Assembly (NCBI RefSeq): GCF_020005165.1
Contig: NZ_JAHCLT010000001.1
Coordinates: 1,116,001 to 1,180,000 of the forward strand
Length of the DNA stretch: 64,000 nucleotides
Source: Kangiella taiwanensis
Lineage (GTDB): Bacteria > Pseudomonadota > Gammaproteobacteria > Enterobacterales > Kangiellaceae
Direction of reading: 5' to 3'
Of the stretch, positions 1 through 64,000 are shown piece by piece (within the stretch, counting starts at the first letter, position 1; each line of letters opens with the position of its first letter). The notes under the pieces are model-generated. The model saw only the letters and a list, made by a program, of their open reading frames with translations, had not been told where the DNA came from and did not search any database. The position numbers and the translations under genes are program-made.

Positions 1-14
1 TAAAGATATGTAAA

Positions 15-29
15 TAATAATGATTCGCA
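15..29 (-). promoter_or_regulatory. Fur-like 7-1-7 box at window edge
   Basis: Read on the minus strand this is TGCGAATCATTATTA, which matches 11 of 14 defined positions of the 7-1-7 Fur consensus TGATAATnATTATCA. It lies about 110 bases before the DUF2157 gene, but it may instead serve a gene to the left of the window that is read leftwards. Confidence 0.35.
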
Positions 30-136
30 TTACCGTTATTTTTAAATGAGTGGTCAACACCATGATTTTCTTGCAAAAACAAGGATATAGAATATAAAAG
101 ACGGTATGCTATAGTTTATGAAACTCAGGAGGTTGA

Positions 137-1480
137 ATGACTCAGCACAATCAGAACAAGAAAATAGTCACTACTGAACAGTTACAGTGGTTAAAACGTG
201 AATCAAACCTCTGGCAAGAGCAGGGATTAGTTTCTAATGAAGCCAAGAACTCGATTCTTGATCTTTATCGTAGCCAAGAGGATGGCGACGAACGGCGGTC
301 AGCACTAAGCAATATCCTTTTAGTTTCACTCGGTGCTTTATTGATAGGCGGCGGTATTATTCTGTTATTGGCGCATAATTGGGAAAACTTCGGAAAAGGG
401 CTGCGAACTTTCTTGTCATTTTTGCCGTTAGTTTTGGCACAAGCTTTGTGTTGGTACGGTGTGCAGTATCAACCTCAGTCACGGCCTTTAAGAGAATCAG
501 GTGCCGTACTATTATTTTTTGCTGTAGCCGCGAGCATCGCTTTAATTAGCCAAACCTATCATATTTACGGTGATCTTGAACGGTTCCTGGTTGTTTGGTT
601 ATTGCTGACTTTGCCTATTGTTTACTTAATGCGATCTGCCACGACGTTGATGCTGATCAGTGCTATTATCCTGTGGCTATGTTGCTTGGAGCGAGAGCCT
701 TACTGGTTACTCTATATCGCGTTAGCTCCTTACCTTTACAAGCTCCACCGGCAGAATAGCCGATTATTATTGCATTGGTCGTTATGGATTGGCCTAATCG
801 GGCTCACCATTTCTGTGGTTTACGGTAGTAGCTACTACGCTTCGCCACTTGATCACTGGGGAATTTACATCGCGCTAGCGCTTGGCTGTGCATTTTATGC
901 GCTGGGCTATTGGTGGTTTGGTTTTGATAACACCAAGTTCTGGACAAATGCCCCAACGAGCCTCGGAATACTCATCATCGGATTGATCAGTTTAATGTTC
1001 ACTTGGTATGGCAGAACCTTGCCATCTGACTTATGGCAGGTTGAATCACCGATGACGTTGAATGAATATGCTATTTTAACGATCTTTACGGTCTCTATTG
1101 TGTTTACGGCATTATTTATCACACGGAATTGGAAGGTATTGTCTGTATCAAACTGGGTGGCATTGTCGAGCTTTGCTTTTGTGCTACTAGGGATAACGGG
1201 CTTCTTTATCCATCAAAATCAGAATGTCTTCGTCATCGCTTCGAATCTCTATATTTTGACGGGCTCTGTGCTTTTGATGTTCCAAGGAATTAACAGAAAC
1301 CGCTTGCTACTACTAAATGGTGGTTTAATTTGGTTCAGTCTATTGGTGCTATTTAGGTTCTTCGATAGTGACATACCTTTTGTATACAAAGGCGTGATTT
1401 TTATTGTGATTGGCAGTGCTTTTATTGCCACCAATATCTGGTTTAAAAAGAAGCAACATGTAAAGGGGAGCCAATCATGA
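137..1480 (+). CDS. DUF2157 domain multi-pass membrane protein
   Basis: Inner-membrane protein of 447 residues. A soluble N-terminal segment of about 65 residues (the DUF2157 region, containing WLKRESNLWQEQGLVS) is followed by about 12 hydrophobic helices up to the basic C-terminus. The start is supported by an AGGAGGT ribosome site eight bases upstream. It overlaps the next gene by four bases (ATGA). This pairing with a GDYXXLXY protein is a known conserved arrangement of unknown function. No catalytic motif is visible, so no role is assigned. Confidence 0.8.
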   Translation: MTQHNQNKKIVTTEQLQWLKRESNLWQEQGLVSNEAKNSILDLYRSQEDGDERRSALSNILLVSLGALLIGGGIILLLAHNWENFGKGLRTFLSFLPLVLAQALCWYGVQYQPQSRPLRESGAVLLFFAVAASIALISQTYHIYGDLERFLVVWLLLTLPIVYLMRSATTLMLISAIILWLCCLEREPYWLLYIALAPYLYKLHRQNSRLLLHWSLWIGLIGLTISVVYGSSYYASPLDHWGIYIALALGCAFYALGYWWFGFDNTKFWTNAPTSLGILIIGLISLMFTWYGRTLPSDLWQVESPMTLNEYAILTIFTVSIVFTALFITRNWKVLSVSNWVALSSFAFVLLGITGFFIHQNQNVFVIASNLYILTGSVLLMFQGINRNRLLLLNGGLIWFSLLVLFRFFDSDIPFVYKGVIFIVIGSAFIATNIWFKKKQHVKGSQS

Positions 1481-2031
1481 AATATTCAAAAATATGGATA
1501 GTTGCTTTGTTCGTGGTGCAACTGGCTGTTCCTGGTTATATGATTTTTGAACAACAACAGATATTAAGTCACGGCGAGGTTTATAAGTTTAAAACCCAGC
1601 CGATTGACCCATATGATCCATTTCGGGGACGCTATGTCACACTAACCTATAATATTAATGCGAACCCAATTCCTACTGAGCAAACATTCCAACGCGGCGA
1701 CTGGGCATATGCATTGCTGTCGGTAGATAGTGAAGGCTATGCTATGTTCACGAAATTAGTTGCTGATGAACCAAACGCAGGGCAAGACTACATTACAGTT
1801 GAAGTTAGTTGGGGAGGTCAAGATAGAGGGCACTATGTCGACGTTCCTTTTAACCGATACTATGCTTCTGAGGAAACTGCACCGAATATTGAGCGAGCGG
1901 TGTGGCGGCGTGAAACCGTTGATGACGTGTACGTTGAAGTCAGCGTTTTAGATGGTAAGGCCACGCTAAAAGAGCTCTATGTTGACGGATTACCCATAAA
2001 AGAGTATCTGGAGACTCAAACAAAACAATAA
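1477..2031 (+). CDS. GDYXXLXY family protein
   Basis: Protein of 184 residues with one N-terminal membrane helix (residues 5-23) and a periplasmic beta-rich domain. The family's signature region reads DPFRGRYVTLTYNI at about residues 46-60, with R-G-R in place of the usual R-G-D/R. Members typically follow DUF2157 or DUF4401 membrane proteins, as here, with a four-base overlap implying coupled translation. Function is unknown. An envelope complex with the preceding gene product is inferred from linkage only. Confidence 0.8.
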   Translation: MKYSKIWIVALFVVQLAVPGYMIFEQQQILSHGEVYKFKTQPIDPYDPFRGRYVTLTYNINANPIPTEQTFQRGDWAYALLSVDSEGYAMFTKLVADEPNAGQDYITVEVSWGGQDRGHYVDVPFNRYYASEETAPNIERAVWRRETVDDVYVEVSVLDGKATLKELYVDGLPIKEYLETQTKQ

Positions 2032-2342
2032 ACGGCTACTCTGAAATATTTCGTTACAGTTATAAAAATGTGATCCAGTTCATGTAACTTGAAATTATAA
2101 GTCTATTTCGATAGCCTTAAGTTGTATGCAAAATACAACTATAACTATACAGAGTGGAAAAATTGCAAGCGTAAGGACACAACCCATCATATTTGCCTCA
2201 CATCATGTGAGGGGGATTTCTTTAATCATCCACTATTGTTCAATCATCTCTTCACAACTTAAGCCGCCAGACAAAATAGCCATATCTCATCTCTTGACGT
2301 GGTTTAAGTTTTATCACTTAAACTTTCCGAGGAGTTAGTACG
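2032..2342. other. Intergenic region with three perfect palindromes
   Basis: No convincing gene. It contains GTTGTAT-n5-ATACAAC (2121-2139), CCTCACAT-n1-ATGTGAGG (2196-2212) and GTTTAAGT-n6-ACTTAAAC (2302-2323). None is followed by a T-tract, so terminators are unlikely and operator sites are more plausible. The last one ends six bases before the ribosome site of the following gene. Confidence 0.6.
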
Positions 2343-2651
2343 ATGAAGGCATTAGCGCTGTGTATTATCTTATACGTTTTATCCGCTCCAAGCTTTAGTG
2401 GTAGTGCTAATGTTAAAGTTACTATTAAAATACCGAATGCTGAACAATCAACTCAAGCCGTCAGACTTTACAATTACCAACTTAACCGTTATCAAATTAT
2501 TAGGAATCCTTTTGAGCTCACTCGCGAACAGTGTTTAAACTACCTTCCAAGTGATAATCAAGCCGTCGTAAAGATTCTTGATTTACACATTTCAAAAGGA
2601 AGAAAGCCATACAAAGCATTAGTTTTTACTCATCTTGCACTGAGAGCTTAG
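2343..2651 (+). CDS. Small secreted protein of unknown function
   Basis: Protein of 102 residues with a typical Sec signal peptide (hydrophobic residues 3-20, likely cleavage after SGSA), so it should be periplasmic or secreted. The start is supported by GAGGAG at 2329-2334. The mature part is about 80 residues, basic near the C-terminus, with one cysteine and no motif I recognise. It is flanked by palindromes on the 5' side and stands alone on this strand. Confidence 0.6.
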   Translation: MKALALCIILYVLSAPSFSGSANVKVTIKIPNAEQSTQAVRLYNYQLNRYQIIRNPFELTREQCLNYLPSDNQAVVKILDLHISKGRKPYKALVFTHLALRA

Positions 2652-2690
2652 GACTATCACTCTACAATAGCCCTAAATTCTTATATTCCA

Positions 2691-4151
2691 CTAACGTAAC
2701 TCTTCAAGTTCAGACATCGTCTCTAGTTGCACCATCCATTCTTCTATCGTTACTTTTGTGTCTAATGTCTGCGAAAGGGATAAAGATTTATCGTTGGTCG
2801 ATAAAAACGTCATGCCTGCAATAAAGTTCTGACGGAGTTGCTCTTGGGTTTGTGGTTGGGTAGCGGAGAGCTGCTCCAATACGAAGGCATCAATTAAAGC
2901 CACTGCTCTTTTCTTCAGTAATGCAGCTTTTTCATGGGCAATATTAATTCTAGATTGCGCAAATACGGCTTCGTTTGCTGCGTACAATGCTTTTGACGTA
3001 AATGAAGGCGATTGTGCAATAAACTGAATCATACGGGGCTGCATTTCGCTAGGGATGGAGGTTAGGTATTGCCATGTGTCATTGTCAGTTTGACTTAAAT
3101 AGTGTTGAGGGTTTTTAAGCATCACTTGAGCGAGTGGTCTGTAGAGTAGTTCGCCGTTAGAGCTATTGGTCAATATAACTAAGCCTTCGCCTGTGCTCGG
3201 CGAGACAATTGTTAAAGCGCGCACGCCGGGCTCTCTCCCGTCATGAACCAAGTAGGTTGTGGAAGGTGTTGTCACGAGTCGCCAGCCTAAGCTGAAGTAT
3301 TCTATAGGATTGCCATGCTGTGCTTGAGCCGTTTGTAACTGCTGTAGTAAGTCATCAGAAAGTCCTGCACCTTGAGAAACCCACCGAATGAATGCTGCAT
3401 AATCCTTGATACTTGAAAGCGTGCAGCATGCGGCTGAATAGCTTTCACGATAAAAGCCTTGTTGCTGGATAGTTTCTCCTGCTTCGTCAAACCTCTCTAC
3501 GATAGTGTGGCCTAAGTTGTCTTTCCACCCAAAGTAAGTGTTATTCATCCCTGATGGTTTGACGACATAGTGTTGCATCAGTTGTGGCATGCTTGTATCA
3601 AGTTTGAGTTCTATGGCTTTTTTTAAGTATTCGAAACCTTCACCTGAATATTCATGTCGTTGACCAGGCGAAAACATAAAAGATAAAGGTTTATCGCCAC
3701 GCCAATTGGTGAACCCTGTTTGATGACTCAGCGCTAAACGAGGCGTTAGTTTTTCATGACGGTGATCTCCCTTTATATCGGGATCAACCCAGTGCTGAGA
3801 CAGCGATTCGTCCAAGTTAAGTCTACCGTGTTCAACTAGTTGTAAACTCATCATACTAAACATGGGCTTTGTGAGTGACGCGATATTAAATAGCGTGTCT
3901 TCGGTGACTGTTTGATTAGCAGTAGCTTGCCCCTGTGTGTAAATCCACTGGATTTCAGAGTCATGAATATAAGCAATGGCCACGCCTGGAATAGACGCTG
4001 CTTCTGACCAGTCCGATACAGCGCTGACTACCGAGAGAGGCGCGGTTTGTGTATTGGTGTCACTGTTTTCTTTATCTTGGTTTGCACAAGCTGTTAAGGC
4101 AAAGAAACATAAAGTACAGGCGAGTGTTGTCCTATGTTGCAATTTGAACAT
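2691..4151 (-). CDS. Serine hydrolase lipoprotein, beta-lactamase/class C fold
   Basis: Protein of 486 residues. The lipobox LTAC puts the lipidated cysteine at residue 22, so it is membrane-anchored outside the cytoplasm. The penicillin-binding/class C fold is shown by SLTK (S92, K95), Y168-S-G as the second motif, and HDG (in LVHDGREPG) in place of KTG. HDG/HTG-type third motifs are usual in esterase or D-aminopeptidase members rather than true beta-lactamases. About 130 residues follow the catalytic domain and may be a lid or a separate domain. Ribosome site AAGGA precedes the ATG. The substrate cannot be told from sequence. Confidence 0.8.
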   Translation of the reverse strand: MFKLQHRTTLACTLCFFALTACANQDKENSDTNTQTAPLSVVSAVSDWSEAASIPGVAIAYIHDSEIQWIYTQGQATANQTVTEDTLFNIASLTKPMFSMMSLQLVEHGRLNLDESLSQHWVDPDIKGDHRHEKLTPRLALSHQTGFTNWRGDKPLSFMFSPGQRHEYSGEGFEYLKKAIELKLDTSMPQLMQHYVVKPSGMNNTYFGWKDNLGHTIVERFDEAGETIQQQGFYRESYSAACCTLSSIKDYAAFIRWVSQGAGLSDDLLQQLQTAQAQHGNPIEYFSLGWRLVTTPSTTYLVHDGREPGVRALTIVSPSTGEGLVILTNSSNGELLYRPLAQVMLKNPQHYLSQTDNDTWQYLTSIPSEMQPRMIQFIAQSPSFTSKALYAANEAVFAQSRINIAHEKAALLKKRAVALIDAFVLEQLSATQPQTQEQLRQNFIAGMTFLSTNDKSLSLSQTLDTKVTIEEWMVQLETMSELEELR

Positions 4152-4180
4152 ATCAATTTCCTTGAGGTATAAGTTAAGTG

Positions 4181-4513
4181 TTAGTGTTTTGGCTTAGTTA
4201 AGAGATAAGCAATCAGTAACGATAAGCCACAGGCAATAAATATAATGCCGTAAGCTGTTGGGTCACTGGCATCTAGCTCCAATAGACCGACAATGGTAGT
4301 GGCGATTCCGATAGATAATATTGAAGCAGCCCAGCTAATCAGAGACCTTGAGCGTTGTTCCGACTGTGTGTCTAGCAGCTTTTCAACGATGTCTTTTTCT
4401 GTTTGCGTTTCTGCAAGGCGTTTCCTGAGGCTGGTATCGTTAATGATACGAATGACCAGCACAATGCATATTGCTAATATGATGGGTATAAGTATGGCAA
4501 TAATGTCGAACAT
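4181..4513 (-). CDS. Small membrane protein with central coiled coil
   Basis: Protein of 110 residues. An N-terminal helix (residues 3-24) is followed by a charged, probably coiled segment (about 28-55, rich in E, K, Q and R) and two further membrane helices (about 58-78 and 88-105). Start supported by GAGG seven bases upstream. It lies just upstream of the serine hydrolase gene with a 29-base gap on the same strand, so the two are probably co-transcribed. No family recognised. Confidence 0.6.
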   Translation of the reverse strand: MFDIIAILIPIILAICIVLVIRIINDTSLRKRLAETQTEKDIVEKLLDTQSEQRSRSLISWAASILSIGIATTIVGLLELDASDPTAYGIIFIACGLSLLIAYLLTKPKH

Positions 4514-4636
4514 AAACGCCTCAATGAAAAGGATTTGAATGAATGTCTAATACAATAGATGCGTACTGTTGTGGTTCGGTTGCATTTTTTTCGATAAAAG
4601 TGCAACCAGCTCATCATTATAGGTATCTATCATAGT

Positions 4637-5185
4637 ATGAATGACTTAGCTCTTGTGAAAAGAGTGTTGAGTAACGAGCCGGGGAGCTTTGATGAACTTG
4701 TGCGATCTCATCAACGACTTGTCTGGCAAGTTATTTCAAGACTGGTTCAAAATCAGGATGATACACTTGAGCTAAGTCAGGAGGTTTTTTTGCAAGTGTA
4801 CTATAAGCTTGAGCAGTTCAAAGGAGACAGTTCACTTGCGACGTGGATTGGTCGAATCGCGTATAACTTTGGCTTAAGGTTTTTACAAAAGCAGGAAAGA
4901 GCACCTGCAGTTGATGAAAAGCACCCTGTAGAGCAAGAAGGCGATACTAAAAGCGGTCAACTGGATGATTTGCAGCAGCAAGCTATAAAAGACGCGCTAA
5001 GCAAAGCTATGAAACAACTTCCTCCTGAACAAAGAACCATTATTGGTTTGTATCACTTTAATGACATGACGACTGTAGAGATTTCAGAAATCTGCAATAT
5101 GCCGCAAGGGACGGTTAAAAGTCACTTGTCTAGAGCTCGTGAACGGCTCAAAACCTTACTGGAAAGTAGGAGAAGTATTTTATGA
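4637..5185 (+). CDS. ECF RNA polymerase sigma factor
   Basis: Protein of 182 residues with the two-domain ECF layout. Region 2 includes LSQEVFLQVYYKLEQF and TWIGRIAYNFGLRFLQ, and region 4 (about residues 120-175) has the helix-turn-helix MTTVEISEICNMPQGTVKSH. It directs RNA polymerase to a small regulon. The next gene overlaps by four bases and is the likely cognate anti-sigma factor. A GCAACC element at 4602-4607 resembles an ECF -35 box and could mean autoregulation, but the spacing to the start codon is tight. Confidence 0.9.
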   Translation: MNDLALVKRVLSNEPGSFDELVRSHQRLVWQVISRLVQNQDDTLELSQEVFLQVYYKLEQFKGDSSLATWIGRIAYNFGLRFLQKQERAPAVDEKHPVEQEGDTKSGQLDDLQQQAIKDALSKAMKQLPPEQRTIIGLYHFNDMTTVEISEICNMPQGTVKSHLSRARERLKTLLESRRSIL

Positions 5186-5601
5186 AAAATGATCTTGATA
5201 AAGAGCTATGGCGGGCTCAAGAGGCAGCTTTTGATGATTATAAAAGTGATCAGGGAATGCAAAAATCACAGGATGAAGATACGCAGAGCTATTATCAACT
5301 GTATCAGTTATTGGATAATGTTGCTGCCGATAAGTTGCAACCTAATGAACGGCTTGTCAGTGTGGTTTCTCACAAAGTTAAGACGTTGCAGCGTTATAAA
5401 AAAGTAAAAGCGTTGTCTGCTTGGGTGGCGATTGCAGCACTCAGTGTGGCAGCGGTAATGACGTTCTTGGTTGTGGTAAAAAAATCTGCACTTTTCGTCG
5501 GTGTCATTAATGCTGCTCCTTGGGTTTTAGTTGTCGTAACGCTAGCCGTCACTGCGGTAACGGCTATTGCATTTAATAAAATACTTACACGACGTCATTA
5601 A
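5182..5601 (+). CDS. Probable membrane anti-sigma factor
   Basis: Protein of 139 residues overlapping the sigma gene by ATGA. The cytoplasmic N-terminal 75 residues are acidic and helical, followed by two membrane helices (about 82-102 and 110-130). This size, topology and coupling are typical of anti-sigma partners of ECF factors. No zinc-binding HxxxCxxC motif is present, so it is not a ZAS-type anti-sigma. The role is inferred mainly from context. It ends only four bases from the convergent peptidase gene. Confidence 0.6.
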   Translation: MKNDLDKELWRAQEAAFDDYKSDQGMQKSQDEDTQSYYQLYQLLDNVAADKLQPNERLVSVVSHKVKTLQRYKKVKALSAWVAIAALSVAAVMTFLVVVKKSALFVGVINAAPWVLVVVTLAVTAVTAIAFNKILTRRH

Positions 5602-5605
5602 ATCC

Positions 5606-6826
5606 TTACACAGGAAGATTGAAAGGGTTCTCAATGCTTTCGCTAGGTTGCGTGAACCACTTAGGACCCTGACTTGTCATATAGAAGTGATCTTCTAATC
5701 GAATACCAAATTCATTTGGAATCACCAGCATGGGTTCATTACTAAAGCACATTCCGATGTCTAATGGTGTCTTATCGCCACCGACAAGATAAGGCCATTC
5801 ATGAATGTCGAGACCTATGCCATGCCCAGTTCGATGAGGTAAGCCCGGTAGTTGGTACTCAGGACCATAGCCTTGCTCTACCAAATAGGAGCGTGCAGCT
5901 TGGTCGACCTTTTCGCATGGTGTGCCTAGTTGAGCCTCTTTGAAAGCAGCTAATTGTGCATTTTTTTCGTGCTGCCATACTTGTTGTTGTTTTTCTGTAC
6001 TCTCACCATACACATAAGTGCGCGTGATATCCGAAAGGTAGCCGTGAGCTTTACAACCGGTATCAATCAGCACCATATCCCCAGGCTTTAGGTATTGTTC
6101 ATGCTTCACGCCGTGAGGATAAGACGTTGCTTCACCAAATAAAACAATACAGAAGTAGCTGCCACTGGCGCCGACTTTTCGATGTGCCTGCTCAATAAAC
6201 TCAACCACTTCAGCGGTGCTGATACCTTCCCGTAAAATGCTGGCGGCGGCTTTATGAACTTCTAACGTCATGTCCATCGCTCGCTGGATAAGCGCGGTCT
6301 CCGCTTCTGACTTTTGCATTCTACAGCCAGCCGTAATCGCTTTAGCGCTGAAAAAGTTAATGTGTGGTGCCGCTTGCTTGAAGCCGTCCGCGATAAAAAA
6401 TGCCGTACTTTCATCAATGCCAATGGTCGCGTTATAGCCATAGCCCAACTTGTTAAGTACCTGTGCTGTCAGTTTGTAAGGGCACTCATGTTCCAGCCAA
6501 GTGTGCATCGGTCCCTCAAGCATCATGTAACCGTTTAAGCTCCCGACCTCAAAGTCTGGTGCTATGTACTGAATCTTGCCGGTTGCAGGCAAAATAGCAC
6601 CGACAAGGCGTTCACTCGGGTACCAGCGCAAGCCCGTGAAATAGGTTAAGTTGGTCCCTGCGTTCAAATAGATGGCATCAATATTGTGACGACGCATTAA
6701 TGATTGTGCTTTATCGATTCTTTGCTGATGCTCTGCAGCACTGATTGGCTCAATGTCTTGCATCATGTTACTAAGCGCTGATAGCGCTTTTTGAGGTGTT
6801 TTTCCACCGATGCCACGGGTTGTCAT
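5606..6826 (-). CDS. M24 family metallopeptidase (Xaa-Pro dipeptidase/aminopeptidase type)
   Basis: Protein of 406 residues with an N-terminal creatinase-like domain (to about 160) and a C-terminal pita-bread domain. All five metal ligands of the family are present: D255, D266, H335, E364 and E378. It should cleave Xaa-Pro bonds in short peptides in the cytoplasm, since no signal peptide is seen. It is a single-gene unit facing the sigma operon. Confidence 0.85.
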   Translation of the reverse strand: MTTRGIGGKTPQKALSALSNMMQDIEPISAAEHQQRIDKAQSLMRRHNIDAIYLNAGTNLTYFTGLRWYPSERLVGAILPATGKIQYIAPDFEVGSLNGYMMLEGPMHTWLEHECPYKLTAQVLNKLGYGYNATIGIDESTAFFIADGFKQAAPHINFFSAKAITAGCRMQKSEAETALIQRAMDMTLEVHKAAASILREGISTAEVVEFIEQAHRKVGASGSYFCIVLFGEATSYPHGVKHEQYLKPGDMVLIDTGCKAHGYLSDITRTYVYGESTEKQQQVWQHEKNAQLAAFKEAQLGTPCEKVDQAARSYLVEQGYGPEYQLPGLPHRTGHGIGLDIHEWPYLVGGDKTPLDIGMCFSNEPMLVIPNEFGIRLEDHFYMTSQGPKWFTQPSESIENPFNLPV

Positions 6827-6920
6827 AAAAAGTCCAAGTTAAAAGTTGTAACGTTGGGGTCTATTGTATGCAATTCAGTATCTGGTTCAATAAACATAAT
6901 CCCTACAAACAAAAGCCCCA

Positions 6921-6953
6921 CAAAAAAAGCCTGACAATTTCTTGTCAGGCTTT
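6921..6953 (-). terminator. Terminator of nrdAB
   Basis: A 12-bp perfect stem (6926-6937 with 6942-6953) and a four-base loop. On the minus strand it is followed by a run of T (the A-run 6922-6928), placed about 60 bases after the nrdB stop codon. Confidence 0.85.
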
Positions 6954-7010
6954 CGGATGAGAAGCTGCTAGAGCTTCTCCGTTCCCCCAAAGATTTTCTT
7001 GGTGATTATA

Positions 7011-8273
7011 TTAATCCCAAGAAAGGGCGCCACCAGTTTGATACTCGATAACGCGTGTTTCGAAGAAGTTTTTCTCTTTCTTCAAGTCCATGATTTCGCT
7101 CATCCATGGGAATGGGTTTGAGACGTTTTTGAACTGTGCAGGAAGGCCAAGCTGAGCTAGACGACGGTTACAGATGAACTGTAAGTACTCTTCCATCATG
7201 TTGGCGTTCATGCCTAATACGCCGCGTGGCATAGTGTCACGTGCGTATTCGATTTCAAGCTGTGTACCTTCAAGAATCATTTGGATCACTTCTTGTTGGA
7301 ACTCTTCAGTCCACAAGTGTGGGTTTTCCAGTTTGATTTGGTTAATCACGTCAACACCGAAGTTCAGGTGCATAGACTCGTCACGCAGAATGTATTGGAA
7401 TTGCTCAGCAACACCAGTCATCTTGTTACGACGACCCATTGATAGGATTTGCGTAAAGCCACAGTAGAAGAAGACACCTTCAGTGACGCAGTAGAAACCG
7501 ATGAGGTTGCGTAGCAATTCTTGATCCGATTCTGGCGTACCTGTGGTGAACGCTGGGTTTGAAATACCTTGAGTGTGCTTAATACTCCAAGCGGCTTTTT
7601 TAGCGATGCTTGGAACTTCGCGGTACATGTTGAAGACTTCCGCTTCGTCCATGCCTAAAGACTCGATACAGTACTGATATGCGTGCGTGTGAATTGCTTC
7701 TTCAAACGCTTGGCGCAAGATGTACTGGCGACACTCTGGGTTGGTAATCAAGCGGTAAATCGCAAGAACGAGGTTGTTAGCAACAAGCGAGTCGGCGGTT
7801 GAGAAGTAACCCAGAGAGCGCATGACGATACGACGCTCATCTTCAGTGAGACCGTTAGGATCTTTCCACGTGGCAACGTCTTTAGTCATGTTGACTTCTT
7901 GTGGCATCCAGTGGTTTGAGCAACCGTCTAAATACTTTTGCCATGCCCAGTCGTACTTGAACGGAACCAACTGGTTTAAGTCGGCACGACAGTTGATCAT
8001 CTTTTTGTCATCAACTTCAATACGCTCAGCACCCATCTCTAATTCTTCTAAACCTGGGGCGACGTCAAGCTTGTCTAGCGATGCTTGAGCTTTGGCAACG
8101 TTATCCAGAGCTTCAGGCTCAACATACTCTTCGGTTGTTGGAGCTGCTGGTTTCGCTGCTTCCGTAGCTTGTGGCGTTGGCTCTGGCTTTACCGCTGGCT
8201 CAGCTTTAGGCTGTTGTGGCGGTTGTTTTTGTTCCGCTTTTTCTTCTTTTTCGTAGTCGTCCCAGTTGAACAT
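7011..8273 (-). CDS. nrdB: Ribonucleoside-diphosphate reductase, beta subunit
   Basis: Small subunit of class I ribonucleotide reductase, which houses the diiron/tyrosyl-radical cofactor for dNTP synthesis. It has 420 residues. Ferritin-like helices carry the metal-site stretch [18 protein letters not shown], whose first tyrosine lies where the radical tyrosine is expected, and [10 protein letters not shown] for the second metal half-site. Residues about 10-60 are a Pro/Ala/Glu-rich linker, longer than in E. coli NrdB and similar in style to the Pseudomonas protein. Start supported by GAGG seven bases upstream. It follows nrdA with a 79-base gap. Confidence 0.95.
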
Positions 8274-8352
8274 ATTTCTACCTCATTAATTTCGCTGTGT
8301 TACACATTCGTTCTCAATGTCTAAAAGGGGAGCCGTGGCTCCCCGAATAGTA

Positions 8353-11223
8353 TTACTGACAAGCTTCGCAGTCTGGATCATCGATAGAGCAGGCTTGCGG
8401 TGCCGCTGAGCCTACTGGCGCTGCGGATACGGCGTTAAGCTTGCCATCACTGATAGTTGACTTCTCAGTGCTTGTCGCGCCCATAGAGCGCAAGTAGTAA
8501 GTGGTTTTAAGGCCACGGAACCATGCCATGCGGTAAACCATGTCAAGCTTCTTACCCGATGGCTCGCTCATGTAAAGGTTCAGTGATTGCGCTTGGTCGA
8601 TCCATTTTTGGCGACGGCTCGCTGACTCGACTAACCACTTAGGCTCGACTTCGAACGCGTTAGCGAACAAGTCTTTAAGCTCTTGTGGTACACGGTCGAT
8701 TTGCTTCAAGCTACCTTCGTAGTATTTCAGGTCGTTAACCATGACGTTGTCCCACAAGTTGCGTTTCTTCAGTTCACGAACCATGTAAGGGTTAACCACG
8801 GTGAACTCGCCTGAGAGGTTCGATTTCACGTAAAGGTTCTGATACGTCGGCTCAATCGATTGTGAAACGCCTGTGATGTTTGAAATCGTTGCTGTCGGTG
8901 CAATCGCCATGACGTTGGAGTTACGCATGCCAACGCTCTTGACGCGGTCACGAAGCGTATCCCAGTCCATAGTGCTGCTGGTATCGACTTCAACAAATTC
9001 TTCGCCACGCTCTTCGATTAACTTTTGAATCGAGTCGATTGGTAAAATACCTTGTGACCATAGCGAACCGGCAAAGGTCTCATAAGAACCACGTTCTTCG
9101 GCTAAGTCTGTTGATGCTTTAATCGCGTAGTATGAAATTGCTTCCATCGCGTTATCAGCAAATGTCACTGCATCTTCAGATGTGTACGGAATGTTCTGTA
9201 CGTAAAGCGCGTCTTGGAAGCCCATCATGCCAAGGCCAACAGGGCGGTGACGCATGTTTGACTGACGTGCTGTTTCTACTGGGTAGAAGTTAATGTCAAT
9301 TACGTTATCCAGCATACGTACTGCTGTAGTGACGGTTTTTTCAAGCTGTACTGTATCCAGCTTGCCGTCAACCATGTGCTTCGGCAGGTTAACCGAACCT
9401 AGATTACACACCGCGATTTCTTCGCCAGCTTTGGTGTTTAGCGTAATCTCGGTACATAAGTTTGAGCTGTGTACCACGCCAGCGTGTTGTTGTGGCGAAC
9501 GCAAGTTACATGGGTCTTTGAAGGTAATCCATGGGTGGCCTGTTTCGAATAACATCGATAACATTTTGCGCCACAAGTCTTTCGCTTGCATGGTTTTGGC
9601 CGTTTTCATCTTGCCGTACTTGGCCATTTCTTCGTAGTATTCGTAACGCTCTTCGAACTCTTTACCGTAAAGGTCATGAAGATCTGGCACTTCGTTCGGG
9701 CTGAATAAAGTCCACTCGCCATCAGTGCTGACACGCTTCAAGAATAAATCTGGTACCCAGTTCGCAGAGTTCATGTCGTGTGTACGACGGCGGTCATCAC
9801 CGGTGTTTTTACGCAGCTCTAGGAACTCTTCGATGTCGATGTGCCATGTTTCTAAGTAGGCACAAACCGCACCTTTACGCTTACCGCCTTGGTTTACAGC
9901 CACTGCCGTATCGTTAGCCACTTTCAAGAATGGCACGACACCTTGTGATTTACCGTTGGTGCCTTTGATGTAAGCGCCAAGACCACGTACTGGCGTCCAG
10001 TCGTTACCTAAACCGCCGGCGAACTTAGATAGTAGGGCGTTATCTTTAATCGCACCGTAAATACCGTCTAGGTCATCAGGAACGTTGGTTAAGTAGCAGC
10101 TTGAAAGCTGTGGACGTAACGTACCTGAGTTGAACAATGTTGGCGTTGAACTCATGTAGTGGAACGTCGACAGAATGTTATAGAATTCAATCGCACGTTC
10201 TTCACGGTTGTCTTCGTTGACCGCTAGGCCCATCGAAACACGCATCCAGAAGACCTGTGGTAGCTCGATACGAACTTCGTCTTTATGGATAAAGTAGCGA
10301 TCGTAAAGCGTCTGAATACCAAGGTATGTAAATAATAAATCACGGTCTGCTTGAATCGCGTTGCCAAGTTTCTCAAGGTCAAACGATAGTAATTCAGGAC
10401 TCAACAACTCGTGCTCAACACCCAGCTCTAAATAAGCTTTGAAGGCTTGTGGGTAGATTGCCGCCATTTCGCTTTGAGTCGCGCGTTTGGTCACGCCTAG
10501 CTCACGTAACGCTTCAGTACGAATGTTGTCGAGCAACAAGCGCGCTGTCACGTAAGAGTAGTTTGGCTCAACCTCAATCATGGTGCGAGCCGTCATCACC
10601 AAAGCTTGATAGACATCGCTTAACGCTACACCATCATATAAGTTACGCATGGTTTCTTTGATGATTTGCTCTGCATCAACGTCATTCAAGTTTTTACAGG
10701 CTTCAACCACAACGGTGTGTAGGCGTTGGACGTCGAGAGGTTTTTGTTGGCCGTCGGCGCCTGTAACGGTTACAGCGTTATCGCCAACAAGGGCATCAAG
10801 CTTGTCGTTATCGCGTGCGGCACGCTCTTTGGCACGCTCGTTGCGGTATAAAACGTAAGCTCGAGCGACTTTTTGTTCACTGCTGCGCATTAGGGCCAGC
10901 TCAACCTGATCCTGAATGTCTTCAATGTGAATGGTACCGCCACCCGGCATACGACGCTCAAATGCTTCCGTGATTTGTTTGGTCAACTGACGAACCGTTT
11001 CGTGAACACGTGACGATGCAGCCGCGTTACCACCTTCCACAGCAAGAAAAGCTTTTGTCATTGCCACTTCAATTTTGCTGTCGTCATACGGTGTTACTTT
11101 GCCATTACGACGAATGACTCGTAATTCACCGGGTTTATTCGCTTGGATTTCTGGGCTTGCGTCAGAACGTTGAGTTGGGGTTGGTGCAGCGGTTTTTTGC
11201 GCTTTGCTGACTTCGGTTTCCAT
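8353..11223 (-). CDS. nrdA: Ribonucleoside-diphosphate reductase, alpha subunit
   Basis: Catalytic large subunit of class I ribonucleotide reductase, 956 residues from the preferred start. I choose the ATG at 11223 because GGAGG sits four bases upstream, whereas an ATG 48 bases earlier lacks a ribosome site. Two N-terminal ATP-cone regions (about residues 35-125 and 140-230) precede the barrel. Active-site landmarks are SSNLCTEI, CNLGSVNL and the glycine-rich ATISNITGVSQS. The C-terminal tail CSIDDPDCEACQ holds the redox-shuttle cysteines. Two cones suggest allosteric control as in Pseudomonas-type enzymes. Confidence 0.95.
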   Translation of the reverse strand: METEVSKAQKTAAPTPTQRSDASPEIQANKPGELRVIRRNGKVTPYDDSKIEVAMTKAFLAVEGGNAAASSRVHETVRQLTKQITEAFERRMPGGGTIHIEDIQDQVELALMRSSEQKVARAYVLYRNERAKERAARDNDKLDALVGDNAVTVTGADGQQKPLDVQRLHTVVVEACKNLNDVDAEQIIKETMRNLYDGVALSDVYQALVMTARTMIEVEPNYSYVTARLLLDNIRTEALRELGVTKRATQSEMAAIYPQAFKAYLELGVEHELLSPELLSFDLEKLGNAIQADRDLLFTYLGIQTLYDRYFIHKDEVRIELPQVFWMRVSMGLAVNEDNREERAIEFYNILSTFHYMSSTPTLFNSGTLRPQLSSCYLTNVPDDLDGIYGAIKDNALLSKFAGGLGNDWTPVRGLGAYIKGTNGKSQGVVPFLKVANDTAVAVNQGGKRKGAVCAYLETWHIDIEEFLELRKNTGDDRRRTHDMNSANWVPDLFLKRVSTDGEWTLFSPNEVPDLHDLYGKEFEERYEYYEEMAKYGKMKTAKTMQAKDLWRKMLSMLFETGHPWITFKDPCNLRSPQQHAGVVHSSNLCTEITLNTKAGEEIAVCNLGSVNLPKHMVDGKLDTVQLEKTVTTAVRMLDNVIDINFYPVETARQSNMRHRPVGLGMMGFQDALYVQNIPYTSEDAVTFADNAMEAISYYAIKASTDLAEERGSYETFAGSLWSQGILPIDSIQKLIEERGEEFVEVDTSSTMDWDTLRDRVKSVGMRNSNVMAIAPTATISNITGVSQSIEPTYQNLYVKSNLSGEFTVVNPYMVRELKKRNLWDNVMVNDLKYYEGSLKQIDRVPQELKDLFANAFEVEPKWLVESASRRQKWIDQAQSLNLYMSEPSGKKLDMVYRMAWFRGLKTTYYLRSMGATSTEKSTISDGKLNAVSAAPVGSAAPQACSIDDPDCEACQ

Positions 11224-11371
11224 CTTGCCTCCACAGACATTTTGATGCTTTGTAACGACTCTTTCGTCCAAGAGATTGAATCGTTGGATTGATTACTATT
11301 GTTGTGTACGTTTTTTATACAAAATCAATGCGCTTTTGCAATAAATCAATAAGTTAGGACAACTTATTAAC

Positions 11372-11387
11372 TTACTATATATAGTGT
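11372..11387. promoter_or_regulatory. NrdR box
   Basis: TTACTATATATAGTGT matches nearly all of the NrdR consensus acaCwAtATaTwGtgt. It lies about 150 bases upstream of nrdA, the usual target of this repressor. A weaker copy (about 11 of 16 positions) starts 29 bases further at 11401-11416, close to the roughly three-turn spacing of paired NrdR boxes. Confidence 0.65.
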
Positions 11388-11457
11388 GCTAAAAGCCAAT
11401 ACATACAAGATAGTGCGTTTTTGCATTAGAAGCAAGAGCATATCTTGTGTAATTTGC

Positions 11458-11466
11458 TGTGGATAA
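11458..11466 (-). promoter_or_regulatory. Perfect DnaA box upstream of nrdA
   Basis: TGTGGATAA, the exact complement of the DnaA consensus TTATCCACA. DnaA control of nrdAB is established in E. coli. The site is in the 337-base gene-free interval 11224-11560, which otherwise holds the NrdR boxes. Confidence 0.55.
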
Positions 11467-11560
11467 CTTGTGTGAAACAGGGGTGTAACTTTACAGCCCT
11501 TGTGGCGTCTGGTTTTGCGCGTGATCAAGCACTTTTATGAATTTTTTATTTTTTGATGTT

Positions 11561-12628
11561 TTAGACAGAAATCAAGTTCGGGTAGACGATAAGGTGTTGG
11601 ATGTCTAGATCGAACCCTATATCTTGTGATAGGGCATAATCGTGGTGACTCGGGAAAATCGCTTTAAGGCGTTCTTTATTCGGTAATTCCAGTTCGTATT
11701 CGATAATGGCACCCTTAAATACCTTGTGACTGACCTTGGCGCGGTGTTTTGATTGTGAGTTGGGCTTCAAGTCATCCGGGCGCATCAAGACCAAAACATC
11801 TTGATTCGGCTGGAAGTGAGTGCCGTTGGCGATATTAAAATCACCGAGGACTGTCGATACCGTATCGTTCTGATCGCACACTTTACCTGCGATAAAATAA
11901 CCTTCGCCAATAAAGGTCGCGATCTGGGCATCTTGCGGCTTGTGATACAGGTTATAAGGGCTGTCCCACTGCAGCAGTTTTCCCTCATGCATGACGCCAA
12001 TATAGTCCGCCATGGCAAAAGCTTCTTGCTGATCGTGAGTCACTAACAAGTGAGCAATGCCCTGATCGGCTAATACTGCTTTTAATTCACGAGCCAACGA
12101 ACGACGCAGGTGCGTATCCAAGCTGGAGAAGGGTTCGTCCATCAGGACCAATTTCGGTTTCGGTGCAATGGTTCGAGCCAACGCGATACGTTGCTGCTGT
12201 CCGCCAGATAGTTGATGCGGGTAGCGCTGCCCCATGCCATCGAGACCAACTAATTCAAGACATTCGTTAACGCGCGCTATCTTATCTTTACGCTTCATTT
12301 TGCGTAAGCCAAAAGCGACGTTATCGAAAATACTCAAATGAGGGAAGAGGGCATGATCTTGGAATACCAAGCCTAAGTCACGCTGTTCCGGAGGGAGCAT
12401 GTGTTTGGCTGTTGAACAGATTTTACCGTGAATACTGATTGAGCCATTATAAATCGGCTCTAAGCCAGCAATAGCTCTGAGCAAGGTGGTTTTACCGCAG
12501 CCGCTGGCGCCCAATAAGCAGGCGCTATCTCCATAATTCAAAGAAAAATTGATGTCTTTCACGATCACCTGATCGCCATATCGACACTCAACTTGATTCA
12601 GTTGGAGAAGAGGGTGCTGCTCGCTCAT
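11561..12628 (-). CDS. ABC transporter ATP-binding protein, FbpC/ferric-iron type
   Basis: Protein of 355 residues: a nucleotide-binding domain (Walker A GASGCGKTT, signature LSGGQQQ, Walker B LVLMDEP, switch histidine in LLVTHDQQEAF) followed from about 240 by a TOBE-like regulatory domain. Length and domain order fit the CUT1/FbpC group that powers ferric iron uptake. No permease or binding protein gene is adjacent. A Fur-like box lies just upstream, which supports an iron role over sulfate, polyamine or phosphonate import. There is no clear ribosome site. Confidence 0.75.
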   Translation of the reverse strand: MSEQHPLLQLNQVECRYGDQVIVKDINFSLNYGDSACLLGASGCGKTTLLRAIAGLEPIYNGSISIHGKICSTAKHMLPPEQRDLGLVFQDHALFPHLSIFDNVAFGLRKMKRKDKIARVNECLELVGLDGMGQRYPHQLSGGQQQRIALARTIAPKPKLVLMDEPFSSLDTHLRRSLARELKAVLADQGIAHLLVTHDQQEAFAMADYIGVMHEGKLLQWDSPYNLYHKPQDAQIATFIGEGYFIAGKVCDQNDTVSTVLGDFNIANGTHFQPNQDVLVLMRPDDLKPNSQSKHRAKVSHKVFKGAIIEYELELPNKERLKAIFPSHHDYALSQDIGFDLDIQHLIVYPNLISV

Positions 12629-12641
12629 GCGTTAATTGAAG

Positions 12642-12656
12642 TGGTATTCATTCTCA
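12642..12656 (-). promoter_or_regulatory. Fur-like box upstream of the iron ATPase gene
   Basis: On the minus strand TGAGAATGAATACCA matches 11 of 14 defined 7-1-7 positions. It lies 14-28 bases before the ABC ATPase start codon, where binding would block transcription. Confidence 0.6.
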
Positions 12657-12884
12657 TTAAGCTTGGCATTGTAACCATCATCAGGTCAGATGCCTAGTTA
12701 TTGTTGGGATTTATTGGCAAATCAAACAAACTTGATGGGTGAACATTGGTGGTTTAACAAAGAGTTAATGCGCTTCAAGCGCGGAATCGCTAAAGAAAGC
12801 GGAGCTAGGGGTGCTAAAGCGCCTTGAAAAGCGTTATAATCGCCGCCACTTAAAAGACAGTGCAAAATTTTAGTTGAGGATTTC

Positions 12885-13214
12885 ATGAGCGAAACGATCG
12901 AGCAGATTAAGCAGCAAATTGCTGACAACAAAGTTGTTATGTATATGAAGGGTTCGCCAAAACTTCCTATGTGCGGCTTTTCTGCCCAGGCAGTTCAGGC
13001 GCTAATGGAGTGTGGCCACGAGTTTGCCTACGTGGACATTTTACAAAACCCTGATATCCGTGCGGAATTGCCAAAGTACGCGAACTGGCCGACATTCCCA
13101 CAGTTGTGGGTTGATGGTGAGTTAATCGGCGGTTGTGACATTATTTTAGAAATGTTCCAGCAAGGCGAATTGCAGCAGGTTTTAGACGAGTCTTACGGTA
13201 AAAAGCCTGAGTAA
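12885..13214 (+). CDS. grxD: Monothiol glutaredoxin, Grx4 type
   Basis: Protein of 109 residues with the CGFS active site at residues 30-33, the cis-proline stretch WPTFPQLWVDG and the glutathione-binding GGCDI. It carries or transfers [2Fe-2S] clusters and links to iron homeostasis. Full length for the family. A TATAAT at 12834-12839 is a likely -10 element. It is flanked by iron-uptake genes on both sides and shares a terminator with the convergent iucD-like gene. Confidence 0.93.
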   Translation: MSETIEQIKQQIADNKVVMYMKGSPKLPMCGFSAQAVQALMECGHEFAYVDILQNPDIRAELPKYANWPTFPQLWVDGELIGGCDIILEMFQQGELQQVLDESYGKKPE

Positions 13215-13230
13215 GCACTTGTTGTGATTG

Positions 13231-13261
13231 AAAAAGCCGCTTTGTCATAAGCGGCTTTTTT
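13231..13261. terminator. Bidirectional terminator between grxD and the iuc operon
   Basis: A 12-bp stem (13231-13242 with 13249-13260) with A-run before and T-run after, so it can stop transcription from both convergent units. Confidence 0.85.
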
Positions 13262-13283
13262 GTGCTTGATGTTAATTATCACT

Positions 13284-14591
13284 TCAAGCTGAGAGTTTCT
13301 GGGTCTGTTCTACCCGTTGCTCAGGGTTATTCCACTCAACAAAAGAGCAGTCGTCCTTTAAGTCGTAGAAGTCCTCACCCAGCAAGTCATTAACAATCGT
13401 CGCCGAACGCCAGCACATTAAGCTCATTTGTGGCTCTGAAATACCGTGACTGTAGCGCCCAGCATTTACCGCATAAAGTTTATTCTGTGCCGGCCCATCC
13501 CATTGAATGGAGTAATCTCGCCCAAGTAAAAACTGCTGGTCATCTCTAATATCGAGGCGGTGTTTCATCGGTTCCAAATAGTGTGGCACAGCATTTTCAA
13601 AGCCCGTGGCGAGAATAATGATGTCGCTATGATAGTGTTCGGTAGAACCATCAAACTTGTTATGTGCTTCTAAAACCACGCCGTTAGACTGATGCGAAGC
13701 AATTAAATCGCGATTCGGACGCAAGCGGTAGTTTTGCTCGTCACCATTAACGCGTTTTTCATATAGCATGTCATAAATACTTTTTAGCGTGGACTCTGAG
13801 ATGCCGTCTGACGCCAGTTTCTGCTCATCGACAATATCGTATTTGGTGCTAGAAGGTAGCGGGAAAAAGCTGTCGATATAGTTCGGTGAGAACCATTCGT
13901 TAGTGAAACAGGTTTCGTCCATCGGCAAAAAGTTACTGCGGCGTGAAATCCAATTGATTTCGCTTGGCGCGCCGTCATAGCCGCTGAGCAAGTGCAAAAA
14001 TATCTCTGCGCCACTTTGCCCACCGCCAATCACGGTAACCCGTTGGTTAGTAAAGTCACGTTTTTGATTCGCCATTTCGATGGCATGGAAACAGCGGGTT
14101 GGGTGTTGTTGAGCTTTAATGGCTTGTGGAATATGTGGGCGCTTACCCGTGCCTAAGCATAAGTTACGTGTCTGAATAGGCTGGTCATGGTTCTCTAAAT
14201 GTACTTCAAATTGATTATTCTTGAAGTCCACGGCATTGATGCCTTGGCCAAAGTTAAGGTAATCGATCTGCTTACTAACCCACTGTAAATAGTCGTTGTA
14301 TTCCTGGCGACTGATCGCCGGACGATCATTATTTAAAAAGGCATAAAAGCGTTTCTTACTCACGAGATAGTTCAAAAAGCTAAAAGGACTTTTAGGGTTA
14401 ACCGCCGTCACCAGATCCTTTAAGAAGGATGTTTGCAGGTAGGTATTCGGCAATAGCATGCCTGGATGCCAACAGAAACTCGACTTTTTATCATAAAAGG
14501 CAACGTCGAGTTTGGGGCTGTCGTGACAGAGCGCTGCGATGGATAAGTTAAATGGACCAATGCCGATCCCGACTAAATCTTTTGTGTTCAT
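13284..14591 (-). CDS. iucD: Lysine N6-hydroxylase, IucD type
   Basis: FAD/NADPH-dependent N-hydroxylating monooxygenase of 435 residues that makes the hydroxylamine for hydroxamate siderophores. Motifs are GIGPFNLSIAAL (FAD), SFCWHPGMLLPNTYLQTSFL, GGGQSGAEIF (NADPH) and the C-terminal ATGFENAVPHYL. From memory the whole chain aligns well with aerobactin IucD, although an ornithine-acting homologue cannot be excluded. It is the last gene of a four-gene operon and overlaps the preceding gene by four bases. AAGGA precedes the start. Confidence 0.88.
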   Translation of the reverse strand: MNTKDLVGIGIGPFNLSIAALCHDSPKLDVAFYDKKSSFCWHPGMLLPNTYLQTSFLKDLVTAVNPKSPFSFLNYLVSKKRFYAFLNNDRPAISRQEYNDYLQWVSKQIDYLNFGQGINAVDFKNNQFEVHLENHDQPIQTRNLCLGTGKRPHIPQAIKAQQHPTRCFHAIEMANQKRDFTNQRVTVIGGGQSGAEIFLHLLSGYDGAPSEINWISRRSNFLPMDETCFTNEWFSPNYIDSFFPLPSSTKYDIVDEQKLASDGISESTLKSIYDMLYEKRVNGDEQNYRLRPNRDLIASHQSNGVVLEAHNKFDGSTEHYHSDIIILATGFENAVPHYLEPMKHRLDIRDDQQFLLGRDYSIQWDGPAQNKLYAVNAGRYSHGISEPQMSLMCWRSATIVNDLLGEDFYDLKDDCSFVEWNNPEQRVEQTQKLSA

Positions 14592-16465
14592 AGTGAGATT
14601 TCCTTCGATAAATTTGTTATTGGTTGTGAGGCGCCAGTGTGAGCATCAGCGCCAATGTTTAGTTCGCTATTATGGTTTTGTATGTGTTGAAGCTTCTTTA
14701 AACCCTGATAAATCGGGTTTGCTAAATCCGAGCCAAGCTTTGGTAAGGGGCGCTCAGCGTTATCTTGATAGCCAATGTCAAAGCGCACATTGTTAAGGCA
14801 GATTCGTTCAACTTTAGGTCTAAATAAATCAAACCATTTGAAGCGCTCTTGATAGTCAGGGTGAGCCTTTTGATAGGCGTTTATTTGCTCGGCGAGTAGT
14901 TGATAGAAAGTGTCTTCTGAAACATCTGTCTGAGACGCGACTAATGGCGACAAGAAGCGGTAGACGCTGATAAAGTGCCCCGTTAGTAGATCATGGACTA
15001 AATGTTCTTTTGGCAGTTTTCCAAGCAGCGCTTGAGCCTCTGGCGCTAGGGCCGATTGCTCGGGTAGTTCCATATCGAGTAAACGTAAATCGCCATGGAA
15101 GTCTTTGATGGCGATGGCGCTAGGGATGGAGTCCTTAAAGTAAACCACGACGTTTTGACCATGCGCAATCACGCCGACACCATACTTAACCAATAAATGG
15201 TAAAGCGGTACAGACATAACCCTAAAGAGCCGTTGTAACCATTCTTGCGTTGTTAGCTCACTGGAGTTGATAAGTTCTTTTACCAGTGAGTTACCGTTGA
15301 GATCTTTTTGTAACAGCGCCGACAGTAGCATATGGTGCTCGCCATCGTGCTGTTTGGCTGGAGCAGACTGGCGCCAGATGCAGCCGAGCATTTCATGGTA
15401 GCGATAGGGGGAGCCCATGACTTGTTTTTGATACTGGTGACTGACGTAATAACCTGCGGGCTCTTCTAAAATTCTTAAGTTACGCTTGGCAAAGAGTGAA
15501 TCAGTTTTGGTGAGTTGCTGCAGCCAGTTTGAAATATGATGACCAGCGGCAATAAATTTTTCGGGAACACCGCGGTAGCAGGATGTGTTTAAAATAGTGA
15601 TCGCCAACTTAATATCGTACTGCTCAGGTCGAGTCACGTTACTGAGCGTTCTGATGGACTGTTGAGGCTGATAATTATCACCCGCTTGGCCGAGATGAAT
15701 CAGTTTTTTCTGCTGTAAAGCCCACTGGAACTGAGGACGTATGTGGTGTTGGAACTGCCATGGGTGGCAGGGTATAAAGGCGTAGTCCTCAGCCTTCAAT
15801 TCTGTTTCGACCAATGATTGCTCTAACGACTGAAGCAGTTCATGGTAACTGGCATCTGTCATCATTGAGTGCATCAAGTCGCGATTGTTTAGCTCGCCAA
15901 GATGCCCTGTCGTCAGAATGCTTTTGTGTGCTGCAAGAAACTCTAGCTGGAAACTGCTCAGAGATTCCGGAGCAAAGGATTGGTTGTCATCAGCACCCCA
16001 GCCTAAACGGCCACGGTTGGCGATGATTTTAGGATGAGCATCCAGCAATCCTTGGAGTTTTGGCTCATCCATAGGTAGCAGTTCTGTCGCATTATAAGGT
16101 GCGAGTTTTTGCAAGCGTTGGAATTCGTTATTGAGCGTGTTTTGCACATCTTCCAACCAGTTACCAAAAATAATGTCGTCTAGCGATAACTCTACTTTTA
16201 GGTCCAAGCAAAACTGTAATGCATCGGTAGCAACTTGGTCATTCCGAGTTAATGATTCTGGTTCGATAATCAACAGGTCCCACAAGGATAGTTTGGCGTT
16301 AAATTGATACGACACATCTCCTAGCTCAACATGGTAAGTGTCGGTAGCTAATGTCGTTGCCGTAAGCTCCTGTTCATACACAAACTCTGATAGCGAGCGC
16401 GCAATCAATTGTTGATTGGCGACTACCCACAACGACTTATTGTGAGCTGGTTTGGGTAAGCTCAT
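14588..16465 (-). CDS. iucC: NIS siderophore synthetase, IucC type
   Basis: ATP-dependent IucA/IucC-family ligase of 625 residues that joins the second acyl-hydroxylysine to citrate. Visible family motifs are AHPKIIANRGRLGWG near residue 170, CHPWQFQHHI, RTLSNVTRPEQYDIKL followed by NTSCYRGVPEKFIAAG, and AHGQNVVVYF near the C-terminal half. The pattern matches IucC better than IucA. Four-base overlaps with both neighbours and GAGG seven bases before the ATG indicate tight co-translation. Confidence 0.87.
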   Translation of the reverse strand: MSLPKPAHNKSLWVVANQQLIARSLSEFVYEQELTATTLATDTYHVELGDVSYQFNAKLSLWDLLIIEPESLTRNDQVATDALQFCLDLKVELSLDDIIFGNWLEDVQNTLNNEFQRLQKLAPYNATELLPMDEPKLQGLLDAHPKIIANRGRLGWGADDNQSFAPESLSSFQLEFLAAHKSILTTGHLGELNNRDLMHSMMTDASYHELLQSLEQSLVETELKAEDYAFIPCHPWQFQHHIRPQFQWALQQKKLIHLGQAGDNYQPQQSIRTLSNVTRPEQYDIKLAITILNTSCYRGVPEKFIAAGHHISNWLQQLTKTDSLFAKRNLRILEEPAGYYVSHQYQKQVMGSPYRYHEMLGCIWRQSAPAKQHDGEHHMLLSALLQKDLNGNSLVKELINSSELTTQEWLQRLFRVMSVPLYHLLVKYGVGVIAHGQNVVVYFKDSIPSAIAIKDFHGDLRLLDMELPEQSALAPEAQALLGKLPKEHLVHDLLTGHFISVYRFLSPLVASQTDVSEDTFYQLLAEQINAYQKAHPDYQERFKWFDLFRPKVERICLNNVRFDIGYQDNAERPLPKLGSDLANPIYQGLKKLQHIQNHNSELNIGADAHTGASQPITNLSKEISL

Positions 16466-17085
16466 AGCGTCACCTCACGGTAGAACTGTTCGCGATAACA
16501 TTCGAGTAGGGCGGCGCGCTTGTGAGGAAAATCAAACTCTTTGGTTTTAACAAAGCTGGTGTGTTCAAGATACTTCAAAAGACCTGAGTTATCGGCACGG
16601 GGCTCGCCCACAATACGTTGTGTCCTTGGTTCATCTTTAAAAATGAAATCATTAACAAGGTTTAGCCACAGGGTTGTATTGTGGTGCCCAAGAAAACGTT
16701 TATCGCCAATCAATAAGTGGTAGCCTCGGTCGTAAAGTGTGGCGTCACAATAAGGCGCTATGTGGTCGTAATACGCCCAGTAAATTTCGAAATAAGCGCA
16801 GGGTGTATCGTCAATGTAACCAATAACAGGCTCGACAAAATCTTGTTGAAAGAGTTGAGTAAGGTAATCTTGCAGTTCCTCTTTCGACTGGTTTAGCTCC
16901 CAAAATTCGTAAACGTACTTTTGGTTGTGCCAATGATGGAATAGATCTAAGTGCTGCTCCATATCCAGTTTGCGTAATTCAAACTGTTGCCCTGATGACT
17001 GGTCGAAATAACGGTAGAGGACATTATTTGGGTATTCCTTAAAAGGAGCTTGCTGTTCCGTTTTTTGTGTATTTAAGGCGGTCAT
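16462..17085 (-). CDS. iucB: N6-hydroxylysine acetyltransferase, short IucB/RhbD type
   Basis: GNAT-fold acetyltransferase of 207 residues, expected to acetylate the hydroxylamine made by the IucD-type enzyme. Landmarks are the HLDLFHHWHNQKYVYEFWEL region and GDKRFLGHHNTTLW with RIVGEPRADN, shared with the siderophore acetyltransferase family. It is about 100 residues shorter than E. coli IucB and similar in size to RhbD. The ATG at 17085 is preferred to a TTG six bases upstream because AAGGAG lies six bases before it. It lies between the two NIS synthetase genes, as in iucABCD. Confidence 0.8.
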   Translation of the reverse strand: MTALNTQKTEQQAPFKEYPNNVLYRYFDQSSGQQFELRKLDMEQHLDLFHHWHNQKYVYEFWELNQSKEELQDYLTQLFQQDFVEPVIGYIDDTPCAYFEIYWAYYDHIAPYCDATLYDRGYHLLIGDKRFLGHHNTTLWLNLVNDFIFKDEPRTQRIVGEPRADNSGLLKYLEHTSFVKTKEFDFPHKRAALLECYREQFYREVTL

Positions 17086-17095
17086 GGTCAACTCC

Positions 17096-18889
17096 TTATG
17101 CTACATTTCCAGCTGTATTCATAGCAGCTTTTAGTGGGTTTTGAAGTTGGTGGTAAATTAAAAATGGATCGGCCATGGTGTTTTCATTAATGGCGTGCAG
17201 ATTGCAGTAAAAGTTGCCTTTTGACCAAATGTGATCTGACTCTAATAAATAATCAATGACACGTTGGTCTGGCCAATTCTCAGTTTTCAGCTGTATTAAA
17301 AACTCTCGGTAGATGTTCAGTGCTTCCTCTTCGCTTAACAGGTTAGTTAAGGTCAAACTGCTGATGGTGTTGAAGCATGAGTTAACCAATAGGTAGTAGG
17401 TAAACAGATGGATTACCGTATCGTTTTCAAACAAATTACCACTATCGGCGGTGTCGCTAAGGAGTTCTTCGCCATAGAGTTGTTTTGCTAAGGCGGAAAA
17501 CCCCGTACCCTGGCAGTCTCTAAAGTAGGTTTTAATGGGGATCATTTGCTCATCAAACTGAATCACGATGTTTTGCTGGTGTGCGCCAAACAACAAACCG
17601 TATTTTGCTTGGGCTGCAATGATTGGCTTGATAATTACCTGCAAAAAGCTTCGCAAAAACGCTTGAGCTAGGTGACGGGTTTCAGTCTGTGTTTTTTCTG
17701 CTTGTGCCTTCAAGCGTAGACTTAAACGGTTATCAGGAGTATTAGGTAAATCCTGTAATAAGCCTGATAACACTTCCGTTGAGTTTGAGCGCTGGTTATA
17801 GAAAGGATTTTGGCGCCAAATAATCGCAGTGCTATCCAAAGCTTTACCATTTGAGCCTTTTAGTGCAATGCTGATCGGCTCACGCATAATCCTAAAGCAG
17901 TTTTGCTCTCGCTCCATTTCCTGAGCCTTTTCCGAAGCGAGTACCTTTTCAATCACTTGCCCGCGAATCATTTCTTCCGGCTGTAGGTGACGAATGGAGT
18001 TGGTAAGCTGTGTACTCAGTGAAAACTTGAGCATCCATGGCGAGTCTGCTTGGTATAGGCTTCGCAACGAAGAGGTGGCGCGCCATGGCTGACCATAAGT
18101 CCCAAGGTTTCTCAACTGTCCCTTTGTAAAGTAATCCGCCAACTGAGGATTCGATTCCCAGTGCTTGGCTTGCCAAGGGTGGCAGGGTATTAATAAATAG
18201 CCGTTAGGCAGATCATGTGACAGCTGGGTAAGCTGACTATCGTTAGCAACAAGTTCTTGGCAGTACTCTTCAATGGGTTTTGTATTGCCTGCGAACACAT
18301 ACAAAATGTCTTTATCGACCGCAAACCACGCCAGCTGACATTCATTACCGTATTCTGGAACATAGGTTTGCTCGTCTTTTTCATCAAAGCCGCTTCTGGA
18401 TTTAGGGCAGGGGTGAATCGAATGGCCGACCAGCAAGCTTTGCTCGCTGTTGATAAAGTCGAGGTTTTGATTAAATATCCGGTCTAAATCACTTTGCCTG
18501 TACTTAAGAACTTTTTGGATGTTGAGCTGACTTTCCTTTGAACGCTCAAGAACTTTGTTAAGGTTTTTCAACTCCGGTAGCCCTAACTTGTCATCACTGA
18601 ATAGCTCAGGATGTTTTGTTAAAGTTTGGAGAAATTCAAAAAATGTGAGTTCTTTCGTGTCATTGGTTGAGTTGTCAACTTGGTATTGTTTATCGAAAAA
18701 GTAGCTTCTACCAAATGCTGAGTACGCAATCAGTGGTAAATATAGAGAACTTTGATTATCGACATTACAATAGAAGCCGTAGCGATAGCCTGTTGATTTT
18801 GATAGTTTTTCTGGAAGCTTCGTATACTCCCATTGGTCGAATTCACGAACTAAGGCATTCAAAAAGCAGTTCGCGCCTGAATCGAACAT
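17096..18889 (-). CDS. iucA: NIS siderophore synthetase, IucA type
   Basis: ATP-dependent IucA/IucC-family ligase of 597 residues, first gene of the operon. Motifs are GHSIHPCPKSRSGF at residues 155-168, IPCHPWQ, ATSSLRSLYQ, KFSLSTQLTNSIR and GAHQQNIVIQF. It should couple one acyl-hydroxylysine to citrate, IucC adding the second. AAGGA precedes the ATG, and a strong Fur-like box lies 54-68 bases upstream. The exact amine substrate is inferred from the operon, not from this protein alone. Confidence 0.85.
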   Translation of the reverse strand: MFDSGANCFLNALVREFDQWEYTKLPEKLSKSTGYRYGFYCNVDNQSSLYLPLIAYSAFGRSYFFDKQYQVDNSTNDTKELTFFEFLQTLTKHPELFSDDKLGLPELKNLNKVLERSKESQLNIQKVLKYRQSDLDRIFNQNLDFINSEQSLLVGHSIHPCPKSRSGFDEKDEQTYVPEYGNECQLAWFAVDKDILYVFAGNTKPIEEYCQELVANDSQLTQLSHDLPNGYLLIPCHPWQAKHWESNPQLADYFTKGQLRNLGTYGQPWRATSSLRSLYQADSPWMLKFSLSTQLTNSIRHLQPEEMIRGQVIEKVLASEKAQEMEREQNCFRIMREPISIALKGSNGKALDSTAIIWRQNPFYNQRSNSTEVLSGLLQDLPNTPDNRLSLRLKAQAEKTQTETRHLAQAFLRSFLQVIIKPIIAAQAKYGLLFGAHQQNIVIQFDEQMIPIKTYFRDCQGTGFSALAKQLYGEELLSDTADSGNLFENDTVIHLFTYYLLVNSCFNTISSLTLTNLLSEEEALNIYREFLIQLKTENWPDQRVIDYLLESDHIWSKGNFYCNLHAINENTMADPFLIYHQLQNPLKAAMNTAGNVA

Positions 18890-18942
18890 AGCATTTCCTT
18901 TTCATGGTGGAGTGTTTATTTTTGCGCATACAATAGATCGAA

Positions 18943-18957
18943 TGAGAATCATTATCA
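18943..18957. promoter_or_regulatory. Fur box in the iuc/MFS divergent promoter
   Basis: TGAGAATCATTATCA matches 13 of 14 defined 7-1-7 Fur positions. It sits between the divergent iucA-like and exporter genes and could silence both under iron sufficiency. A weaker partial copy starts at 18966. Confidence 0.8.
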
Positions 18958-19035
18958 ATAGCAAATAAGAATGATTTATGATAAATTTCGCTTTAATTTG
19001 ATGTCTGTCTAATTTTTTGAGAACTGATACCGAAA

Positions 19036-19065
19036 GCACTTATGTCAGAAGCACTTATGTCAGAA
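19036..19065 (+). repeat. 15-bp tandem duplication spanning the exporter start codon
   Basis: GCACTTATGTCAGAA occurs twice back to back (19036-19050 and 19051-19065), giving two in-frame ATG codons (19042 and 19057) with the same downstream context. Confidence 0.95.
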
Positions 19066-20370
19066 AGAACGCAAAACACCGAGCCAAAGCCTAAAACTCA
19101 GCAAGAAGAAAAGCCAAAAGCTCATAAAGGAAGTCGTTGGAGTAAGCCCAGTTGGTATTGGTTGCCCATACTGATGGGGTTATTTCAAAGTACGCTAATT
19201 GCAGCAACGCCAACGTTCATGTCCATAACAGGCTTGTCGACGGTCGAGTGGTCGCTATTGCTATCACTACCAACCTTACTATTTTTGTTCCTGTCACCCC
19301 AATGGGGGCGCTGGGCGGATCGCCGTGGGGCGAGCTATGTTATTCGTTATTCAGCTTTAGGTTTAGCTTTGTCGATTGTGGTCTTGGCACTCGTGTGGTG
19401 GTGTGGATTAAGCTGGTCTTTTGCACCTTGGCTGTGGTTTGTCACTATCGCTGTGAGCCGAGTGTTGTATGGCGTTAGTGCCAGTGGTGTGATGCCGGTT
19501 TGTCAGTCGTTAGCGATAGATGCTTCTCATCAGGAGCAAGAGTTTGGCAACGTTAAGGAGGACCAATCGCTAAAACGTCTCGGTTTCGTTTCGGCTTCGC
19601 TGTCTATCGGACGACTGTGTGGACCGGTGGTGCTAATTCTGGTGGCTTCACAAATTGATTGGATGCTTGGGTTTTACAGCCTGATTACAGTGCCGTTAGT
19701 GTGGGGCGTGATGAAATATAGCCGAGCAATGTCGAGTCACTTGAGGCTGGACAAAAGCACTGGCATGAATACGGATAAAGGAGCAAAGCCCGTCGCCGTC
19801 AAAGAATTATGGTTATTTTTTGCTTTGGCCTTTTGCGTCACTTTATTGGTGGGATATTTACAGTTTGTGTTGGGCCCTTTGTTTTTAGACTGGCTGGTGG
19901 ATGCTGATAAAGCAACCTTCATGATGAGTGTCACCATGACAGTGGTCGCGACAACGGCGTTGTTGTGTCAGTTATTATTAGTTAAGCGTTTGAATTGGCG
20001 CTCGCCTAAAGTATTGCTGGTTTTATCGTTACTGTTAATTCTAGCGACCTTCTCGCTGGGTGTTACTCAGTCTGAGGTGATGGTGGTGGCGCTGATGGTG
20101 CCCATCGCAATGGCTATCGCACTAATTACCCCGATATACAGCCGCTTTGCCATGTCCTTATCGCAAGCTTCTAAAGGTCAAATCAGTGGCAAGTTAGCAG
20201 TGGCACACACCGCCGGCTATCCACTGGGGAGTTTATTCGCAGGATTAAGCTATGGACAGTTTTCACTATGGTGGTTGCCGATGCTACTCATTGCCATCGT
20301 GATTTTTGGACTATGTGCATCGGTAGTGTGGATAGCGACCCTACACAATAAAGCCGCTTACGCTTCTTGA
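19042..20370 (+). CDS. Major facilitator transporter, probable siderophore exporter
   Basis: Protein of 442 residues with a charged cytoplasmic N-terminus (about 40 residues, many K/E/Q) and about 12 membrane helices. The loop QWGRWADRRGASYVIRY matches the MFS signature between helices 2 and 3. Its position, divergent from the siderophore operon across a Fur box, suggests export of the finished siderophore. Two tandem start codons are possible and neither has a good ribosome site. The second (19057) would shorten it by five residues. Confidence 0.78.
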   Translation: MSEALMSERTQNTEPKPKTQQEEKPKAHKGSRWSKPSWYWLPILMGLFQSTLIAATPTFMSITGLSTVEWSLLLSLPTLLFLFLSPQWGRWADRRGASYVIRYSALGLALSIVVLALVWWCGLSWSFAPWLWFVTIAVSRVLYGVSASGVMPVCQSLAIDASHQEQEFGNVKEDQSLKRLGFVSASLSIGRLCGPVVLILVASQIDWMLGFYSLITVPLVWGVMKYSRAMSSHLRLDKSTGMNTDKGAKPVAVKELWLFFALAFCVTLLVGYLQFVLGPLFLDWLVDADKATFMMSVTMTVVATTALLCQLLLVKRLNWRSPKVLLVLSLLLILATFSLGVTQSEVMVVALMVPIAMAIALITPIYSRFAMSLSQASKGQISGKLAVAHTAGYPLGSLFAGLSYGQFSLWWLPMLLIAIVIFGLCASVVWIATLHNKAAYAS

Positions 20371-20452
20371 GGCTACTTGAAGGCTTTCGAGTTACTTTAA
20401 TTCGAAGAATAAAAAGTCGATACATTGAAATAAAAAATATTGGAAAAGACCT

Positions 20453-20707
20453 ATGTTACGAACGTTTAACACGACCATTATGGCGTTTTTACTGGCCATA
20501 GCACTCAGCATGATTATGGTGCTGTTTTTGCCCTTTGAGCTGCATAACCGACTGTTGTTAACCGTGGTTTGTGTTGCCCCAATTTGGCTAGGCATTGCGC
20601 TGTGGGTGACGCAAAAAAACAATATGAAGCGAATGTTGGCATATCTGACGATTGCTCTAATTGTCATGGCTGGATTGATTGCAGTGAGGTTAGCGTATGG
20701 ATCTTAA
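20453..20707 (+). CDS. Small two- to three-helix membrane protein
   Basis: Protein of 84 residues, almost wholly hydrophobic, with helices at about 9-29, 33-50 and 62-80. A GGAAAAG ribosome site precedes the ATG. It overlaps the PepSY gene by 11 bases, so the two are co-translated and the small protein is likely its partner. Small membrane proteins of this kind often precede PepSY/PiuB genes in iron loci. No domain recognised. Confidence 0.65.
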   Translation: MLRTFNTTIMAFLLAIALSMIMVLFLPFELHNRLLLTVVCVAPIWLGIALWVTQKNNMKRMLAYLTIALIVMAGLIAVRLAYGS

Positions 20708-22253
20708 AAAACAAAACAACAAGCAGGACAATAAGAAGCACAACAAAAAGAACGGCACTGCAGTAAACATCAAAAGCTTCACCAAAGTGCACCGTAAAGT
20801 TGGCGTGTTTTTTATGCCTTTACTGCTGGTAATTGTGATCACGGGTGCTTGGTCGCTGTTTCGCGCAGAGTTGCTCCAGTGGCAATTTCCGCATTTTGAA
20901 CTGGGCGAGTCGAGTTTTCAGTTTCCAGCAACAGAAATCCCCAAAACTGAAGAGGCATCAAGTGCTAAGCGCAAAAGCTTGCAAGAGCTGGTGAATATAG
21001 CACGCGATGAACACGGTTTTGTCTATTCGGATTTCAGTATCCATGACAAAGAACGTTACGGCGATTTCGTACTGTTTTTCAATAAAACCGATGGCACCGA
21101 GAATATGCTTTTTATGGATCCGACATCTGGCGAAGCGTTGGATTCGAGTCATTCGAGCTTTAGTGAAACCGTGTACGATCTGCATTTAAAGCTGCTCCTG
21201 CCAACCTCAATCGGTAAGTATCTCGTCGGCTTGATGGGTTTACTGTTGATGTACTTGGTATTTACAGGATTTTTAGCGCATAAAAATATTGGTAAGAATT
21301 TTTATCAGTTAAGGTTGCATAAAGGACGGCAAATTTTCGCCACGGACTTGCATAAATTGTTAGGCAACTGGAGTTTAGTGTTTAGTGGCTTAATGTCAAT
21401 CACGGGAGCATTGTTGGGCTTATTCTCGATTGTGTTATTGGTATTAGCCATGGCGGCTTATGGCGGTGATGTTAAGGCGCTCTTTGCCGACTTTTTAGGA
21501 ACCCAGCCGAAACCTGTCGGTGGCGTGACAGACTTTATTTCTCTTGATTCGTTGTATCAGCTGGCGCAGCAGCAGTGGGAAGGATACAAAATCAGCACCA
21601 TCGAAATCCACAACTATGCTGACCCCGCGATGCGCGTGACGTTTGAAGGCGAACTCATGAACGGGTTCCTAACTCAGCAGCACGTGACGTTTGACGCCAT
21701 TAATGGCGGCGTCACTTTCGTCACGGACTTTACCGATAAGGGCGCTGGCGGCTACATGTACAGCGCCTTACCAAGTTTACACTTCGCTAGCTTTGGCGGT
21801 ACTTGGCTCAAACTGATTTACTGGTTTTTAACCCTAGCGCTGTTATTGGTAATGGTGACGGGCATAACCATCAAGTCGTTACGACTTCGTGATAAAGGTT
21901 TTTCAACGAGCGATTTGGTCGTGACGAAATTAAGCCAAGCGGTTATTTTGGCGGGTTCAATGGCTATTGTGTTCGGTGTTGTTTTTACCGAGTTGTTTAA
22001 CCCAGGCGACTATACAACTCTCGGTGTCTTGTCATTAATCGCAGTGATTTATACGGTCATGAGTAACAAATTACAGTGGCCCAGTAGCGTGACTATAGCT
22101 GGTTGGATTCTCGTATTATCAGGGAGCATTGTGGTGTTTAAAGCTGAGTTCTTATTGATGACCTTATGCTTTACGCTTGGCGCTGTTTGGTTGTTTAGCC
22201 AGAAAGTAGGGCGTATGGTCAATCGAGCGAATGGCAATATCAGTAAGGGCTAA
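20697..22253 (+). CDS. PepSY-associated membrane protein, PiuB/FpvG-like
   Basis: Protein of 518 residues. The conserved N-terminal FTKVHRKVGVFFMPLLLVI leads into the first helix. A periplasmic PepSY segment (about 70-150), helices near 160-190, a second HKLLGNWSLVFSGLMSITG helix, another periplasmic segment and four C-terminal helices follow. Relatives act in iron uptake, probably reducing ferric siderophore in or at the inner membrane. That role here is inferred from family and the neighbouring siderophore genes. GAGG precedes the ATG. Confidence 0.8.
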   Translation: MDLKKQNNKQDNKKHNKKNGTAVNIKSFTKVHRKVGVFFMPLLLVIVITGAWSLFRAELLQWQFPHFELGESSFQFPATEIPKTEEASSAKRKSLQELVNIARDEHGFVYSDFSIHDKERYGDFVLFFNKTDGTENMLFMDPTSGEALDSSHSSFSETVYDLHLKLLLPTSIGKYLVGLMGLLLMYLVFTGFLAHKNIGKNFYQLRLHKGRQIFATDLHKLLGNWSLVFSGLMSITGALLGLFSIVLLVLAMAAYGGDVKALFADFLGTQPKPVGGVTDFISLDSLYQLAQQQWEGYKISTIEIHNYADPAMRVTFEGELMNGFLTQQHVTFDAINGGVTFVTDFTDKGAGGYMYSALPSLHFASFGGTWLKLIYWFLTLALLLVMVTGITIKSLRLRDKGFSTSDLVVTKLSQAVILAGSMAIVFGVVFTELFNPGDYTTLGVLSLIAVIYTVMSNKLQWPSSVTIAGWILVLSGSIVVFKAEFLLMTLCFTLGAVWLFSQKVGRMVNRANGNISKG

Positions 22254-22313
22254 GTTCAAAGCGACAAAAAGATGCGCTACCATGGGCTTAACTTAAGCTG
22301 ATAGAGAGCTTGT

Positions 22314-23015
22314 ATGCGACAGTTTGATGTTATTGGTCATCGTGGCGCCACGGGGTTGGAGCCAGAGAACACGCTTCGATCATTTGATAAGGCTTTGAAG
22401 CTCGGCGTTAATGGCGTTGAGTTCGATGTGCAAAATATCCATGGCGAACTGCTGGTTTTTCATGACGAGTCGCTCGAACGTACCACTAATGGCGAAGGTA
22501 AGCTGCTGAACCATTCGGTTGAGCACCTTCGCAAACTTGATGCGGGGAAGGGCGAGCAGATCCCTACCTTGGCCGAAGTCGTCGAGCTGATTGGTGATCA
22601 AGCTTTTATCAATATTGAACTGAAAGGCTTGGACACGGCGAGCTTGGTTATGGATTTAGTAAAGTTGCTGGATAAAAAACGCTTCAAGAAAGAACAGTTT
22701 ATTATTTCGTCTTATCTGTTCTCTGAGCTTTACTTGGTGCACGAATTGGATCCTGAGATTCAAATTGGCGTTATTGCCGATGACCAACCGCTGATCGCTT
22801 TAGACTTTGCTGACGAAGTGGATGCCTACAGCTTCCATCCGAGTTATTCAATTCTTGATGAACAACTAGTCGATGATGCCCACAACGCGGGTATGAAGGT
22901 GTATGTGCATACCGTGAATGATCTCGAGAAGATCGATCAAGCGAGATTAATGAAGGTTGATGGTGTTTTTACCGATTATCCGGATCGTGTTCTGGCGTAT
23001 CTACAGCGGCAATAA
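22314..23015 (+). CDS. Glycerophosphodiester phosphodiesterase
   Basis: Protein of 233 residues, cytoplasmic. GDPD motifs are HRGATGLEPENTLRSF (catalytic H and metal E), VEFDVQ and HDESLERTTNGEG (catalytic H), with INIELKG in the barrel. It hydrolyses glycerophosphodiesters to glycerol-3-phosphate and alcohol. Length fits UgpQ-like short members. A single gene convergent with bfr. Confidence 0.9.
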   Translation: MRQFDVIGHRGATGLEPENTLRSFDKALKLGVNGVEFDVQNIHGELLVFHDESLERTTNGEGKLLNHSVEHLRKLDAGKGEQIPTLAEVVELIGDQAFINIELKGLDTASLVMDLVKLLDKKRFKKEQFIISSYLFSELYLVHELDPEIQIGVIADDQPLIALDFADEVDAYSFHPSYSILDEQLVDDAHNAGMKVYVHTVNDLEKIDQARLMKVDGVFTDYPDRVLAYLQRQ

Positions 23016-23036
23016 AAAAGGCGCTAAAAGCGCCTT
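23011..23036 (-). terminator. Terminator of bfr
   Basis: An 8-bp stem (23018-23025 with 23029-23036). On the minus strand it is followed by five T then ATT, so it mainly serves the leftward bfr gene. It also lies directly behind the rightward phosphodiesterase gene. Confidence 0.75.
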
Positions 23037-23076
23037 AAACAGTAGTTACTTAGGGTAAGTAACGGACTCAAACGTT

Positions 23077-23556
23077 TTAGTTACCGCCTTCTTTCATTTT
23101 TTCAGCAAGGTAGTTTTGAATACCAATCTTCTCGATGAGACCTAGCTCAGTTTCGAGCCAATCCACATGGTCTTCCTCGCTTTCAAGAATTTCTTTCAGA
23201 AGGTCACGGCTAACATAATCTCTAACTTCTTCGCAGTACTTAATACCGTCGCGTAAATCAGGAATTGCGTCCATTTCAAGAGACAAGTCGCACTCAAGCA
23301 TTTCCTTGGTGTCTTCGCCGATGCGTAAACGGCCTAAGTCCTGTAGGTTTGGTAGGCCTTCTAAGAAGAGAATACGCTCGATCAACCAATCCGCATGCTT
23401 CATCTCGTCGATTGATTCTTCATACTCGTGATCAGCCAGCTCTTTCAGGCCCCAGTCTTTGTACATGCGAGCGTGTAAAAAGTACTGGTTAATGGCTACC
23501 AGCTCGTTGCCTAATACTTTGTTCAAAACCTCAATAACTTTTGCGTCGCCTTTCAT
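23077..23556 (-). CDS. bfr: Bacterioferritin
   Basis: Iron-storage protein of 159 residues forming a 24-mer shell. Ferroxidase ligands lie in [15 protein letters not shown] (E), [18 protein letters not shown] (E, E, H) and [19 protein letters not shown] (E, E, H), and a methionine of the H-A-D/M region would bind heme between subunits. The ATG at 23556 is chosen since GGAGAG lies just before it, over a TTG 12 bases upstream. It is paired with bfd further upstream on the same strand. Confidence 0.93.
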
Positions 23557-23784
23557 GGCTCTCTCCAATTCGTTTACATGCTATCTTTTCATTGTAGGAA
23601 GACGACACAGCTTTATCAAGGGAAAAGTTATATAAGTTATTGAAATGTAATGGAAATTAGAAACGTTATCAATTAATAAAGATTCTTGTTTGATGATGTT
23701 TCTCAGTCAGGTAAAGCGGGTAAGGGTAGGCTATCGTGCTTGCGTCGAAGAAAGCGGAAGAAGAGAACTTTTTAGCTATTAGGT

Positions 23785-23811
23785 ACAAAAAAGCCGCTGT
23801 TTAAGCGGCTT
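23785..23811 (-). terminator. Terminator overlapping the end of bfd
   Basis: An 8-bp stem AAGCCGCT/AGCGGCTT (23791-23798 with 23804-23811), with a T-run on the minus strand. The bfd stop codon (23801-23803) lies in the loop, so the hairpin's first arm is coding. Confidence 0.85.
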
Positions 23812-24016
23812 GGATAGCGATTCGGCCTGAGTCGGCATTTAATCGAATATCGATTTCAGCACGAGTGCTGCGTAAGATTTGTTTCGCATCACGAGCACAC
23901 TTGCCGCACTGAGTGGCAACACCTAATTTATTCAAACAACGCATAGAACAGGCGCCTTCACAGGCTGCTTGCTTAATCTGCTTGTCTGTGACTGCTTTAC
24001 AAAGGCAAACGTACAT
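23801..24016 (-). CDS. bfd: Bacterioferritin-associated ferredoxin
   Basis: [2Fe-2S] protein of 71 residues with four cysteines in CLC near the N-terminus (C4, C6) and CGKC (about residues 37-40), plus two extra cysteines in EGACSMRC. It supplies electrons to release iron from bacterioferritin. A Fur-like box lies 59-73 bases upstream, as expected for induction under iron starvation. It is separated from bfr by about 230 bases and its own terminator, so it is transcribed separately. Confidence 0.92.
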   Translation of the reverse strand: MYVCLCKAVTDKQIKQAACEGACSMRCLNKLGVATQCGKCARDAKQILRSTRAEIDIRLNADSGRIAIQAA

Positions 24017-24074
24017 AGGGTAGAACCATTAAAATCGATGTTACTTAACTGTCTGGGTGAAATTTTCTTACAAA

Positions 24075-24089
24075 TGAGAATGATTGTCA
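24075..24089. promoter_or_regulatory. Fur box upstream of bfd
   Basis: TGAGAATGATTGTCA matches 12 of 14 defined 7-1-7 positions and sits where a bfd promoter is expected. Confidence 0.75.
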
Positions 24090-24204
24090 ATAATTTTAGT
24101 ATTGTTATTTGGGAATTGTTGTACTTAGCAGCTGACCCTTTGTTAAGGCGGTGGAAGGCCTAAGTACTCAAGCGTGAGTAAACACTTCTAACTTACCGAT
24201 ATTG

Positions 24205-24274
24205 CGTCATTCCCGCGAAGGCGGGAATCTTCAGAAGTGTTGTTAAATAGATTCCCGCCTTCGCGGGAATGACG
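24205..24274. repeat. Nested inverted-repeat element
   Basis: Two 26-base arms (24205-24230 and 24249-24274) are perfect inverted copies around an 18-base loop. Each arm is itself a hairpin, ATTCCCGCGAAGGCGGGAAT-like. The core resembles dispersed intergenic palindromes known in many proteobacteria (for example the ATTCCC-n8-GGGAAT repeats of Neisseria). The rest of the 380-base interval 24017-24396 holds only the Fur box and the next terminator. Confidence 0.9.
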
Positions 24275-24317
24275 TCTAAAGTTAGGCAAATACAAACTAG
24301 CAAATAAAAAGCTGAGC

Positions 24318-24341
24318 AAAAAAAAGGCCACTTTCGTGGCC
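24318..24341 (-). terminator. Terminator of the flavodoxin gene
   Basis: GGCCAC-TTTC-GTGGCC stem (24326-24341), with an eight-base T-run on the minus strand, about 55 bases after the stop codon. Confidence 0.85.
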
Positions 24342-24396
24342 AAAAGATCCTACTAGGAGTAAGTAGGTTTAGGGGACTTATAGGAGAGTCTAAAAA

Positions 24397-24960
24397 CTAT
24401 TGGAACCGAGCTGCCATCTCAGCGACACGACGACCAAGGACTTTTGCCGTCTCTTTGTCAGCATTCGGCGGAACTACGTCAGCGCCTTGGTCAGCGTTAC
24501 TTTGCGCCATGGCGCCTAAATAGCTACCAATGCGGTTAAGATCTTCCGGTGAGCCTTCGCTAGTGTTATTGCCTGGCATCAGGCCCAATCCAACCCAAAT
24601 CATGCCATGTTGAGCAGCGAATACTGACATCTGGATCAGCGTATTGAGCTTATCGCCACTAAAAGATGCCGAGTTAGTAAATCCTGCAGCCAGCTTATCC
24701 TTCCAGCCTTGTTCGCCCCAGACCTTGGATGACTTATCCATAAAGCCTTTAAAGTCAGCGCTCACGCTACCCATATAAGTCGGGCTACCGAAAATGATGG
24801 CTTTCGCTTCCGCTAAATCATCCCAGTGGTTATCGACATCTTCGACGGGGATGAGTTTAACCTCTGCATTCGATTCTTCTACGCCTTGCGCAACCGCTTC
24901 AGCGACAACTTTGGTGTGGCCGTAACCACTGTGGTAAACCACGGCAATTGAGTGACTCAT
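24397..24960 (-). CDS. WrbA-like flavodoxin-fold NAD(P)H:quinone oxidoreductase
   Basis: Protein of 187 residues. The FMN phosphate loop is YHSGYGHTKVVAEAV near the N-terminus, followed by IFGSPTYMGSVSADFKGFMD and the flavin-binding region with TNSASFSGDKLNTL. Members reduce quinones by two electrons and protect from oxidative stress. The ATG at 24960 has GGAG seven bases upstream and is preferred to a TTG four codons earlier. Divergent from a LysR regulator across a palindrome. It lacks some insertions of true WrbA, so the broader name is used. Confidence 0.82.
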   Translation of the reverse strand: MSHSIAVVYHSGYGHTKVVAEAVAQGVEESNAEVKLIPVEDVDNHWDDLAEAKAIIFGSPTYMGSVSADFKGFMDKSSKVWGEQGWKDKLAAGFTNSASFSGDKLNTLIQMSVFAAQHGMIWVGLGLMPGNNTSEGSPEDLNRIGSYLGAMAQSNADQGADVVPPNADKETAKVLGRRVAEMAARFQ

Positions 24961-24995
24961 AACATTCTCCAATTAATTCACTTGATGCCGCTAAT

Positions 24996-25010
24996 CTATA
25001 GGGTTTATAG
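24996..25010. promoter_or_regulatory. Candidate LysR operator CTATA-n5-TATAG
   Basis: A 5-bp inverted repeat in the 83-base divergent gap between the flavodoxin and LysR genes. A matching CTATA-n4-TATAG occurs upstream of the peroxiredoxin (26003-26016). Confidence 0.5.
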
Positions 25011-25043
25011 TTATGCATGAAATGAATTTAATGGATATCTATT

Positions 25044-25979
25044 ATGCAAATAGAGAATTTCAGAAACATGGACCTCAACCTGCTGTTGTTGCTCGATGTG
25101 ATTCTAGAAGAAAGGCACATCTCCAATGCAGCCCTAAGGCTCAATATGAGCCAGCCAGCCGCCAGCCGTTCGTTGCAACGGTTGAGGGATATGCTCGGCG
25201 ACCAACTGTTAATTCGTGTTGGTAATGGTTACCAGCTGACCGAACGCGCGTTACAGATCCAGCCCAAGCTCAAAAGTTGGCTGGCTGACTTTATGTGCCT
25301 GATGCAGCCCGAAGAGTTTGTGCCAGAGCTGGCCAAAGGTGAATTAACCATTATGTCCATGGACTCGGAAGTCAGTTTGTTCCTGCCGAATCTATGGCAA
25401 GATCTACAAAAAGAAGCGCCCAACGTCGCTATGCGCTCGATCGGTTATCGCCCCGATGCCGTGACCTTGCTCGAAGAGGGCGAGATCGACTTTCTGATTG
25501 GTGACGAGAACAAGTCGCTCGAAAGCACCAAATATCATAACTTTCATCTAGTACGCCATGACTTCGTGATGGTGATGTCAGAGCAGCATTCGTTAGCCAC
25601 AAAAGACAAAATCACACTGAAGCAATATACCGAGCAGCGCCACGGTCTAGTCACAGTAACGGGTAAAGGCCAAGGCATTATCGACAAACTACTCAGTAAC
25701 GATGGCCTGAGCCGTAATATCGCCTTATTCGTACCAACGTTCCACCTCGCACTCGATATCTGTAGTCGGACGGACCTAATCTTCGCCATGCCGCGACTGG
25801 TTGCCGAAAAAGATGCCGAACGTTATGGCCTCGTGATTAAAGAATTACCCTTGAAAATGCCGCTATTAGACATATATCTGTATTGGCATGAACGCCAACA
25901 TCAGATGGCGCTTCATCAATGGTTTAGAGGCCTTATGCGTGATAGTGTAAGGCGCACAAAAGAAGCCATAACTGCCTAA
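25044..25979 (+). CDS. LysR family transcriptional regulator
   Basis: Protein of 311 residues. The N-terminal winged helix-turn-helix includes ILEERHISNAALRLNMSQPA and ASRSLQRLRDMLGDQLLIR, followed by a substrate-binding domain (about 95-300). The layout resembles the NodD/SyrM-like group that starts MDLNLL; a start at that Met (25068) is also possible. It lies between a flavodoxin gene read leftwards and a peroxiredoxin read rightwards, with similar palindromes at both promoters. A redox- or quinone-responsive role is inferred from this. Confidence 0.88.
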   Translation: MQIENFRNMDLNLLLLLDVILEERHISNAALRLNMSQPAASRSLQRLRDMLGDQLLIRVGNGYQLTERALQIQPKLKSWLADFMCLMQPEEFVPELAKGELTIMSMDSEVSLFLPNLWQDLQKEAPNVAMRSIGYRPDAVTLLEEGEIDFLIGDENKSLESTKYHNFHLVRHDFVMVMSEQHSLATKDKITLKQYTEQRHGLVTVTGKGQGIIDKLLSNDGLSRNIALFVPTFHLALDICSRTDLIFAMPRLVAEKDAERYGLVIKELPLKMPLLDIYLYWHERQHQMALHQWFRGLMRDSVRRTKEAITA

Positions 25980-25998
25980 TAAATAAACAAATTAGGCA

Positions 25999-26020
25999 TT
26001 CTCTATAAAGCTATAGAGAA
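25999..26020. promoter_or_regulatory. Perfect palindrome upstream of the peroxiredoxin promoter
   Basis: TTCTCTATA-AAGC-TATAGAGAA, a 9-bp perfect inverted repeat with a four-base centre. No T-tract follows, so an operator is more likely than a terminator. Its core repeats the CTATA/TATAG half-sites found at 24996-25010. Confidence 0.6.
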
Positions 26021-26042
26021 AGTTAATCTTTTGTGAAAAGGC

Positions 26043-26072
26043 TTAAGACATCGACGGACAAAAGCGTATAAT
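26043..26072 (+). promoter_or_regulatory. Likely sigma-70 promoter of the peroxiredoxin gene
   Basis: TTAAGA (26043-26048) and TATAAT (26067-26072) with an 18-base spacer, 22 bases downstream of the palindrome, which is a suitable place for a LysR activator site. Confidence 0.5.
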
Positions 26073-26114
26073 ACGTCCACAAATTTAAACATTCATAAAC
26101 TCTTGGAGGAAATA

Positions 26115-26720
26115 ATGGGAGTATTAGTAGGCCGTAAGGCACCAGATTTTACTGCAGCAGCTGTTCTAGGTAACGGCGAGATCGTTGAAGATTATAACTT
26201 CGGTGAAGCAACAAAAGGGAAGCCAACAGTTGTATTCTTCTACCCACTAGACTTCACATTCGTATGTCCATCAGAGCTAATCGCTTTTGATCACCGTCTA
26301 GAAGAGTTCAAAAAGCGTGGCGTAGAAGTTGTTGGTGTTTCTATCGACTCACACTTCACGCACAACGCATGGCGTAACACAGCCATCAACGATGGTGGTA
26401 TCGGCCAAGTAGGATACACGCTAGTTGCAGACGTTAAGCACGAAATCTGCCAAGCGTTCGACGTTGAGCACCCAGAAGCAGGCGTCGCGTTCCGTGGTTC
26501 ATTCCTAATCGACAAAGAAGGCACAGTACGTCACCAAGTCGTCAACGACCTACCACTAGGCCGTAACGTCGACGAAATGATCCGCATGGTAGACGCGCTT
26601 CAGTTCCACGAAGAGCACGGCGAAGTTTGCCCAGCAGGCTGGAACCAAGGTGACAAAGGTATGGACGCGAGCCCTGAAGGTGTTGCGAAGTATCTTTCTG
26701 AGTCAGCTGACAAACTATAA
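26115..26720 (+). CDS. 2-Cys peroxiredoxin (AhpC/TSA family)
   Basis: Thiol peroxidase of 201 residues that reduces hydrogen peroxide and organic peroxides. The peroxidatic cysteine C51 lies in FYPLDFTFVCPSE and the resolving cysteine C172 in GEVCPAGW, the typical 2-Cys arrangement. The ATG at 26115 has GGAGG five bases upstream. A TTG 12 bases earlier overlaps that site and is rejected. Own promoter and strong terminator, so it is probably monocistronic. No AhpF gene is next to it; the reductant may be thioredoxin. Confidence 0.93.
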   Translation: MGVLVGRKAPDFTAAAVLGNGEIVEDYNFGEATKGKPTVVFFYPLDFTFVCPSELIAFDHRLEEFKKRGVEVVGVSIDSHFTHNAWRNTAINDGGIGQVGYTLVADVKHEICQAFDVEHPEAGVAFRGSFLIDKEGTVRHQVVNDLPLGRNVDEMIRMVDALQFHEEHGEVCPAGWNQGDKGMDASPEGVAKYLSESADKL

Positions 26721-26851
26721 TTTAACGAGCTAGATTGTCCGATTTCTTTGTTAGAAGTTGTTCCGAAGTGCTCGATGACCTAATTGGTCACCTCCGCTCC
26801 TAAAACAACTTCTGCCGCGAACTCGAAACAATCTATCAACGTTAAAGATCG

Positions 26852-26883
26852 AAGCCCTGAGGTGAAAGCCTCGGGGCTTTTTT
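26852..26883 (+). terminator. Terminator of the peroxiredoxin gene
   Basis: An 11-bp stem with one G-T pair (26852-26862 with 26869-26879) and a T-run to 26883, about 130 bases after the stop codon. Confidence 0.85.
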
Positions 26884-26907
26884 GTGGGCTCGAAAAAAAT
26901 AAGGAAT

Positions 26908-26983
26908 GTCATCCTGAACTTGATTCAGGATCTGGCAGAGCTATTGTAAGTGTTAATAAGATCCTGACTTCCGTCAGGATGAC
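26908..26983. repeat. Second nested inverted-repeat element
   Basis: Arms 26908-26933 and 26959-26983 form an imperfect inverted repeat, and each contains a smaller ATCCTGA...TCAGGAT palindrome. This is the same design as the element at 24205-24274 with a different sequence. The gene-free interval 26721-27266 holds this element and the terminator; the remaining 280 bases are AT-rich with nothing clear. Confidence 0.85.
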
Positions 26984-27266
26984 AAGCCTGCCGAGAAAGT
27001 AGGGTACTTTTTTGACACTCCCCAAAACTTACAGTAATCTCTTCTTGAACACTAAATAAACAAAACTAAGAATATAGGAATAAGGCTGAAGGACATTCGC
27101 CATCAAGTACACATTTTATTGGAACTCCGAGCGATACTGCACTTCAAGACCTCCTTTACTAGGGTATTAGCCACTTTTTTAGTATTGTAAAATAATACTT
27201 TATAAATTAGTGGGTTATAATCCAATTCGGGTATTCTCATATTATGCCTAAAAGGAGCTTCCGAGT

Positions 27267-27704
27267 TTGAACGAGAAAACCAACCATTACAAAGAGCTTA
27301 TGAACAGAATGAAGGCTGCCCATGAACATGAGTTCTATCTCGAAGCATGTTGGTTTGCATATACCGTTCTAGAAGACCGACTTTTGTCTGCTCTTCGTCA
27401 GTCGGGTGGCGCTACTTACGCTAACCATCGCCCAATTAGGATGCTAGGTAAAAAAATGCAGGAAATTCGGCAGCGAAAGCGGAATGATCCGTTACTGGCT
27501 GCATATTTTAACGATCCTCTTATGGATCGTATCCATCAATGGAAAGAAGATCGAAACGATTTAACTCACGCAATGGCTGACGGTACTAAGTCAATGTCAG
27601 AAGTAGATAAATCTGCATATTTACTCAGTACATCTGGGGCAAAGCTAGTTAATCAAGTTTGTTCAGCGGCGAGGCGGTTAAAGAAAAATCGTGAAAAGGC
27701 ATAA
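27267..27704 (+). CDS. Small HEPN-like protein in an integron-cassette setting
   Basis: Protein of 145 residues, helical and cytoplasmic. Near residue 100 it carries W-K-E-D-R-N-D-L-T-H, fitting the Rx4-6H motif of HEPN domains, whose members include RNases of toxin and defence systems. The start is a TTG with AAGGAGC nine bases upstream. The stop codon is embedded in an attC-like sequence, as in integron cassettes. The HEPN call is by motif only. No antitoxin partner is evident. Confidence 0.55.
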   Translation: MNEKTNHYKELMNRMKAAHEHEFYLEACWFAYTVLEDRLLSALRQSGGATYANHRPIRMLGKKMQEIRQRKRNDPLLAAYFNDPLMDRIHQWKEDRNDLTHAMADGTKSMSEVDKSAYLLSTSGAKLVNQVCSAARRLKKNREKA

Positions 27705-27751
27705 CAAACCGCTCAAATTCGTTCCGACCACAAAAAGCGTGGCTTCCACCG
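27699..27751 (+). mobile_element. Truncated attC-like recombination site
   Basis: GCATAACAAACCGCTCAA at the stop codon of the preceding gene, followed by a segment rich in short inverted stretches (CCAC-n7-GTGG), closely resembles the left half of integron attC sites. The expected right end (GTTRRRY) is missing and the sequence runs into a repeated motif instead. Confidence 0.55.
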
Positions 27752-27752
27752 C

Positions 27753-27845
27753 AAATAAATGGGGTCAGAAATAAATGGGGTCAGAGTACAATTATCGTTC
27801 TAAGTGGGGTGAGTAGAAGTAAATGATGCTCTGCCCCCAATTATT
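27753..27845. repeat. Direct and inverted copies of an ATGGGGTCAGAG motif
   Basis: AAATAAATGGGGTCAG occurs twice in tandem (27753-27768 and 27769-27784). A near-complement, CTCTGCCCCCAAT, lies at 27829-27841, so the second copy and this one could form a hairpin or act as element ends. A third direct copy with the same continuation GAGTACA is at 28930-28946. Confidence 0.8.
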
Positions 27846-28060
27846 AAAGTACCCTTCAACTCTTCGAGCCGAAGGTAGCTTTAACCTAGTAGTGCTTAAT
27901 TCTATTTATAGTGTGTCGGCGTGGGCTAAGAAAATAAAATTCCATATGTTTGATCCAGATAATACTAATAAAAATTAGAGTCGGCAGTGCAAAGGTTCTA
28001 CACGCTCCAATTTTGCATTTGCTACAGACATTATATCGAAGAGTATATACGAGGTTTAGA

Positions 28061-28867
28061 ATGACTAATAAGCTGGATAAAGAAGTGAGTAACCCTGCAA
28101 TACAAGTAGAAAAGTTAATAAGGAAATTTGACAACATTCTCGCCGTAGCTGGTGTACCTCAAGTAAACCAGTCTATTGTGGCATCAAAAAAAGAGAATAC
28201 ATCTGTATTGGACTATCTTGGAAAAGCTTTAGAGACGATGTCGTATGCGAAGCTCCAACATAAGTATCAACAGATTGTTGAGCTTGTTGCTGAAATCGTC
28301 GCGAATGTTGAGGAAGAGCCTTACTTCAATCATTTAAAGTTACCACCTTTGCCCGATGTGGGACACAACAATACAAAAAATTTAAAAGAATTTATTGGAT
28401 ATGTTGCTTTAATTAGGGAGATTATACAGCCATTAATTGATGATGAGGTTGGTTCAAATAGAAGGAATCAGTTCCTGTCGGAAATAAACAAGAAGAAGGT
28501 GATTCTTGATAAAGGATTTTTCTATGAGTTTACCGATGGAGATCTGAAGCGCATTCAAGTGATAATTAATGAGTTAAGAGAGCAAATAAGTGAGTCAGAG
28601 TTCTTTGAAGAAGATCATCGAAGACGTTTATTAAGGCGTTTAGAGGCGCTACAGTCAGAAATGCATAAAAAGATGAGTGATGTTGATCGGATCTGGGGGC
28701 TGGTTGGTGATGCTGGTATAGCAATTGGTAAATTTGGAAAGAAGGCTAAGCCTTTTGTAGATAGAATAAGAGAGTTATCCCAAATTGCATGGAGAACTCA
28801 GGCAAGAGCAGAGGAGCTTCCTTCAAGTAGTACCAATCCTTTGCTCGATAGTGAGGATGAACATTAA
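28061..28867 (+). CDS. Unknown helical cytoplasmic protein
   Basis: Protein of 268 residues from the ATG at 28061, chosen because GAGG lies six bases upstream; the frame is open 37 codons further up but without a ribosome site. No signal peptide or membrane helix. It is highly charged and helical, with a basic stretch DHRRRLLRRLEALQSEMHKK and a C-terminal segment DAGIAIGKFGKKAKPFVDRI. Repeated ATGGGGTCAGAG motifs lie on either side. I do not recognise a family. The setting suggests an accessory gene. Confidence 0.55.
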   Translation: MTNKLDKEVSNPAIQVEKLIRKFDNILAVAGVPQVNQSIVASKKENTSVLDYLGKALETMSYAKLQHKYQQIVELVAEIVANVEEEPYFNHLKLPPLPDVGHNNTKNLKEFIGYVALIREIIQPLIDDEVGSNRRNQFLSEINKKKVILDKGFFYEFTDGDLKRIQVIINELREQISESEFFEEDHRRRLLRRLEALQSEMHKKMSDVDRIWGLVGDAGIAIGKFGKKAKPFVDRIRELSQIAWRTQARAEELPSSSTNPLLDSEDEH

Positions 28868-28929
28868 AATTAATAAAAGGTAAATCGAGTGGATGTGCAA
28901 AATTTTGTTCCCTTAGTCTTGGCAGAATT

Positions 28930-28946
28930 AATGGGGTCAGAGTACA
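28930..28946 (+). repeat. Third copy of the ATGGGGTCAGAGTACA motif
   Basis: AATGGGGTCAGAGTACA is identical to 27775-27791. With that copy it brackets the 268-residue gene. Confidence 0.85.
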
Positions 28947-28959
28947 TTTATTAAATGCT

Positions 28960-29232
28960 ATGAAGAAAGTTTTGCCTCACATTGAAATCGGACATGATCA
29001 GTACGGAGCGGTAGCTGTTTCTGTAGAGGATTATGAGCTTTTCGATTTCATTGACGACTATATTACAGAGGAATGCGACCTTGATTGGAATAGTCTATCC
29101 ATAAGTGAAAACGAGCAGGGTGAGATTCATACAATGCACTTAGACCAAAAACACACAATAGAAGAGGTTGAGGTTGCATTATTGAAACTAGACCAAAAAG
29201 AAATCGAGCGAATCTATGCACTCAATAATTAA
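28960..29232 (+). CDS. Small acidic protein of unknown function
   Basis: Protein of 90 residues with many Asp and Glu and no signal peptide or cysteine motif. The sequence is compositionally coherent (short alpha/beta), but no ribosome site is seen before the ATG, which lies 14 bases after the third repeat motif. It could be the end of the accessory patch. No family recognised. Confidence 0.45.
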   Translation: MKKVLPHIEIGHDQYGAVAVSVEDYELFDFIDDYITEECDLDWNSLSISENEQGEIHTMHLDQKHTIEEVEVALLKLDQKEIERIYALNN

Positions 29233-29298
29233 TAATTGAGTACAGAGTAAAATTCAAAACCTCATAATGCGGCCTTAGCTGTAAAAAATACACCTTTG

Positions 29299-30546
29299 TT
29301 ATTTCAATAGTGGTGAATCCAGGGTGTCGGCAGGTGTGCCGATAAGGTCTTCCACAATGTCGTTTATCATGGCGAGGTCGATGTGCTTTTCTTTAATGAG
29401 TGCTCGGGTAAGGTCATCCAGAGATTTTTGGCCCTCGGTCTTTTCGCTTATTTCTTGCGCCAGTGCTTCCAGCAAAATGACTGCGCGCGCGGTTTGTTGC
29501 CCCGTTGAGGATTTGCCGCGAAGTTTTGTGATATCTTTACTCCAGTCTGCTAACCAGTCGAAAACACGTTTGCGTCTGTTTTCGCTCAAGCCACCGCTAC
29601 GGTAAAGGATTTCAATGGCGTAGTATTCAGCCAGGCCTTCCACCGCCCAGTCGTCGTTACCTTTATCGGTAATACCGGTTAGGGTGTGGAACAGTTCGTG
29701 AAGTAGGGTGCTAGTACCGTTTTCACTGACCATGGGGCGGTCAGCATGGAAAAATAGTGAGTTGGGGCCAGATAATCCACCGCGCCACATAGGATCTGGT
29801 GCGGTCACAATCAGTATTCTAGGGGGTAATTCATCCACCAATTCGCGAAGCTGTGGCCAATTCATCAGTATAAAACTGACTAAATCCATACGTTTTACAC
29901 CCATGTTTTGAGGCGCGCTGATGGCGATGTGAGTGCCATTTAATTTCTCCCGGCGGGTGCCAAGTTTACCCGCGATAAACCAGCCGATGGGGCGATCGAA
30001 GCGGCGTTCTGGATTATCAATAACAAAGTGTCGATCGTCTTTTTTAGGCCAGCCACTGTTGACGCTGTTCCAATGTTGAGGCAGTTCAAAGGTGAGAGTC
30101 GCCTTACTTTGGGCACCTGGTTTGGTACGTACCGTGGCCGGCGGAATAAGGTCGTCGCCACGGAATATGGCAAAATCTTTTTGATAAATAGAGTCATACT
30201 CGCCGGGGGCGCGTTCATGATTAAGGTTCACTTTGTAACTCAGGCGAGCGTTTTTTTCCGGTGGCTGCCAAATTGCTCGGCCATCTTTTAGTTCTAGCTC
30301 GCCATTGCCCTGAACGTTGCTATGAAAGCCCTCGTCGAGACGGAAATTAATACTATTGATCAGTTTGGCATCGGGCAGGGTAATTTGGACCTCTGCCTGC
30401 TCAGTCTCAGGATTAATGGTGGCGTGGTATTGCAACTGATACGTTTTTGGCTGCTTGGCCTTGGTTGTCATTACAGTTAGCAGGCACAATGAAATCAATA
30501 GCAGCCCTGAGCGAAATAACAGCCCTGAGCGGAATAACATGTACAT
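29299..30546 (-). CDS. Secreted HExxH metallopeptidase-like protein
   Basis: Protein of 415 residues with an N-terminal signal peptide, a beta-rich region (about 35-200) and a gluzincin-like zinc site: H283-E-L-F-H287 and a third ligand candidate E303 in AVEGLAEYYA. This resembles M1/M61-type peptidases acting outside the cytoplasm. The signal peptide contains a six-residue tandem duplication (LFRSGL twice). No co-oriented neighbour within 270 bases. Substrate unknown. Confidence 0.7.
   Translation of the reverse strand: MYMLFRSGLLFRSGLLLISLCLLTVMTTKAKQPKTYQLQYHATINPETEQAEVQITLPDAKLINSINFRLDEGFHSNVQGNGELELKDGRAIWQPPEKNARLSYKVNLNHERAPGEYDSIYQKDFAIFRGDDLIPPATVRTKPGAQSKATLTFELPQHWNSVNSGWPKKDDRHFVIDNPERRFDRPIGWFIAGKLGTRREKLNGTHIAISAPQNMGVKRMDLVSFILMNWPQLRELVDELPPRILIVTAPDPMWRGGLSGPNSLFFHADRPMVSENGTSTLLHELFHTLTGITDKGNDDWAVEGLAEYYAIEILYRSGGLSENRRKRVFDWLADWSKDITKLRGKSSTGQQTARAVILLEALAQEISEKTEGQKSLDDLTRALIKEKHIDLAMINDIVEDLIGTPADTLDSPLLK
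30502..30537 (-). repeat. 18-bp tandem duplication inside a signal peptide
   Basis: Two 18-base copies (30502-30519 and 30520-30537) differ at one position and keep the reading frame. Confidence 0.95.
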
Positions 30547-30707
30547 AGATAGATAGCTCCCTATGTATCGATTAACGATAAGATGTTACGAATGCATCTA
30601 AGGTTGCGTGATTTAGCGATTGGTATCTACAGCTGCGATCACATTTTTTGTTAAATAAGGTAAAACTGTTGTCACGGTATTGTGTTATTTTTCGTGCCGC
30701 GTTGATG

Positions 30708-30803
30708 CTAGCTTAGTTAAGGCTTTAGGGAGCTGAGCTAGTAATAATAATTCTTAGTAAAGTTGTGAGGGTGTAAGCCCCAAACTTTGCTTGGGGCTTT
30801 TTT
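30708..30803 (+). ncRNA. Candidate small RNA
   Basis: In the 272-base gene-free interval 30547-30818, an 11-bp stem with two G-U pairs (30708-30718 with 30731-30741, loop 12) is followed by an AT-rich single-stranded stretch and a strong terminator. No rightward gene precedes the terminator, which suggests an independent transcript. No clear promoter was identified. Confidence 0.35.
30775..30803 (+). terminator. Rightward terminator without an upstream gene
   Basis: AAGCCCCAA (30775-30783) pairs with TTGGGGCTT (30791-30799), followed by T-run to 30803. The T-run is only on the plus strand. Confidence 0.75.
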
Positions 30804-30818
30804 GTGCGTGCTGACCTT

Positions 30819-32543
30819 TTATATTGACTTCTTTGTAAGCTTTATCGCCAAGTCCTGAGCGAAACCACACATGGTGAGGGTTGGGTTCCAGGAGCCTGAG
30901 GTTGGGAAAATTCCTGCACCCGTGACGTAGACATTGTTCACGCCATGTGGGCGGTAGTCTAAACCAACCACAGAGCTTTCGGGATCTTCGCCTGCCCAGA
31001 TTTGTGAGGCTTCGTGGACGATGATGTTGAGGCGGATTTGGTCGATAGGTGGTTTGTCTGTGGTCCAGTAGCCGCTACCATCTGGGGTGTCGATCCAGTA
31101 TTCGACCTCAGGTGTGGTGTCGTCAGACGTGGCTAACGCTGCGATGGTTTGGTAGGTGGCGGTGTCGAGTTGATCCCACAGGGCTTTTTCTTCGTTGCCG
31201 AGAATTAATTGTAGCGAGATGTTGGTCGTTGGGTCTTCGCCTTTGTTGAGCTTGATCCAGTTGTCACTGTTCTTTTCGCTAATTTCTCCTAGGGTTGCGC
31301 AGACAAAGACGACGTAGTCTTCCGAGCCGATAAGCTGCTGCATGGTGGGTGCGGCGGCAGCATCGGGGCACTCACGCGCAGTGGTGACTTTGTCTTGTTC
31401 AGGGTTAGTTTCGGCGAAGACGCTGGCTTGAACGTGATACTGGTAGCCCGAATCGTCTTTGCCGTCGAGATACACGGCGCCGATTTCTAAGTCCGAGAGG
31501 TCTTTATAGGCGGAGCGTTTAACTCGGGCGGTGACGTGGGACATGAAGTGGCCTGTGTAGCGTTGGCCTGCGTTTGGTAGTTGGTCGCCGAACGAGTTCA
31601 TGAGCAAGGTCGCTGGCGGAATCGCGCCCATGGCGAGAATGATTTGGGCGCTGGATACATTGAGGGTGCCACGATCAGTGTCGATAGCGATGACGGTTCC
31701 TTTGTCGTCATGCAGAAGTTCTTGCACTACACACTGGTCAACGATGGTCAGTTCGGTGGCTTTGCCTTCTTTCGCCAGTTGTTGTTGGCGCTGGTGAATA
31801 TTAAGTAGCGTACCTACGGTTGAATACTTATAAAACTTGACGGTTTTCCACTCGGAGTTATCGACGGCGATGGGCGCGGGATAGGCGTTTTCCGCGGATG
31901 GCACAAAGTCTTTAAAGTTCTTCGCGATATTTTGATCGAGCTGGGCTTGTAGGTTAGCGTAGACGCCATCGTTAATCTGGTCCATCGAAGTGACGTGTAG
32001 AAATTCTTTCGCTCGTGGCCAGAAATCAGGCTCAAGCGTGGTATCGATCATGGACTGAGGCCAGTCGCGCATTAGATCTGGTGATGGAGAAGGGCTCCAT
32101 GCGCTCCAGTAAGTCGAACGTCCGCCGACCACGGGAATGTAACCGGCTTGGAAGAACTCAGGTGCTGTGGTGACCATTTCAGTGGTGCGTGACCAAGGAT
32201 ACGTCGTCGGTGGTGAGCCAGTTGTCGCGGCAAACGCATCGGGTAGCATTTGATAATGCACGGGGAGCCAGAAGCCGCCACGCTCAAGCACTAAGATTTT
32301 CGCACTTGGGTTTTCTTTGTAAATTTGATCGATAAAGGCCACGCCCGTTGGGCCAGTACCAATCACGATGTAGTCATAGACTTGGTTAACGATGGACTTC
32401 CAGTCGCACTGTGACGCAAAAAACGCGTTGCCCGCGATTTGGTCGGCGCTCGCGCCTTGAGGCCCGGGAACGGGATAGCCCTGACTTTCGCCTGCTGGCT
32501 CGGGATCGACTCCTTTGACAAACTTACTGTAGTTAAACGTCAT
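30819..32543 (-). CDS. GMC family FAD-dependent oxidoreductase
   Basis: Protein of 574 residues. The FAD-binding loop GTGPTG is at residues 62-67 with LERGGFW ending the second strand. The C-terminal family block reads HEASQIWAGEDPESSVVGLD, then YVTGAGIFPTSGSWNPTL. The usual HPMGT is altered to HEASQ, keeping the histidine. The group oxidises alcohols, sugars or sterols, and the substrate cannot be told. No Sec or Tat signal peptide is obvious. Monocistronic, with no GMC gamma-subunit gene next to it. Confidence 0.85.
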   Translation of the reverse strand: MTFNYSKFVKGVDPEPAGESQGYPVPGPQGASADQIAGNAFFASQCDWKSIVNQVYDYIVIGTGPTGVAFIDQIYKENPSAKILVLERGGFWLPVHYQMLPDAFAATTGSPPTTYPWSRTTEMVTTAPEFFQAGYIPVVGGRSTYWSAWSPSPSPDLMRDWPQSMIDTTLEPDFWPRAKEFLHVTSMDQINDGVYANLQAQLDQNIAKNFKDFVPSAENAYPAPIAVDNSEWKTVKFYKYSTVGTLLNIHQRQQQLAKEGKATELTIVDQCVVQELLHDDKGTVIAIDTDRGTLNVSSAQIILAMGAIPPATLLMNSFGDQLPNAGQRYTGHFMSHVTARVKRSAYKDLSDLEIGAVYLDGKDDSGYQYHVQASVFAETNPEQDKVTTARECPDAAAAPTMQQLIGSEDYVVFVCATLGEISEKNSDNWIKLNKGEDPTTNISLQLILGNEEKALWDQLDTATYQTIAALATSDDTTPEVEYWIDTPDGSGYWTTDKPPIDQIRLNIIVHEASQIWAGEDPESSVVGLDYRPHGVNNVYVTGAGIFPTSGSWNPTLTMCGFAQDLAIKLTKKSI

Positions 32544-32793
32544 TCGATGATTCCTTCTATGCTATATGGTATTGATGATTATTATTTTGCTAGCTTTAGA
32601 AGGGGGGTATGGATCGTTTTCTGCATCCCTTCAGAAAACTAGATTTTTTGAGTATAGCAACAGAAAAGTAAGATAAACAAAGGGTAATTCACTGTTCGGA
32701 TTAGTCTAATGCAGAAGGGTATTAAATCGAGTGTTTTAGCCATCAATTAAAGCGTATAAGCCTTAACTGGTGGTGGTTTATATAATTGTAATG

Positions 32794-33930
32794 TTACTTT
32801 TTTATTCTTCGTAGAAGCTCTGAATACCAGTGAGCATATCCATCTTCTGATAATTTTTCTTCGAGGGTTTTGCCACAGTGTCTATTGCTTAGGTTATAAC
32901 CATTGTTGATATGCTGGGCTAATCTAGGTAGCTCGGCTTCTTTGTCTCCATATTCAGTAGGGCTATGAAAAACTATAGGCGTTTTACAACCGTTATATTC
33001 ATAGTTGCAGTATGCTTTGTTGGGATCTAAGCCTAAACTAAATAATGCTTCGAGGTCATCGTCAGAAAAGTATTGCATTGTACAGCCTAGTGCTACACCA
33101 CTTGGGGCAACCCAATCGAAAGCTTCTTTATAGTTAACGACTTTTGCCACCTCGTAATGTTTAAGCATTATAGCTTTTGAAAAAGGTGGAGATTTTATAT
33201 ATTTCCCTTTAATTTCCTTCGATAGGTCTACATCATTGTTCGCAATATATTTTTTTATCTGCTCTATATGTCCGTAGCCAATCGCGTGGAAAAAGTCCTC
33301 TTCGGTTTTTATTGGACGCTTATCAATAGTTGAAAGTAATTGTTTTACATCAGAGTTTTTTACATCAAGAGTGTTTCCAATAGTAATGACATCGCCGTCA
33401 ATGGTATAGGGAGGAAGTTCGAGGTTTTCTTGCGTTTGGTGTTTGTGACCTAATAACACTCTTCCGCTAATATCAAAGTGTACATCTTCGCATGGGTCGT
33501 AGAGATAATTATTTAATTGGTACTTAGGGTCATTGGATGTTTTAAATTGCGTTGAGCAACCAATATAGGGTGAAATGTTGATAAAAACAGAAATGTCTTG
33601 TTGGAACCTTTGTTCCAGCATCTTATAAGCAAAAATAATCTTTTCTGCTGAATTATAGGGTAGGTCGTTTAATTGGTTCCCTATATCCATTGCAGGGTAA
33701 GGCGCACCAAGTTGTTGACCTTTGATGGAGCGATACTCTGCCAACTGATTTTTTGTTGGCTTTAGGATGCTAACAGGGTAATCAGCCCAGTTGACTGTCA
33801 TCATTTCGCCGGGCTTTAACTCGCTAATTCTTATCTGTACATGAGGAGCATCAATCCACTCTGTACTATCGTGGTTAGCATGCGTAAGTGTTGCAGTTAG
33901 GCAGAGCAAAGCTCCAATCAATGTTTTCAA
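32794..33930 (-). CDS. Secreted Rieske-fold protein lacking the cluster ligands, with ankyrin-like tail
   Basis: Protein of 378 residues with a signal peptide (1-18). Residues 30-190 follow the bc1 Rieske subunit: LKPGEMMTVNWADYPVSI, then box 1 SPYIGC (120-125) where CTHLGC is expected, box 2 DPCEDV (145-150) where CPCHGS is expected, and FDISGRV...LELPPYTIDGDVITIG. The two Cys and two His that hold [2Fe-2S] are replaced by S120, Y122, D145 and E148, while the disulfide pair C125/C147 is kept. Residues about 208-378 look like degenerate ankyrin repeats. It overlaps the upstream lipoprotein gene by four bases. A non-redox binding role is inferred. Confidence 0.75.
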   Translation of the reverse strand: MKTLIGALLCLTATLTHANHDSTEWIDAPHVQIRISELKPGEMMTVNWADYPVSILKPTKNQLAEYRSIKGQQLGAPYPAMDIGNQLNDLPYNSAEKIIFAYKMLEQRFQQDISVFINISPYIGCSTQFKTSNDPKYQLNNYLYDPCEDVHFDISGRVLLGHKHQTQENLELPPYTIDGDVITIGNTLDVKNSDVKQLLSTIDKRPIKTEEDFFHAIGYGHIEQIKKYIANNDVDLSKEIKGKYIKSPPFSKAIMLKHYEVAKVVNYKEAFDWVAPSGVALGCTMQYFSDDDLEALFSLGLDPNKAYCNYEYNGCKTPIVFHSPTEYGDKEAELPRLAQHINNGYNLSNRHCGKTLEEKLSEDGYAHWYSELLRRIKK

Positions 33931-34406
33931 AGACAGCTTTCCTTATGCACCACGCCAATTAGCTCAGAGGGAATAAGCATGTCGACGTCGTCGCCCTCTT
34001 CTGGCGCGCGCATGTCGTATTCACCTTTAACTTCAAACAGAAGCTTTTGCTTCGCTTCGTCTTTGAGCGCGAGGTAGGTTGCTTCGAGTTCGTAGTAGTT
34101 GCCTTCTTGTGCGACAGGGTAAGTTTGGTTATTGCTACAGTCAGTGAAGGTGGCGTTGTCGGTGTCGTAGACGTATAAGCCTTTTTTGATCTCGGTGGTA
34201 CCAGCCACGGGTTCTTCTACTGCCTCCGGCTGAGTTTCGGTTGTGTCAGATCCTTCAGAGCTGACATCTTCGTCAGTCTGAACTTGCTCTTGTTCGCTTT
34301 CTGCGGGCGGTTGCTGTTGCGGCTTTGGGTCTTCAGAGCAGCCGTATAGTGCGCCTAGCGCTAGAATCGTAATCAGACTTTTAGATAATGTTTGAGAAAG
34401 TGCCAT
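33927..34406 (-). CDS. Lipoprotein with acidic linker
   Basis: Protein of 159 residues. The lipobox LYGC puts the lipidated cysteine near residue 23. It is followed by an acidic Gln/Glu/Pro-rich linker (about 25-70) and a compact C-terminal domain starting GLYVYDTDNATFTDC, with a final cysteine near the end that could form a disulfide. The domain vaguely resembles small NlpE-type envelope domains, with low certainty. It is coupled by an ATGA overlap to the Rieske-like gene and lies 13 bases after the isoaspartyl peptidase gene. Confidence 0.65.
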   Translation of the reverse strand: MALSQTLSKSLITILALGALYGCSEDPKPQQQPPAESEQEQVQTDEDVSSEGSDTTETQPEAVEEPVAGTTEIKKGLYVYDTDNATFTDCSNNQTYPVAQEGNYYELEATYLALKDEAKQKLLFEVKGEYDMRAPEEGDDVDMLIPSELIGVVHKESCL

Positions 34407-34419
34407 GGTGAATCGCTCT

Positions 34420-35442
34420 TTATTCGCCTTTGTAAATCTTGATTGCGGCTTGGCCGTTGCTGGTTTTCCAGCCGTGGTACATGCCTTCGGTATTGAAACT
34501 TGCCATGATGTTGGCGCCTGCGTCTAAGCCGATAACGCCGCCGTCACCACCCATCTCGACCAGTTTGTCATGAATTACTTCGTCGGCAGACTCTTGAATG
34601 CCTTGGCGCTTGTATTTCACACGTGCGCAAATGTCGTAGGTCACGGCAGCACGGATAAAGTATTCGCCGTGGCCTGTGGCGGACACACCGCAGTTTTTGT
34701 CGGCGTAAGTTCCTGCACCAATTACTGGCGAATCTCCAATACGGCCATAGCGTTTGTTGGTCATGCCACCTGTGGATGTTGCTGCAGCGATGTTACCGTC
34801 TTTGTCGAGGGCTACTGCGCCGACTGTGCCGAACTTAGAATTCTTGGCTTCGTCTTCTGAAAGCTCAGGCTTTTCTGGCGTGTGTTTTAAGACTTTTTCT
34901 AGCTGGTCCCAGCGGCGCTGAGTGAAGAAGTATTTAGTATCAACTAGTTCAAAGCCTTGCTCTTTAGCAAACTCTTCCGCGCCTTCGCGCGCCATCATGA
35001 CGTGAACCGAGTCAGTGCGAACCGTGTCCGCTAATAAAATCGGGTTTTTGATATGGCTGACGCCAGCGATAGCGCCTGCGGATAAATCTTTGCTGTACAT
35101 AATTGAGGCATCCAGTTCGTTAACGCCTTCGTGGGTAAATACGGCGCCTTTGCCAGCGTTAAAGAGGGGAGAGTCTTCCATAATGACGATGGACGCTTTG
35201 ACAGCGTCAATACTGCTGCCGCCTTGTTCCAATACCGCGTAGCCTGCGTTTAAGGCTTCATCCAACTTTTCACGATACGCCTTTTCAGCTTCCGGCGTCA
35301 TGTTCTTTTTCAGGATAGTGCCTGCGCCACCGTGAATCACTAGGCCATAAGGGCGTTCAGGTTTTGTCGCCAATGCACTGAAACTTGCTGCGAGGAGAGC
35401 GGTTAATGTCAATGTTTTTAGTAATTTGGTCATAATCGGCAT
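34420..35442 (-). CDS. Periplasmic isoaspartyl peptidase/L-asparaginase (Ntn hydrolase)
   Basis: Protein of 340 residues with a Sec signal peptide (to about residue 26, SALA). The nucleophile is T206 in FGTVGAVALD, which becomes N-terminal after autocleavage. The upstream GGAGTI and downstream TSTGGMTNKRYGRIGDSP motifs complete the family site. It removes isoaspartyl residues from peptides or hydrolyses asparagine. A second in-frame ATG lies nine bases downstream. First gene of a likely three-gene operon. Confidence 0.88.
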   Translation of the reverse strand: MPIMTKLLKTLTLTALLAASFSALATKPERPYGLVIHGGAGTILKKNMTPEAEKAYREKLDEALNAGYAVLEQGGSSIDAVKASIVIMEDSPLFNAGKGAVFTHEGVNELDASIMYSKDLSAGAIAGVSHIKNPILLADTVRTDSVHVMMAREGAEEFAKEQGFELVDTKYFFTQRRWDQLEKVLKHTPEKPELSEDEAKNSKFGTVGAVALDKDGNIAAATSTGGMTNKRYGRIGDSPVIGAGTYADKNCGVSATGHGEYFIRAAVTYDICARVKYKRQGIQESADEVIHDKLVEMGGDGGVIGLDAGANIMASFNTEGMYHGWKTSNGQAAIKIYKGE

Positions 35443-35551
35443 ATTTAATTTTTATTGAAGTTTTAACGTTCTATCACATGGTAAGCGCGTTGTTAACTCT
35501 GATCTGTGATGGTTCGCAGAATTGAGGAAGTTTCACTTGATTTTGATGCGC

Positions 35552-35568
35552 ATGAGAATTATTCTCAT
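35552..35568. promoter_or_regulatory. Perfect Fur-type palindrome
   Basis: ATGAGAAT-T-ATTCTCAT is a perfect palindrome that fits the 7-1-7 Fur model in both halves except for the usual G-for-T variant. It lies 58-74 bases before the start chosen for the following gene. Confidence 0.75.
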
Positions 35569-35625
35569 TTGAGGGTTTGGGCAATGCTGTTTTATAACAA
35601 TACGATTACCGAAGGAGAAAGCAGG

Positions 35626-35874
35626 ATGATTCATTACATGGTGAATGCGTGGCTGGATAAACGTCAGCCGCACTTGGAATTAGTGGAGCAAAATAGCGGG
35701 CAGGTAGTCCGTCGTTGGCAAGGGCGAAGGTTGCAGGAGCTGTTTAACTCTGGCCTGATTAGTTACCAAGAGTTGCAAACAAGCAGCCAGACGCAACTAA
35801 AAAAGCTAGTGAAAGCCTTGATTCTGGAGGTGACCTGCGAAGAGTTGTGCGGGCGCTGCTTGTATCAAAGCTGA
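35626..35874 (+). CDS. Small Fur-boxed protein with C-terminal cysteines
   Basis: Protein of 82 residues from the ATG at 35626, which has AAGGAG nine bases upstream. The frame is open to a GTG at 35506, but that start would place the Fur palindrome inside the gene. Basic, helical, no signal peptide. The C-terminal end has three cysteines in VTCEELCGRCLYQS, a possible metal or cluster site. Probably iron-regulated. No family recognised. Confidence 0.6.
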   Translation: MIHYMVNAWLDKRQPHLELVEQNSGQVVRRWQGRRLQELFNSGLISYQELQTSSQTQLKKLVKALILEVTCEELCGRCLYQS

Positions 35875-35909
35875 TTTTGTAAGAGGTCAATTTGTAAGAG
35901 CTCAGTAAG

Positions 35910-36560
35910 TTAATCGTCTTTTGATTGCTCAAGCTCGCTTACGAAGGGCGCGTCGGCTTGTGCGAGGTTGGCGCGATTAACCAGATGACAAAATAGCTCA
36001 GCAGTTTTGGTCGCGTCATACAGTGCTGAGTGGGCTTCTTTCTGGCTAAACGCAATCTCTGCGCGTTTACAAGCCTGAGCTAACACCGTATGGCCCAGCA
36101 TCAAGGCTGATAAGGATGCGGTGTCGAAACTGGTGAACGGGTGGAACGGGCTGCGCTTGATGTTGGCGCGCTCAACTGCGGCATTAAGAAAGCTTTGATC
36201 GAACCAAGCGTTATGGCCGACTAAAACACAGCGGTTACAGTCGGCTTCTTTCTGCTCGTTACGTAAACCTTTGAATATCGACTTAAGTGCTTCTTCTTCG
36301 CTGACAGCGTTACGCAACGGATTGTCAGGATCGATGCCGGTAAACTCTAACGCTCGTTGCTCAATATTAGCGCCTTCAAACGGTTCGACGTTGAAGTGGT
36401 AGCTTTTATGCACTTCAAGTTGGCCGTCGTCGTTATATCGTGTGGTGACGGCTGCAATTTCGAGTAGGGCGTCGGTTTGGGCATTAAAACCACCCGTTTC
36501 AACATCCACCACAACTGGGTAAAAGCCACGAAAACGGTAATTCAAAGGCAAGTTGAGCAT
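35910..36560 (-). CDS. rnt: Ribonuclease T
   Basis: DEDD-family 3'-5' exoribonuclease of 216 residues that trims tRNA and other stable RNAs. Acidic residues D19 and E21 in VVDVETGGF, the [16 protein letters not shown] motif and the final [14 protein letters not shown] (catalytic H and D) are present. Length is as usual. It lies 24 bases downstream of pyrC on the same strand, probably co-transcribed. Confidence 0.93.
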
Positions 36561-36584
36561 TGAGAATCCTTAGTCTGTGTTGGA

Positions 36585-37625
36585 CTATTGATCAGCTTTA
36601 AGCTTCCATTGAAGCGTTTCGTCAGCGCAGAAAGGCACCAGCTTATCGTTACCTAGGCACAGGTGCTTAGGTACTTTCCACTCGTCTTTAACTAAAGTAA
36701 TGTGCTCTTGATTGCGTGGCAGACCATAGAAATCTGGGCCATGGAAACTGGCGAAACCCTCTAAACGATCAAGTTTATCCATCATTTCAAACGCCTCAGC
36801 ATAAAGCTCTATCGCAGCGTAAGCGGTATAAACACCCGCACAACCGCAAGCGGCTTCTTTTTTGCTCTTGGCGTGTGGCGCGCTGTCTGTGCCCAAGAAA
36901 AACTTCGGTGAGCCTGAAGTTGCTGCGACTAACAATGCCGCTTGGTGTTCTTGACGCTTAAGGATTGGTAAGCAGTATAAGTGTGGGCGAATGCCGCCAA
37001 CCAGCATGTCGTTGCGATTTAACAGCAAGTGGTGTGCCGTAATCGTCGCTGCTACGTTTGGGCCTTGCTCGTTCACGAATTCAACCGCGTCTTTGGTTGT
37101 AATGTGCTCTAGAACGACTTTTAAGTTGGGAAACTTTTCGACCACAGGGCGTAACTTGGTGTCGATAAAGACTTTTTCGCGGTCGAAAATGTCGATATCG
37201 GCGTCCGTTACTTCGCCGTGAACCAATAGCGGCATACCGAGTTCCGCCATCTTTTCGAACACGGGGTAAGCGTTTTCGATATCGGTCAAGCCTGAGTCTG
37301 AGTTGGTCGTCGCGCCAGCAGGGTACAACTTACAGGCCTTAACAAAGCCGCTTTTAACCGCTGCTTCGATATCTTCAGGGCTGGTGTTGTCCGTCAAGTA
37401 CAAAGTCATTAACGGCTCGAAGTCCATACTTTCCGTGGTATGGCGCATAATCGCGTTGCGATAATCGTCAGCTTGCTCGACATTAGTCACTGGAGGAACA
37501 AGGTTTGGCATAACGATTGCGCGGGCAAATTGCTTGGCAGCGTCTTTTACCGTGTGCTGCAAGGCTGCGCCAGAACGAAGGTGGATGTGCCAGTCGTCTG
37601 GACGAGTAATGGTCAATGTTTGCAT
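36585..37625 (-). CDS. pyrC: Dihydroorotase
   Basis: Third step of pyrimidine synthesis, cyclising carbamoyl-aspartate. Protein of 346 residues. Zinc ligands H13 and H15 in [10 protein letters not shown], the carboxylated lysine K99 in [23 protein letters not shown] and the catalytic aspartate in GTDSAPH are all present, which is the class II PyrC pattern. Followed by rnt. Confidence 0.95.
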
Positions 37626-37838
37626 AATGGTCTCTGCTGTGGCCCTTGAGGCTGCAACCTCAGAAATCGAGGCGTTCGTATCGGCAAATCCGTGTTTGGG
37701 CTCATCGCGGGTTTACCTGATACGGTTAATTGTGTTTAATGGCGCGGTATTATACGCAAGTCGCTACAGTAACTAAACCCTGTAACTGTAAGAGGCTGTA
37801 ACTAAATCCGTATCCTAAAAAATCTATCAGGAGAACTC

Positions 37839-38231
37839 ATGAGACTATTACATACCATGCTTCGTGTTGGTGATTTAGACAAGTCCATTCAATTTTATCG
37901 CGATATCATGGGAATGGAACTGATTCGTAAACACGATTATGAGTCGGGACGCTTTACATTGGCGTTTCTAGGTTATGGCCCTGAAAAGGACAATACGGTG
38001 CTGGAACTGACCCATAACTGGGATACGGACAGTTACGAGAAGGGCGAAGGATTTGGTCATATCGCCATTGCGGTGGATGATGTCTATGCTGCGTGTGAGA
38101 AGATTCGTGAGGCAGGTGGTACGATTGTTCGTGAACCTGGCCCGATGAAACATGGCACCACAGTTTTGGCTTTCGTTGAAGATCCTGATGGCTATAAGAT
38201 TGAACTGTTAGAAGATCGCCATAACACTTAA
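37839..38231 (+). CDS. gloA: Lactoylglutathione lyase (glyoxalase I)
   Basis: Protein of 130 residues that converts the methylglyoxal-glutathione adduct to lactoylglutathione. The short nickel-type form. Motifs are LLHTMLRVGDLDKSIQFY, LELTHNWD and GHIAIAVDDVYAACE, containing the His and Glu metal ligands (near residues 5, 56, 74 and 122). AGGAG lies before the ATG. The following membrane gene is close on the same strand. Confidence 0.95.
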   Translation: MRLLHTMLRVGDLDKSIQFYRDIMGMELIRKHDYESGRFTLAFLGYGPEKDNTVLELTHNWDTDSYEKGEGFGHIAIAVDDVYAACEKIREAGGTIVREPGPMKHGTTVLAFVEDPDGYKIELLEDRHNT

Positions 38232-38273
38232 CAGATTAAACACGTTGTATTAATAGTGAATAAAGAGAAGACC

Positions 38274-38681
38274 ATGAGCGAAGAACAAACAGTAAGCAAA
38301 GCTGGTATGCCAAAAGGCGTAAAAAATGTTTTATTGATTAACCTTGTCATCATCGCCGTTGCTGCGTGGGCAATATTTAATATGTACACCGAAACCGGTG
38401 CCGAGATCCTAATCGCCTTCGCCACTTGGTCATTGCTGGGAACCTTGACGTTTTGTCAAATCGTACTACTTAGCAAAATGCGCAAAGCTTGGGGCATGTT
38501 GAGGGCGTTGATTTATACCATTGCGCTGCTGCAAGCGTTAACCACTATGGTGCTGACCAAAGACTTTTTATCGCTATGGGGCGTTTTAGCGTTCTTTGGC
38601 TCTTTATTTGTGGTAATTTATTTAATTGGTTTGCGTGGCTATTTGAACAGCGACGGCTTTAAGCAGTGGTTCGGAAGCTAA
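38274..38681 (+). CDS. Four-helix membrane protein
   Basis: Protein of 135 residues from the ATG at 38274, which has AGAGAAG upstream; a GTG 18 bases earlier is less likely. A short polar N-terminus of about 20 residues is followed by four membrane helices. No motif suggests a function. It lies 42 bases after gloA and 25 bases before the DUF2059 gene, so the three may form one transcript. Confidence 0.65.
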   Translation: MSEEQTVSKAGMPKGVKNVLLINLVIIAVAAWAIFNMYTETGAEILIAFATWSLLGTLTFCQIVLLSKMRKAWGMLRALIYTIALLQALTTMVLTKDFLSLWGVLAFFGSLFVVIYLIGLRGYLNSDGFKQWFGS

Positions 38682-38706
38682 ATTATTGTAATAACGAAAA
38701 GGAAAT

Positions 38707-39165
38707 ATGATGAAAAAGTTATTTGTTGGTTTGTTTTTGTTGGGTTTTTTTGGCGCAGTCAGCGCTTCTGACAATATTTCACAAAGTCATAAAGATGCAG
38801 CATTAAATTTGCTAAGTACCATGAAGATGGGTGAACAATTTTCAAATTCATTAGAAACAGCTATTGATGCTCAGCTGAAAATCAATCCTAACATGGCCCG
38901 TTACAGACAGACTTTTCTTGATTTTTATGACCAATACGTCCGTTGGGAAGATGTTAAAGGGCGTTTTGCTATGTTGTATGCGCAAAACTTTACGCAAGAA
39001 GAAATAGAAGACATTAATGACTTTTATTCAACTCAGACTGGCCAGAAAGTTGCCCTTTTAACGACAAAGTTAATGGAGCAGGGTATGAAGCTAGGAGAGC
39101 AATTAGTTCTAGAGAATCAATCTGAACTGGTTCGTATGATCCAAGAAGCTGATCAAGCTAATTAA
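38707..39165 (+). CDS. DUF2059 family secreted protein
   Basis: Protein of 152 residues with a signal peptide (1-20, cleavage after VSA). The DUF2059 core is YAQNFTQEEIEDINDFYSTQTGQK followed by a helical C-terminus. GGAAA lies just before tandem ATG codons, and the first is used. The family is periplasmic with no established activity. Confidence 0.8.
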   Translation: MMKKLFVGLFLLGFFGAVSASDNISQSHKDAALNLLSTMKMGEQFSNSLETAIDAQLKINPNMARYRQTFLDFYDQYVRWEDVKGRFAMLYAQNFTQEEIEDINDFYSTQTGQKVALLTTKLMEQGMKLGEQLVLENQSELVRMIQEADQAN

Positions 39166-39173
39166 TGACAAGT

Positions 39174-39201
39174 CATGGGTTGGGCTTTGGCCTAACCCAT
39201 G
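39174..39201 (+). terminator. Strong hairpin after the DUF2059 gene
   Basis: A 12-bp stem with one G-T pair (39174-39185 with 39190-39201) and a four-base loop. No T-run follows, so intrinsic termination is uncertain. Confidence 0.4.
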
Positions 39202-39419
39202 ATAAAAGTAATTGATTACAAAAACTAATCAAAAGTCCCCCTTCCCATACTAAATATCCTGCGAATATTCCTTGATAAAAGGCCCGACCACGCTAGTATA
39301 AAGACACACCATTTGTAATGGTTTTGTCATGAACTCTTAATGCTTCGTTATTCAGTAGCTGTGACGTTCCTGAGCAGCGCTTTATAACTTAGAGTCGCCT
39401 GTGATTAAGGAGGTAATCG

Positions 39420-40856
39420 ATGGAGTTCCTCGATCCTGTACTCCTCGCGAGGATACAGTTTGCGTTTACAATTGCGTTTCATATTGTCTTTCCTGGCCTG
39501 TCCATTGGTCTCGCTGCTTATCTTGCTGTTCTTGAAGCCCTTTGGCTTAAAACCAATAAGAAAATTTATCTTACTGCCTTTAAATACTGGTTAAAAATCT
39601 TCTCCATCATTTTCGGTATGGGAGTCGTTTCTGGCGTGGTGATGAGTTACCAGATCGGCACCAACTGGAGTGTGTTCTCCGATAAAACTGGCCCGATTTT
39701 AGGCCCCTTAATGGGCTATGAAGTTCTCTCAGCCTTTTTCTTGGAAGCGGGTTTCTTAGGCGTGATGTTGTTTGGTATGGATAAAGTGGGCAAGAAGCTT
39801 CACTTTTTCTCAACCTTAATGGTTTCTATCGGAACCTTGATGTCGGCGTTCTGGATTTTAAGCGTAAACAGTTGGATGCAAACACCTACAGGCTATGCAT
39901 ATAACGAGGTAGGGCAGTTTATTGCTGAAGATTGGTTTGAGGTGGTCTTTAACCCGTCGTTTCCTTATCGCTTAGCACATATGGTGACGGCTGCTTTCTT
40001 AAGCACAGCGTTTTTAGTGGGTGGTGTGGCTGCTTGGCATCTATTAAAAGAGCGCAAAGAAAAGGTCAAGAACGAGACTGCTCGACTGATGTTTTCCATG
40101 GCGATGTGGATGGCAGCGATTGTCGCACCAATCCAGTTGTTTATTGGTGACTTGCATGGTTTGAATACGCTCGAACATCAGCCAGCTAAAGTTGCTGCGA
40201 TGGAAGGTAATTATCAAACGCAAAAAGGCGCGCCGTTGATTTTGTTTGGTATCCCGAATGACGAAGAAGAGCGTGTCGACTACGCGATTGAAATTCCAAA
40301 GATGGCGAGTTTTATTCTGACGCACGACATGGATGGTGAATTAGTCGGGCTTGATCAGTTTGCTAAAGAAGATCGTCCTAATACCAAGTGGGTGTTCTAC
40401 AGCTTCCGTTTGATGGTGGCGATTGGTATGGGCATGATCGCTATTGGTTTGTTTAGCCTGTTTTTACGCTGGCGAAACAAGCTCTACGATAATCGTTTTT
40501 TACTGAGAACAGCGGTGTGGTTTGCGCCATCGGGTGTGGTCGCAACCATTGCTGGTTGGATTGTAACCGAAGTTGGACGTCAGCCGTATACCGTCTATGG
40601 CTTGCTTAGAACGTATGACTCACACTCGCCACTCGATGCACCGGCGGTCGCGGCATCACTCGCTATTTTTGTAGTAGTTTACATACTGGTGTTTGGTGCT
40701 GGTATTGTTTATACGCTGCGCTTGATGAAAGTACGTCCTGGTGAGCGTGGAGAGTTGGCGGACGAGGAAAGCAAAGTGAAGTCATCCGTCACTTTATCCA
40801 ACCGTTTACCACATGAGTCGAGCGACGCTAAGCACAGTGAGGAGGATAAATCATGA
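39420..40856 (+). CDS. cydA: Cytochrome bd ubiquinol oxidase subunit I (CIO type)
   Basis: Quinol-oxidising subunit of 478 residues in the inner membrane. H21 in FTIAFHIVFPGLSIG and H187 in YRLAHMVTAAFL fit heme ligands, and E101 and E109 are in the heme b595/d region. The methionine in FYSFRLMVAIGMG is the second heme b558 ligand. The short Q-loop and overall similarity fit the cyanide-insensitive (CioA) branch. Overlaps cydB by four bases. AAGGAGG precedes the start. Confidence 0.93.
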   Translation: MEFLDPVLLARIQFAFTIAFHIVFPGLSIGLAAYLAVLEALWLKTNKKIYLTAFKYWLKIFSIIFGMGVVSGVVMSYQIGTNWSVFSDKTGPILGPLMGYEVLSAFFLEAGFLGVMLFGMDKVGKKLHFFSTLMVSIGTLMSAFWILSVNSWMQTPTGYAYNEVGQFIAEDWFEVVFNPSFPYRLAHMVTAAFLSTAFLVGGVAAWHLLKERKEKVKNETARLMFSMAMWMAAIVAPIQLFIGDLHGLNTLEHQPAKVAAMEGNYQTQKGAPLILFGIPNDEEERVDYAIEIPKMASFILTHDMDGELVGLDQFAKEDRPNTKWVFYSFRLMVAIGMGMIAIGLFSLFLRWRNKLYDNRFLLRTAVWFAPSGVVATIAGWIVTEVGRQPYTVYGLLRTYDSHSPLDAPAVAASLAIFVVVYILVFGAGIVYTLRLMKVRPGERGELADEESKVKSSVTLSNRLPHESSDAKHSEEDKS

Positions 40857-41854
40857 TCGATTTTGCATTGATTTGGGCGGGGCTGATTGCCTTTGCAGTA
40901 CTCGCTTACATTATCCTCGACGGCTTTGACCTCGGTATTGGCATCATGTTTCCTTTCATTAAGAAGAAGGAAGACAAAGAAACCGCGATGAATACCATTG
41001 CGCCAATTTGGGACGGTAATGAAACCTGGTTGGTGCTTGGCGGCGGTGGCTTGTACGCTGTTTTCCCATTAGCCTACGCCATTATTCTTCCGGCACTCTA
41101 TATGCCGATTATCTTGATGCTGTTAGGCCTGATATTCCGTGGCGTGGCGTTTGAGTTTCACTGGCGCGCACGTAAGTCGCAACACTTGTGGGATAAAGGC
41201 TTTGCGATAGGATCGCTTGTCGCAGCCTTATGCCAAGGCATTGCGCTTGGAGCTCTGGTACAGGGCATTACCGTAGAAGACCGAGCTTATGCTGGCGGCT
41301 GGTGGGATTGGTTGACGCCATTCAGTATCACTACGGGTGTTGCGCTGGTCGTGGGCTATGTGTTGCTAGGCTCGACTTGGCTCAATATGAAAACGACAGG
41401 GAGTTTGCAAAAACAGTCTCGTGGCATCGCCAAAATAGCAGGCATCGCGACCTTTGGTTTCATCGGTTTGATCAGTTTGTGGATGGTCTTCATCGAGCAA
41501 CAGTACTTACATCGCTGGTTTGATGCACCGAATATTTATTACTTATTTGTAGTGCCGGTGTTGGTGTTTCTTGTCGGCGTTAGTTTGTTTATTACGCTTA
41601 AAAGAAAGCGCGACGTTAGCCCATTTCTGCTGTCCATATCATTATTCCTGCTGAGCTATATTGGCCTAGCGATCAGTCTATTCCCGAACCTGGTACCGCC
41701 GTCGGTCAGTATCTGGGATGCTGCAGCGCCAGACTCAAGTTTGAAGTTCCTACTGGTAGGCTCTGCATTCCTGTTGCCGATTATTTTAGCTTACACCACG
41801 TATGCTTACTGGGTGTTTAGAGGCAAAGTTAAAGAAGGCGAGGCGTATCATTAA
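40853..41854 (+). CDS. cydB: Cytochrome bd oxidase subunit II
   Basis: Protein of 333 residues with about eight to nine membrane helices. The N-terminal LIAFAVLAYIILDGFDLGIG and WDGNETWLVLGGGGLYAVFP are hallmarks of the subunit, the latter near the quinol/heme interface. Together with CydA it forms the oxidase that reduces oxygen to water without pumping protons. Its stop overlaps the start of the small DUF2474 gene (TAATG). Confidence 0.93.
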   Translation: MIDFALIWAGLIAFAVLAYIILDGFDLGIGIMFPFIKKKEDKETAMNTIAPIWDGNETWLVLGGGGLYAVFPLAYAIILPALYMPIILMLLGLIFRGVAFEFHWRARKSQHLWDKGFAIGSLVAALCQGIALGALVQGITVEDRAYAGGWWDWLTPFSITTGVALVVGYVLLGSTWLNMKTTGSLQKQSRGIAKIAGIATFGFIGLISLWMVFIEQQYLHRWFDAPNIYYLFVVPVLVFLVGVSLFITLKRKRDVSPFLLSISLFLLSYIGLAISLFPNLVPPSVSIWDAAAPDSSLKFLLVGSAFLLPIILAYTTYAYWVFRGKVKEGEAYH

Positions 41855-42006
41855 TGGTTGATGATAAAAGCGATAAGCAGGTGGATAAACCAGAGGCTGA
41901 CGACAAACCAGGGTGGAAAAAAGGACTCTGGTTTGTTGGACTGTGGTTAGGGGGCGTGTTAGTTCTCGGTACTATTGGCTTCTTGATTCGCTTAGTTTTA
42001 GGTTAG
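41854..42006 (+). CDS. DUF2474 small subunit of the bd oxidase
   Basis: Protein of 50 residues: a charged cytoplasmic 22 residues followed by one membrane helix beginning KGLWFVGLWLGG and ending IRLVLG. The start codon shares an A with the cydB stop codon (TAATG). Small single-helix DUF2474 proteins often follow cydB of the CIO branch, in the position CydX takes in E. coli. An assembly or stabilising role is inferred from that analogy. Confidence 0.8.
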   Translation: MVDDKSDKQVDKPEADDKPGWKKGLWFVGLWLGGVLVLGTIGFLIRLVLG

Positions 42007-42013
42007 TGGTGAT

Positions 42014-42199
42014 ATGCTACAGCAGATCGAAAAAGACATTTCCTGCCCTTATTGTGGTGAAGTTATTACGGTCTTAATTGATAACTCAGTACCACATCAA
42101 GAGTATATTGAGGACTGTCAGGTGTGTTGTCGGCCGATTGAGTTTGTGGTGTCTGTAACGGGTGATGATGTAGACTTGGTTGTCAGAAGCGACTTTTAG
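42014..42199 (+). CDS. CPXCG-motif cysteine-rich protein
   Basis: Protein of 61 residues with two CxxC pairs, CPYCG (11-15) and CQVC (about 35-38), the pattern of a small zinc-binding ribbon family of unknown role. It begins eight bases after the DUF2474 gene and so is probably in the cyd transcript. Confidence 0.85.
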   Translation: MLQQIEKDISCPYCGEVITVLIDNSVPHQEYIEDCQVCCRPIEFVVSVTGDDVDLVVRSDF

Positions 42200-42244
42200 A
42201 GTTCGCTGCTGATTTGGCCTTCGCGCTATTCTGTGGTAGTTTAG

Positions 42245-42273
42245 AAGTGCTGATTAAAAAGTAATCAGCACTT
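42245..42273. other. Perfect hairpin after the cyd operon
   Basis: AAGTGCTGATTA and its exact complement (42245-42256, 42262-42273) around five bases. There is no T-run, so it may be a weak terminator or an RNA-stabilising or operator element. Confidence 0.5.
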
Positions 42274-42311
42274 AAAGGACTATTAGTTATCTACAATCAA
42301 GGAGGCTCAGG

Positions 42312-43370
42312 ATGAGCATTTATAAGTTATCAGGGATATTTCTATCTCTACTATTCATTTCATTATTACCTAACCAATCAAAGGCAAGATCTGCCCATGT
42401 TAATAGCTGTAGTGGTACCGATACTGGGTATCGGACTGCTAGAAAGGCTTGTAAATCGGGTGATTTTCCTGGACAAACTATCGTCACCTGTAACCGTAAA
42501 GGCAAACAGAAAGATCGACGGATTTGCAATGCGGATGGCAATAAAGTTGGTGTCTATGAAAATAGTTGTTCTGGTTCGGCAACTGGTTTCAAGAACCTAA
42601 AAAAAGCGTGTAAGTCTGGTGACTTCTTTGGTGACTTACTGGTGAAGTGTCGTAATGGTGAAGAAAAGAAGCGAATGCAATGTGCTGAGGCAGAGTCAGA
42701 TGATAACAAGGTGGTCATCTTTAAAGGACAGTGCGGAAGCCCTCAAACGATAGCTGGACGTAATCTTAGGAAAGCTTGTAAGAATAATCCGGGAGAGACA
42801 TTAGCGAAGTGTCGTAAGAAAGGAAATATATGGAAAGAGCGAAAAACTATGTTTTGTACTGGCAAGAAAGACCGGTTCAAAGTGAAAAAATGTTCTGTTA
42901 ACGAGCGGAATACTATTCTAGCCGATTATGATGTCGCAGAGCAGCGCGTGGATATTGTGTTAGCCCAAGTTGAGAACTTATTGAGAACGAATACCACCAT
43001 GGATGCAAAGCTTCGTAAGAAAATGGAGGTCGTTCGCCGTAAACTTGAGAAAATTCAAACTGCCATGGATCGCCCAAGAACATACGTATGTAAGGCAAAC
43101 AAGAATATGTGTGCGAATGCTAACGCTCATACCATGTTTACAGGCCGAAAAGTCAAAATGTGTGATCAGTACTTCTCAAAAACTAATCAGCTTGAGAGAG
43201 CTTCTATCTTAGTGCATGAAATTTCACATCATAAAACGCAAACAACAGACCGAGGTACTGAGCATGGAGGATGCACAGCTCCGAACTTATCATCTGCGGG
43301 AAATAACTTTCATCGCCAAGCAGAGTACTATGAGCACATTATTGAATGTGGTTTATACCTTCCAAACTGA
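42312..43370 (+). CDS. Secreted HExxH protein with three cysteine-rich repeats
   Basis: Protein of 352 residues with a signal peptide (1-25). Three repeats of about 45 residues follow, each with the core ACKSG or ACKN and spaced cysteines (NSCSG...ACKSGDF...TCNRKG...RIC), probably disulfide-bonded. The C-terminal half has a zinc site HEISHH with a following T-D-R-G-T, similar to aspzincins (M35/lysine-specific metallopeptidases). A secreted peptidase with N-terminal binding modules is likely. The AAGGAGG ribosome site is strong. Own terminator. Confidence 0.7.
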   Translation: MSIYKLSGIFLSLLFISLLPNQSKARSAHVNSCSGTDTGYRTARKACKSGDFPGQTIVTCNRKGKQKDRRICNADGNKVGVYENSCSGSATGFKNLKKACKSGDFFGDLLVKCRNGEEKKRMQCAEAESDDNKVVIFKGQCGSPQTIAGRNLRKACKNNPGETLAKCRKKGNIWKERKTMFCTGKKDRFKVKKCSVNERNTILADYDVAEQRVDIVLAQVENLLRTNTTMDAKLRKKMEVVRRKLEKIQTAMDRPRTYVCKANKNMCANANAHTMFTGRKVKMCDQYFSKTNQLERASILVHEISHHKTQTTDRGTEHGGCTAPNLSSAGNNFHRQAEYYEHIIECGLYLPN

Positions 43371-43392
43371 TACGCTGTTGTATTAGAACTGT

Positions 43393-43420
43393 AAAAGGGT
43401 ACTGGTGAGTACCCTTTTTT
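43393..43420 (+). terminator. Terminator of the cysteine-rich metallopeptidase gene
   Basis: An 11-bp stem (43393-43403 with 43408-43418) running into a six-base T-run. It could also act leftwards on the convergent gene. Confidence 0.85.
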
Positions 43421-43431
43421 AATGGTGCTCG

Positions 43432-44445
43432 TTAATAACTAAAAGTGGCTTGAACAGGGTAGTGATCGGATAAGTCGCGCGTGTAGCCATTGTGATAATA
43501 AGTGCCACTACATAAAGGCCATCTGCCGTATAAATAGGACCAATACCAAGCTTGTGTCGCTTTAAGCGGCAAAACCGTTTGTTCGGCTGGCTGCGTTGGT
43601 TGCAGGTGAGCCTTGTGCGTCATGACGTAATCCAGCGTGTCGTTGTAGCACATGTCGTAACCGTAATGATAATTTGATGAGCGCGCCATCCAGTTATCTT
43701 CTGGGTAAGAGCCGATACCATCAAACTGATACCACAAGTTTGCTTCAGCGTGTTGTAGCATGTCATTAACTTGAACCGTCTGATTAAAATCCACGTTGAA
43801 ATCGCCACCAAAAATTAATGGTTCTGAGGTGCTAATAGTGAATTGCTCAAGCCAGTCATTAATTTCATCCAACTGGTTCATTCGAATCATGTGTTCCTGA
43901 TCCGCAGACTCATCGTGCGTCGCTTGTAAGTGCGTACCGACTAAGTGAAAGCGGTTGCCATTAATATCAATTTCAGCGTACACAGCACCTTTGTTCGCTT
44001 GATAGTCAGCGCTGCCGAATAGTGAGCTATGGAAAACGTAGGCGTGTTGCTGGGTGATAGGGTGCTTACTAGCGATAACTACGCCGCCTCTGACTACGGT
44101 AAAAGCATTTGAGCAGTCACCTTGAATCGAATCCCAGTCACCTCCTGAGCACACTTGTCCTAATATTGGCGTGCGATATGGATAGACATCACCTAGGTCA
44201 TTAATCGCATTGTCGGCATAATCGTTAATCACTTCACTAAATATAATGACATCAGGTTGTTCTTCTAACGCACGAATTGCTCCCGGCAAGTGAGCGGCGC
44301 GTTGTTGTTGATCCCAGTCACCAGCAATGCTGGGTAATTGCTGAATATTGTACGCCATAACTTTGATGTCTGGTCGATTAGCGGTTGCGTCGGAAGCAAA
44401 TAGCAGTGTTACTGATAGTGTTAGAAAATATAAAAATGATTTCAT
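43432..44445 (-). CDS. Secreted endonuclease/exonuclease/phosphatase family protein
   Basis: Protein of 337 residues with a signal peptide (1-22). Catalytic blocks of the DNase I/sphingomyelinase fold are KVMAYNIQQLP, DVIIFSEVINDYAD (metal E), LVGTHLQATHDES (H), GGDFNVDF (D and N) and the final DLSDHYPVQATF (D-H). Bacterial sphingomyelinase C is the closest described group, but nuclease activity is equally possible. It acts outside the cytoplasm. Confidence 0.8.
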   Translation of the reverse strand: MKSFLYFLTLSVTLLFASDATANRPDIKVMAYNIQQLPSIAGDWDQQQRAAHLPGAIRALEEQPDVIIFSEVINDYADNAINDLGDVYPYRTPILGQVCSGGDWDSIQGDCSNAFTVVRGGVVIASKHPITQQHAYVFHSSLFGSADYQANKGAVYAEIDINGNRFHLVGTHLQATHDESADQEHMIRMNQLDEINDWLEQFTISTSEPLIFGGDFNVDFNQTVQVNDMLQHAEANLWYQFDGIGSYPEDNWMARSSNYHYGYDMCYNDTLDYVMTHKAHLQPTQPAEQTVLPLKATQAWYWSYLYGRWPLCSGTYYHNGYTRDLSDHYPVQATFSY

Positions 44446-44636
44446 AGTACCCCCATGAATGTTGAGTTTTTGATGCGTAAAGAGGAGGTAATAGTTAAAA
44501 CAGTTTTAATGACACTCAGCGCACAATTTAATGACGGTTTGATAACGGTTACGTGAATCGTGCAGTGACGCACAATTGACTTCAGCTTTGGAAGTGAACA
44601 CTATGAGAAATAGAATTATTCGTTAGAGGAGTCAGA

Positions 44637-45029
44637 ATGAAATATGACTTAGGCAATACTTTTAGCATCATTAAGCCTGACCAAAGTGTTGAAACGATTG
44701 ATGTCAGCCCGACGATGTATCAGCAACTGGATGAGAATTTTAATCAATTTAAAGGTCATCAGCTCGTTTCATTGTATGAATTTAATGACGATTGGAGCTC
44801 GTGGGAGGTTCATCCGAAAGGCGACGAAATTGTTGTATTATTGTCTGGTGAGATCACCTTCGTTCTTGATATTGATGGTGAGCACAAGCAGGTTGAGTTA
44901 AAGAAGCAAGGTGAATACGTCGTCGTGCCGAAAAATACATGGCATACAGCAAAAACAAATACTCCAACAAAGGCGCTGTTTATTACGCCAGGAGAGGGCA
45001 CTAAGCATAAGGACTTAGACAAGGTTTAG
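44637..45029 (+). CDS. Cupin domain protein
   Basis: Protein of 130 residues with one small beta-barrel. The first cupin motif region is WEVHPKGDEIVVLLSGEITF (His and Glu as likely metal ligands) and the second is VVVPKNTWHTAKTN (His). A ribosome site GAGGAG precedes the ATG. The function is not inferable beyond the fold: metal-dependent enzyme or ligand-binding. Confidence 0.82.
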   Translation: MKYDLGNTFSIIKPDQSVETIDVSPTMYQQLDENFNQFKGHQLVSLYEFNDDWSSWEVHPKGDEIVVLLSGEITFVLDIDGEHKQVELKKQGEYVVVPKNTWHTAKTNTPTKALFITPGEGTKHKDLDKV

Positions 45030-45098
45030 TGCCTCTGCTATATTCTCATTGGCTTAAACTACCCACTTTGGAGTAACGAAATTGAAAAGGATGACCTC

Positions 45099-46325
45099 TT
45101 GATAAGACTGTTATTGGCTACCATTCTTTGTGTGCTTTCTTGTGACTCTGACTCTCTTGATTCAAGAGAAGTAAAGCAATGGAAGGATGACCTACAGGTC
45201 TATGAAGATAAGCTTTCTCACCGACACATCGACATATTTCATTCAGTACCTGCTAAAGACTTTAGACAGCAGCTTCGTGGATTAAGAGAGCGCTTACCCT
45301 CCATGTCCCGGAGCCAAGTGATCGTTGAGTTGATGAGAATCACACGAACGATTAACGATGGGCATACTTCAGTACCGCTTTGGAACCAACCGCTCAAAAA
45401 GTTTCCGCTTAGCTTTAAAGTGATTCAGAGTCAGATCTATGTTACTGGCGCCACCGAAGACCAAGCAGAGTTGCTGGGAGCTAGGTTGGTTTCCATTGGT
45501 GACCATACATCCAGTGATGTTATTCAGGCACTTGGTCATGTCGTCCCTTTTGTTGAAAATCCATACTCCACTAGAGCCAATACAGGTTATTACTTGAATA
45601 GAGCTGAGGTTTTATTTGGTTTGGGTTTTATCGATAGCCCGGATAGAGCCGAATTCGTTTTTGAAGCTAAAGAGCAAACGGTGAAAACTTCGTTAATATC
45701 CAATCAATCCTATCAGTTTACTCAAAACTTAAACTTTCGTGATACGGCTAGCATCGAACTTGTTGAAAAGGTGAGTGACAACGTTTGGTTTGGTTCAGCT
45801 CTTGGTGGCAGGGCTATTTACTTTAAGTTCAGGCGCTATCCATCCATGTCAGAAATGGAGTCTTTGGCAGATGAGTTATTAGCATTTATTAACGATAACC
45901 AATCTAACAGTCTGATCATTGATTTGCGAGAGAACTACGGCGGTGACTTCTTTATAGGACTCAAGTTAGCCCAATATTTAGTATTAGCAGATAGCATAGA
46001 CTGGAAGTCAGGCGTTTATGTGTTAATTGATAATGAGACTTTTTCTGCCGCGATGAGTAATGCTGCCCAATACATGCAGATACTGAATGCTAAGCTGGTA
46101 GGCGAACCGACAGGCGCTAAGCCATCTGGTTATCAAGATATGGGCCAGTTTACGCTACCTAATTCAAACCTTGTTGTGACCTACTCGAAGCGCCTTTATC
46201 ACTTTAAAGAGGGTATTAACGATGCGTTGTACCCAGACATGACCATTCCTATATCAATTGATGATTATATTAATGGTCAGGACAGGCCTTTAAACTGGAT
46301 CCTAGCTGAGCTAAAAGAGAATTAG
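45099..46325 (+). CDS. S41 family peptidase lipoprotein
   Basis: Protein of 408 residues from a TTG start that has AAAAGGA upstream; no better in-frame ATG exists nearby. Lipobox VLSC gives a lipid anchor at C15. The C-terminal-processing protease core has DLRENYGGD (residues about 275-283) and the nucleophile candidate S316 in ETFSAAMSNAA. A PDZ domain is not evident, which fits the shorter tricorn-like S41 members. It overhangs the convergent GFA gene by one base. Confidence 0.78.
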   Translation: MIRLLLATILCVLSCDSDSLDSREVKQWKDDLQVYEDKLSHRHIDIFHSVPAKDFRQQLRGLRERLPSMSRSQVIVELMRITRTINDGHTSVPLWNQPLKKFPLSFKVIQSQIYVTGATEDQAELLGARLVSIGDHTSSDVIQALGHVVPFVENPYSTRANTGYYLNRAEVLFGLGFIDSPDRAEFVFEAKEQTVKTSLISNQSYQFTQNLNFRDTASIELVEKVSDNVWFGSALGGRAIYFKFRRYPSMSEMESLADELLAFINDNQSNSLIIDLRENYGGDFFIGLKLAQYLVLADSIDWKSGVYVLIDNETFSAAMSNAAQYMQILNAKLVGEPTGAKPSGYQDMGQFTLPNSNLVVTYSKRLYHFKEGINDALYPDMTIPISIDDYINGQDRPLNWILAELKEN

Positions 46326-46326
46326 G

Positions 46327-46758
46327 TTAGGTGTCTCCAGCAAACGCTGCAAACACTTCCTCACCAGTCATCATTTTGGTTTGATTGGCGAAGTCGTAGT
46401 AGCGAGGCTTTTCGTCGATAAAGATTTGCGTGGTGAACTCAACGCTATCGCTAGTATCAAGGCTATCGAACAGCCCCGCTGGCATGATGTATTGATTGGT
46501 TTGTTTGAGTCGGTAGAAGAGGTGGGTACCGCAGTTTGAGCAAAAACCACGTTCAGCCCATTCTGATGAGTCGAAGATTTTGATGTTGTCTTCTCCCTCA
46601 AACTTGACGTTGCTGCCACAATCGATGGCGAGCAAAGGACCGCCTGACCACTTACGGCACATGGAGCAATGACATGAATCGACATGAGGCTTTGCTTCGG
46701 CGACTTGAATGCGAACTTTCTGGCAAAGACATTGAGAGTTTAAGGTGATAGCAGACAT
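46327..46758 (-). CDS. GFA/CENP-V domain zinc protein
   Basis: Protein of 143 residues. Zinc-binding cysteines appear in QCLCQKVRI, CHCSMCRKWSG and FCSNCGTHLFYR, the glutathione-dependent formaldehyde-activating fold. The ATG at 46758 has AAAGGA upstream, so a TTG 15 bases earlier is rejected. The family name is historical; enzymatic formaldehyde activation should not be assumed. Confidence 0.85.
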   Translation of the reverse strand: MSAITLNSQCLCQKVRIQVAEAKPHVDSCHCSMCRKWSGGPLLAIDCGSNVKFEGEDNIKIFDSSEWAERGFCSNCGTHLFYRLKQTNQYIMPAGLFDSLDTSDSVEFTTQIFIDEKPRYYDFANQTKMMTGEEVFAAFAGDT

Positions 46759-46890
46759 GGTAGTTCCTTTCAAATTTGCTAATAATATCCAAAGTTACCG
46801 CAAGGGCCTCTAAAAGCAAGATTTTTTGCTGTGATCCCTTGCATATTTCACTAATTCCACCATAATCGACCACTTGTCTTAAATTTTTGT

Positions 46891-46928
46891 CAAAACCCCT
46901 GAAATACCGTTGGGTAGAGCGGGTTTTG
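46891..46928 (+). promoter_or_regulatory. Candidate leader hairpin upstream of thrS
   Basis: CAAAACCC (46891-46898) pairs with GGGTTTTG (46921-46928), with an inner TACC/GGTA stem and a small loop. It ends 81 bases before thrS. ThrRS autoregulates through hairpins in E. coli, so this is a possible operator, but no close mimicry was proven. Confidence 0.3.
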
Positions 46929-47009
46929 GCGATAAAATACGAATTCATTTAATCATTCATTGAATAATAGGCCATTCGTAGGGCTTATATTCGAACAGAG
47001 AGATTTGCA

Positions 47010-48941
47010 ATGCCTGTAATTACTTTACCTGATGGAAGTCAACGCGAGTTTGATAAAGCCGTTTCTGTACACGACGTAGCGAATGATATTGGCCCTGGTT
47101 TAGCCAAAGCTGCTTTAGCTGGAAAAGTGAACGGAAAACTCGTTGATACCAGTTATGTCATGGACTCTGACGCGGATTTGGCGATTATCACTGAGCGTGA
47201 TGAGGACGGCTTAGAAATCATCCGCCACTCGACTGCACACTTGTTAGCACAAGCGGTTCAACGCCTTTTCGACAACGTTCAAGTCACTATTGGTCCAGTG
47301 ATTGACCATGGTTTTTATTATGACTTTGCAACGGAGAAGCCGTTTACCGAAGACGATCTTCGTGCCATCGAGAAAGAGATGGAGAAAATCTCGAAAGAAA
47401 ACCTTCAGGTCGAGCGTACGGAAATGGAGCGTGACGAAGCGGTGGCTTTCTTCCGTAACATGGGTGAAGAGTACAAAGCAGAAATTATCGAGTCGATTCC
47501 AAGCAATGAGGCGTTATCCTTATACCGCCAAGGCGACTTTATCGACTTATGCCGTGGGCCACACGTTCCTAGCACCTCAAAATTAAAAGCCTTCAAATTG
47601 ATGAAAGTCGCTGGTGCTTATTGGCGCGGTGACTCGAATAACGAGATGTTGCAGCGTATTTATGGCACGGCGTGGACTAACAAGAAAGAATTAAAAGCTT
47701 ACTTAAGACGTCTTGAGGAAGCGGAAAAGCGCGATCACCGTAAGATCGGTAAGGCTTTGGACTTGTTCCACTTGCAGGAAGAAGCGCCGGGCATGATTTT
47801 CTGGCACGACAAAGGCTGGTCAATTTATAAAACCCTTGAGCAGTACATTCGTGATCGCTTGAAAGAACACAATTACCAAGAAGTGAAGACGCCACAAATT
47901 GTCGATCGAAGCTTGTGGGAAAAGTCAGGCCACTGGGATAAGTTTGGCGACGACATGTTCACGTTGGAGTCTGATCAGCGTGATTACGCGATTAAGCCGA
48001 TGAACTGCCCGTGTCATGTGCAGATTTATAATTCAGGCTTGAAGAGCTACCGTGATTTGCCGTTACGTATGGCGGAATTTGGCTCTTGCCACCGTAACGA
48101 GCCATCTGGCGCTTTGCATGGCATTATGCGCCTGCGTAATTTTGTGCAAGATGATGCGCACATCTTCTGTACTGAAGATCAGATTCAAGAAGAGGTCTCG
48201 AAGTTTATCGAGATGTTGTATGACGTGTACCGTGATTTCGGCTTTACTGACGTTATCGTTAAGTTATCGACTCGCCCTGAGCAGCGCGTAGGCTCGGATG
48301 AAGTTTGGGATAAAGCAGAGGCCGCTTTAGCAGATGCCCTGAAAGCGAATAATATCGAATTTGAATACCAGCCGGGCGAAGGTGCTTTCTATGGTCCGAA
48401 GCTTGAGTTCACATTGAAAGACTGTTTAGAGCGTCATTGGCAGTGCGGTACTATCCAAGTTGACTTTTCGATGCCGGGTCGTTTAGGCGCAGAATTTGTC
48501 GCAGAAAGCGGTGAAAGAGAAGTTCCGGTGATGCTTCACCGCGCAATTTTGGGATCTTTGGAGCGTTTTATCGGTATTTTAATCGAAGAATACGCTGGAA
48601 AATTCCCGGCTTGGTTGGCGCCAACTCAAGCCGTAATCATGAATATTACCGACAAACAGGCCGATTTTTGCCAAAAAACGGTCGATTCCTTGAAAAATAA
48701 GGGATTTAGGGTAAATTCAGACTTGAGAAATGAGAAGATCGGATTTAAAATTCGCGAGCAGACATTAGCACGTGTTCCGTTCTTACTTGTAGTCGGAGAC
48801 CGTGAAGTTGAAAATGGTCATGTCGCTGTTAGAACTCGCGAGGGTGAGGATCTTGGCAGTATGAGCATTGACGCCTTTGCCGAGTTGCTTGAAGCTGAAG
48901 TGGCTAAGCGAGCAAGAAAAGAAGAGGCAGTGGCTGAATAA
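47010..48941 (+). CDS. thrS: Threonyl-tRNA synthetase
   Basis: Protein of 643 residues: TGS domain (1-60), editing domain with the [15 protein letters not shown] zinc-type motif, class II catalytic core (about 240-535) with [10 protein letters not shown] (zinc cysteine), [19 protein letters not shown] (motif 2) and the C-terminal [18 protein letters not shown] (motif 3), then anticodon-binding domain. Charges tRNA-Thr. First gene of the translation block. Confidence 0.97.
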
Positions 48942-48977
48942 TTCGACTTGATTTTAACCAATTAGAGGATTAGACAC

Positions 48978-49511
48978 ATTAAAAAAGGTCAAAAGCGCGA
49001 CGATAGACAGCGCATAAATGAAGATATTCGAGCCAAAGAGGTTCGCTTAATCCAAGCTGACGGTGAAAACGTTGGTGTGGTTGATACAAGAGATGCATTG
49101 GCACAAGCTCAAGAGGCTTCGCTAGATTTAGTAGAAGTTTCGCCTGACGCTAAGCCGCCTGTCTGTAAGATTATGGACTTTGGTAAATACTTGTTTGAGC
49201 AGAAGAAAGCGAAAGCGGCTGCTAAGAAAAAACAGAAAGTTACCCAAGTCAAAGAAATCAAGTTTCGCCCAGGGACGGATATTGGAGACTATAAGGTAAA
49301 ACTACGCAACCTTATACGTTTCTTGGAAGATGGGGACAAGACGAAGATCACTGTCCGCTTCCGTGGTCGTGAGATGGCGCACCAAGAACTCGGAATGGAG
49401 TTGTTGAAGCGTGTCGAAAAAGACCTGGAAGAGTACGGTTCAGTTGAGCAACGTCCATCAATGGAAGGTCGTCAAATGACGATGGTGGTTGCCCCCAACA
49501 AGAAGAAGTAG
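48978..49511 (+). CDS. infC: Translation initiation factor IF-3
   Basis: Protein of 177 residues that controls start-codon choice on the 30S subunit. The true start is an ATT at 48978: the frame reads on from there as [20 protein letters not shown], which matches the IF-3 N-terminus, with AGAGG about ten bases upstream and no ATG or GTG at that site. The later GTG at 49077 would remove most of the N-terminal domain. ATT starts are known for infC and allow IF-3 to repress its own translation. N- and C-domains with linker are complete. Confidence 0.95.
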
Positions 49512-49729
49512 TTGAGCGTTTGACTTAAGTCTCTTGGTCTAGGCTAAAGGTTTAAGTCGAACAAAAGTCCGCAAGGCGCTTAATGTGCTTCAAAAGGTTG
49601 GATAAATCGGCTTCACGGCTGAATTATCCGTTTTTAGTAACTCATCATGAGCTCCAGACGACTGCCGGCATTATGATTTTATATTGCTCAAGCAGTGGCC
49701 ATGACAGTAATCAATGCGAGTATATTACT

Positions 49730-49927
49730 ATGCCAAAGATGAAGACTGACCGCGGTGCTTCGAAGCGTTTCAAAAAGACTGCTTCGGGTCGTTATAAGCA
49801 CAAACAATCACACTTGCGTCACATCTTGACCAAGAAATCCACTAAGCGTAAGCGTCATTTGCGCCACGGCAAGCTAGTTGATGCCGCGGATACAAAGCAA
49901 ATCGATCGTATGCTTCCTAACGGTTAA
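49730..49927 (+). CDS. rpmI: 50S ribosomal protein L35
   Basis: Protein of 65 residues, very basic, beginning [20 protein letters not shown], the conserved L35 N-terminus. An upstream extension of the frame (to 49583) is not L35-like. A 218-base leader (49512-49729) precedes it, where L20-dependent control acts in E. coli. A GGATAA/TTATCC stem lies at 49600-49629. Confidence 0.95.
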
Positions 49928-49945
49928 TTGGTGAGGATTTAAGAG

Positions 49946-50305
49946 ATGGCAAGAGTAAAACGCGGCGTGACAGCTCACGCACGTCACAAGAAAGTTTTAA
50001 AGCAGGCTAAAGGTTATTACGGTGCACGTAGTCGTGTTTATCGTGTAGCTAAACAAGCTGTAATTAAAGCGGGTCAATATGCATATCGTGACCGTCGCCA
50101 ACGCAAGCGTCAATTCCGTTCATTATGGATTGCACGTATTAATGCCGAAGCGCGTACACACGGTTTGTCTTATAGCCGTTTTATCAATGGTTTGAAAAAA
50201 TCAAACATTGAAGTTGATCGTAAGATGCTAGCAGAATTGGCAGTTTTTGATAAAGTAGCTTTTGCTGCTTTTGCAGAGCAAGCTAAATCTGCCCTAGACG
50301 CTTAA
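49946..50305 (+). CDS. rplT: 50S ribosomal protein L20
   Basis: Protein of 119 residues, basic, starting [20 protein letters not shown]. It binds 23S rRNA early in assembly and represses the rpmI-rplT operon in E. coli. Follows rpmI by 18 bases. Confidence 0.97.
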
Positions 50306-50417
50306 TCTAAGCACTCTGTTCTTTAGTTTGATAGTAAGTTAAAGAATAGCATTTGTTACCAACGTTGTTTTTACGGTTATTGTTAATACGATCAAGGTAG
50401 CAAACGATTAAAGTCTT

Positions 50418-50450
50418 AAAAGGAAGGGCAGAAATGCTCTTCCTTTTTTT
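50418..50450 (+). terminator. Terminator or attenuator between rplT and pheS
   Basis: A 13-bp stem with one G-T pair (50418-50430 with 50435-50447) and a seven-base T-run. An upstream stem TTTGTTACC/GGTAGCAAA (50352-50360, 50396-50404) could be part of the same leader. No Phe-rich leader peptide like pheM precedes it. Confidence 0.8.
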
Positions 50451-50558
50451 ATGCAGTTTTATAGGTAGAACGCAGAATACGCAGACTGATATTGAGCCTC
50501 TTTTTAAGAGTCTTTTATTAAGAAAGTGATACGACGAATACAATACGACAAACTATGA

Positions 50559-51584
<1,026 letters not shown>

Positions 51585-51597
51585 TGGGTGGATAACG

Positions 51598-53976
51598 ATG
51601 AAATTTAGTGAACAGTGGTTACGTGAGTGGGTAAACCCTGAAATTTCCACTCAAGAGTTAGTCGATAAATTAACCATGGCAGGATTGGAAGTCGATGGTT
51701 TTGAGTATTTAGGTGATAGTTTTTCTGGCGTAGTTGTCGGGGAGATCGTTGCCGCAGAGCAGCACCCTGATGCGGACAAATTACAGGTTTGTACCATCAA
51801 TGTGGGCGATGCAAGCGACGAAGAGTTACAAATTATCTGTGGAGCTCCGAATGCGCGTAAGGGCATTAAAGTCGCGGTCGCGATGATTGGTGCTGTCCTT
51901 CCTGGTGATTTCAAAATTAAGAAAGCCAAACTACGTGGTGTGCATTCTTTCGGAATGCTGTGCTCTGAGACTGAGCTGAATATTGGTGAAGGCAGCGATG
52001 GTATCGTTGAGCTGCCGCTGGATGCGCCTTTAGGGAAGGATTTAAAAGAATTCTTTAACCTTGATGATCATGTTATTGATGTTGATCTGACGCCAAACCG
52101 TGGTGATTGTTTAGGTATTCGCGGTATTGCACGTGAAGTGGGTGTTTTAACACAGCAAGATGTTCGCTTCGTGGAGCCAAAAGCGGTTGCTAGTGAAGTG
52201 AGTGATAAGCTGGATGTAAAGTTAAGTGCACCACAAGCATGTCCACGCTACTTAGGGCGTGTGATAAAAGGTATTAATCCAGAAGCACAGACTCCGCAGT
52301 GGATGGTGCAGCGTATTGAGCGTTCTGGTGTGCGTTCGATTGACCCGGTAGTAGACGTGACGAACTACGTATTACTGGAAATGGGCCACCCGATGCATGC
52401 GTTTGATCTAGCCAAGATTGATGGTGCGATTGATGTGCGCATGGCTAAAAAAGACGAAAAGTTAACACTTCTCGATGGCCAAGAAGTCGAGTTGACGGAA
52501 GATACCTTAATGATTGCCGATAACTCAAAGCCTCTAGCGATTGCGGGCGTGATGGGGGGGGAGCATTCAGGCGTTAATTCAGAAACAAAAGATATTTTCT
52601 TAGAAAGCGCGTACTTCGACGCGATTTCAGTAGCGGGCAAAGCACGTCAGTATGGCTTGCATACCGATGCCTCTCATCGTTATGAACGCGGTGTGGATTA
52701 CGAACTGCAGCGTACAGCGATGGAGCGAGCAACTGAATTGCTGCTTGAGATCGTTGGTGGTCAGCCTGGCGCAATTATTGAAGCGGTTGATAAGTCAGCA
52801 ATGCCAGAGAAGCGCCATTTAACTTTGCGTCGTGAGCGTATTGAGCGTGTTGTCGGTGTGGCATTCGATGATGCACAGGTTGAAGATATATTGACGCGTC
52901 TTGGTTTAGGCCTAACCGCTAATGATCAAGGCTGGGACGTTTCGGTTCCAAGCTTCCGTTTTGATATCGATAACGAAGAAAGCTTAATCGAAGAGTTGGT
53001 TCGCGTTTATGGCTACAACAACTTGCCAATTCGTAAGCCTCAGGGCGAAATGGCGATGTTCATGCAGAACGAAAGTCGAGTGTTTAAGGACTTATTGCGT
53101 GATGTCTTAGTCACGCGTGGCTACCAAGAAGCTATTACGTACAGTTTCGTAGAGCCTAAGCTACAAGCTGTTTTAGAGCCAAATATGAAGCCATTGCCAT
53201 TGATGAACCCGATTTCGAGTGAAATGGGTGTCATGCGCACCAATTTGTTGCCGGGCTTGGTTCAAGCAGCACAGTTTAATATCAACCGTCAGCAATCGCG
53301 TATTCGCTTCTTCGAGATGGGCTTACGTTTTGAAACAGCTTCGGGCGAGTTAGAGCAAATTCCTACGCTTGCGGGTTTGGTCGCAGGACGTCGTTATGTT
53401 GAGTCTTGGGATGGTGATGCTAGAAAAGTCGACTTCTATGATGTGAAGGGCGATATTGAAGCATTGCTTAATTCCACCAAGCGCCGCTTTGACTTTGTAC
53501 CTTCTGCTAAAGAAATTCTGCATCCAGGTCAATCAGCAGATATTATCCTCGAGGGTAAGACAGTTGGTTATATCGGTAAACTGCATCCACAAATTCAACA
53601 GACGGTTGATTTGGACTTAGATACGTTTGTCTATGAGATCGATTTAGAGGCACTATCTGAGCGTGATTTACCAGAATTCGCACCATTGATGAAGTTCCCA
53701 TCCATTCGACGCGATCTTGCGGTGATTGTTGATGAAACCGTAAAAGGTGGGGAATTAATTGATTTTATTGTAAAAATTGGTGGGAATTTACTGACAGATG
53801 CCTTTATTTTTGATATATACAAAGGTGAGCATCTTGAGCAAGGAAAGAAAAGTGTTGCTTTGGGTATGACCTTACGTCATCCAGAGAAAACCTTAGAGGA
53901 TGCGGAAATTAATTCTGTTGTAGATAAAGTGGTTGCTGGGCTAGCAGAAGAGTATCAAGCAGTTCTCAGAAACTAA
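51598..53976 (+). CDS. pheT: Phenylalanyl-tRNA synthetase, beta subunit
   Basis: Protein of 792 residues with the full bacterial set: N-terminal tRNA-binding EMAP-like domain (about 40-150), B3/B4 editing domain, B5 domain, catalytic-like core, and a C-terminal ferredoxin-fold anticodon-binding domain containing FPSIRRDLAVIVDE. Begins 13 bases after pheS. Confidence 0.97.
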   Translation: MKFSEQWLREWVNPEISTQELVDKLTMAGLEVDGFEYLGDSFSGVVVGEIVAAEQHPDADKLQVCTINVGDASDEELQIICGAPNARKGIKVAVAMIGAVLPGDFKIKKAKLRGVHSFGMLCSETELNIGEGSDGIVELPLDAPLGKDLKEFFNLDDHVIDVDLTPNRGDCLGIRGIAREVGVLTQQDVRFVEPKAVASEVSDKLDVKLSAPQACPRYLGRVIKGINPEAQTPQWMVQRIERSGVRSIDPVVDVTNYVLLEMGHPMHAFDLAKIDGAIDVRMAKKDEKLTLLDGQEVELTEDTLMIADNSKPLAIAGVMGGEHSGVNSETKDIFLESAYFDAISVAGKARQYGLHTDASHRYERGVDYELQRTAMERATELLLEIVGGQPGAIIEAVDKSAMPEKRHLTLRRERIERVVGVAFDDAQVEDILTRLGLGLTANDQGWDVSVPSFRFDIDNEESLIEELVRVYGYNNLPIRKPQGEMAMFMQNESRVFKDLLRDVLVTRGYQEAITYSFVEPKLQAVLEPNMKPLPLMNPISSEMGVMRTNLLPGLVQAAQFNINRQQSRIRFFEMGLRFETASGELEQIPTLAGLVAGRRYVESWDGDARKVDFYDVKGDIEALLNSTKRRFDFVPSAKEILHPGQSADIILEGKTVGYIGKLHPQIQQTVDLDLDTFVYEIDLEALSERDLPEFAPLMKFPSIRRDLAVIVDETVKGGELIDFIVKIGGNLLTDAFIFDIYKGEHLEQGKKSVALGMTLRHPEKTLEDAEINSVVDKVVAGLAEEYQAVLRN

Positions 53977-54019
53977 CCCTTAAAAGCACAGTCTACAAGT
54001 GAGATAGCGGAGATTGATT

Positions 54020-54319
54020 ATGGCACTAACAAAAGCGGACATGGCAGAACGTTTGTATGAAGAGCTAGGCTTGAATAAACGTGAGTCAAAAGAAATTGTA
54101 GAAGCTTTTTTTGAGCAGATCCGCGATTCCTTAGAGCAGGGGTATAATGTCAAGCTCTCTGGCTTCGGTAATTTTGAGCTACGTGATAAAGCGCAGCGCC
54201 CTGGTCGCAACCCTAAAACGGGTGAAGAAGTTCCGATCAGTGCGCGACGAGTAGTCACGTTTAAACCTGGGCAAAAACTTAGAGGGAAAGTAGCCGACTA
54301 TGTTGGAACCGAGCAATAA
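54020..54319 (+). CDS. ihfA: Integration host factor, alpha subunit
   Basis: DNA-bending protein of 99 residues. The IHF/HU signature [20 protein letters not shown] contains the intercalating proline region, and the rest matches IhfA by length and N-terminus [20 protein letters not shown] at 54020 preferred over a TTG six bases earlier. As in other gammaproteobacteria it follows pheT. Overlaps the MerR gene by 20 bases. Confidence 0.96.
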
Positions 54320-54650
54320 TAACGAATTACCAGCAATTCCAGGCAAGCGTTACTTTACGATAGGTGAAGTGAGTGATTTATGTGCGGTTAAGCCGCACGT
54401 ACTGCGTTATTGGGAGCAAGAGTTCGATCAGCTTGATCCTGTTCGACGGGGTAATCGCCGTTACTATCAACGTGAAGACGTGTTAATTGTGCGTCAGATT
54501 CGCTCTCTACTCTACGAACATGGCTACACCATTGGTGGAGCTCGTCAATGCCTAGAAGAGGGCGGTGATCCTGACTCTCCAGTAGAAAAAGCTCAGATTG
54601 ATGACATCATAGAAGAGCTAGAAAAAATCAAACGATTCCTTTCGATTTAA
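54300..54650 (+). CDS. MerR family regulator
   Basis: Protein of 116 residues: N-terminal winged helix-turn-helix ([20 protein letters not shown] and WEQEFDQL) followed by a short helical dimerisation tail, with no cysteine-rich metal-binding loop. This MerR-like gene regularly follows ihfA in gammaproteobacteria. Target unknown. The 20-base overlap with ihfA implies co-expression. Confidence 0.88.
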
Positions 54651-54735
54651 CTTATATTCTAAAACTCCAATTTTATTATTGTAATTTATATGGAAAGCGG
54701 TAGTATGACGCCGTTTTCCATATGACTATCTTTAT

Positions 54736-54812
54736 CGGAGCGTGGCGCAGCTTGGTAGCGCACTTGCATGGGGTGCAAGGGGTCGGAGGTTCAAATCCTC
54801 TCGCTCCGACCA
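54736..54812 (+). tRNA. tRNA-Pro (anticodon GGG)
   Basis: A 77-base cloverleaf: acceptor CGGAGCG/CGCTCCG with encoded CCA, D-arm with AGCTTGGTAGCGC, anticodon stem CTTGC/GCAAG around ATGGGGT (anticodon GGG), T-loop GGTTCAAATCC. It is placed behind the ihfA-merR pair as in many relatives. Confidence 0.97.
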
Positions 54813-55731
54813 GTCATATCATACCAACCTTCCTTTGTTCACAGCGTTTTTGTTGTTCTCAACCTGTCTGGTCGGGCCTCTTTTTGGTTTAATTCTCTTT
54901 TTAATCAACAAGTTAAGAATTTATAAAAGTATTTATTTTACTCAAAGAATATATTTTTGTTGCTTTTTTGAGCAATTACAGTAATATTCGCGACTCGGAA
55001 AATAGAGACTTTTTCCTGGACCGGATCTCTTTATTTTTCATAGCTTTATTGCCAACCTAACTATAATACTGGTAAGCTTTGAGATAAATCTTGTGTAGAT
55101 ATGGATAGAACTATTCTCATATTTGCATTAAAAACTGTATAATTATTTGACACAAGCTCGATTTTGTCTGAAAAACAGTCAATAATGGTGACTACATAAG
55201 TGGCAATTAAGATATTTTGAGATACGGTTAACGCTATTGTTGTTACTTAGTTCTCAATTATAAAACATTGTTAATTGTGCATGCGTGAGCTATTTGAGAT
55301 GTTTTCATTGGGATATACTTAAGCAGTAATAAGTAGAAAAGTGTTTATTTTTTCCTAATTAAAACAAACATTCACAAGATTTTGATTTGTACTGAGTTAA
55401 CATGGAATAGAGTCAGAAAATCCATCGTAAATATTTAGCGATGCAATGGGTGTAAAAAAATCTGACAGTCGTGATGCTAGCGGAGTTAAGTGGTAAATGC
55501 AATGCATCTTTTAGAAAGTGTGAAGTGTTCCACTTTTGGGGTTTTCGAAGGATTGCTCGAACCAGATATAGAACACACAGCCGCTGGTCGGTAAAGATTA
55601 CGCAATAAGCTTTTCACTGGAGATGTTGTGTATTTTGATTAGGGGTGCTGTGAGAACAGCTCCATCGTAAATTCCAAAGCGCTGGTTGCCAGTGTCTTTG
55701 TTATATACATTTAATGGTTGGGTAGACTTAA
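54813..55731 (+). other. Long gene-free region before the giant repeat gene
   Basis: About 920 AT-rich bases without a credible gene. I see a 12-base direct repeat TCCATCGTAAAT (55421 and 55661, 240 bases apart) but no terminator, riboswitch consensus or clear promoter. The size suggests a long 5' leader or a complex promoter for the next gene. Confidence 0.6.
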
Positions 55732-58700
55732 ATGAAAAACTTTGGCAAGAGCACGCTGAACACTTACAAAAAATTAGCCCGCTCTATAAGGCGTTTCTCT
55801 TCTGCAATGGTCGCTTTCGCGGCATTGTTTGTTTCCTTTAATGTTTCGGCAGTGGATTATCCGACGACGATTGACAACACTGTCAACGTCACGCTACCTG
55901 CAGGCGTCATTGATAATAACACCGCTAACAATACCAATGGTGGATGTACAGTTGCTGATCCAACCGTAGCAGCTTGCGCTACTGATTCAAACGCCTTAAA
56001 TGTGGTTACTCCAGAGCCAACAAAGGCATTTGCACCTAATCCAATCGACTTCAATGGTATATCTACCCTAACCATTACGTTGACTAACACCAACAATTTT
56101 GAAGCTATTTTGCAGGCTGATTTCGTTGATAATCTTCCTGCAAGTGTTGTATTGGCGACTCCAGCCAATGCATCTGACACTTGTGGTGGAACAGGGACCT
56201 TAACAGCACTTGATGGTGCTTCCTCTATTACACTTGGCTCAGGCGCGACGATTCCTGCTAACAGCTCGTGTACTATCACTGCTGACGTGACCAGTGGAAC
56301 TGCAGGGACTCACACCAATCAACTTCCTGCTGGTACACTCGATACTGGCATGGGAGCGAGTACAGCTGCTTCAGCCGATTTAGTCGTTAACTCTCCGGCT
56401 GAGATTGCTATTAATGATATTGCCCAAGTGGAAACTGATGCCGGCACAACGACCTTTACTTTTACAGTAAGTATCACCAATGCTGTGACAACGGCTGAAG
56501 ACATTACTTTCGAATATGCTACAGCTGATGGAACTGCTCAGGTTGTAGATGGAGACTATACTGGCTCAACAGGCTTTGGTCAGATCGCTGCTGGAGATAC
56601 ATCCGGCACCATAACCGTAGATGTGAATGGCGATACTGTTGTAGAGCCGGACGAAACGTTTACAGTGACGTTAAGCAACATTTCCTCGAATGCAACTATT
56701 TCTGATGGTGTGGGTGAAGCCACGATTCAGAATGATGATGCCGCAAGTATCTCTATTGCGGATGTCACCGTTAATGAAGGCGACGGCACAGCTACAATAG
56801 ACGTGACCTTAACGGGAGATACGGCAGCAGGATTTGATGTTGACTTCGCGACGGCAGACGACACTGCGACAGCTGGGCCTTTAGCAGATTATCTCGCCAA
56901 CTCAGGAACGTTAAGCTTTGCAGGCACCGATGGTGAGGTGCAAAGTATTACCGTTACTATAAATGACGATTTTGCAATTGAAGGTGATGAAACCTTTAAT
57001 GTTAACTTATCAAACATCACGGGTGGGTTAGCAACGATCAATGACGGAACCGGCGTTGTCACTATTCAAGATAACGACTCGGTTGTATTGATTGAGTTTG
57101 ATGCTGCGGCTGATACTGCTGACGAATCAATCACGGATGAGCCTCGCCTGAGAATTCTAGGCTTCTTACCAAATGACACTAATGTTAATGTCAATGTCAC
57201 TGGCGGTACGGCAACGGGGTCAGGAACCGATTATACCAACGTGGTGACGGTTACCATTCCCGCGGGCACTTACGATGGTGGAGCTGGTACGTCAGTACCA
57301 ATTAACTTAACGGTAGTTGACGACAATATTTTAGAAGCTGATGAAACCATCAACTTCGAAATTTCGAGTGTTAATCCTCGACTGGTCCTTGGTGACGCTG
57401 ACTTAGATAGCAATACACAAGCGACCAATACTTATACGATTCAAGATAATGACCCTATCACGGTTACGGTTGCGGCAAATGATGCTACGGCGGCAGAGCC
57501 AGCAGATAATGGCCAATTTACGGTAAGTTTAAGTAACCCTAATTCTGTGGATACCACAGTTACCTATACGATTGCGGGTACTGCAACGCCGACTGATGAT
57601 TACACGCCTTTAACGGGCACAGTGACTATCCCTGCGGGCGATACAAGCGCTGCGATTGATGTGACTGTCGCAGACGACACCATCGTCGAGGGCGATGAAA
57701 CCGTTGTGATCACGCTGGCCACGACCTCTGATGGCACTATCGATCCGGGTAATAATGAAGCTACCGTAACCATTGCCGATAATGATGTTGCTGAGCTGGA
57801 AGTTCTAGCAACAAGTGTTGTAGAGGGCGACGCTGGAACCACTACGCTGGTGTACACAGTGCAATTTGCTAATGCCGTGTCTACAGCGACAGATGTGACT
57901 TTTGATTTTGCTACTTCAGATGGCACTGCAACGACAGCGGACAACGATTATATTGCAGTATCAAGTAGCGGCACTATTACAGCTGGCAATACTAGTACGA
58001 CTGTTTCTGTGACAGTAAATGGCGATTTGACGGTAGAGGCTGACGAAACGGTTGCGCTGACCATCTCTAACCCATCAAGTAATGCAACTATCACAACGGC
58101 TAGCGCAGACGGTACGATCACTAATGATGATGCGGCTGAAGTGAGTATTGCTGCTATTGCTGATACTACGGAAGGAAGCGGTATTGCTGGCCAGTTTACT
58201 GTTAGCTTGAGTAACCCGTCAGACACTGACACTGTGGTTGATATTTCGGTAGGCGGTACTGCAACAGCAGGCGCTGACTATGCATCTTTAGTGACTAGTG
58301 TCACCATTCCTGCGAATACGACTTCAGTTAACCTGAATGTTTTAGCAATTGATGACTCATTACTAGAACCGACGGAAACCGTTATCGTTACTTTAGATAC
58401 GGTGACGAGTGGCAATGCAACGATTGGGACGCCGAACAACGCCACGGTTAATATATTTGATAATGACGCAGCCAGCATCGCGATCGATGATGTGACTGTT
58501 GATGAAGCTGACGGTAATGCAGTCTTCACTGTAACGCTAACAGGCAACGTTCAGGGTGGCTTTACCGTTGATGCAGCGACAGCTGACGATACAGCCTTAG
58601 CCGGAAGCGACTATACGACCACGACTGATACATTGAGCTTTGCGGGTAATAACGGAGAAACACAGACATTCACCGTACCAATCACTGATGATGGTATCGC

Positions 58701-61700
58701 GGAGGCTACTGAAACCTTCTTTGCGAATTTATCGAACATCTCGAATGGCTTGGTGACCATTGCGGACGCTCAGGGTATCGGTTCTATTACCGATAACGAT
58801 AATGCGAGTTTGGCGATAAATGACGTTACTGTGAATGAAGGAGACGGTACCGCAGTCTTTACAGTGACCTTAACCGGTGACGTACAAGGCGGCGTCTCGG
58901 TCGATTATGCGACAGCAGACGATACTGCACTTGCTGCTAGCGACTATACATCCTCAACAGGCACCATCAATTTTGTGGGTACTGATGGTGAAACTCAAAC
59001 ATTCAGTGTGCCAATCACTGACGATGGTTTAGTTGAAGCGACAGAAACATTCTTTGCAAATTTATCAAACGTTAGCAATGCCGTAGTGACTTTGGCTGAT
59101 GACCAAGGCATTGGCACGATTAATGATAACGACAACGCTAGCCTAGCCATTAACGACGTTACAGTTAACGAAGCCGATGGTAATGCTGTCTTTACGGTTA
59201 CTCTAACCGGTGACGTACAAGGTGGCGTCTCGGTTGATTTTGCAACTGCTGATGATACTGCGAATGCTGGCAGCGACTATACGGCACAAACTGGCACATT
59301 AAACTTTACGGGCACTGATGGCGAAGCTCTGACTATCACGGTTCCAATTACCGATGATGCTGTTGCCGAGGCGAGTGAAACTTACTTCGTTGACTTGTCG
59401 AATGTGTCGAATGTCGGCGTGACCTTAAGCGATGCCCAAGGTCTCGGTACCATTAACGACAACGATACTGCAACCCTGACCATCAACAATGTAACCATTG
59501 ATGAAGATGCGGGTACGGCGACCTATACCGTAACCTTGGATAATGCAGTCCAAGGCGGCAGCGTTGTCAATTACTCATTCACAGATGGTACTGCGACGGG
59601 TGGTGTCGATTACGACAACACGCCAGGCTCTGTGACTTTTGCGGGTACAGCAGGTGAAACGCAAACCTTTACGGTTGCGATCATAAACGACGGTATTTAT
59701 GAGGGTAATGAGACCTTCACCGTTAACCTTAATGCCGTTAACCCAGTGATTAATGATAACGACTCGGCTACCACGATTATCGACGACGAAGTGTTAGAAG
59801 TGTCGGTAACCGCAAGCGTTGCCAATGCTTCTGAGCCTGCGACGAATGGCGAATTTACCGTTAGCCTTAATACGCCAAGTGCAACTGACATTACGGTTAA
59901 CTTAAGTTACTCGGGTACTGCTACGGACCCTGCAGATTACAGCCTAGCGGGTGCAGCTGGCACTACAACCGTTGTTATTCCTGCCGGTGATACAAGCGTT
60001 ACAGTTGATGTCGTGGTTAACGACGATACGACTGTTGAACCTACCGAAACCGTTATCGCGACAATTGATAGTGTTAGCGAAGGCACGATTGTAAATGCAA
60101 CCGACACTGTTGAAATTGCTGATGATGACGCTGCAGCGGTTACCGTCGAAGACGTAACTGCCAACGAGGGCGTGGGTACCGTAACCTTCACTATCACTCT
60201 GAACAATGACGTTGCTGGCGGCACTAACGTTGACTATAGCTTTACTGATGGTACGGCTACAGGCGGTGGTACTGATTATGATAGTACTGGCGGTACAGTA
60301 ACTTTTGTGGGTACGGCGGGAGAGACGCAAACCTTCACAGTTGCTTACACCGACGACAACATAGTAGAAGGCGATGAAACCTTTACGGTCTCTTTAAATG
60401 CTGACCATACAGGCGTTAATGATACTGATACGGCAACTGGCACGATCCAAGACAATGATGTATTGACTGTTAACATGTCTGCGACAGTGGCAGCAGCTTC
60501 TGAACCAGGTACTGACGGTGAGTTCACAATAACCTTGAGTAATCCTAGTGATACTGATACTACGGTATTTGTTGATTACGCAGGTACAGCTACAAACACT
60601 TCAGACTACAACTTAACGGGTGCTGCGGGGACTACCAGCGTGACCATCCCGGCTGGAAGTACAAGCGCGACTGTGGCTGTTGAAGTTATCGATGATGCTC
60701 TTGTTGAAGGTAGCGAAACCGTAGAAGCAACGATCACGGCGGTTAGTAACGGAGCCATTGGCACTCCAACAGATACCGTCACCATTACTGATAATGATTC
60801 ACGCGTAACAGTTGAAGACGTTAGCGTTAATGAAGCTGACGGCACTGCAACCTTTACTATCACATTAGAAGAAGCCATCGCTGGTGGTACTGACGTGAAC
60901 TATAGCTTCACTGATGGCACAGCGACGGGCGGTGGTACTGATTACGACAGTACTGGCGGCACTGTAACGTTCGTTGGAACGGCTGGTGAAACACAAACTT
61001 TCACTGTTGCGATTACCAACGATGCAGTTGTAGAAGGCGACGAAACCTTTACGGTTAACCTGGATGCGGTTGATCCGAACGTTATTGATACCGATACAGC
61101 AACAGGCACCATCGTTGATGATGATGCTTTAACTGTTTCAGTTGTAGCAACTACGCCAACAGCTCAGGAACCAGCGACTGATGGTCAGTTCACGGTAAGT
61201 CTGAGTACTACTAGCGCGACTGACACAACGGTTACTATTGCATATTCAGGTACAGCAACCAATGGTTCGGATTACAACTTAACGGGCGCTTCAGGCACAA
61301 CCACAGTTGTGATTCCTGCTGGCTCGACCGACGCTATCGTGACGGTTGATGTTATTGATGACAATATCGTTGAGGGTGATGAGACTGTCATCGCGACCAT
61401 TACAGCAACTGATAACGGAACGATCAGTGGCGCGACGGACACTGTCACTATCGAATCCGAAGACACTGCATCTGTAACGGTTGAAGATGTCACCGTGGCA
61501 GAAGACGCAGGTAATGCAACCTTTAGAATTACCCTTAATGGCGAAGTCGACGGTGGCACTGACGTCACTTACAGCTTTACTGATGGTTCGGCTACCGGTG
61601 GTGGCACGGATTACGACAGTACGGGTAACACCGTAAGCTTTACGGGTACTGACGGTGAGTTCATTGACATCCTTGTACCGATTACGAATGACGCTATCGT

Positions 61701-64000
61701 AGAGTTTGATGAAACCTTTACGGTGAACTTATCCGCTAGTAACGCTCTGGTTGACGCTACTGACGTTGCGACAGGCACAATTACTGACGATGACTCACCA
61801 CTAGTAACCTCGATTGCTGCTTCAGTTCCAAATGCATCGGAACCGGCGACAGACGGCGAATTCACCATCAGCCTAAGCGCAGAAAGCTCGACGGATACCA
61901 TCGTAACGATCGATTACACTGGTACCGCTAATGATCCATCTGACTATAGTCTGACTGGCGTTTCTGGCACGACAACAGTGACCATCCCAGCAGGTAGTAC
62001 ATCTGCAACAGTTACTGTTGATGTTGCTAACGATAATATTGTTGAGCCAAGTGAGACAGTTATTGCCACCATTACCAGTGTCAGTAACGGTAATATTGGC
62101 ACGGCCTCAGATACGGTAACAATTGCCGACGACGATAATGCTGCAGTGACTGTCGAGGACGTTACGGTTAATGAAGGCGCAGGAACAGCGACCTTTACCA
62201 TCACTTTGGATAGTGCAGTGGCTGGTGGAACGGATGTCAATTACAGTTTCACAGACGGTACAGCGACTGGCGGCGGTACAGATTACGATGATACTGCGGG
62301 CACAGTGACGTTTGTTGGCACAGCTGGCGAAACTCAGAGCTTTACTGTTGGTATCACTGACGACGGTCTTGTGGAAGGTGATGAAACCTTTACGGTGAAC
62401 CTTGACGCAGTCAATCCGCAGGTTATCGATACTGATACAGCGATAGGCACAATTACAGACAATGACAACTTATTAGTTTCTGTGATTGCGAGTGTAGCGA
62501 TGGCTAGCGAGCCTGCAACTGACGGTGAGTTTACTGTGAGCTTGAGTGCACCAAGTGCGACAGATACTACGGTAACACTAAGCTATACAGGTACTGCGGC
62601 TGACCCAGCTGACTACAGCTTAACAGGTGCAAACGGTACGACCACGGTAGTTATACCTGCCGGCGATACAACGGCAACGATTACAGTTGATGTGGCGGAT
62701 GATCTTATTGTTGAACCTTCGGAAACCGTTATCGCGACCATTGATACGGTCAGTAATGGTGCTATCGATAATGCTACTGATACTGTCACAATCAACGACA
62801 ACGACGCTGCAACGGTTTCGGTTGATGATGTAACGATAGCGGAAGATGGCGTTAATGCTATCTTCACGGTGACGTTATCAGGCGATGTTGCAGGTGGCGT
62901 GAGTTTTGACTACACCACTAACGATGGTTCGGCAGCGGCCCCAGGCGATTACACCACGGTTTCTGGCACAGAAACGTTTACGGGTACGGACGGTGAAACG
63001 ATCACCATTAGCGTACCGATCATCAATGATACGACGGTTGAAGGTGATGAGACCTTCACGCTTGACCTAAGTAATCTCAATAATCCAGGCGTCACGTTTG
63101 CTGATGATCAAGGCTTAGGCACCATTACGGATAACGACGCAGCGACAGTGGCGATTGATGACGTGACGGTGAACGAAGCGGATGGTAATGCAGTCTTCAC
63201 CGTGACTTTAACGGGCGACGTACAAGGTGGCGTGAGTTTTGATTACACTACGACGGACGGCACGGCGACGGTAGCTGATGGCGACTACACAGCGGCATCA
63301 GGCACTGAAACCTTCACGGGTACGAGTGGCGAGACGATTACGATAAGTGTGCCGATTACGGACGACGCGATTGTTGAGGGTAGCGAGACCTTTACGGTTG
63401 ACTTGAGCAACTTAACGAACGGTGGCGTGACCTTCAGTGATGACCAAGGTTTAGGCACCATTACCGATAATGACAATGCGACCGTAGCGATTGATGATGT
63501 CACGATTGCAGAAGATGGCGCGAATGCGACCTTCACCGTGACCTTGACGGGCGAAGTTCAGGGTGGCTTCACGCTGGATTACACCACGAATGATGGCACG
63601 GCAGCGGCTCCAGGTGATTACACCACGACTGGCGGCAGCTTAAGCTTCACAGGTACGCCGGGCGAAACTCAAACCATCATCGTACCGATTATCAACGACA
63701 CGACAGTTGAAGGCGATGAGACCTTCACGGTTGACTTGAGCAACTTGAGTAACGGCGGCGTGACCTTCAGTGATGACCAAGGTTTAGGCACCATTACGGA
63801 TAACGACGCAGCGACGGTGGCGATTGATGATGTGACGGTTAACGAAGCGGATGGCAATGCTATCTTCACCGTGACCTTAACGGGCGACGTACAAGGTGGC
63901 GTGAGCTTCGACTACACCACGAATGACGGCAGTGCGGCTGCGGGCAGTGATTACACAGCGACCTCTGGCATTGAGACCTTCACGGGTACCAGCGGTGAGA
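55732..64000 (+). CDS. Giant secreted Calx-beta repeat protein (partial, continues past the window)
   Basis: Open frame of at least 2756 codons, with an in-frame TAA directly before the ATG. A Sec-type signal peptide with an extended basic N-region (to about residue 40, NVSA) is followed by a domain of about 180 residues of the DUF11/DUF7933 kind (LTITLTNTN, later NSSCTITADVTS). From about 56400 it consists of roughly 23 Calx-beta-type repeats of about 110 residues, each ending in a TITDND-like strand with acidic calcium-site residues (DETFTV, DGTAT). Likely a large surface or secreted adhesin that needs calcium to stiffen. The C-terminus and secretion route are unseen. Confidence 0.9.
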   Translation, partial: MKNFGKSTLNTYKKLARSIRRFSSAMVAFAALFVSFNVSAVDYPTTIDNTVNVTLPAGVIDNNTANNTNGGCTVADPTVAACATDSNALNVVTPEPTKAFAPNPIDFNGISTLTITLTNTNNFEAILQADFVDNLPASVVLATPANASDTCGGTGTLTALDGASSITLGSGATIPANSSCTITADVTSGTAGTHTNQLPAGTLDTGMGASTAASADLVVNSPAEIAINDIAQVETDAGTTTFTFTVSITNAVTTAEDITFEYATADGTAQVVDGDYTGSTGFGQIAAGDTSGTITVDVNGDTVVEPDETFTVTLSNISSNATISDGVGEATIQNDDAASISIADVTVNEGDGTATIDVTLTGDTAAGFDVDFATADDTATAGPLADYLANSGTLSFAGTDGEVQSITVTINDDFAIEGDETFNVNLSNITGGLATINDGTGVVTIQDNDSVVLIEFDAAADTADESITDEPRLRILGFLPNDTNVNVNVTGGTATGSGTDYTNVVTVTIPAGTYDGGAGTSVPINLTVVDDNILEADETINFEISSVNPRLVLGDADLDSNTQATNTYTIQDNDPITVTVAANDATAAEPADNGQFTVSLSNPNSVDTTVTYTIAGTATPTDDYTPLTGTVTIPAGDTSAAIDVTVADDTIVEGDETVVITLATTSDGTIDPGNNEATVTIADNDVAELEVLATSVVEGDAGTTTLVYTVQFANAVSTATDVTFDFATSDGTATTADNDYIAVSSSGTITAGNTSTTVSVTVNGDLTVEADETVALTISNPSSNATITTASADGTITNDDAAEVSIAAIADTTEGSGIAGQFTVSLSNPSDTDTVVDISVGGTATAGADYASLVTSVTIPANTTSVNLNVLAIDDSLLEPTETVIVTLDTVTSGNATIGTPNNATVNIFDNDAASIAIDDVTVDEADGNAVFTVTLTGNVQGGFTVDAATADDTALAGSDYTTTTDTLSFAGNNGETQTFTVPITDDGIAEATETFFANLSNISNGLVTIADAQGIGSITDNDNASLAINDVTVNEGDGTAVFTVTLTGDVQGGVSVDYATADDTALAASDYTSSTGTINFVGTDGETQTFSVPITDDGLVEATETFFANLSNVSNAVVTLADDQGIGTINDNDNASLAINDVTVNEADGNAVFTVTLTGDVQGGVSVDFATADDTANAGSDYTAQTGTLNFTGTDGEALTITVPITDDAVAEASETYFVDLSNVSNVGVTLSDAQGLGTINDNDTATLTINNVTIDEDAGTATYTVTLDNAVQGGSVVNYSFTDGTATGGVDYDNTPGSVTFAGTAGETQTFTVAIINDGIYEGNETFTVNLNAVNPVINDNDSATTIIDDEVLEVSVTASVANASEPATNGEFTVSLNTPSATDITVNLSYSGTATDPADYSLAGAAGTTTVVIPAGDTSVTVDVVVNDDTTVEPTETVIATIDSVSEGTIVNATDTVEIADDDAAAVTVEDVTANEGVGTVTFTITLNNDVAGGTNVDYSFTDGTATGGGTDYDSTGGTVTFVGTAGETQTFTVAYTDDNIVEGDETFTVSLNADHTGVNDTDTATGTIQDNDVLTVNMSATVAAASEPGTDGEFTITLSNPSDTDTTVFVDYAGTATNTSDYNLTGAAGTTSVTIPAGSTSATVAVEVIDDALVEGSETVEATITAVSNGAIGTPTDTVTITDNDSRVTVEDVSVNEADGTATFTITLEEAIAGGTDVNYSFTDGTATGGGTDYDSTGGTVTFVGTAGETQTFTVAITNDAVVEGDETFTVNLDAVDPNVIDTDTATGTIVDDDALTVSVVATTPTAQEPATDGQFTVSLSTTSATDTTVTIAYSGTATNGSDYNLTGASGTTTVVIPAGSTDAIVTVDVIDDNIVEGDETVIATITATDNGTISGATDTVTIESEDTASVTVEDVTVAEDAGNATFRITLNGEVDGGTDVTYSFTDGSATGGGTDYDSTGNTVSFTGTDGEFIDILVPITNDAIVEFDETFTVNLSASNALVDATDVATGTITDDDSPLVTSIAASVPNASEPATDGEFTISLSAESSTDTIVTIDYTGTANDPSDYSLTGVSGTTTVTIPAGSTSATVTVDVANDNIVEPSETVIATITSVSNGNIGTASDTVTIADDDNAAVTVEDVTVNEGAGTATFTITLDSAVAGGTDVNYSFTDGTATGGGTDYDDTAGTVTFVGTAGETQSFTVGITDDGLVEGDETFTVNLDAVNPQVIDTDTAIGTITDNDNLLVSVIASVAMASEPATDGEFTVSLSAPSATDTTVTLSYTGTAADPADYSLTGANGTTTVVIPAGDTTATITVDVADDLIVEPSETVIATIDTVSNGAIDNATDTVTINDNDAATVSVDDVTIAEDGVNAIFTVTLSGDVAGGVSFDYTTNDGSAAAPGDYTTVSGTETFTGTDGETITISVPIINDTTVEGDETFTLDLSNLNNPGVTFADDQGLGTITDNDAATVAIDDVTVNEADGNAVFTVTLTGDVQGGVSFDYTTTDGTATVADGDYTAASGTETFTGTSGETITISVPITDDAIVEGSETFTVDLSNLTNGGVTFSDDQGLGTITDNDNATVAIDDVTIAEDGANATFTVTLTGEVQGGFTLDYTTNDGTAAAPGDYTTTGGSLSFTGTPGETQTIIVPIINDTTVEGDETFTVDLSNLSNGGVTFSDDQGLGTITDNDAATVAIDDVTVNEADGNAIFTVTLTGDVQGGVSFDYTTNDGSAAAGSDYTATSGIETFTGTSGE
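56395..64000 (+). repeat. Tandem Calx-beta repeat array
   Basis: About 23 units of 320-365 bases. Three sub-types can be told apart: A (IAINDVTVNEADGNAVFTVT), B (ANASEPATDGEFTVSLS) and C (NYSFTDGTATGG). Units 7-9 are A, units 10-19 alternate C and B five times with a super-period of about 665-675 bases, and units 20-23 are A again. Units near 63150, 63485 and 63820 are close to identical in DNA. Confidence 0.85.

Follow-up and report, generated by a model that had tools for sequence, protein, structure and literature searches.

The gene at positions 32,794–33,930 (minus strand, 378 amino acids, TTG start) of the analyzed window, a stretch of 64,000 nucleotides from Kangiella taiwanensis, encodes a homolog of the bc1-type Rieske protein in which all four positions of the [2Fe-2S] ligands are occupied by other residues, while both cysteines of the disulfide are kept. 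The product is probably, though far from assuredly, a redox-dead, exported Rieske scaffold that binds another protein in the periplasm, encoded by an accessory gene.

The Rieske domain covers residues 28–187 (33,370–33,849, minus strand) and was assigned through TIGR01416, PDB and profile matches. Against TIGR01416 (bc1 Rieske), the protein gave an E value of 2.1e-14 over residues 5–185, with a score of 53.9 bits that lies below the curated cut-off of 97.4. A match to PDB entry 8smr_C, the bc1 Rieske of Pseudomonas, was obtained at E 3.4e-12. Both matches support the bc1-type layout proposed in the initial annotation. Additionally, a profile of three orthologs reached E 3.9e-15 in the PDB search and matched the host's own bc1 Rieske at E 1.5e-14. 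The Pfam search returned no family for the protein at E ≤ 10, neither Rieske, Rieske_2 nor ankyrin.

Box 1 reads SPYIGC (residues 120–125; 33,556–33,573, minus strand), with the ligand Cys replaced by Ser120, the ligand His by Tyr122, and the disulfide Cys125 kept. Box 2 reads DPCEDV (residues 145–150; 33,481–33,498, minus strand), with Asp145 and Glu148 at the ligand Cys and His positions and the disulfide Cys147 kept. The earlier statement that four ligands are replaced around a retained C125/C147 pair is therefore correct. The segment preceding box 1 is extra compared with the ordinary bc1 Rieske, and the ordinary Pro loop is lost, the sequence reading GHKHQ... at this place. An AlphaFold model built from five sequences had a mean pLDDT of 50.5, too low to be usable.

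To place these replacements in context, 100 distinct Rieske-like ORFs were collected from the fetched loci. Both boxes were intact in 86 of them and not in the other 14, a proportion that does not reflect natural frequency since the searches were aimed at the latter. The 14 ligandless proteins were aligned with 84 of the 86 ordinary ones, two being left out by length. All six residues (ligands and disulfide cysteines) were present in 84/84 ordinary Rieske proteins. In the ligandless set, the disulfide cysteines were found at 28/28 positions (each Cys in 14/14), and ligands at 1/56, the sole case being the box-2 His of the G036 protein. The other conserved positions of the tip were kept in 43/140 cases (31%) and those of the remaining domain in 227/490 (46%), counts in which the Vibrio row is a fragment and four divergent members lower the figure for the body. 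For the window protein alone, the corresponding values were 3/10 and 18/35. These proportions indicate that the ligands were singled out for loss. Outside the ligands, the tip has diverged moderately more than the body, chiefly in the Pro loop. The initial annotation of "exactly" four lost ligands is thus slightly too narrow: the selective loss of the ligands holds, but the Pro loop is also largely gone, with 9/56 cells kept at its four conserved positions.

In the numbering of the host bc1 Rieske, the core positions Pro81, Gly171, Arg172 and Pro187 were retained in 13, 14, 13 and 14 of the 14 proteins, respectively, and the tip positions Leu137 (box 1), Gly164, Ser165 (both box 2) and Pro178 in 3, 2, 1 and 3. 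Asp occupies the second ligand Cys position in 11/14. Six residue types were observed at the His position of box 1 and eight at that of box 2, and box 2 of the G012 protein has S and R; the box 1 of the Ruegeria, G023 and G027 proteins differs in length or spacing, making the aligned residues there unsure. As many other conserved positions have changed (227/490 kept), the Rieske fold is probable but not guaranteed.

A putative signal peptide was identified at residues 1–18 (33,877–33,930, minus strand; cut THA/NHD), with the same arrangement in the G009 and G012 orthologs. The call, LKTLIGALLCLTATLTHA/NHD, was made with a hydropathy script and visual inspection, and agrees with the export signal suggested previously. 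Beyond residue 60, the highest 19-residue hydropathy was 0.76, and no C-terminal membrane helix is present. The mature protein would be likely to reside in the periplasm.

The ankyrin-like tail comprises residues 188–378 (32,797–33,369, minus strand) and was recognized with a profile of three Kangiella tails. The tail of the window protein alone gave no Pfam match. The three-tail profile found ankyrins in the PDB, with a best E value of 2e-6 and mostly ankyrin or DARPin entries among the best 60 of 114 matches. The ankyrin-like character noted in the initial annotation was thus recovered, but the tail proved optional in the family, being of ankyrin type in 6/14 ligandless proteins. Ankyrin repeats are evident in the tails of G023, G027 and G820 (E 3.1e-7, 2.8e-6 and 1.1e-9, respectively). 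A profile comparison between the Kangiella tails and these other ankyrin tails gave a probability of 1.3, which is not significant; consequently, the Rieske-ankyrin fusions may not form one lineage. Four tail cysteines (C283, C308, C315 and C352) are invariant in the three Kangiella orthologs.

The ligandless set consists of the window protein and 13 relatives from Kangiellaceae, other genomes of the order, a Vibrio plasmid, and Ruegeria/Rhodobacteraceae. Full-length orthologs were detected in two others among the 61 genomes searched (its own included), with 60% identity in G009 and 36% in G012, the latter belonging to the same genus as the window; both are ligandless. Likely secreted ligandless Rieske proteins with ankyrin repeats were found in G023 and G027, from another genus of the family, and in G820, from another family of the order. 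The proteins of G640 and G042 are likely secreted and tail-less, and those of G036, G031 and three Ruegeria/Rhodobacteraceae records (L078–L080) are anchored and tail-less. The relative on plasmid P2 of Vibrio parahaemolyticus is an interrupted gene. The possibility that the window copy is merely a mutated Rieske is answered by these two full-length orthologs and 11 further relatives, all of which are ligandless as well. The Rieske assignment of the G027 protein rests on a profile built in this analysis (E 2.1e-7), since its match to TIGR01416 falls short of E 0.01.

Within the family, a ligandless member was present in 7/40 genomes, and in the genus the gene occurred in 3/20. Across 394 genomes of the order, 21 matched at E ≤ 1e-13, 6 of them with the Rieske-ankyrin form, and the secreted tail-less type was found in 2 at E ≤ 1e-18. 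The ligandless family is rare at the thresholds used, which weaker members would escape. The pattern DPC[EQ]DV matched in 3 of 398 genomes of the phylum, the window included; the match in G483 is not a Rieske, and that in G575 is without the Cys codon. A Rhodobacteraceae-type family search gave a match in 1/198 genomes (G1275), whose protein equals that of L078 and is hence not counted again. In the class (search with A4, 369 genomes), ordinary Rieske proteins dominated the results, of which the best 30 loci were examined.

Among phages, the Rieske part had no match, and viral contigs contained no relative detectable by the ortholog profile or the ordinary Rieske profile. The window protein matched 28 plasmid records; 16 of the best 20 are annotated as petA, and the Vibrio record was examined from the other four. 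Further plasmid searches added no ligandless copy among the matches read, a result based on the match lists. In a phylogenetic tree of 93 Rieske domains (13 ligandless), a single ligandless group appeared in 30% of 200 bootstrap trees, and the branches were very long. As judged from this tree, the ligandless proteins may have one origin or several.

In the window, the TTG start of the gene shares 4 bases with the end of an upstream lipoprotein gene carrying an NlpE C-terminal OB domain (33,927–34,406, minus strand), preceded in the same row by an Asparaginase_2 family gene (34,420–35,442, minus strand). A GMC oxidoreductase gene lies downstream (30,819–32,543, minus strand). No cytochrome b or c1 gene adjoins, these asparaginase, lipoprotein and GMC oxidoreductase genes being the neighbors. 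The G+C content of the ligandless Rieske gene is 38% vs 50–53% in the adjacent genes. The gene is missing from the close relative G006, where a stretch of some 250 bp and then the GMC gene come immediately after the lipoprotein gene. Both match what lies beyond the ligandless Rieske gene in the window, and they delimit an empty site bordered by the GMC gene. In G012, the ligandless Rieske gene lies on the same strand as the asparaginase gene, behind it after two other genes. The 361- and 365-aa ORFs at the corresponding place in G005 and G017 were rejected as an unrelated lipoprotein; they stand behind the asparaginase genes (L145, 2,936–4,021; L150, 6,235–7,332), near the place occupied in other genomes by the ligandless Rieske. 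The site behind the asparaginase gene seems to accommodate different accessory genes. Neighboring genes vary between lineages and suggest no pathway, and a promoter and terminator scan returned nothing bearing on the gene.

The upstream lipoprotein is short, its NlpE portion being limited to the C-terminal OB domain, and it changes fast, with 47% identity to G009 vs 92% for the asparaginase. A lipoprotein of about 185 amino acids that looks similar on reading was observed within a few kb from the Rieske-ankyrin gene in G009 and G023, which represent two genera (L043, 4,231–4,791; L084, 5,236–5,790). Elsewhere in the window, positions 29,299–30,546 showed a low-confidence match to M61 peptidases (E 0.054).

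Between the window and G009, the ligandless Rieske gene has a pN of 0.25, equal in the Rieske part and the tail, and a pS of 0.77, similar to the values for asparaginase (0.78) and PyrC (0.83) and higher than that for GMC (0.63). The gene is under purifying selection and is therefore a functional, fast-evolving gene; identity to G009 is 60%, vs 86–92% for the GMC oxidoreductase, asparaginase and PyrC. Its age is not datable owing to the saturation of pS.

The host encodes a separate, intact bc1 Rieske elsewhere, adjoining genes that were recognized by reading as those of cytochromes b and c1. With this intact gene in an apparent bc1 operon, the ligandless Rieske is hardly the respiratory subunit of the host. 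Some Kangiella genomes (G019, G005, G013 and G011; L015, L034, L035 and L036) carry another bc1-type Rieske gene, whose ligand motifs are intact, in addition to the first. Furthermore, box 2 of several Kangiella bc1 Rieske proteins (L037, L046, L169 and L170) is CACHGS instead of CPCHGS, with the ligands intact.

The ligandless Rieske gene is accessory and in places mobile. The copy in G042 (L155, ORF 7,652–8,191) is flanked by attC-like repeats at 7,553–7,660 and 8,180–8,298 within a row of small genes, through which more than 20 repeat copies extend; the attC naming was made by reading. This genome encodes an integron integrase, IntI, at 454 bits (cut-off 265), on a different contig, and integrases above the cut-off occur in 5/10 genomes, including ones with the Rieske gene outside arrays. 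On plasmid P2 of Vibrio, the Rieske-like gene (L166, 4,731–5,348) is unannotated, carries an in-frame stop, and lies amid 14 copies of a 79-nt repeat, in an array of small genes including GNAT and DUF3265. Ruegeria and a relative share a unit of some 760 bp, 86–87% identical, which is the sole match (E ≤ 1e-10) among three loci of about 16 kb, so that it sits in three unrelated sites. In G023 and G027, the islands holding the gene resembled cassette arrays, but no long repeat family is present in them. For the window copy, a hairpin scan of positions 30,001–36,600 identified no attC site or other mobile element, with a script that is insensitive, as it reported one site in L155 despite the more than 20 repeat copies there; chance-like single sites were reported in L154 and L137.

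Compared with PetA/ISP (TIGR01416), the window protein shares the homologous domain, the order of the boxes, the disulfide cysteines, and the FD..GRV and PPY motifs. It differs in having no [2Fe-2S] ligands, a lost Pro loop, an extra segment before box 1, a likely signal peptide replacing the membrane anchor, an ankyrin-like tail, and a location outside the bc1 operon. NirD, the small subunit of nitrite reductase (Rieske_2), also has a ligandless Rieske fold and is cytoplasmic, whereas the window protein returns no Pfam family. Exported ankyrin-repeat proteins are known in bacteria, and the window protein resembles them in placing ankyrin-type repeats after a likely signal for export, with the Rieske module as the difference. 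According to PMC12164590, PSB33/TEF5 contain a Rieske-like domain without residues for iron or cluster binding, and PSB33/TEF5/LIL8 of plants and algae are membrane proteins of the chloroplast whose C-terminus carries membrane helices; likened by description, the window protein is without such helices. Ligandless Rieske-like domains are thus already known, and the family described here is a new variant. No Rieske-ankyrin protein was found in the titles of the open-licence literature searched.

Several other explanations were weighed. The dead Rieske head might act on the bc1 complex as a decoy or modulator, either by occupying the genuine head's docking site on cytochrome b/c1 or by aiding assembly. 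The domain is of the bc1 type and the host bc1 is intact, but the positions Leu137, Gly164, Ser165 and Pro178 of the tip, which presumably touch cytochrome b, are mostly changed, a mild argument given that the non-ligand tip as a whole has changed only moderately more than the remaining domain (31% vs 46% kept). An N-terminal hydrophobic anchor is kept in G036, G031 and the Ruegeria members, with much ordinary tether sequence in G036, and PMC12164590 reports that TEF5, with its ligandless Rieske-like domain, interacts with photosystem subunits, offering a parallel in PSB33/TEF5 and photosystem II. The Kangiella form, however, would be anchorless after cleavage and has no bc1 gene adjoining, and we regard a bc1 role as unlikely. 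A role in the envelope as an immunity, anti-toxin or anti-phage protein, with spread in the form of gene cassettes, would fit the integron-like arrays, the single-gene unit, the sporadic presence, and the fast change of the protein. Nevertheless, no toxin or defense gene was recognized alongside by reading, the Kangiella copy stands in a metabolic gene row, and PADLOC, applied to 10/14 proteins, gave three matches, all to the ankyrin parts of relatives and none to the window protein; this role appears rather unlikely.

The kept disulfide could itself be the active element of a thiol-disulfide redox sensor, in keeping with its presence in 14/14 proteins and with the four invariant cysteines of the Kangiella tails. 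In ordinary Rieske proteins, however, the corresponding disulfide is structural, making a sensor improbable. A different metal site formed by the replacing Ser, Tyr, Asp and Glu is suggested by the recurrent Asp at the second ligand Cys, but the S and R in box 2 of G012 and the variety of residues at both His positions argue against it, and we consider such a site very improbable. The sporadic presence in the genus and the stop codon in the plasmid relative could point to a decaying, functionless bc1 Rieske copy; the open frame, a pN far under the saturated pS, and the conserved tail cysteines make decay scarcely credible for the window gene.

We favor the exported, redox-dead scaffold. A bc1-type Rieske head without its iron-sulfur cluster would have been re-used as a disulfide-locked scaffold. 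After export to the periplasm, its Rieske body, joined in this sub-family by the ankyrin-like repeats, would bind another protein. The role would be that of a non-catalytic binder, such as an adaptor, inhibitor or immunity-type protein. Periplasmic protein binding is the likeliest function in view of the likely export signal, the kept disulfide, the missing ligands and the ankyrin repeats. A broader proposal, which we hold only tentatively and consider doubtful, is that of a dispersed, cassette-borne family of periplasmic binders, in which a Rieske protein was captured by integrons or other mobile units, stripped of its cofactor and sometimes fused to ankyrin repeats, and would counter a partner in contact with the respiratory chain or the envelope, whether as decoy, inhibitor or immunity protein.

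Textbooks present the Rieske domain as an electron carrier, and naming by homology carries the risk that such genes are annotated as the iron-sulfur subunit of ubiquinol-cytochrome c reductase. In this family, an electron-carrying domain appears to have been converted to a binding role. If true, this would clearly exemplify the change of a redox domain into a binding scaffold, with the disulfide kept and the ligands dropped, partly fused to ankyrin repeats and partly mobile as a single gene.
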